Below are positions 1-17,689 of a stretch of DNA of 17,689 bases, one piece after another. The stretch is from positions 1-17,689 of the forward strand of contig JALOQO010000003.1 in assembly GCA_025453305.1 (NCBI GenBank). Reading direction: 5' to 3'. The notes beneath the pieces are model-generated. The model was given only the letters and a program-made list of their open reading frames with translations. It searched no databases and was not told the DNA's origin. Each line of letters begins with the position of its first letter. Position 1 is the first letter of the stretch. Made by a program: the position numbers and the translations under genes. The DNA is from Patescibacteria group bacterium. GTDB lineage: Bacteria > Patescibacteriota > Saccharimonadia > Saccharimonadales > CAIOMD01.

Positions 1-1
1 C

Positions 2-418
2 GCACGCTTCGAGACTGATGATGGCGAGCCCGTACAAAACGCATCGCCAGGTAAGTTAGCCAACACCCCGTTTGGCCGTTTGATTGCGCGAGGGGAGGGC
101 GATTACAACAGCGTCAATCGAGGCAAGGCAGGCGGATACCGGTCAGGCAAAGAAGACCTCGAAAATATGACTGTGCGTGAGGTGATGTCAGCGCAGAGGA
201 ATCGGAAGTTCAATGCGGCAGGAAGATACCAGATCATCCGTGAAACCATGGCTGATGCCTATAAAGCATTGCACCTTACCGGCGATGAGAAATTTGACCG
301 AAAAACACAGGACAGGATTTTTGAGCAGTATCTAGCTGGCAGTCGCAGACCAGCAATTAGAGATTTTATCTCAGGGAGAAGCAATTTTTATGCTACACGA
401 TACTTATGGCTTTCCTAG
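2..418 (+). CDS. Phage-type muramidase fragment, partial, foreign-looking
   Basis: The frame is open from base 2, so the gene begins outside the window; the only start-like codon is TTG at 80. The product resembles phage-type muramidases (lysozyme fold, cleaving the glycan strands of peptidoglycan). It shows a GEGDYN segment where the catalytic Glu would lie, an AAGRYQI motif typical of the fold, then a helical part ending RRPAIRDFISG. From about base 375 the frame gives nonsense (NFYATRYLWLS) up to the TAG at 416-418, because the DNA has become alaS in another frame. The first 360 bases are 52% G/C, while the next 60 bases after the gene are 32%. Proteobacterial or phage origin is an inference. 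It is a truncated gene joined to alaS, not a functional gene of this genome as it stands. Confidence 0.6.
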   Translation, partial: ARFETDDGEPVQNASPGKLANTPFGRLIARGEGDYNSVNRGKAGGYRSGKEDLENMTVREVMSAQRNRKFNAAGRYQIIRETMADAYKALHLTGDEKFDRKTQDRIFEQYLAGSRRPAIRDFISGRSNFYATRYLWLS

Positions 419-1025
419 TGAACTAACACTAGAAGAAATATATAAGCAAGGTATAGACCTAGATGCCAATTGGAAAATAGATTTTGATAAAGTTATGTCC
501 GCTCAAAAAGCTCGTAGCCAAACCGCCGCCAAAGGCACCTTTAAAGGTGGTTTAGCTGACCATAGTGAAATTACCACAAAATACCACACTGCGACTCATT
601 TAATGTATAGAGCTTTGCGAATTGTGCTTGGCGATCATGTGGTACAGCGGGGTAGTAACATAACTGCCGAACGTTTACGATTCGATTTTAGCCACACAGA
701 AAAGGTAACTGCAGAGCAAATCAAGCAAATAGAAGATATCGTAAACGAGCAAATCAAAAAAGACTGGCCAATGGGCTACCGCGAAGAAAATACCAAACAA
801 GCACTAGCAAGTGGTGTAATGGGAGCATTTGGCGACAAATATGGCGAAAAGGTTAAGGTATATACCGTTGGTGACCCAGACGGTGAATATTACAGCCGCG
901 AAATTTGTGGAGGCCCCCATGTTACCAACACCGGTAAATTAGCAGAAGGTAATAAAGTATTTAAAATCACTAAAGAAGAGGCAAGTAGCGCCGGCGTTCG
1001 CCGCATCAAAGCCATACTACAGTAA
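390..1025 (+). CDS. alaS: Alanyl-tRNA synthetase, C-terminal part (5'-truncated)
   Basis: Alanyl-tRNA synthetase charges tRNA-Ala; this part carries the end of the aminoacylation/tRNA-recognition region and the editing domain that hydrolyses mischarged Ser- or Gly-tRNA-Ala. The ATG at 390 is internal: homology continues upstream in frame as GEAIF before MLHDTYGFP, to about base 375, where the foreign fragment joins. Visible motifs are DTYGFP (4-9) and the editing-site zinc ligands HTATH (H66, H70) and CGGPH (C173, H177), then SSAGVRRI. Only about 57 residues separate DTYGFP from HTATH, against roughly 160 in E. coli AlaRS, so the intervening beta-barrel is missing. The protein ends right after the editing domain, without the C-Ala dimerisation domain. 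Such compact forms are, to my recollection, common in CPR bacteria. It converges on the RNA methyltransferase with a 3-base gap. Confidence 0.93.
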   Translation: MLHDTYGFPSELTLEEIYKQGIDLDANWKIDFDKVMSAQKARSQTAAKGTFKGGLADHSEITTKYHTATHLMYRALRIVLGDHVVQRGSNITAERLRFDFSHTEKVTAEQIKQIEDIVNEQIKKDWPMGYREENTKQALASGVMGAFGDKYGEKVKVYTVGDPDGEYYSREICGGPHVTNTGKLAEGNKVFKITKEEASSAGVRRIKAILQ

Positions 1026-1028
1026 AAA

Positions 1029-1559
1029 TTACAAAATATTGTCTTGGAGGTATCTATACATTGTTATTGCGGCGGCGGCACCCACATTAATAGAGCGGGT
1101 CGACCCGAATTGTTCTATAGCAACAATTTGTTGGCAGATTTTTTGCATCTCTAATGATAAACCTGGGCCTTCTTGGCCGTAAACCATCATTAAATCTCGC
1201 GGAAATTTAATGGTGTGTAACGGTACAGAGCTCTCAATATTATCAATACCATAAATTGCTAACTTGTTGTCATTACACCAGCTATAAAAATCTTCTATAT
1301 TTTTATGATGATATAGCTGTAGATATTTTTGAGTAGACATAGCACCACGCTTATTCCACTGTTTTTTACCAACTATATGTACCCCCGACACATTAAACGC
1401 ATTAGCTGTTCTAACTATAGACCCAATATTAAAATCATGCTGATAGTTTTCTATAGCAATATGAATAGGTTGAGCTTTGGCTGCTAAATCTTTTACTATA
1501 GCCTCTAGTGGTAGCCCTTTATATATATCAATAACATTTCTGGTATCTTCTGGCTGCAT
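1029..1559 (-). CDS. SpoU/TrmH-family RNA 2'-O-methyltransferase
   Basis: This is a 176-aa SPOUT methyltransferase that would transfer a methyl group from SAM to a ribose 2'-OH in tRNA or rRNA. The three SpoU motifs are in order: motif 1 NIGSIVRTANAF (about 45-56), motif 2 VYGQEGPGLS (about 126-135) and motif 3 SINVGAAAAITMY at the C-terminal knot (about 157-169). There is no N-terminal substrate-binding extension, so it is the minimal TrmL/TrmH-like size; the sequence does not show which nucleotide is modified. It is the last gene of a leftward operon, starting 5 bases after the ccdA stop codon, so it is probably co-transcribed with the thiol genes although functionally unrelated. Confidence 0.88.
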   Translation of the reverse strand: MQPEDTRNVIDIYKGLPLEAIVKDLAAKAQPIHIAIENYQHDFNIGSIVRTANAFNVSGVHIVGKKQWNKRGAMSTQKYLQLYHHKNIEDFYSWCNDNKLAIYGIDNIESSVPLHTIKFPRDLMMVYGQEGPGLSLEMQKICQQIVAIEQFGSTRSINVGAAAAITMYRYLQDNIL

Positions 1560-1564
1560 CTTAC

Positions 1565-2302
1565 TTACTGTACTTTATTTAATAGAGATTGGTCTAGCTC
1601 TACATACCAAAGTGGGCCATTGGTTAGTAACCAAGATTCTATTTGTTTATCAAAACCGGTTATTATCGATAATCCAACTACAATAAATATTATACCCAAG
1701 CCCCTTCTAAAGCCGCTATGCGGATCACTTGCAAACTTAAACTTTTTTAAAAACCTTTGCCCAAAAAGAGAAATTGCAAGTAATACCACCGCTAAACCAG
1801 CAGAATAAGCTAATAAATAAAGCAAACCTACTATAAAACTACTTGGCAAAACACTAGCAACAACAAATGCATAAGTAGGGCTACAGCTAGTAAAAACAGG
1901 CCCTAGCGCTGCTCCAATTAATACTGGTCCAAGGTATTTACCCTTGTTTTTATATCCAGCGCTAAGTGCTTCTTGCGATTTTGCCTGTAGGCCTAAGCGC
2001 CCTATTGCTTGCTCCCATATCATCGGAAATACAGTTACAATACCAAGCCCAACCACAATACCGCCAGAAATATACCTCCAAACCGCTGGGTCTACACCTA
2101 GTAACGCGGTTGTAGCCTTTAAGAGTAAAGTAAATACAACTATTGATACTATTAAAGAAATAGCAATGATATAGGGTCGGGCTTTAGAGGTTTCTTTACC
2201 CCCCCCAACGCTACCTCCAATAATTACTGGCAAAAGAGGTAAAATACACGGCGCAAATACCGTTAGGATACCAGCAAAAAAAGACAATAATAATAGCAAC
2301 AT
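1565..2302 (-). CDS. ccdA: CcdA/DsbD-type membrane thiol electron carrier
   Basis: This 245-aa polytopic membrane protein belongs to the CcdA/DsbD transmembrane family, which passes electrons from cytoplasmic thioredoxin across the membrane to extracytoplasmic thiol proteins. About six hydrophobic helices are visible. The two redox cysteines sit where expected: C19 in GILTVFAPCILPLLP and C140 in GPVFTSCSPTYAFV, each next to a helix-breaking proline. The ATG directly follows the thioredoxin stop codon, so translation is probably coupled. Its immediate partner is the membrane-anchored thioredoxin upstream, a classic pairing for keeping exported cysteines reduced or for disulfide isomerisation. 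The membrane family is clear; the exact substrate is not. Confidence 0.9.
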   Translation of the reverse strand: MLLLLLSFFAGILTVFAPCILPLLPVIIGGSVGGGKETSKARPYIIAISLIVSIVVFTLLLKATTALLGVDPAVWRYISGGIVVGLGIVTVFPMIWEQAIGRLGLQAKSQEALSAGYKNKGKYLGPVLIGAALGPVFTSCSPTYAFVVASVLPSSFIVGLLYLLAYSAGLAVVLLAISLFGQRFLKKFKFASDPHSGFRRGLGIIFIVVGLSIITGFDKQIESWLLTNGPLWYVELDQSLLNKVQ

Positions 2303-2785
2303 CTATATTTGGCTCACAACCGATTCTAGTGTGTTACCACCGGTCCATTTTTTTATTTGATTACCTTCGACATCAACCGTTACCAAAGTGTGTTGAACGG
2401 TTACACCATACTGCCTTCGCAAATCAATATTAGAATCATAGTCAACACTAACAATTACCGTATCCGCGGGTATATTATCACTATTCGCATTAATATCTTT
2501 GTTTAGAGCTTGGCAAGTAGGGCACCATTTAGCGTTAAAAAATAACACCACTTTTTTATCTGAATATGAATCTTTGCTAGTTTGATAATCTTCGTAGGCA
2601 ATAAACTTACCAGCACCAGAAACGCTAGGCTGTGTAGTTTTGCTACTGGTATCATTTTCTAATGGTTCAGTAGTGCTATAGTTATCCTGTTGTTTGGTAT
2701 CATTACTTTCTTTGCTGTTATAGATATATACTCCGCCCGCTATTGCTATCAAAATAACACCAATTGCTAGAATGTATTTAATCAT
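2303..2785 (-). CDS. Membrane-anchored thioredoxin-like protein
   Basis: This is an extracytoplasmic thiol-disulfide oxidoreductase of the thioredoxin fold. From the chosen start it has an N-terminal membrane helix (about 4-22), a polar Ser/Thr/Asn-rich linker (23-58) and a thioredoxin domain with the redox motif WCPTC (87-91). I chose the ATG at 2785 because GGAG lies 5 bases before it; an in-frame ATG at 2800 would add five residues but has no ribosome-binding site. The cis-proline position facing the active site reads QHT (131-133) instead of the usual xPT, so His132 replaces Pro. It is the first gene of the operon with ccdA, whose ATG abuts this stop codon, and CcdA probably recharges it with electrons. 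Confidence 0.88.
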   Translation of the reverse strand: MIKYILAIGVILIAIAGGVYIYNSKESNDTKQQDNYSTTEPLENDTSSKTTQPSVSGAGKFIAYEDYQTSKDSYSDKKVVLFFNAKWCPTCQALNKDINANSDNIPADTVIVSVDYDSNIDLRRQYGVTVQHTLVTVDVEGNQIKKWTGGNTLESVVSQI

Positions 2786-2814
2786 AAAAACTCCAATCAT
2801 TAAGGGGTGTATAT

Positions 2815-2820
2815 ATTATA
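2815..2820 (-). promoter_or_regulatory. Probable -10 box of the thioredoxin-ccdA operon
   Basis: On the minus strand a consensus TATAAT lies 29 bases upstream of the chosen thioredoxin ATG (2785), which leaves a leader of about 23 bases that includes GGAG. No good -35 is visible at 16-18 bases. The interval 2801-2885 is shared with the divergent gene at 2886. Confidence 0.4.
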
Positions 2821-2885
2821 TCAAAAAAGCTTATATTTAAGCCTATTGCGCAGTAGGAGTAAAATATAAATATAGGAGGTGTACC

Positions 2886-3683
2886 ATGGATGAAGCCGAA
2901 AACAAGCCTGTAGAGCAAGACTCCAAACCAAAAAGTAACAAAAAAAGAAATATTCTGATTGTTTTTTTAATGATTCTATTTTTAATATTGGTTATTCCGA
3001 TTTTAATTTTTGGTTATTTTGGGCTAGTGCCAGGACTATCTAATATTATGGGTGCTAGTAAAGTCAGAAATCTTGGCGTAACCTACACAGATCAAGACTA
3101 TGCAAATTACTTAGCAAAAACTCAAACCAAAATGCTAGATTTTGCAGATGCACCAAACAACCCCGACAAACCCGGTAAAAAAGTAGTTTTTGCAAATCCC
3201 GTATCGGCAGATAATATGAAAGTTAGTCAACAAGAAATTACTTCTGCAATAAACAAATCAGGCTGGCTATGGATGCCTATTAAAAATGCACAGGTTCGTT
3301 TTAGCGAAGGAGCAGTTGAAATATCTGGTAATTTAAATCTAGATTACATCACCCAATTCATTGGTTTTATAGGAGGAGTTGGGTATCAATCTTCTGATAT
3401 AGACACAGCTGTAAGCTGGGCAAAAAAGTTTGTTAATAATGCACCAATTTACATTAAAGCTAACGGATCAGTTACTAATAATCAACTACAACTAAATGTT
3501 CAAGAGGTTCAAGTTGGTAGGTTTACGGCACCCGCCGATATAGCTCAAACAGTATTGGCAACGGGCACCCAAAGCGCAATCAATAATACACCCGGTCTTG
3601 ATGCTCAAAGTGCAGTTCTAAAAGATGGTTCAATTATCTTTACGGGTTCGCATCCTACAACAATTTATGTAAAAACTAACTAA
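2886..3683 (+). CDS. Single-pass membrane protein, unknown function
   Basis: This 265-aa protein has a charged cytoplasmic N-terminus (1-23, Lys-rich before the helix), one strong membrane helix (about 24-46) and an extracytoplasmic domain of about 215 residues. The start is set by a strong AGGAGGT 5 bases before the ATG, the best ribosome-binding site in the window. The C-terminal half has alternating strands (residues 137-265) with the pattern inhibitory-helix, strand pairs, then GRFTAPADIAQTVLATG. In topology this recalls lipid-binding YpmS/LmeA-like proteins, but that is a weak inference from layout. It is followed after 11 bases by a 66-aa membrane protein, probably in the same operon, and is divergent from the thioredoxin operon. 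I do not recognise the family with confidence. Confidence 0.82.
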   Translation: MDEAENKPVEQDSKPKSNKKRNILIVFLMILFLILVIPILIFGYFGLVPGLSNIMGASKVRNLGVTYTDQDYANYLAKTQTKMLDFADAPNNPDKPGKKVVFANPVSADNMKVSQQEITSAINKSGWLWMPIKNAQVRFSEGAVEISGNLNLDYITQFIGFIGGVGYQSSDIDTAVSWAKKFVNNAPIYIKANGSVTNNQLQLNVQEVQVGRFTAPADIAQTVLATGTQSAINNTPGLDAQSAVLKDGSIIFTGSHPTTIYVKTN

Positions 3684-3694
3684 AGGGGGTTACT

Positions 3695-3895
3695 ATGGGC
3701 AAAGCAAAATCAGTAGCAACTAACGAAAGCGCCAGTAGCGGGGCAGTATATGGGCTTGGTTTTATTGGAGCATTAATTTATTTTTTGCAAGCAGCCAACG
3801 GATTATGGGAATTTATACTAGCATTCCTACAAGCCGCCGTCTGGCCAGCCTACATTGTGTATAAGTTGCTAGAAAGCTTCTACGGCCTAGTTTAA
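3695..3895 (+). CDS. Small membrane protein, unknown function
   Basis: This is a 66-aa protein preceded by a purine-rich ribosome-binding site (AAAGGGGG, about 5 bases before the ATG). After a polar N-terminus (1-15) it has one or two hydrophobic stretches (about 18-33 and 38-57) containing Gly, Ala and aromatic residues, including AVYGLGFIGALIYFLQ. No catalytic motif is visible. It follows the 265-aa membrane protein by 11 bases and is probably co-transcribed. Its stop codon and that of the convergent vanY-type gene lie next to each other within the palindrome TTAATTAA (3892-3899), so there is no intergenic space and no obvious terminator between the two convergent units. Confidence 0.75.
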   Translation: MGKAKSVATNESASSGAVYGLGFIGALIYFLQAANGLWEFILAFLQAAVWPAYIVYKLLESFYGLV

Positions 3896-4738
3896 TTAAT
3901 AGCTGCCACTGGGGATGTTGTAGTATTCTTCTAGAGTTTTGCCACTAGAATATACATCTTTGGCTACTTCTGTGCCCAAATATCTTAAGTGCCAAGGTTC
4001 ATATTGATAACCAGTAATAGATTCTTTTCCGCTTAAATACCTAATTACAAAGCCGTAATTATGCGCATTCGCGGCGACCCACTTACCGGCGGGTGTATTG
4101 GCAAAGCAAATTTCTAAATAACAGCTTGTGCTTTTTACATCTACCGCCAGTCCGGTTTGATGTTCGCTGTGCCCAGGCCTTGCACTATAGGTATCTGCTA
4201 GAGCCTTGCCATCACGAGACACATAGCCATTATAGATTTTTTCTTGAGTAGAGTAACTTCTGTAACCACTACCAAAGGATAACTGTATCCCCGCAGAATT
4301 CGCCGCATCAACCATTGTATTAAAAGCATTCGCCGCCTCTGTTCTTAGCGAACCACCACCAACACTAGTTAAACCCGGCGCATAAGAACTTGGCAACTTA
4401 TGCTTTTTATTTATTACTACAGTGATAGAAGATGCTTGTGCGCTAGTTAACTGAACCGGCCAAGTGCTTGCTGGTGTTTTAACTTGCTGTTTAGGTGTAT
4501 TACTGGGTGCTGGTGGCGGAGCAGGGGCTTCAGCGACTTTTTCTGTGGGCTGTTCTTTTGGTGCAGTAGCCGGCAAATCTTGTATATCTTGGGTAGTACT
4601 TATATTTTCTACTGCTAGTTTGTTACTTTCTTGACTTTTTACTACATAAACACCAGTACCTAAAAATATGATAATAACTAGCAGCACTATTAAACTAATT
4701 ATTTTAGATTTTCTTGATTTTGGTCTAGTAAGTTTCAT
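3896..4738 (-). CDS. VanY-type D-Ala-D-Ala carboxypeptidase, membrane-anchored
   Basis: This is a zinc metallopeptidase of the LAS family (VanY/DacY) that trims the terminal D-Ala from peptidoglycan stem peptides outside the membrane. Its 280 residues comprise a basic N-terminus, a membrane helix (about 13-33), a Pro/Ala-rich wall-spanning linker (55-90) and the catalytic domain (about 95-270). Active-site signatures are SGYRSYSTQ (157-165), the SxHxxGxAxD zinc motif (H193, D200) and EPWH (catalytic E247, zinc ligand H250). Two cysteines (C206, C211) lie in a loop just after the zinc motif and could form a disulfide, a possible client of the thioredoxin/CcdA pair nearby. A TATAAT box lies 12 bases before the start, giving a very short leader and no Shine-Dalgarno site. 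Confidence 0.92.
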   Translation of the reverse strand: MKLTRPKSRKSKIISLIVLLVIIIFLGTGVYVVKSQESNKLAVENISTTQDIQDLPATAPKEQPTEKVAEAPAPPPAPSNTPKQQVKTPASTWPVQLTSAQASSITVVINKKHKLPSSYAPGLTSVGGGSLRTEAANAFNTMVDAANSAGIQLSFGSGYRSYSTQEKIYNGYVSRDGKALADTYSARPGHSEHQTGLAVDVKSTSCYLEICFANTPAGKWVAANAHNYGFVIRYLSGKESITGYQYEPWHLRYLGTEVAKDVYSSGKTLEEYYNIPSGSY

Positions 4739-4750
4739 ATCTTATTAAAC

Positions 4751-4756
4751 ATTATA
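4751..4756 (-). promoter_or_regulatory. Probable -10 box of the vanY-type gene
   Basis: A consensus TATAAT on the minus strand lies 12 bases before the ATG at 4738, implying a leader of only about 5 bases, close to leaderless. The -35 region is poor. Confidence 0.4.
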
Positions 4757-4803
4757 CAGTAGCAATAACAATCAAATTAGCCATAATCACTAAATAAGAA
4801 AGA

Positions 4804-5199
4804 TTAGGCAACGAGCCCATGCCTAATGGCTGTAGACCCAATTGCTGCTCTTGCCCTTTTATCGCAATAGTCTTTAGCCAAAGATTCAACTATAACCACA
4901 ACACCCTCTTTAGTTTTATCCCCTTTAATATAACTAATTAAATCTTCGAGCAAACCTTTATCGTTTACAAGTCTTATAAAACCCCTCAAATCACTTAATA
5001 GAGGTTCAACATCATTCTTGTCTGTAATTTTAGATAGTTTAGTTAAGTCTTCTTTTGTAAAATTTCCGAATTCAATAAAATCAATTAGACCTTTAACCAA
5101 CAACATATGTGGCTCACCCAACTCTTGTATGGGTAATTCATGTAGTCTGGGATCTAAACCCGCACCACCACTATTCCTACTTCTTTCTCCACTATCCAT
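4804..5199 (-). CDS. Unrecognised 131-aa protein
   Basis: I do not recognise this family. The protein has a polar, Gly/Ser-rich N-terminus (1-15), a mostly helical middle with LVKGLIDFIEF, FTKEDLTKLSKI and LLSDLRGFIRLV, and a basic C-terminus with RARAAIGSTAIRHG. It has no membrane segment or signal peptide, so it is probably cytoplasmic. The ATG at 5199 has AAAGG about 6 bases upstream. It ends 65 bases before the vanY-type start. Upstream lies a 438-base noncoding stretch holding a candidate promoter, tandem dyads and element copy A. The 129-aa gene at 6427-6816 has similar length, a TKE(D/E) helix and a basic RAR-x-A C-terminus, so distant paralogy is possible but weakly supported. Confidence 0.7.
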   Translation of the reverse strand: MDSGERSRNSGGAGLDPRLHELPIQELGEPHMLLVKGLIDFIEFGNFTKEDLTKLSKITDKNDVEPLLSDLRGFIRLVNDKGLLEDLISYIKGDKTKEGVVVIVESLAKDYCDKRARAAIGSTAIRHGLVA

Positions 5200-5240
5200 A
5201 TAAAACCTTTTTCAAGTTATACTTTTATACTATTGGTTCT

Positions 5241-5269
5241 ATATTAAAATAACATTACCAACATTGCAA
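5241..5269 (-). promoter_or_regulatory. Candidate promoter of the 131-aa gene
   Basis: On the minus strand TTGCAA (5269-5264), a 17-base spacer and TAATAT (5246-5241) make a fair sigma-70-type promoter. Transcription would begin near 5234, giving a leader of about 35 bases. The dyads and element copy A lie upstream of it, so they would not be in this mRNA. Confidence 0.35.
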
Positions 5270-5332
5270 TTTTTTACATAAAAACAAAATACCGAATGTT
5301 TAGTAGTTTGTAGTTCAAATATCATATTTTAT

Positions 5333-5390
5333 AGTGGTGTTTATATTTGGGTATACACTACAGGTAGCGTATATACACCACAGGTGGTGT
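5333..5390. repeat. Two tandem 20-base-period dyads plus an extra arm
   Basis: Two units start 20 bases apart at 5352 and 5372, each TATA followed by a dyad. The second is perfect, ACACCAC-AG-GTGGTGT (5375-5390). The first is ACACTAC-AG-GTAGCGT (5355-5370) with one mismatch. A further GTGGTGT at 5334-5340 can pair with the ACACCAC arm, so alternative hairpins are possible. The two-base loop is too tight for a good RNA hairpin, and a 20-base spacing puts both dyads on about the same face of the helix, which favours a protein-binding site. No other copy was seen in the window. Function unknown. Confidence 0.6.
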
Positions 5391-5432
5391 GTCTTATCTG
5401 CTTTTTTGATATTTTGTATCTATAAAAATTCG

Positions 5433-5553
5433 CCATAACAATCTAGATAATCTAGGAAAAAGCCAAGACAAAAGACCTGTTCATTTAATAAGCAACCCCT
5501 GCGACCAGAATCATACCCGGGACTTTGTTACTTTAGTCATAAAGTAATATAAT
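5433..5553 (+). ncRNA. Noncoding element, copy A (candidate structured RNA)
   Basis: Within the 5200-5637 gap this segment shares, in the same order, three blocks with 7176-7335: GCCAAGACAAAA (5462-5473), CCAGAA then CCCGGG (5505-5521), and TTTGTTACTTT (5524-5534) leading into a perfect 8-bp hairpin TTACTTTA-GTCA-TAAAGTAA (5528-5547). The spacing from the first to the second block is 43 bases here and 40 in copy B. A small dyad CTAGA-TAA-TCTAG (5443-5455) precedes it. Copy A lacks the long pairing arms of copy B. The strand is uncertain; plus is used for comparison with copy B. It could instead be a set of protein-binding sites. The rest of the gap shows no credible gene. Confidence 0.35.
5525..5553 (+). 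promoter_or_regulatory. Candidate plus-strand promoter spanned by a dyad
   Basis: TTGTTA (5525-5530), a spacer of exactly 17 bases and TATAAT (5548-5553) form a good sigma-70-type promoter. The spacer is almost wholly filled by the dyad TTACTTTA-GTCA-TAAAGTAA, a typical repressor position. Transcription would start near 5560 and run antisense into the SRAP 3' end. The only short ORFs downstream are 15-19 codons (ending at 5614), which I do not call as genes. Confidence 0.4.
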
Positions 5554-5637
5554 AATGGTTAGTTATATGTGGGCTCCAGTCGTTAGACAGGTTCCACCGC
5601 ATAAGCTTCTTTAAACTTTTACCGTATTAGTTATAGG

Positions 5638-6315
5638 CTATGTGATTTGCACCGGCTTTAGTAAGTCTTTACTATTGTGCCAGGGTGAATTTACGGCCAT
5701 GCTAACCGGATATATATCAAGCAAACCATCCCCGTACGGTTCAAGCAGGCCGGCCAGTTGCTCTTGTTCGTGGTACGACGGATCCAGCCAGGCAGATTCT
5801 TGCTTTGGCGTTAATATAACTGGCATCCTATCGTGCACCTTAGACATTTCGGTATTAGGCCGTGTAGTTACTATAGAAAAGCTATAGAGCGGATAATCCT
5901 CGCTATCATGCCATATGCTGTATAAACCAGCAAAGGCAAATAATTCTTGATTTTTTGGGGTGATATAAAAAGGCTGTTTATGGCCGGCAAGCTCTTTCCA
6001 TTCGTAAAACCCCCTAGCTGGTACTAAGCAACGGTGGTGAGCGATTGCTCCACGCCACATAGGGCTTTCAAAAACTGTTTCGGCACGGGTGTTAATAGGC
6101 CTCCGTTCTTTTTTAGGATCTTTTGCCCAAGGTGGCAAATAACCCCACTGCATTAGGCTAGCTGTTATTGCGCCAGAATCTTCTGAATATACTATTGGTA
6201 ATCGTTGCCTGGGGGCAATATTGTAGCTATCTTTGCTAACAAAAGTCGGTTTAGTTGCCAAATTAAACCGCTCCGCCAAATTATCGTCTTCGTAAAGTGT
6301 ATATCTACCGCACAT
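5638..6315 (-). CDS. yedK: SRAP/HMCES-type abasic-site DNA-protein crosslink protein
   Basis: This SRAP-family protein (E. coli YedK, human HMCES) covalently traps abasic sites in single-stranded DNA through its N-terminal cysteine, shielding them from breakage. Its 225 residues fit the family size. Key residues are all present: MCGRY with Cys2 freed after Met removal, N75 in INTRAET, E105 in RGFYEW and H161 in KVHDRMPVIL. The start is fixed because Cys2 must follow the initiator Met; there is no Shine-Dalgarno site. A terminator-like hairpin lies between it and the upstream 129-aa gene, so it probably has its own promoter. The Y-family polymerase 1.7 kb away suggests a damage-response neighbourhood; no LexA-type operator was recognised. 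Confidence 0.95.
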   Translation of the reverse strand: MCGRYTLYEDDNLAERFNLATKPTFVSKDSYNIAPRQRLPIVYSEDSGAITASLMQWGYLPPWAKDPKKERRPINTRAETVFESPMWRGAIAHHRCLVPARGFYEWKELAGHKQPFYITPKNQELFAFAGLYSIWHDSEDYPLYSFSIVTTRPNTEMSKVHDRMPVILTPKQESAWLDPSYHEQEQLAGLLEPYGDGLLDIYPVSMAVNSPWHNSKDLLKPVQIT

Positions 6316-6376
6316 ACTTTAATAGTAAATAGTAGTTCGTGTTTCGTAAATAGCCTATTTAGCGAGGGCCTACCAC

Positions 6377-6402
6377 AAAAAGCGGGCAGTAGCAGCTGCC
6401 GC
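6377..6402 (-). terminator. Rho-independent terminator after the 129-aa gene
   Basis: On the minus strand GCGGCAG and CTGCCCGC pair (one bulged base) around a six-base loop and are followed by TTTTT. It lies 25 bases downstream of the 129-aa gene stop and 62 bases before the SRAP start, so it would separate the two genes' transcripts. Confidence 0.6.
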
Positions 6403-6426
6403 CACCACCCTACCGGGGACCTTGGG

Positions 6427-6816
6427 TTATGTGAGCGCAAAATTGCCAAGATTAGCTAACCTAGCTCTCCTCTTAGCACCCCCAGAACTCTCGAGTTCAT
6501 CTATTATATGTTTTAACACAACTTCCATACGGTGCAAATCTTCTTCTGTAGCATCTTTAGGCAAACCCTGTACTAATTCTAATATTTCCTCTTTGGTTAA
6601 ACCCTCTTCTAATAGAGCTGCTACGGACGCCCTAATCTGATCTGTAGGGTCACTACCGTCTACACCACTAGCATAATCAGTATAAGAATCTCGTCTTGAA
6701 TCTTCAGCCTTCTTACGCAAATACAGAATAGTCAGTAAAGCAATTAGTTCTTCTAATCTGCGCTTTAATCTTTCTTCTGGCGAAACGCTTGGTTCTCTAT
6801 CCACTCCGCGGTTCAT
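6427..6816 (-). CDS. Unrecognised 129-aa protein
   Basis: I do not recognise this family. The protein is highly charged and predicted mostly helical: an Arg/Glu-rich first helix with a hydrophobic stretch (RLEELIALLTILYLRKKAED, about 18-37), an acidic polar linker (40-60), then helices around LLEEGLTKEEILELVQGL (about 68-85) and the C-terminal RRARLANLGNF. It has no membrane segment or catalytic motif; the helical pattern would suit a small DNA- or protein-binding partner, which is inference only. It starts at ATG 6816 with no Shine-Dalgarno site, behind a candidate TTGACA promoter. The 645-base noncoding stretch with element copy B lies upstream. It may be distantly related to the 131-aa gene at 4804-5199, also next to a copy of the element. 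Confidence 0.7.
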   Translation of the reverse strand: MNRGVDREPSVSPEERLKRRLEELIALLTILYLRKKAEDSRRDSYTDYASGVDGSDPTDQIRASVAALLEEGLTKEEILELVQGLPKDATEEDLHRMEVVLKHIIDELESSGGAKRRARLANLGNFALT

Positions 6817-6867
6817 ATTAAATTAAACAGTCTTTCGTTATGACATTACTAAATAAACTGATATTTA

Positions 6868-6895
6868 TATTTACATACTATTACATTATTGTCAA
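6868..6895 (-). promoter_or_regulatory. Candidate promoter of the 129-aa gene
   Basis: On the minus strand a consensus TTGACA (6895-6890), a 16-base spacer and TAAATA (6873-6868) precede the gene, with a predicted leader of about 45 bases. Confidence 0.45.
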
Positions 6896-6922
6896 TTTCT
6901 ATCGGCGCGCATTTCTGATATA

Positions 6923-6938
6923 ACCCCGAGTACGGGGT
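6923..6938. other. Perfect hairpin in the 645-base noncoding stretch
   Basis: ACCCCG-AGTA-CGGGGT is a perfect 6-bp GC-rich stem with a four-base loop. It lies upstream of the 129-aa gene promoter, with no U-tract on either strand. Further along (6966-7023) a weaker imperfect stem pairs TAGGGTGTTCA with TGATACACCTTTA. Their role is unknown. No credible gene was found between 6817 and 7461; the only short ORF of note is 16 codons at 7079-7129. Confidence 0.4.
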
Positions 6939-7101
6939 AACAAGCTTGCATCTTAACATTTAAATATAGGGTGTTCATGGGTATTATCGCATTGGCTTAG
7001 TAGTTAGATTGATACACCTTTATGGGTCTGGGCATCACATCTTATAGTTAGTATATAGGGGTGAATTTGCAATTTAATATGTCTGAATATCTAAATAACA
7101 G

Positions 7102-7310
7102 CAAAAAAGCTTGGTCTATATGCGATTAATTGCATCTCATTAGCAATAGATTCAGATGATGTAATTATCATCATGGCCAAGACAAAAAGCCAAGTCCGGA
7201 TTATTCTATAGGTAACCAGAAATCCGGGCCGACCGCAGGGAGTCCTTTTTGTGCCAAGTGATAATTACATTCAGACGAGTTATTGATAATGAGCGCAGAG
7301 GCTTTTTGTT
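7102..7310 (+). ncRNA. Candidate rod-shaped RNA of about 200 nt (element copy B)
   Basis: A long imperfect inverted repeat spans 7104-7307. From outside in, the paired blocks are AAAAAGC/GCTTTTT, GCG/CGC, CTCATTA/TAATGAG, CAATA/TATTG, a 10x10-base internal loop carrying TCAGA on both sides, ATGTAATTATCA/TGATAATTACAT (12 bp perfect), TGGC/GCCA, ACAAAAAG/CTTTTTGT, and an apical stem CCGGATT/AATCCGG with an 18-base loop. The base ends in GCTTTTT, which could terminate transcription; the minus strand ends the same way, so orientation is not certain. On the plus strand TTGCAA (7067-7072) and TCTAAA (7090-7095), 17 bases apart, would start it near 7102. Size and rod shape recall 6S RNA, but no conserved 6S sequence is seen. 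It shares blocks with 5462-5547. Confidence 0.45.
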
Positions 7311-7335
7311 ACTTTTTAGCCGGTATAAAAAGTAA
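7309..7335. other. Perfect 10-bp hairpin/dyad after copy B
   Basis: TTACTTTTTA-GCCGGTA-TAAAAAGTAA is a perfect 10-bp dyad with a seven-base loop. It is the counterpart of the 8-bp dyad at 5528-5547, and both are entered through the identical bases TTTGTTACTTT (here 7305-7315). AGCC-GGC-GGCT follows at 7346-7356. It could be part of the RNA element or an operator for the 7462 gene. Confidence 0.5.
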
Positions 7336-7461
7336 TGAGTTAACTAGCCGGCGGCTGGGTGCGAAACGCAATTAAAAGCTTTGCCACTCAAAGTTGTAAA
7401 ATAATTTGACTTAAAAAATTAAATATATAAAGGTTGTTAATCTTTATAAAGGAGAATTCTT

Positions 7462-7728
7462 ATGAAATCTAAAATCAATCAAGAAGTTAGTGTAATTAGT
7501 GTATTTAGCAGCCGCCTACAAACAGCTAAGCCACACCTAATTAGCTGGCAAAATAAAGATTACAAAGTAGGCGAAATTGGCTATCACCACAAGATATATA
7601 GCGGCCGTATATGCCACCATATTTACGAACTAACAGACCAAGACCAAACCTTATGGTTTAGGCTAAGCTTTAATACCGATAATCTGCGTTGGGTACTAGA
7701 AGAGATCAGCGATGGCAACACCGACTAA
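7462..7728 (+). CDS. Unrecognised 88-aa protein upstream of the Y-family polymerase
   Basis: The start is well set by AAGGAG 8 bases before the ATG. The protein is small and soluble-looking, with a beta-rich pattern: ISWQNKDYKVGEIGYHHKIYSGR (about 28-50), then HIYELTDQDQTLWFRLSF and a C-terminal LRWVLEEISDG. The layout (a basic residue-aromatic strand, W..V.E..DG end) reminds me of the small DUF6504-type proteins found beside Y-family polymerases in Actinobacteria, but I cannot confirm homology. It precedes the polymerase by about 250 bases in the same direction, with a possible small antisense gene in between, so a shared damage-tolerance role is plausible but inferred. Its promoter region is A/T-rich with TTGACT at 7406. 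Confidence 0.8.
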   Translation: MKSKINQEVSVISVFSSRLQTAKPHLISWQNKDYKVGEIGYHHKIYSGRICHHIYELTDQDQTLWFRLSFNTDNLRWVLEEISDGNTD

Positions 7729-7741
7729 AAAAATCTTAGTG

Positions 7742-7954
7742 TTAAAGGCCGGGATTAGCGCAATGGCCCAGATGCTCAACTGTAGCAGTGCGGGTAATAG
7801 GTTCTCTGTTTGGCCCCATAATAGTATCTGTAGTCTGTTTTAGCAAACGATCACACCCCCTAACCTCACACTGTACCTCATTATCTCTGCTTGGGTGTAA
7901 GCCACCACCATCCAGCTCTATACATACAGGATTATCACCTAACCGTTCAATCAT
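7742..7954 (-). CDS. Possible small cysteine-containing protein
   Basis: This 70-aa ORF from ATG 7954 (extendable to TTG 7981, overlapping the polymerase start) fills the gap between two plus-strand genes. The translation reads like a real protein: a CxxxxC-type pair (VQCEVRGC, plus a Cys near each end), few low-complexity runs, and a sensible mixture of charged and hydrophobic residues; a soluble, possibly metal-binding protein would fit. Against it: there is no Shine-Dalgarno site, its promoter would have to lie inside the polymerase gene, and it is antisense between two co-oriented genes. The opposite strand holds only a less convincing ORF. I do not recognise the family. Confidence 0.45.
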   Translation of the reverse strand: MIERLGDNPVCIELDGGGLHPSRDNEVQCEVRGCDRLLKQTTDTIMGPNREPITRTATVEHLGHCANPGL

Positions 7955-7975
7955 AACAACAACTATATCACAATT

Positions 7976-9214
7976 ATGCAACTAGATTTTAACTACAACC
8001 AACCACTAATAATGCACATCGATCTTAACAGCTGTTTTGCCATTATAGAACAGCAGGCCAATCCACTGCTTAGGCATAAACCCGTAGCTATTGCCGCCTA
8101 CGATAGCCTTGGCGGGGCAATTATAGCTAGTAGCTACGAAGCCAAAGCCAAGGGTATAAAACTGGGCGTAAATGTGCGAGAAGCCCGCCTGCTGGCCCCA
8201 GATGTATGTATTCGTATGCCAGACCCCGCCAAATATCGCGATGCCCACAAGCGCTTTAAAGCGGTTTTAACAGCATATACCAGCAATGTTACCCCCAAAA
8301 GCATAGATGAATTTGTAATAGATTTTACCGGTAGCCCAGCGCTCCGGTCTGGCAAAACTATGCAAGATATCGGATACGATATAAAACAACGAATCAAAGA
8401 AAGCCTAGGTAGCTATGTAACCGTTAATGTAGGTATTGGCACAAACCGCTTTTTGGCAAAAACGGCGGCTGGCTTAAACAAGCCAGACGGCCTAGACACA
8501 ATTACGGCCGATAATCTTAAAAAAGTATATTCTGGTATGCAATTAATTGATTTAACAGGTATAAATGTTAGATTTGCCGCCCGCCTAAATGCTGCCGGCA
8601 TTTACACCCCACTAGATTTTTTGAACACCCCAGCCGAAACCTTGGCTAAAAAGGTTTTTAAAAGCCGGGTAGGATACGATTGGTACGTCCGTTTAAGGGG
8701 CTGGGAGGTAGACAATATTGCCTGGGGCACAAAAACCTTTGGCCACCAGTATGCTTTAGGTCAAAAAACCAAAGACAGACAGGAGCTATCTAAAATCCTG
8801 GCTAAATTATGCGAAAAAACCGGTCGCAGAATGCGCCGGAACAACTACAGCGCGCATGGCGTGCACCTTTGGCTATTGTTCGCAAACCGAACACATTGGG
8901 CCAAGGGTAGACACACCCATAATCAGCTGTACGCTAGCCAAGATATTTACATTTACGCTCAACGGCTACTTAACGAAATATCAATACCGGCAAATGTCAC
9001 AAATATAGCCGTATCGGTATATAAATTAACGCCCAGCCAACCGCGCCAACAAAGTATGTTTGCCGAAACAAGGCTAGACAACTATGCTCTAGCAGACGCT
9101 ACAGACGAAATAAACGATAGATACGGCGAGTTTACTGTGATACCCGGCATAATGACCGGTATGGAGGGCCTAATTCTAGATCGCATAGCCTTTGGATCGG
9201 TAAAAGATCTATGA
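7976..9214 (+). CDS. dinB: Y-family (DinB/UmuC-like) translesion DNA polymerase
   Basis: This is a low-fidelity polymerase that extends primers past damaged bases. Its 412 residues carry the catalytic metal ligands D16 (HIDLNSCF) and D111-E112 (KSIDEFVIDF), the steric-gate aromatic F21, and the palm signature GIGTNRFLAKTAAGLNKPDG (about 154-173). Unlike catalytically dead ImuB proteins, the D/DE triad is intact. A QQSMF pentapeptide (358-362) near the C-terminus fits a sliding-clamp binding motif, followed by DEINDRYGEF typical of the family. The start at 7976 has no Shine-Dalgarno site; an in-frame ATG at 8012 directly before HID is an alternative. Neighbours (88-aa protein, SRAP) suggest a damage-tolerance cluster. 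The stop is TGA. Confidence 0.94.
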   Translation: MQLDFNYNQPLIMHIDLNSCFAIIEQQANPLLRHKPVAIAAYDSLGGAIIASSYEAKAKGIKLGVNVREARLLAPDVCIRMPDPAKYRDAHKRFKAVLTAYTSNVTPKSIDEFVIDFTGSPALRSGKTMQDIGYDIKQRIKESLGSYVTVNVGIGTNRFLAKTAAGLNKPDGLDTITADNLKKVYSGMQLIDLTGINVRFAARLNAAGIYTPLDFLNTPAETLAKKVFKSRVGYDWYVRLRGWEVDNIAWGTKTFGHQYALGQKTKDRQELSKILAKLCEKTGRRMRRNNYSAHGVHLWLLFANRTHWAKGRHTHNQLYASQDIYIYAQRLLNEISIPANVTNIAVSVYKLTPSQPRQQSMFAETRLDNYALADATDEINDRYGEFTVIPGIMTGMEGLILDRIAFGSVKDL

Positions 9215-9299
9215 GCACAGAGCCGTGAGTTTAGGGTTCAGAGTGGAGAGTTATGAATATTAGTCACAATAAGCAACAACTTGTGGTAGCATATATCAT

Positions 9300-9602
9300 A
9301 TGGCAAAAGATATACCAGAAGCGGAAATAGTAAGCCAACCAGATGGCTTTAAGTATAAATATCAGTACAAAGAATATTCAGAATCAACCAAGAAAGTTTC
9401 TAAATTAGCGTGGATTATTAGCTTATTATCGCTAGCTTTTAGCATAATACCAATATTTGGCTTTATTTTTGCCTTATTTGCGTTATTAATCGCAACTATC
9501 AAAAAAGTACCCTTGTTTATACCATTGGCTTCGCTATTTATAGCTAGCTTTGTAACAAGTTTTGTACTATTTATAGCTTGGCTTATTAGTTTAATATTTT
9601 AA
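9300..9602 (+). CDS. Small membrane protein, unknown function
   Basis: This is a 100-aa protein with a polar, charged N-terminus (1-35, rich in Lys, Tyr and Glu) followed by two or three membrane helices (about 36-54, 57-66 and 71-98). The layout, a polar head then a short helical hairpin with an IIPIFGFIFALFALLIA turn, is like DUF4190-type small membrane proteins, but no specific motif supports that. It starts at ATG 9300 with no Shine-Dalgarno site, 85 bases after the polymerase and 33 bases before tgt. The preceding sequence is AT-rich and the leader may be very short. Function unknown. Confidence 0.72.
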   Translation: MAKDIPEAEIVSQPDGFKYKYQYKEYSESTKKVSKLAWIISLLSLAFSIIPIFGFIFALFALLIATIKKVPLFIPLASLFIASFVTSFVLFIAWLISLIF

Positions 9603-9635
9603 TCTGTTCTTATCTGTTACAATATAACGAGTCTT

Positions 9636-10841
9636 ATGAAAAACAGTTTTAGTTTTGATATACAAAAAGAACATCCGAACGGTTTAGCTAGAGCCGGAGT
9701 AATACACACCCCTCACGGCGATATTAAAACGCCAGCATTTATTGTAGTTGGCACAAAAGCTACGGTAAAAGCCCTTACTCCAGAACAAATTGCATCCACT
9801 GGCGCACAAGCGGTACTGGCAAATGCCTACCACCTATATTTACAACCCGGCCCAGAAACAGTTGATAAAGCGGGTGGGGTAGGTAGCTTTATGAACTGGA
9901 GTGGCCCAACTTTTACAGATAGTGGCGGGTTTCAGGTATTAAGCCTAGGTGTAGGCTATAAAAAAGTAATTAATATGAACGCCGATGCTAATGAACAAAT
10001 GGCAACAGTAAGAAAAGGTGAAAGATTAGCCCATGTAGATGACGATGGCGTTAGTTTTAAGTCCCATTTAGATGGAAGCCTACATAGATTCACTCCGGAA
10101 TCATCCATTGCAATACAGCACCAGCTTGGAGCCGATATTATGTTTGCGTTTGATGAATGTACTTCTATTGCGCAACCCTATAATTATCAAAAAATGTCAC
10201 TAGAACGAACTCATGAATGGGCGGATAGATGTATCAAAGAACATACCAGGCAAACAAAGCAAAGAAAAAACAAACCTTATCAGGCATTATTCGGCGTGAT
10301 ACAGGGTGCTAACCATCAAGATTTAAGAGAAGAGGCAGCTAGCTATATGGGCAACTTACCCTTTGATGGCTACGGCATTGGCGGTGCATTAGAAAAACAA
10401 AAACTAGGCACAATAGTTAAGTGGGTAAATGATCTTTTGCCCAAAAACAAACCCAAGCATCTACTAGGCTTAAGCGAGCCAGACGATATATTCATAGGGA
10501 TAGAAAACGGAGCCGATACCTTTGACTGTGTATCGCCGGCCCGGATTGGCCGTAATGGTTCTATATATACTGTAAACGGCCGTTTTACAATAAAAAAATC
10601 CGTCTATGCAAACGATTTTTCACCACTTGTAGATGGATGTTCTTGTTATACTTGCACGAACTTTACGAAAGGTTATATTAACCACTTATTTAGGGCAGGC
10701 GAAAGACTCGCCGCCACTCTATCTACTATCCACAACGAATATTTTATAGTCCAATTAGTTAATCAAATCCGCGACAGCATCTTGAACGATAATTTTGATA
10801 CATTCAAAAATACATGGCTAATGCGATACTACGGTAAATAA
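9636..10841 (+). CDS. tgt: Queuine/preQ1 tRNA-ribosyltransferase
   Basis: TGT swaps guanine-34 in the anticodon of tRNAs for Asp, Asn, His and Tyr with preQ1, a step in queuosine synthesis. Its 401 residues show D95 in TDSGGFQV, D173 in AFDECTS, the FGVIQGA segment (219-225), GIGGA (247-251), nucleophile D297 in FDCVSPARIGRNG, and the zinc site C335, C337, C340 and H366. An insertion of about 20 residues (106-136) separates GGFQVLSLG from GVSFKSHLDG, where E. coli and Zymomonas enzymes have about 11; I recall similar loops in other CPR sequences. No queC/D/E/F or queA gene is in the window, so the precursor may be salvaged. TACAAT/TATAAC lies 12-18 bases before the ATG, implying a short or absent leader. 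Confidence 0.95.
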   Translation: MKNSFSFDIQKEHPNGLARAGVIHTPHGDIKTPAFIVVGTKATVKALTPEQIASTGAQAVLANAYHLYLQPGPETVDKAGGVGSFMNWSGPTFTDSGGFQVLSLGVGYKKVINMNADANEQMATVRKGERLAHVDDDGVSFKSHLDGSLHRFTPESSIAIQHQLGADIMFAFDECTSIAQPYNYQKMSLERTHEWADRCIKEHTRQTKQRKNKPYQALFGVIQGANHQDLREEAASYMGNLPFDGYGIGGALEKQKLGTIVKWVNDLLPKNKPKHLLGLSEPDDIFIGIENGADTFDCVSPARIGRNGSIYTVNGRFTIKKSVYANDFSPLVDGCSCYTCTNFTKGYINHLFRAGERLAATLSTIHNEYFIVQLVNQIRDSILNDNFDTFKNTWLMRYYGK

Positions 10842-10847
10842 TCTAAT

Positions 10848-11027
10848 TTATACTTTAGTTAAAAGGTACAAAGCGGTACCAACTGCAAGAGCAATATTAA
10901 GATAGAAAATAACTATTAATATTTTGCCAAATAGCTTGTCGCCAAAACTACTACTCTTTATCATTTGTATGCATAGGAGCAAGAACAAAGGCAATACCAA
11001 TAAAACAAACGAAAACATAAATAACAT
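10848..11027 (-). CDS. 59-aa membrane protein, unknown function
   Basis: This short gene would be missed by a 60-residue cut-off. It runs from ATG 11027 to TAA 10848; an in-frame stop lies five codons upstream of that ATG. It encodes two membrane helices (about 2-22 and 35-57) joined by a polar loop around MIKSSSFGDKLFGK. It starts 38 bases after the YqaA-like gene's stop on the same strand and ends 6 bases from the convergent tgt stop, neatly filling the 224-base gap, which supports it being real. A small helical-hairpin membrane protein is all that can be said; it may be an accessory of the upstream membrane protein. Confidence 0.6.
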   Translation of the reverse strand: MLFMFSFVLLVLPLFLLLCIQMIKSSSFGDKLFGKILIVIFYLNIALAVGTALYLLTKV

Positions 11028-11065
11028 ACAAACACTGTATCAGAACATTTTAGTTAAGGCAATTA

Positions 11066-11758
11066 TTAAAATATATACTTAACAGCTACAAAACCAAGTA
11101 TTATTAGAGCCAAAAAGGCCAATGATAAAACATCAATGTACTGTTCTATTTGATCTTTGTATTTTGCGCCAAGTTTATGCATTAAAAAAGCCACCAAAAA
11201 GAACCTTCCACCCCTACCGATAATAGATGCCACAATAAAAACAATAATATTAAGCTGAACAACCCCGGCCGATATTGTAATTAATTTGTACGGTATTGGC
11301 GTAAATGCTGCAGCAAAAATAGCCAAAAAACCATTTGTGCTAAAAGATTCTTTAAGACTAGCAAATTCTGATTCTAAATGGTAAGTGCTAATAACCCATT
11401 GTCCAACCGATTCGAACAATAACATGCCTATTAAATAACCAAATAATCCGCCAATTACGCTAAAAATCGTACATATGGTAGCAAACCTAACCCATTTTTT
11501 TGGGTTTACTGTTGTAATTGCTATAAGTAATGGGTCTGGTGGTATAGGAAAAAACGAACTTTCTACAAAGGAAAAACCAGCTAGCGCTCGTTCGGCGTTT
11601 TTAGTTTCCGCAAAACCCACCATCCAACCATAAACTTGGCGAATTTTTTGCCTTGGCCAAGATAAAATACTTGCAGTTAATAAAAAGGGCTTAGAGGCAA
11701 TGAACGATTCGTATTTTGGGCCAATAAATTTGTGATTTCTAATAAATTTTCGCACCAT
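11066..11758 (-). CDS. YqaA-like VTT/DedA-family membrane protein
   Basis: This is a 230-aa integral membrane protein of the VTT (SNARE-associated/DedA) superfamily, YqaA branch. Members of the superfamily act as lipid flippases or transporters; the YqaA role is not established. Hallmarks are ESSFFPIPPDPLLIAI (about 66-81), a Gly-rich helix GGLFGYLIG (about 103-111), the re-entrant FTPIPYKLITISAG (about 151-164) and GRGGRFF (about 180-186) with its conserved Arg. A cytoplasmic N-terminal extension of about 45 residues is basic. A TATAAT lies only 3 bases before the ATG, too close for a normal leader. It is divergent from the bL25 gene, 105 bases apart. Confidence 0.85.
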   Translation of the reverse strand: MVRKFIRNHKFIGPKYESFIASKPFLLTASILSWPRQKIRQVYGWMVGFAETKNAERALAGFSFVESSFFPIPPDPLLIAITTVNPKKWVRFATICTIFSVIGGLFGYLIGMLLFESVGQWVISTYHLESEFASLKESFSTNGFLAIFAAAFTPIPYKLITISAGVVQLNIIVFIVASIIGRGGRFFLVAFLMHKLGAKYKDQIEQYIDVLSLAFLALIILGFVAVKYIF

Positions 11759-11831
11759 TACATTATAGCTTAAATTTTTTAAAATATTTAAACACTGCCT
11801 AAAAACAGTTTATAAATATACAAATTTAGTC

Positions 11832-11837
11832 TATAAT
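11832..11837 (+). promoter_or_regulatory. Probable -10 box of the bL25 gene
   Basis: A consensus TATAAT lies 26 bases before the ATG at 11864, with AGAGG as a ribosome-binding site in the leader; a weak TTTATA is at the -35 position (11809-11814). Confidence 0.5.
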
Positions 11838-11863
11838 AAGAATTTGATAATCAAAGAGGTAAT

Positions 11864-12508
11864 ATGAGCAACGATACAATAAGCATTTCTTTAGAAGAAA
11901 GAAAAAGCATCCGTAAAGGTCTAAATACACTTAGAAAAGAAGGTTTATTGCCGGCTGTTATACACAGGCCGGGCAAAGAATCATTAATAGTGCAGGGGTC
12001 AACCAAAGAGCTAACCTCTGTCTATAACGAGGCCGGCGAACGACATCCCGTTGAAGTTAAAGTAGGTAGCACAACCTATCTAACGCTAATTAAAGAGGTA
12101 GACCTAGAGCCTACAAAAAGTGTCTTAAGACACCTTGTGTTTGGTGCTATAAAACGAAATGAAAAGGTAGAAACAGAGGTAGATATTGATTTTATTGATG
12201 ATTCACCAGCAGAAAAAGCAGGCTTAATAATAAATCAAACCACTCTTACAGTAGAAGTTAAGGCGTTACCGAACGACTTGCCCGATAAAGTAGAGGTAAG
12301 TATTGAAAGCCTTATAGCAATAGGTGATAAATTAACTTTGGCAGATATTAAACCTATAGAAGGTGTAGAAATACTAGGCGACCCAGAACTTACAATTGCT
12401 ACAGTAGAAGAGGTCCAAGAACAAATAGTAGAAGAAGAAACTACTCCGGCCGAAGCCGAAGCAGCTGCCCTAGCAGAACCTGAACAACCAGAACCAGAAT
12501 CCAAATAA
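11864..12508 (+). CDS. rplY: 50S ribosomal protein bL25, long (CTC) form
   Basis: bL25 binds 5S rRNA on the large subunit. This is the long CTC-type form (214 aa): an N-terminal RNA-binding barrel with RKGLNTLRKEGLLPAVIH (about 17-34), a central TL5-like C-terminal domain (about 95-185) with DLPDKVEVSIESLIAIGD and VEILGDPELTIATV, and an acidic Glu/Ala/Pro tail (about 186-214) that is low-complexity. It has its own promoter and an AGAGG ribosome-binding site. It converges on the FecR-FN3 gene with a 38-base gap, where AAAACT-AGTT-AGTTTT (about 12544-12559) is a weak AT hairpin and possible bidirectional terminator. Confidence 0.92.
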   Translation: MSNDTISISLEERKSIRKGLNTLRKEGLLPAVIHRPGKESLIVQGSTKELTSVYNEAGERHPVEVKVGSTTYLTLIKEVDLEPTKSVLRHLVFGAIKRNEKVETEVDIDFIDDSPAEKAGLIINQTTLTVEVKALPNDLPDKVEVSIESLIAIGDKLTLADIKPIEGVEILGDPELTIATVEEVQEQIVEEETTPAEAEAAALAEPEQPEPESK

Positions 12509-12546
12509 TATTTATACTTGTTATATCGTGGCTTAGCAAGGCAAAA

Positions 12547-14202
12547 CTAGTTAGTTTTTGTTATGGTTACGGTTATTTCGTTCGAGTAGTTATTGCAGTT
12601 ACCATCTTTATACATACAAACCCTAACATTGTAAGTACCCGGATCGTTAGTGATATTACCTGATTTTGTGCTTTCGCTAGAATAATATTGATAAGAACTG
12701 CCCGGATAAACAGGACTACCGGTTGTGTTCCAAACTAATTTGTAACCACCGGGTGATTTTCCGTTGAGTGTCCATTCTACGGTACTTCCACCGACACTCT
12801 TTAGATTTAGACTACCGCTTCTTTCATCGGAACTATCTATTTTATTAACCTTAGGTGCTGTTACTGTAATAGTATTACTATATACATTACAACTAGCGCT
12901 AGAAGCTACATATCCGCAAACTCTTATATAGTATTTACCGCCATCTGTTACACCCCAAAGGTATGATTTTGTATTAGAACCTTTGATGTATAAAGACCCG
13001 TCTTTCCCAAAAATTGGAGTGCTATTTTTGGTGCTTTTAACAATTTTATAGCCATCAACCGTACCAATATTAATCGTAGACCAGCTTAACTGAATACCTT
13101 TTTCTTTACTAACACTACCGCTTAAATTAATACTAGCACCCGGCTCTGGAGCGGGAGCAGGCTTAGGTTGCTCAACGGGCTTATCTAGGTTCACCAAATA
13201 GCCAAGCTTATCTTTAAACTCATTCGACGCTTTGTCTTGCTCGGCATTCCATTTAATAAATGTATCATTTTTAAGCTCATCTAAGGAAATATCCTGGATA
13301 TCTTTATCGGCTCCCTCAATAATTAACCACTGCTTGCCTTCGGTAACGGTTTTATCACCGCTCTTGACAGAGCTGTGATATACCTGCACACCTTTTACTT
13401 TATCCGTATTTACCGTTTTGTACGCCGTCCCAAGCGCTGTATATTCATTATTGTTTGATATTACGGTAAATTTGCGTTCTGTATTAGTCACTACTCTGGT
13501 ATAAACTTCTCCAATTTCGTTAGTAATGACTATATTATTTGGATTGGTGCTTTTTAAAACAATTTTAGTGTTTTCGTTTAACCTTATTGCACTACCGTCA
13601 TCTAACAATAAAACAACCCTTGATGAATCTGTAGTTTCAATCCAATCACCTTGGTTAATTACTTGATCCGCTTTAAGTTCTTGCCAATTTTCACCGTTTT
13701 TACTAAAACTAGCCTTACCGTCAATGACCGTTACATTTGCGCTAAGAGTAGGCCCGGTTTCGATAGCACCATTTACTGCGGGTTCGGGTTTATTTTTATT
13801 TGTTACCAAAGAAAACACACCTACACCAAAAAGGGCAATAGTCACTATCGCTACAGGAACCAAAACTTTAATAAATTTACCCCTACTAGGACTTGTAGTT
13901 TTAATAGCATATTCAGTAGATAGGGTAGATTCGGCATCATCTAATAAATTATCAGTCGGTAGCAATTTGTAACTGTCTAGATCGTTGCTTTCGCTGACTT
14001 CTGTGGTATTAATATCCGAACTATCTTTTGAATTATCATCATTATCAATCTTAGTTTCTGAATCACTCTTTAGCGCATCATCAGCAGGTTCCATGTCGAT
14101 ATCTTGCGATAGATCTGGATCTTGTTGGTTTAAATCTTTTTTTACTACTTGTACCGCTTCTTCTATAACATCTTGATCTTTATCTTTTGATTTCATATAC
14201 AA
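12547..14202 (-). CDS. Membrane-anchored FecR-domain protein with two Cys-paired FN3-like domains
   Basis: This 551-aa surface protein has a long acidic cytoplasmic N-terminus (1-105), one membrane helix (about 110-133), a FecR-like beta domain (about 155-300, with GDWIETTDSSRVVLLLDDGSAIRL-type strands), a Pro-rich linker (341-355) and two fibronectin-III-like domains (about 356-450 and 460-550). Each FN3 domain ends in the same signature, Y-x-(I/V)-R-V-C ... C-N-x-Y-S-N-x-I-T-V-T, with cysteine pairs C429/C438 and C529/C536 that could form disulfides. FecR domains outside TonB systems are probably binding or scaffold modules; no sigma factor gene is nearby. The start is ATG 14202 or, six bases later, 14196; neither has a Shine-Dalgarno site. 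Host- or wall-contact function is inference. Confidence 0.87.
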   Translation of the reverse strand: MYMKSKDKDQDVIEEAVQVVKKDLNQQDPDLSQDIDMEPADDALKSDSETKIDNDDNSKDSSDINTTEVSESNDLDSYKLLPTDNLLDDAESTLSTEYAIKTTSPSRGKFIKVLVPVAIVTIALFGVGVFSLVTNKNKPEPAVNGAIETGPTLSANVTVIDGKASFSKNGENWQELKADQVINQGDWIETTDSSRVVLLLDDGSAIRLNENTKIVLKSTNPNNIVITNEIGEVYTRVVTNTERKFTVISNNNEYTALGTAYKTVNTDKVKGVQVYHSSVKSGDKTVTEGKQWLIIEGADKDIQDISLDELKNDTFIKWNAEQDKASNEFKDKLGYLVNLDKPVEQPKPAPAPEPGASINLSGSVSKEKGIQLSWSTINIGTVDGYKIVKSTKNSTPIFGKDGSLYIKGSNTKSYLWGVTDGGKYYIRVCGYVASSASCNVYSNTITVTAPKVNKIDSSDERSGSLNLKSVGGSTVEWTLNGKSPGGYKLVWNTTGSPVYPGSSYQYYSSESTKSGNITNDPGTYNVRVCMYKDGNCNNYSNEITVTITKTN

Positions 14203-14221
14203 TTATTCCGTTTATGCTAGT

Positions 14222-14249
14222 ATTTTAACAACATACCGTATTTATACAA
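14222..14249 (-). promoter_or_regulatory. Candidate promoter of the FecR-FN3 gene
   Basis: On the minus strand TTGTAT (14249-14244), a 16-base spacer and TAAAAT (14227-14222) give a start site near 14215 and a leader of about 13-20 bases. Confidence 0.4.
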
Positions 14250-14274
14250 AATCACAAGAACAATATAAAGTCGT

Positions 14275-14484
14275 TTGTTACAATTAATAAGTGATAGAGA
14301 TAAATGGCGGTATCAAACCAAATCTGCCAAAAGTAAATCCCTTATATCAAGTGCGACAATTCTAACTAGCCATAAAGATGTAGTTACTTTTTACGGGCCA
14401 AGTAAGTATCCAAACGAAATCAAGGCTAAATTTTATGGTCCACCCCTAGAAATTTCGCGTATAATTCAACAAATTAATGAATAA
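14275..14484 (+). CDS. Doubtful small gene, possibly frameshifted
   Basis: As an open frame this starts at TTG 14275 and gives 69 aa. The C-terminal 40 residues read like protein (HKDVVTFYGPSKYPNEIKAK...EISRIIQQINE), but the first 27 are Ser/Lys-rich and unconvincing. In another frame, GTG 14291 to the TAA at 14363-14365 gives 24 residues that read better (INGGIKPNLPKVNPLYQVRQ). Joining the two by a one-base shift near 14360 would give a coherent product of about 64 residues, so the gene may carry a frameshift or sequencing error. TATAAA at 14264-14269 could serve as its -10. It lies between divergent FecR-FN3 and the HTH-Nudix gene. No family recognised. Confidence 0.35.
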   Translation: MLQLISDRDKWRYQTKSAKSKSLISSATILTSHKDVVTFYGPSKYPNEIKAKFYGPPLEISRIIQQINE

Positions 14485-14515
14485 TAGGTTCTGGGTTAAG
14501 TCTAATTCACTAGAA

Positions 14516-14521
14516 TATAAT
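14516..14521 (+). promoter_or_regulatory. Probable -10 box of the HTH-Nudix gene
   Basis: A consensus TATAAT lies 47 bases before the ATG at 14569. AGGA about 10 bases before the ATG is a modest ribosome-binding site. No good -35 is visible. Confidence 0.4.
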
Positions 14522-14568
14522 AATTTAGGTTGGTAACATACCCTTAGTTATAAACAGGAAAATATATT

Positions 14569-15270
14569 ATGTCATACGAAGCTGGAGCCCACAAAACTCA
14601 AATGCACATTTTAAACCACTTGCTACTAGTCCCTAGTGCTAGGTTTTCTGATATTCAAAGAACACTCAATCTTGATAGCGACTATGTAACATTTCACCTA
14701 AACGCCTTGGTAAAAGCCGGTTATGTTAAAAAAGCAGAATCAAACTATAGCCTAACCCCGCAGGGTAAAGAATACTCTAACAGAATGGACACAGATGAGC
14801 AAGTAATCGAGAAACAACCTAAGCTATCGATAGCTCTAATAGTAGAAAATAATAATGGCCAATTTTTAGCTCAGCAAAGACTAAAACAGCCATATTACGG
14901 CTATTGGGGCAGGCCAACCGGTAAAATTCGTTGGGGTGAAACAATGGAACAGGCCGCAGCCCGTGAGCTTTTAGAAGAAACAGGGTTAACCGCAACATGG
15001 CGAATAACTGGCTTGTACCACAAAATGGATTACGCGACTGAAAATAGCCAAATCCTAGAAGATAAGTATTTTGTAATTGCTTATGGATTAAACCCAAAAG
15101 GTGATATTATAACAGAATTTAAGGGTGGTAAAAATCAATGGATGACTAATGCAGAGCTACTTAAGCAAGAAAAGGTATTTGCGACAATTGTAGAATTACA
15201 AAATAATATCTCCAACAATAAGACATTTATTATAGAAATACCGCATAGCTACGAAGAATCACAGTATTAG
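14569..15270 (+). CDS. Winged-helix and Nudix hydrolase fusion protein
   Basis: This 233-aa protein joins an N-terminal winged helix-turn-helix (about 5-72; HILNHLLL, FSDIQRTLNLDSDYVTFHLNALVKAGYV, wing SNYSLTPQG) to a C-terminal Nudix domain (about 84-225). The Nudix box is complete: G118, E124, R132-E133, E136-E137 and G139. Nudix enzymes hydrolyse nucleoside diphosphate derivatives, so either it is an active hydrolase or the domain senses such a ligand to control DNA binding. NrtR-type regulators have the opposite order (Nudix first), so the order here is less usual. The HTH half resembles MarR/ArsR-like domains. No paired target operon is evident. Its stop codon overlaps that of the convergent GT2-like gene by three bases. 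Confidence 0.88.
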   Translation: MSYEAGAHKTQMHILNHLLLVPSARFSDIQRTLNLDSDYVTFHLNALVKAGYVKKAESNYSLTPQGKEYSNRMDTDEQVIEKQPKLSIALIVENNNGQFLAQQRLKQPYYGYWGRPTGKIRWGETMEQAAARELLEETGLTATWRITGLYHKMDYATENSQILEDKYFVIAYGLNPKGDIITEFKGGKNQWMTNAELLKQEKVFATIVELQNNISNNKTFIIEIPHSYEESQY

Positions 15271-16355
15271 TTTCTTTGAATAGCCACAATCCCATCCACT
15301 TTAGGTTTACTAATTCTGTTATTCAAGCTGTTGTAGCCACCTATAAACGGTATAGTTATAATACGATACCAAATATATATATAAGTAATCGGCGCTATCA
15401 GAACAAGATTAATACGATCAATAATTTTTAACCCCTTGTAACTAGAAACAGCTATTGATATAAACAACATCAGTAATATAAACACAAAGCCTAGCGCTAC
15501 CCATCCCTGATAAATCCCTCTGATATAAAAGATTGCAGCTATAATACTAGCATCTAATAACCAGTGCAAAATAATAGTCATACTTATAGTAAACTCTTCT
15601 CTGTCTAACAAGCTAACCGTCACTTGGGTGTTCCTGACAGCAGGTAGTTTATTGTTAGTATCAAGCAACCTTTTGTTTGTCTTGATTTTTAAAAAGTTAG
15701 TGTTATCCAATTTTTCGATATAAGTTTTTCTTATTAATAATATGCCGTTTAGTTCTTCGTTACTTAACGGCTGAGCTCTAAAATAATTAAGTTTAACAAC
15801 TCTAATGAGGGCTATGATTCCACTTATAATAGCATTGTTTACCAATGGTACTCCGATTGGCAATATGATTTTAATTTTTTTGTCTTTAAATAGGGGGAGC
15901 GATTTTTCTATTGTTTTGTTAGTAAGCACCGCGTGGCCGTCAAATACTGCTACGAAACTGCTCTTGGTGCTTTTCTTAACAATTTTAGATATAGAAGACT
16001 CATTGCTATACCTTACCAACTTAAGATAACCGTTCAAATAATTTTTTTTACGATAATATTTTAGTTTATTATAGGTATTATCGTCATTTTTACTTACCAT
16101 AACTATAAATTCTACAAGCTTTATGCTACTTTCTTTAGCCGACTTAATATAAAGATCAATATCGAAGATTACATTTTTATCTAACATTACCGCGCTTACT
16201 TTTGGGCGGTAGGGTCGTTTGCTATTTAAACTTTTTTTAATACGCCTCGCTGTGTTTAAGTCATTTATGTCACCAGATACTTGCATTAATAGCATCATCG
16301 TCAGTTTAATAAAACCCAAAGTAACCAAACCATAGCTTAAATATAGCCAGATCAT
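15267..16355 (-). CDS. GT2-like membrane protein, probably degenerate glycosyltransferase
   Basis: This 362-aa protein has one N-terminal helix (about 2-26), a soluble domain (about 50-245) and two to four C-terminal helices (about 262-345). The soluble part follows the glycosyltransferase-2 layout: PKVSAVMLDKN (about 51-61), a SAKESSIKLVEFIVMVSKNDDNTYNKL segment where GT2 enzymes have VDDxSxDxT, and FVAVFDGHAVLTNKTIEKSL where they have LDxDxxxxxxxl. The nucleotide-binding Asp pair and the DxD motif are altered (SKNDDNT, DGH), and no QxxRW is visible, so catalysis is doubtful. Its ATG overlaps the sortase stop as ATGA, so the two are translationally coupled. It may be a non-catalytic surface-assembly partner. 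The GT2 assignment is by pattern only. Confidence 0.7.
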   Translation of the reverse strand: MIWLYLSYGLVTLGFIKLTMMLLMQVSGDINDLNTARRIKKSLNSKRPYRPKVSAVMLDKNVIFDIDLYIKSAKESSIKLVEFIVMVSKNDDNTYNKLKYYRKKNYLNGYLKLVRYSNESSISKIVKKSTKSSFVAVFDGHAVLTNKTIEKSLPLFKDKKIKIILPIGVPLVNNAIISGIIALIRVVKLNYFRAQPLSNEELNGILLIRKTYIEKLDNTNFLKIKTNKRLLDTNNKLPAVRNTQVTVSLLDREEFTISMTIILHWLLDASIIAAIFYIRGIYQGWVALGFVFILLMLFISIAVSSYKGLKIIDRINLVLIAPITYIYIWYRIITIPFIGGYNSLNNRISKPKVDGIVAIQRN

Positions 16356-16987
16356 ATAGTTACCTCTGCTTGAGCCGGTATTTCAGGTTCTTTTATAAAA
16401 ACAAACTCAAAGTTCATCAGACGTCTGTTTTCGTTAAATAATCCATTGCAAGTTAGTAGAGTTAGAATCGGTTTGCTGGATATTGTAGTTAATATGCTTG
16501 TATCGCTTGGCTTAACATTGCTATCAGCCACATACGCATAACTATAGATGTAACCTTCTTGACTTTCGATTAATAGTTCGTCACCCGGCTGAAGTAACAT
16601 GGTTGGGAATAACACCTGTACTGTGTTATGGCCGTATATTAGTGTATTGCCGGATAAATCATTTGGTTTAGATGTTATTACAGCATAATGTACAGCATTG
16701 CTTGTAAGTGTCCAAGATTGGGTAGCTTCATCAAACTTACCTTCTTGTATGGGCAAGTTGATACCTAATCTTGGAATTATTAGCCTTGTTGGATTACCAA
16801 TTTTAGCTTTAGGGCGAATATCTTCTGACTGTTTAACTACAGCTTGCGATATAAATTGGTCTGTGTCTAAAGCTGTGGCCGGAGCTGGTATAGCCAAAAA
16901 GTATACCATCAAAAACATTACTAAATTCAAAGATACCACCTTAACTATAAGTGGTATCTTTTGAGTTGTAGCGGCCAGCCTATTCAT
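16352..16987 (-). CDS. Sortase
   Basis: Sortases are membrane transpeptidases that cleave LPxTG signals and join the protein to the cell wall or another protein. From ATG 16987 the product is 211 aa: a membrane helix (about 16-33), a linker, and the sortase barrel (about 65-200) with catalytic H120 (IYGHNT), C180 (TLLTC) and R188/R189. An upstream in-frame TTG at 17071 is ruled out because it lies in the -35 hexamer of a strong promoter. It is followed by the overlapping GT2-like gene, and the LPETG protein immediately upstream is its likely substrate. The sortase class cannot be fixed by eye; TLxTC and the short form suggest class D/E/F-like. Confidence 0.93.
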   Translation of the reverse strand: MNRLAATTQKIPLIVKVVSLNLVMFLMVYFLAIPAPATALDTDQFISQAVVKQSEDIRPKAKIGNPTRLIIPRLGINLPIQEGKFDEATQSWTLTSNAVHYAVITSKPNDLSGNTLIYGHNTVQVLFPTMLLQPGDELLIESQEGYIYSYAYVADSNVKPSDTSILTTISSKPILTLLTCNGLFNENRRLMNFEFVFIKEPEIPAQAEVTI

Positions 16988-17042
16988 TAACTTCAAATAT
17001 AATCCTTGGATTAACAGACACCAATTATATACCTTAAAGTAT

Positions 17043-17071
17043 ATTGTAATACACTGTAAGCTTTTTGTCAA
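17043..17071 (-). promoter_or_regulatory. Strong sigma-70-type promoter of the sortase operon
   Basis: On the minus strand a perfect TTGACA (17071-17066), a 17-base spacer and TACAAT (17048-17043) predict a start near 17036 and a leader of about 48 bases. It lies between the LPETG gene stop and the sortase ATG, so the sortase/GT2-like pair can be expressed apart from the LPETG gene. Confidence 0.8.
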
Positions 17072-17096
17072 GCGTTGATATTTTTATAATTGTGTC

Positions 17097-17689
17097 TTAA
17101 TAGAATCTTACAAGAGTTGATTTAATGACTATGCTTAATATTGCTAAAATACCAGCTACGGCCGATGTCGTGGCAATAATAACATTTTCCTTAGTGCCCG
17201 TTTCAGGTAACACTGTTGGTGTAGCCGTTGTATTGGACGTAACGGTTGCAGATACGGGTGTCACGGTTGTTGGATTTGTTGGTGTTTCGGGTACAACAAC
17301 CGGTACTTCTGGCTCTTCTTCATCTTCGCAAGCAATAGTGTTAGTTACGGTAAGTAGATATGGGTCGGTCTTGGAACCTGACCCGCCAAGTACCGAGTTT
17401 GATACTGTAAGCAAATTCAATACATCATTATTGCCAGGTATAGTAACAGGCGATACTAAATCTGATTGGCTTGAGCACTCTGTAGGTAAACCTTGTATTT
17501 CGCTTTCTATGATATTTAGAACATCACCAGGTTCAACGGGTAAAGCTTCGTCTCCAAGTTTCCATTGTTTGCCATTTACGGTAAATACAATATTGTCTTC
17601 TAGTAGATTGGTATCAATACCGTCTTTATCGCCATTCCAATCTTTTGCAATTGTAAAGTAATAGTCATCTCGTGGCTCAACAGGCTTGT
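17097..17689 (-). CDS. LPETG-anchored surface protein, C-terminal part
   Basis: The frame is open to the end of the window, so this is the C-terminal 197 residues of a larger exported protein. It ends in a full sorting signal: LPETG, a hydrophobic stretch of about 20 residues (VIIATTSAVAGILAILSIVI) and a short basic tail (KSTLVRFY). Before it come an acidic EDEEEPEVP segment and a Thr/Pro/Val-rich wall-spanning stalk. Further upstream is a folded region with GDKDGIDTNLLEDNIVF and two cysteines (TECSS, TIACED) about 50 residues apart that could pair. The sortase downstream is the obvious processing enzyme. The internal ATG/TTG codons are not starts. Its function is unknown; adhesion to a host cell would fit a Saccharibacteria lifestyle but is inference. 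Confidence 0.88.
   Translation of the reverse strand, partial: KPVEPRDDYYFTIAKDWNGDKDGIDTNLLEDNIVFTVNGKQWKLGDEALPVEPGDVLNIIESEIQGLPTECSSQSDLVSPVTIPGNNDVLNLLTVSNSVLGGSGSKTDPYLLTVTNTIACEDEEEPEVPVVVPETPTNPTTVTPVSATVTSNTTATPTVLPETGTKENVIIATTSAVAGILAILSIVIKSTLVRFY

Follow-up and report, generated by a model that had tools for sequence, protein, structure and literature searches.

Two noncoding stretches of the window –the whole stretch of DNA analysed here, 17,689 nucleotides from a Patescibacteria group bacterium– share ordered words and hairpins around an SRAP gene and a 129-aa gene, near a Y-family polymerase gene. The initial annotation proposed that these two stretches (copies A and B) are a new RNA or regulatory element of SRAP or dinB. 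The question raised by the locus is whether they belong to these genes or to a DNA repeat that happens to lie there.

At the sequence level, the word sharing and the dyads were confirmed. GCCAAGACAAAA is present at 5462-5473 and 7176-7187, with no third exact copy in the window and two one-mismatch copies elsewhere. In both copies, TTTGTTACTTT runs into a dyad that is perfect, with the coordinates, the letters, and the stems of 8 and 10 bp first described (Table 1). Chaining the exact words that A and B share in collinear order gave a score of 21, a value equalled in 3/5000 dinucleotide shuffles of both stretches, and TTACTTT-N2..25-AAAGTAA was found twice in the 17.7-kb window against a shuffle mean of 0.027 and a maximum of 1 (300 shuffles). 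Thus, such ordered matches are rare at this composition and the sharing goes beyond chance, as claimed. The best single local alignment of A and B was less striking: depending on which of two gap settings was used, 5/1000 or 3/1000 shuffles did as well, and its score was tied by a tile on the minus strand near 2100. CCAGAA and CCGGG, also listed among the shared blocks, are too short and prove nothing alone.

Table 1. Coordinates of the two copies and of the neighbouring genes in the window
Feature	Position	Strand	Remark
B hairpin 1, perfect 10-bp dyad TTACTTTTTA/TAAAAAGTAA, 7-nt loop	7309..7335	-	part recurring across phyla
B long imperfect hairpin, ~200 nt	7104..7307	-	DNA and RNA folds
B outer stem	7301-7307/7104-7110	-	helix coordinates
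B arms	7281-7293/7136-7148 and 7253-7275/7152-7177	-	helix coordinates
B inner stem, holds most of the GCCAAGACAAAA block	7245-7252/7182-7189	-	helix coordinates
B apex: GGACTCCCTGCGGTCGG and terminal 10-bp stem 7218-7227/7196-7207	7196..7245	-	
Possible end of B (minus-strand TTGCG)	7367..7371	-	TTGCG ends of G065 copies; weak
Copy A, truncated/decayed: 8-bp dyad TTACTTTA/TAAAGTAA (5528-5547) and apex-like fragments up to GCCAAGACAAAA	5455..5547	-	
SRAP gene	5638..6315	-	context
129-aa gene, without Pfam match	6427..6816	-	BLASTP: no match in 59 relatives
131-aa gene, sub-threshold DUF496 match only	4804..5199	-	BLASTP: no match in 59 relatives
88-aa gene	7462-7728	+	context
Y-family polymerase gene	7976-9214	+	context

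The minus strand is the more natural reading direction for B and places the dyad at the 5' end. On that strand, the dyad is flanked by ACTCA and CAAAA, the tail has one C, and the apex carries GGACTCC..GTCGG. The fold of 7085-7345 reached z -5.41 as DNA and z -4.16 as RNA, with 0/200 shuffles as good in each case, and the stretch beside it (6830-7085) had no unusual fold (z -0.35). Copy A kept the small hairpin and scattered apex words, and its region (5430-5640) showed no unusual fold (z -0.31). For this reason, A is best read as a truncated or decayed copy of a B-type element. B itself is longer than the extent first given to it (7176-7335), covering about 7104-7335 and maybe reaching 7367-7371.

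The position of copy A fits poorly with a role for SRAP, since it comes after the 3' end of that gene rather than upstream of it. B stops 127 bp short of the 88-aa gene, on its upstream side. In relatives, the dyad was present within ~1.5 kb of homologues of the 88-aa gene or SRAP in 0/37 loci examined: 29 for the 88-aa gene (one per genome, of 56 relatives matching) and eight for SRAP (six genomes). Thus, neither the assignment to SRAP or dinB nor the expectation that the blocks are kept beside homologous genes held up, and we found no specific role of the element for either gene in the window. In this respect, the idea of a new dinB/SRAP riboregulator was a false lead. One homologue locus (L254) had a lone tail-like word and no dyad.

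SRAP and dinB both belong to gene families with ties to the SOS response, and the dyad could be a repressor site common to the two genes; with the dyad missing at all 37 homologous loci examined and A located past the SRAP stop codon, we regard such an SOS operator as extremely improbable.

In genomes G003 and G066, SRAP has the 88-aa gene as its divergently oriented neighbour at a distance of ~30 bp, against ~1.1 kb in the window, where the gap includes B and the orphan 129-aa gene. Judging from this comparison, B sits within lineage-specific DNA; the extra 1.1 kb contains more than B, which is itself a candidate insertion. The segment 7729-7975, considered as a third insertion, was rejected as not structured (z +2.57).

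Searching B by blastn against 99 genomes retrieved, besides the window, two short matches. The one in G037 covered the hairpin (84% identity over 7298-7335, E 2.8e-4) between pyrG-like and protease-like genes, and the one in G004 covered the apex (7226-7251, 92% over 26 nt, E 4e-4) and lies 5' of a murE-like gene, these gene names coming from reading the ORFs. Both loci share the same order: small hairpin, CAAAA tail, long hairpin with different arm sequence, and apex. G004 has three such loci (L003, L043, and L044), and the relatives' copies are at places unrelated to the gene context of the window.

Among Saccharibacteria, the bare hairpin pattern gave 49 matches in 22/118 genomes, modestly above the 21 control matches in 16/118, so single bare hairpins can be chance. 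Adding the tail removed this background: 24 matches in 9/286 Patescibacteria genomes versus none for the reversed control, a stricter pattern that the one-C tail of B does not match. G065 supplied 13 of the 49 bare hairpins. Its 12 aligned copies, one of them cut by a contig end, have one architecture at unrelated places, with two inverted units around a central hairpin and TTGCG-type ends, and span 491-573 bp in the eight copies with a matched right end (23 right-end hairpins were counted in this genome). In G065 and G037, two units placed tail to tail make an element of about 500-600 bp with no evident gene.

The hairpin is not restricted to this phylum. An uncontrolled scan of genome_contigs retrieved at least 119 stretches with GTTACTTTT-N3..20-AAAAGTAACCAAAA. 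Among the matches listed, an almost identical hairpin, followed by a (C)CAAAA tail, was found in records of eight phyla by title: Bacteroidota, Bacillota, Pseudomonadota, Desulfobacterota, Fusobacteriota, Nitrospirota, Lentisphaerae, and Patescibacteria (including SR1). Single MAG matches in one phylum could be contamination. In viral contigs, 15 stretches had the pattern and none had its reversed version. BLAST of a Pseudomonas copy matched 3/72,556 plasmid records and that of an Acinetobacter copy matched three chromosome-sized records filed as plasmids, with only close relatives within reach of either search, and the E. coli genomes had no match to a Stenotrophomonas copy.

Since the pattern was exact, the identical hairpin letters follow from the selection, and the informative features are those outside it: downstream fold, arm pairs, and apex. 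The 200 nt downstream of the hairpin folded with a median z of -2.33 (z < -4 in 33/116), compared to -1.01 for the 200 nt upstream (8/113) and -0.42 for stretches 1.5 kb away (2/84). An arm pair score of at least 14 was reached by 119/170 copies from all sources versus 15/170 shuffles. The apex AACTC..CA[AG]ACA was found in 20/120 cross-phylum copies versus 3/168 control stretches; with only 20/120 carrying it, the family may lump several palindromes. A stricter scan returned ten apices with a terminal stem of at least 4, and none in shuffles, from records of Saccharibacteria, Gallionella/Gallionellales, Desulfobacteraceae, Filimonas, and Silvimonas. The apex G[G/A]AACTC-[stem]-TCA[A/G]ACA was shared, with unrelated stems, by Saccharibacteria and by records titled Gallionella/Gallionellales, Desulfobacteraceae, and Silvimonas. 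Not all copies are plainly intergenic, since 16/130 cross-phylum copies lie inside an open frame of at least 200 aa. A further hairpin directly upstream of hairpin 1 was dropped as too weak across phyla (stem of at least 5 in 10/120 copies versus 39/1200 shuffles).

These copies also allowed asking whether the element acts as RNA or as DNA. A transcript under selection should give more G-T (G-U wobble) than A-C mismatches in the arms when read on its strand. Outside Saccharibacteria, the 83 copies had 64 G-T and 60 A-C mismatches (p 0.79), whereas a small control made of 11 tRNA acceptor stems, in which every pair was counted, gave nine wobble pairs and no A-C. In Saccharibacteria there were 29 G-T versus 64 A-C, with an uncorrected p of 0.0004 and copies that are not independent: related copies dominate the count, G065 alone contributing 13 G-T and 34 A-C, and by genome eight lean one way, four the other, and four are ties. 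All copies together gave 124 A-C versus 93 G-T (p 0.04). The A-C lean in Saccharibacteria would fit selection on the strand read by the initial annotation. The counts give no support for RNA across phyla, and the Saccharibacteria strand bias is compatible with either RNA or DNA.

A structured cis-regulatory or small RNA that controls SRAP, dinB or the orphan genes would account for the strong fold of B relative to shuffles, for its place upstream of the 88-aa gene, and for the one-strand lean of the Saccharibacteria mismatches. The dyad absent from all the homologue loci, copy A downstream of SRAP, and no wobble excess outside Saccharibacteria against the tRNA control make it very unlikely. 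Rfam points the same way: Rfam 15 gave no match in the window at gathering score, in agreement with the earlier remark that no known RNA family has these blocks, and E-value searches of 5200-7480 and loci L002 and L003 returned only matches far below gathering scores. No tRNA or tmRNA was found. A terminator reading was rejected as well, with no bias to convergent genes (15/72 versus 40/232, p 0.49); gene orientation around the 72 classifiable copies resembles that of other gaps.

We think it likely that both stretches are copies of a dispersed, non-autonomous DNA repeat made up of palindromes, A being a decayed one. The unit combines a small hairpin at its end (TTACTTTT-loop-AAAAGTAA, followed by CAAAA, in most cases with a C or G in between) with a long imperfect hairpin. 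The arms of the latter vary in sequence from copy to copy and keep their complementarity, and its apex often retains one of a few internal-loop motifs. Our best reading is a widespread, gene-less element that behaves like REP/BIME sequences and lacks other marks of REP membership.

No gene was found in the element, which must then be moved in trans or by recombination; probably, a putative enzyme moves it in trans. Acinetobacter baumannii records –chromosome-sized and filed as plasmids– differ between strains at two sites. At the first one, two strains have a copy where two others have ~50-60 bp of different sequence, with no clean empty site among the strains compared. At the second one, the element has opposite orientations in the two strains compared, being either inverted or replaced.

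Target duplications are the mark of most transposase insertions. None was seen in eight G065 copies, where their own end pairs shared a mean of 1.0 nt and mismatched pairs 1.5 nt. Inverted ends of the TTGCG or TGCG type were seen in the copies of G065 and G037 (by eye in G037), and B has a possible left end and no right end found. A classical MITE –an internally deleted IS that has terminal inverted repeats and relies on a DDE transposase for its movement– would explain these inverted ends and the gene-less length of the G065 and G037 elements. We consider it unlikely, given the eight copies without target-site duplication, the 17 end matches in G065 with no paired TTGCG ends around a gene-sized insert (its assembly is broken, with contigs that break at copies), and the neighbouring genes. 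Among 1013 neighbour ORFs (loci L066-L199), only two BLASTP clusters reached at least four loci, one of ABC transporters and one of spurious frames over Oscillospiraceae elements, and no mobilising enzyme linked to the element was found. An obligate 3' inverted partner was rejected: 17 were found within 3 kb downstream of 146 genome and viral copies, compared to six direct ones and one inverted upstream. Facing hairpins in L173 and L167 enclose putative Fic-like and membrane-like proteins, with no transposase recognised.

Another candidate mover is the RAYT tyrosine transposase, of which the element would be the REPIN or BIME in these bacteria. Besides the palindromes in inverted pairs, Y1_Tnp matches –pooling RAYT-size and a few IS200-size frames– were commoner in genomes with the hairpin (12/22 versus 26/96 without it; Fisher p 0.02, kinship ignored), also when four genomes judged chance were taken out (11/18 versus 27/100, p 0.007, kinship ignored). 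Moreover, three G037 copies adjoin the RAYT palindrome of that genome. However, the G037 copies are related to each other and one chance insertion could explain this neighbourhood, the hairpin was present at 0/20 Y1_Tnp loci read, and six genomes of the window's family, including G000 (a 70% complete assembly), had no Y1_Tnp match. The 14 loci with a recognised RAYT frame have repeats of their own: in 13 of them a different palindrome is common to the two sides, and in the remaining one a direct repeat is. Altogether, we find a RAYT origin quite unlikely.

For the repeat preferred here, we favour the processing of single-stranded hairpins by a putative nuclease. Copies would travel as hairpins of single-stranded DNA, accessible in cruciforms or on the lagging strand, and the putative trans-acting nuclease would cut and rejoin them, as proposed for REP/RAYT elements, the nearest model. 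More tentatively, and with more doubt than belief, all copies may form one ancient class of DNA elements capped by an end hairpin, GTTACTTTT-loop-AAAAGTAACCAAAA, that is almost unchanged between Patescibacteria, Bacteroidota, Bacillota, Pseudomonadota, and further groups. A putative nuclease or recombinase reading single-stranded hairpins would spread them between and within genomes. The arms would be free to turn over because only shape, end hairpin, and apex would be read.

Descriptions of palindromic repeats in bacteria usually treat them as families confined to one species or clade. Here, records of eight phyla, including Patescibacteria with their tiny genomes, have an end hairpin in common, and the long hairpins behind it have arms that differ in sequence from copy to copy. 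This points to a widely shared recognising protein. Finding this protein would explain a class of unannotated DNA.

Integron attC sites are also imperfect single-strand hairpins with a conserved foot and variable arms, with GTTRRRY and RYYYAAC cores. The hairpin 1 foot GTTACTT misfits GTTRRRY, by inspection and for hairpin 1 only.

Among published repeats, the REP, BIME, and REPIN sequences that go with RAYT are likewise scattered in many copies, inverted-paired, mosaic, non-coding, and palindromic (PMC3733652; see also PMC3116915). Dispersed copies and inverted pairs, as expected of REPs, were found for our element. In contrast, the REP/REPIN palindrome carries GTAG or CGTC at one foot (PMC3733652), and neither is at the foot of the B hairpin. 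The element is also far larger (about 200-570 bp), has a similar hairpin in several phyla, and flanks none of the RAYT loci read. Bacterial MITEs, including NEMIS and RUP (PMC3733652), resemble it in being short and gene-less and in the inverted ends of G065 and G037, and differ from it in the eight copies without target duplication and in that no matching autonomous element was found in the broken G065 assembly.

Titles and abstract starts in the literature included no paper naming the element, and its DNA words matched only papers that are unrelated by title and abstract start. PMC5771137 was not among these matches, and the hairpin words are absent from the main text of PMC3733652, PMC2718517, and PMC13155455. 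Finally, the R178 repeat of Pseudomonas fluorescens has 101 bp, an internal 11-bp inverted repeat, and copies in all three strains (Table 3 of PMC2718517, whose main text does not give the repeat's sequence). Compared by description only, R178 may be a species-level version of the hairpin.

The 88-aa protein encoded ahead of the Y-family polymerase gene presented no Pfam match, and matches to the protein itself were found in 57 of 99 genomes, its own genome included. Two relatives (G003 and G004) have this gene overlapping the start of the polymerase gene, which suggests that the protein is a conserved partner of the polymerase. In the window, by contrast, the two genes are separated by about 250 bp. 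This spacer folds worse than its own shuffles and contains a 79-aa frame.

Coordinates of the features next to the polymerase gene (window positions)
Feature	Position	Strand	Remark
88-aa protein gene	7462-7728		precedes the Y-family polymerase gene
Spacer	7729-7975		between the 88-aa protein gene and that of the polymerase
79-aa frame	within 7729-7975	minus	

Y1_Tnp, the tyrosine transposase domain, was present in 38 of 118 Saccharibacteria genomes, in frames mostly of RAYT size and, in a few cases, of IS200 size. Among the loci fetched around these matches (L205-L224), 14 had a recognised RAYT frame, and 13 of them shared a short palindrome flanking both sides (for example, TTGCAAGG-n-CCTTGCAA).

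Several contigs of G065, a relative's genome with copies of the palindromic element, start or stop within or next to these copies. Thus, the count may understate how many copies there really are.

Finally, in each of two loci carrying the element's end hairpin, a pair of hairpins that face each other across about 1.27 kb encloses a gene, whose protein we named Fic-like in one (L173) and membrane-like in the other (L167). The arrangement looks as if genes had been trapped within an element.
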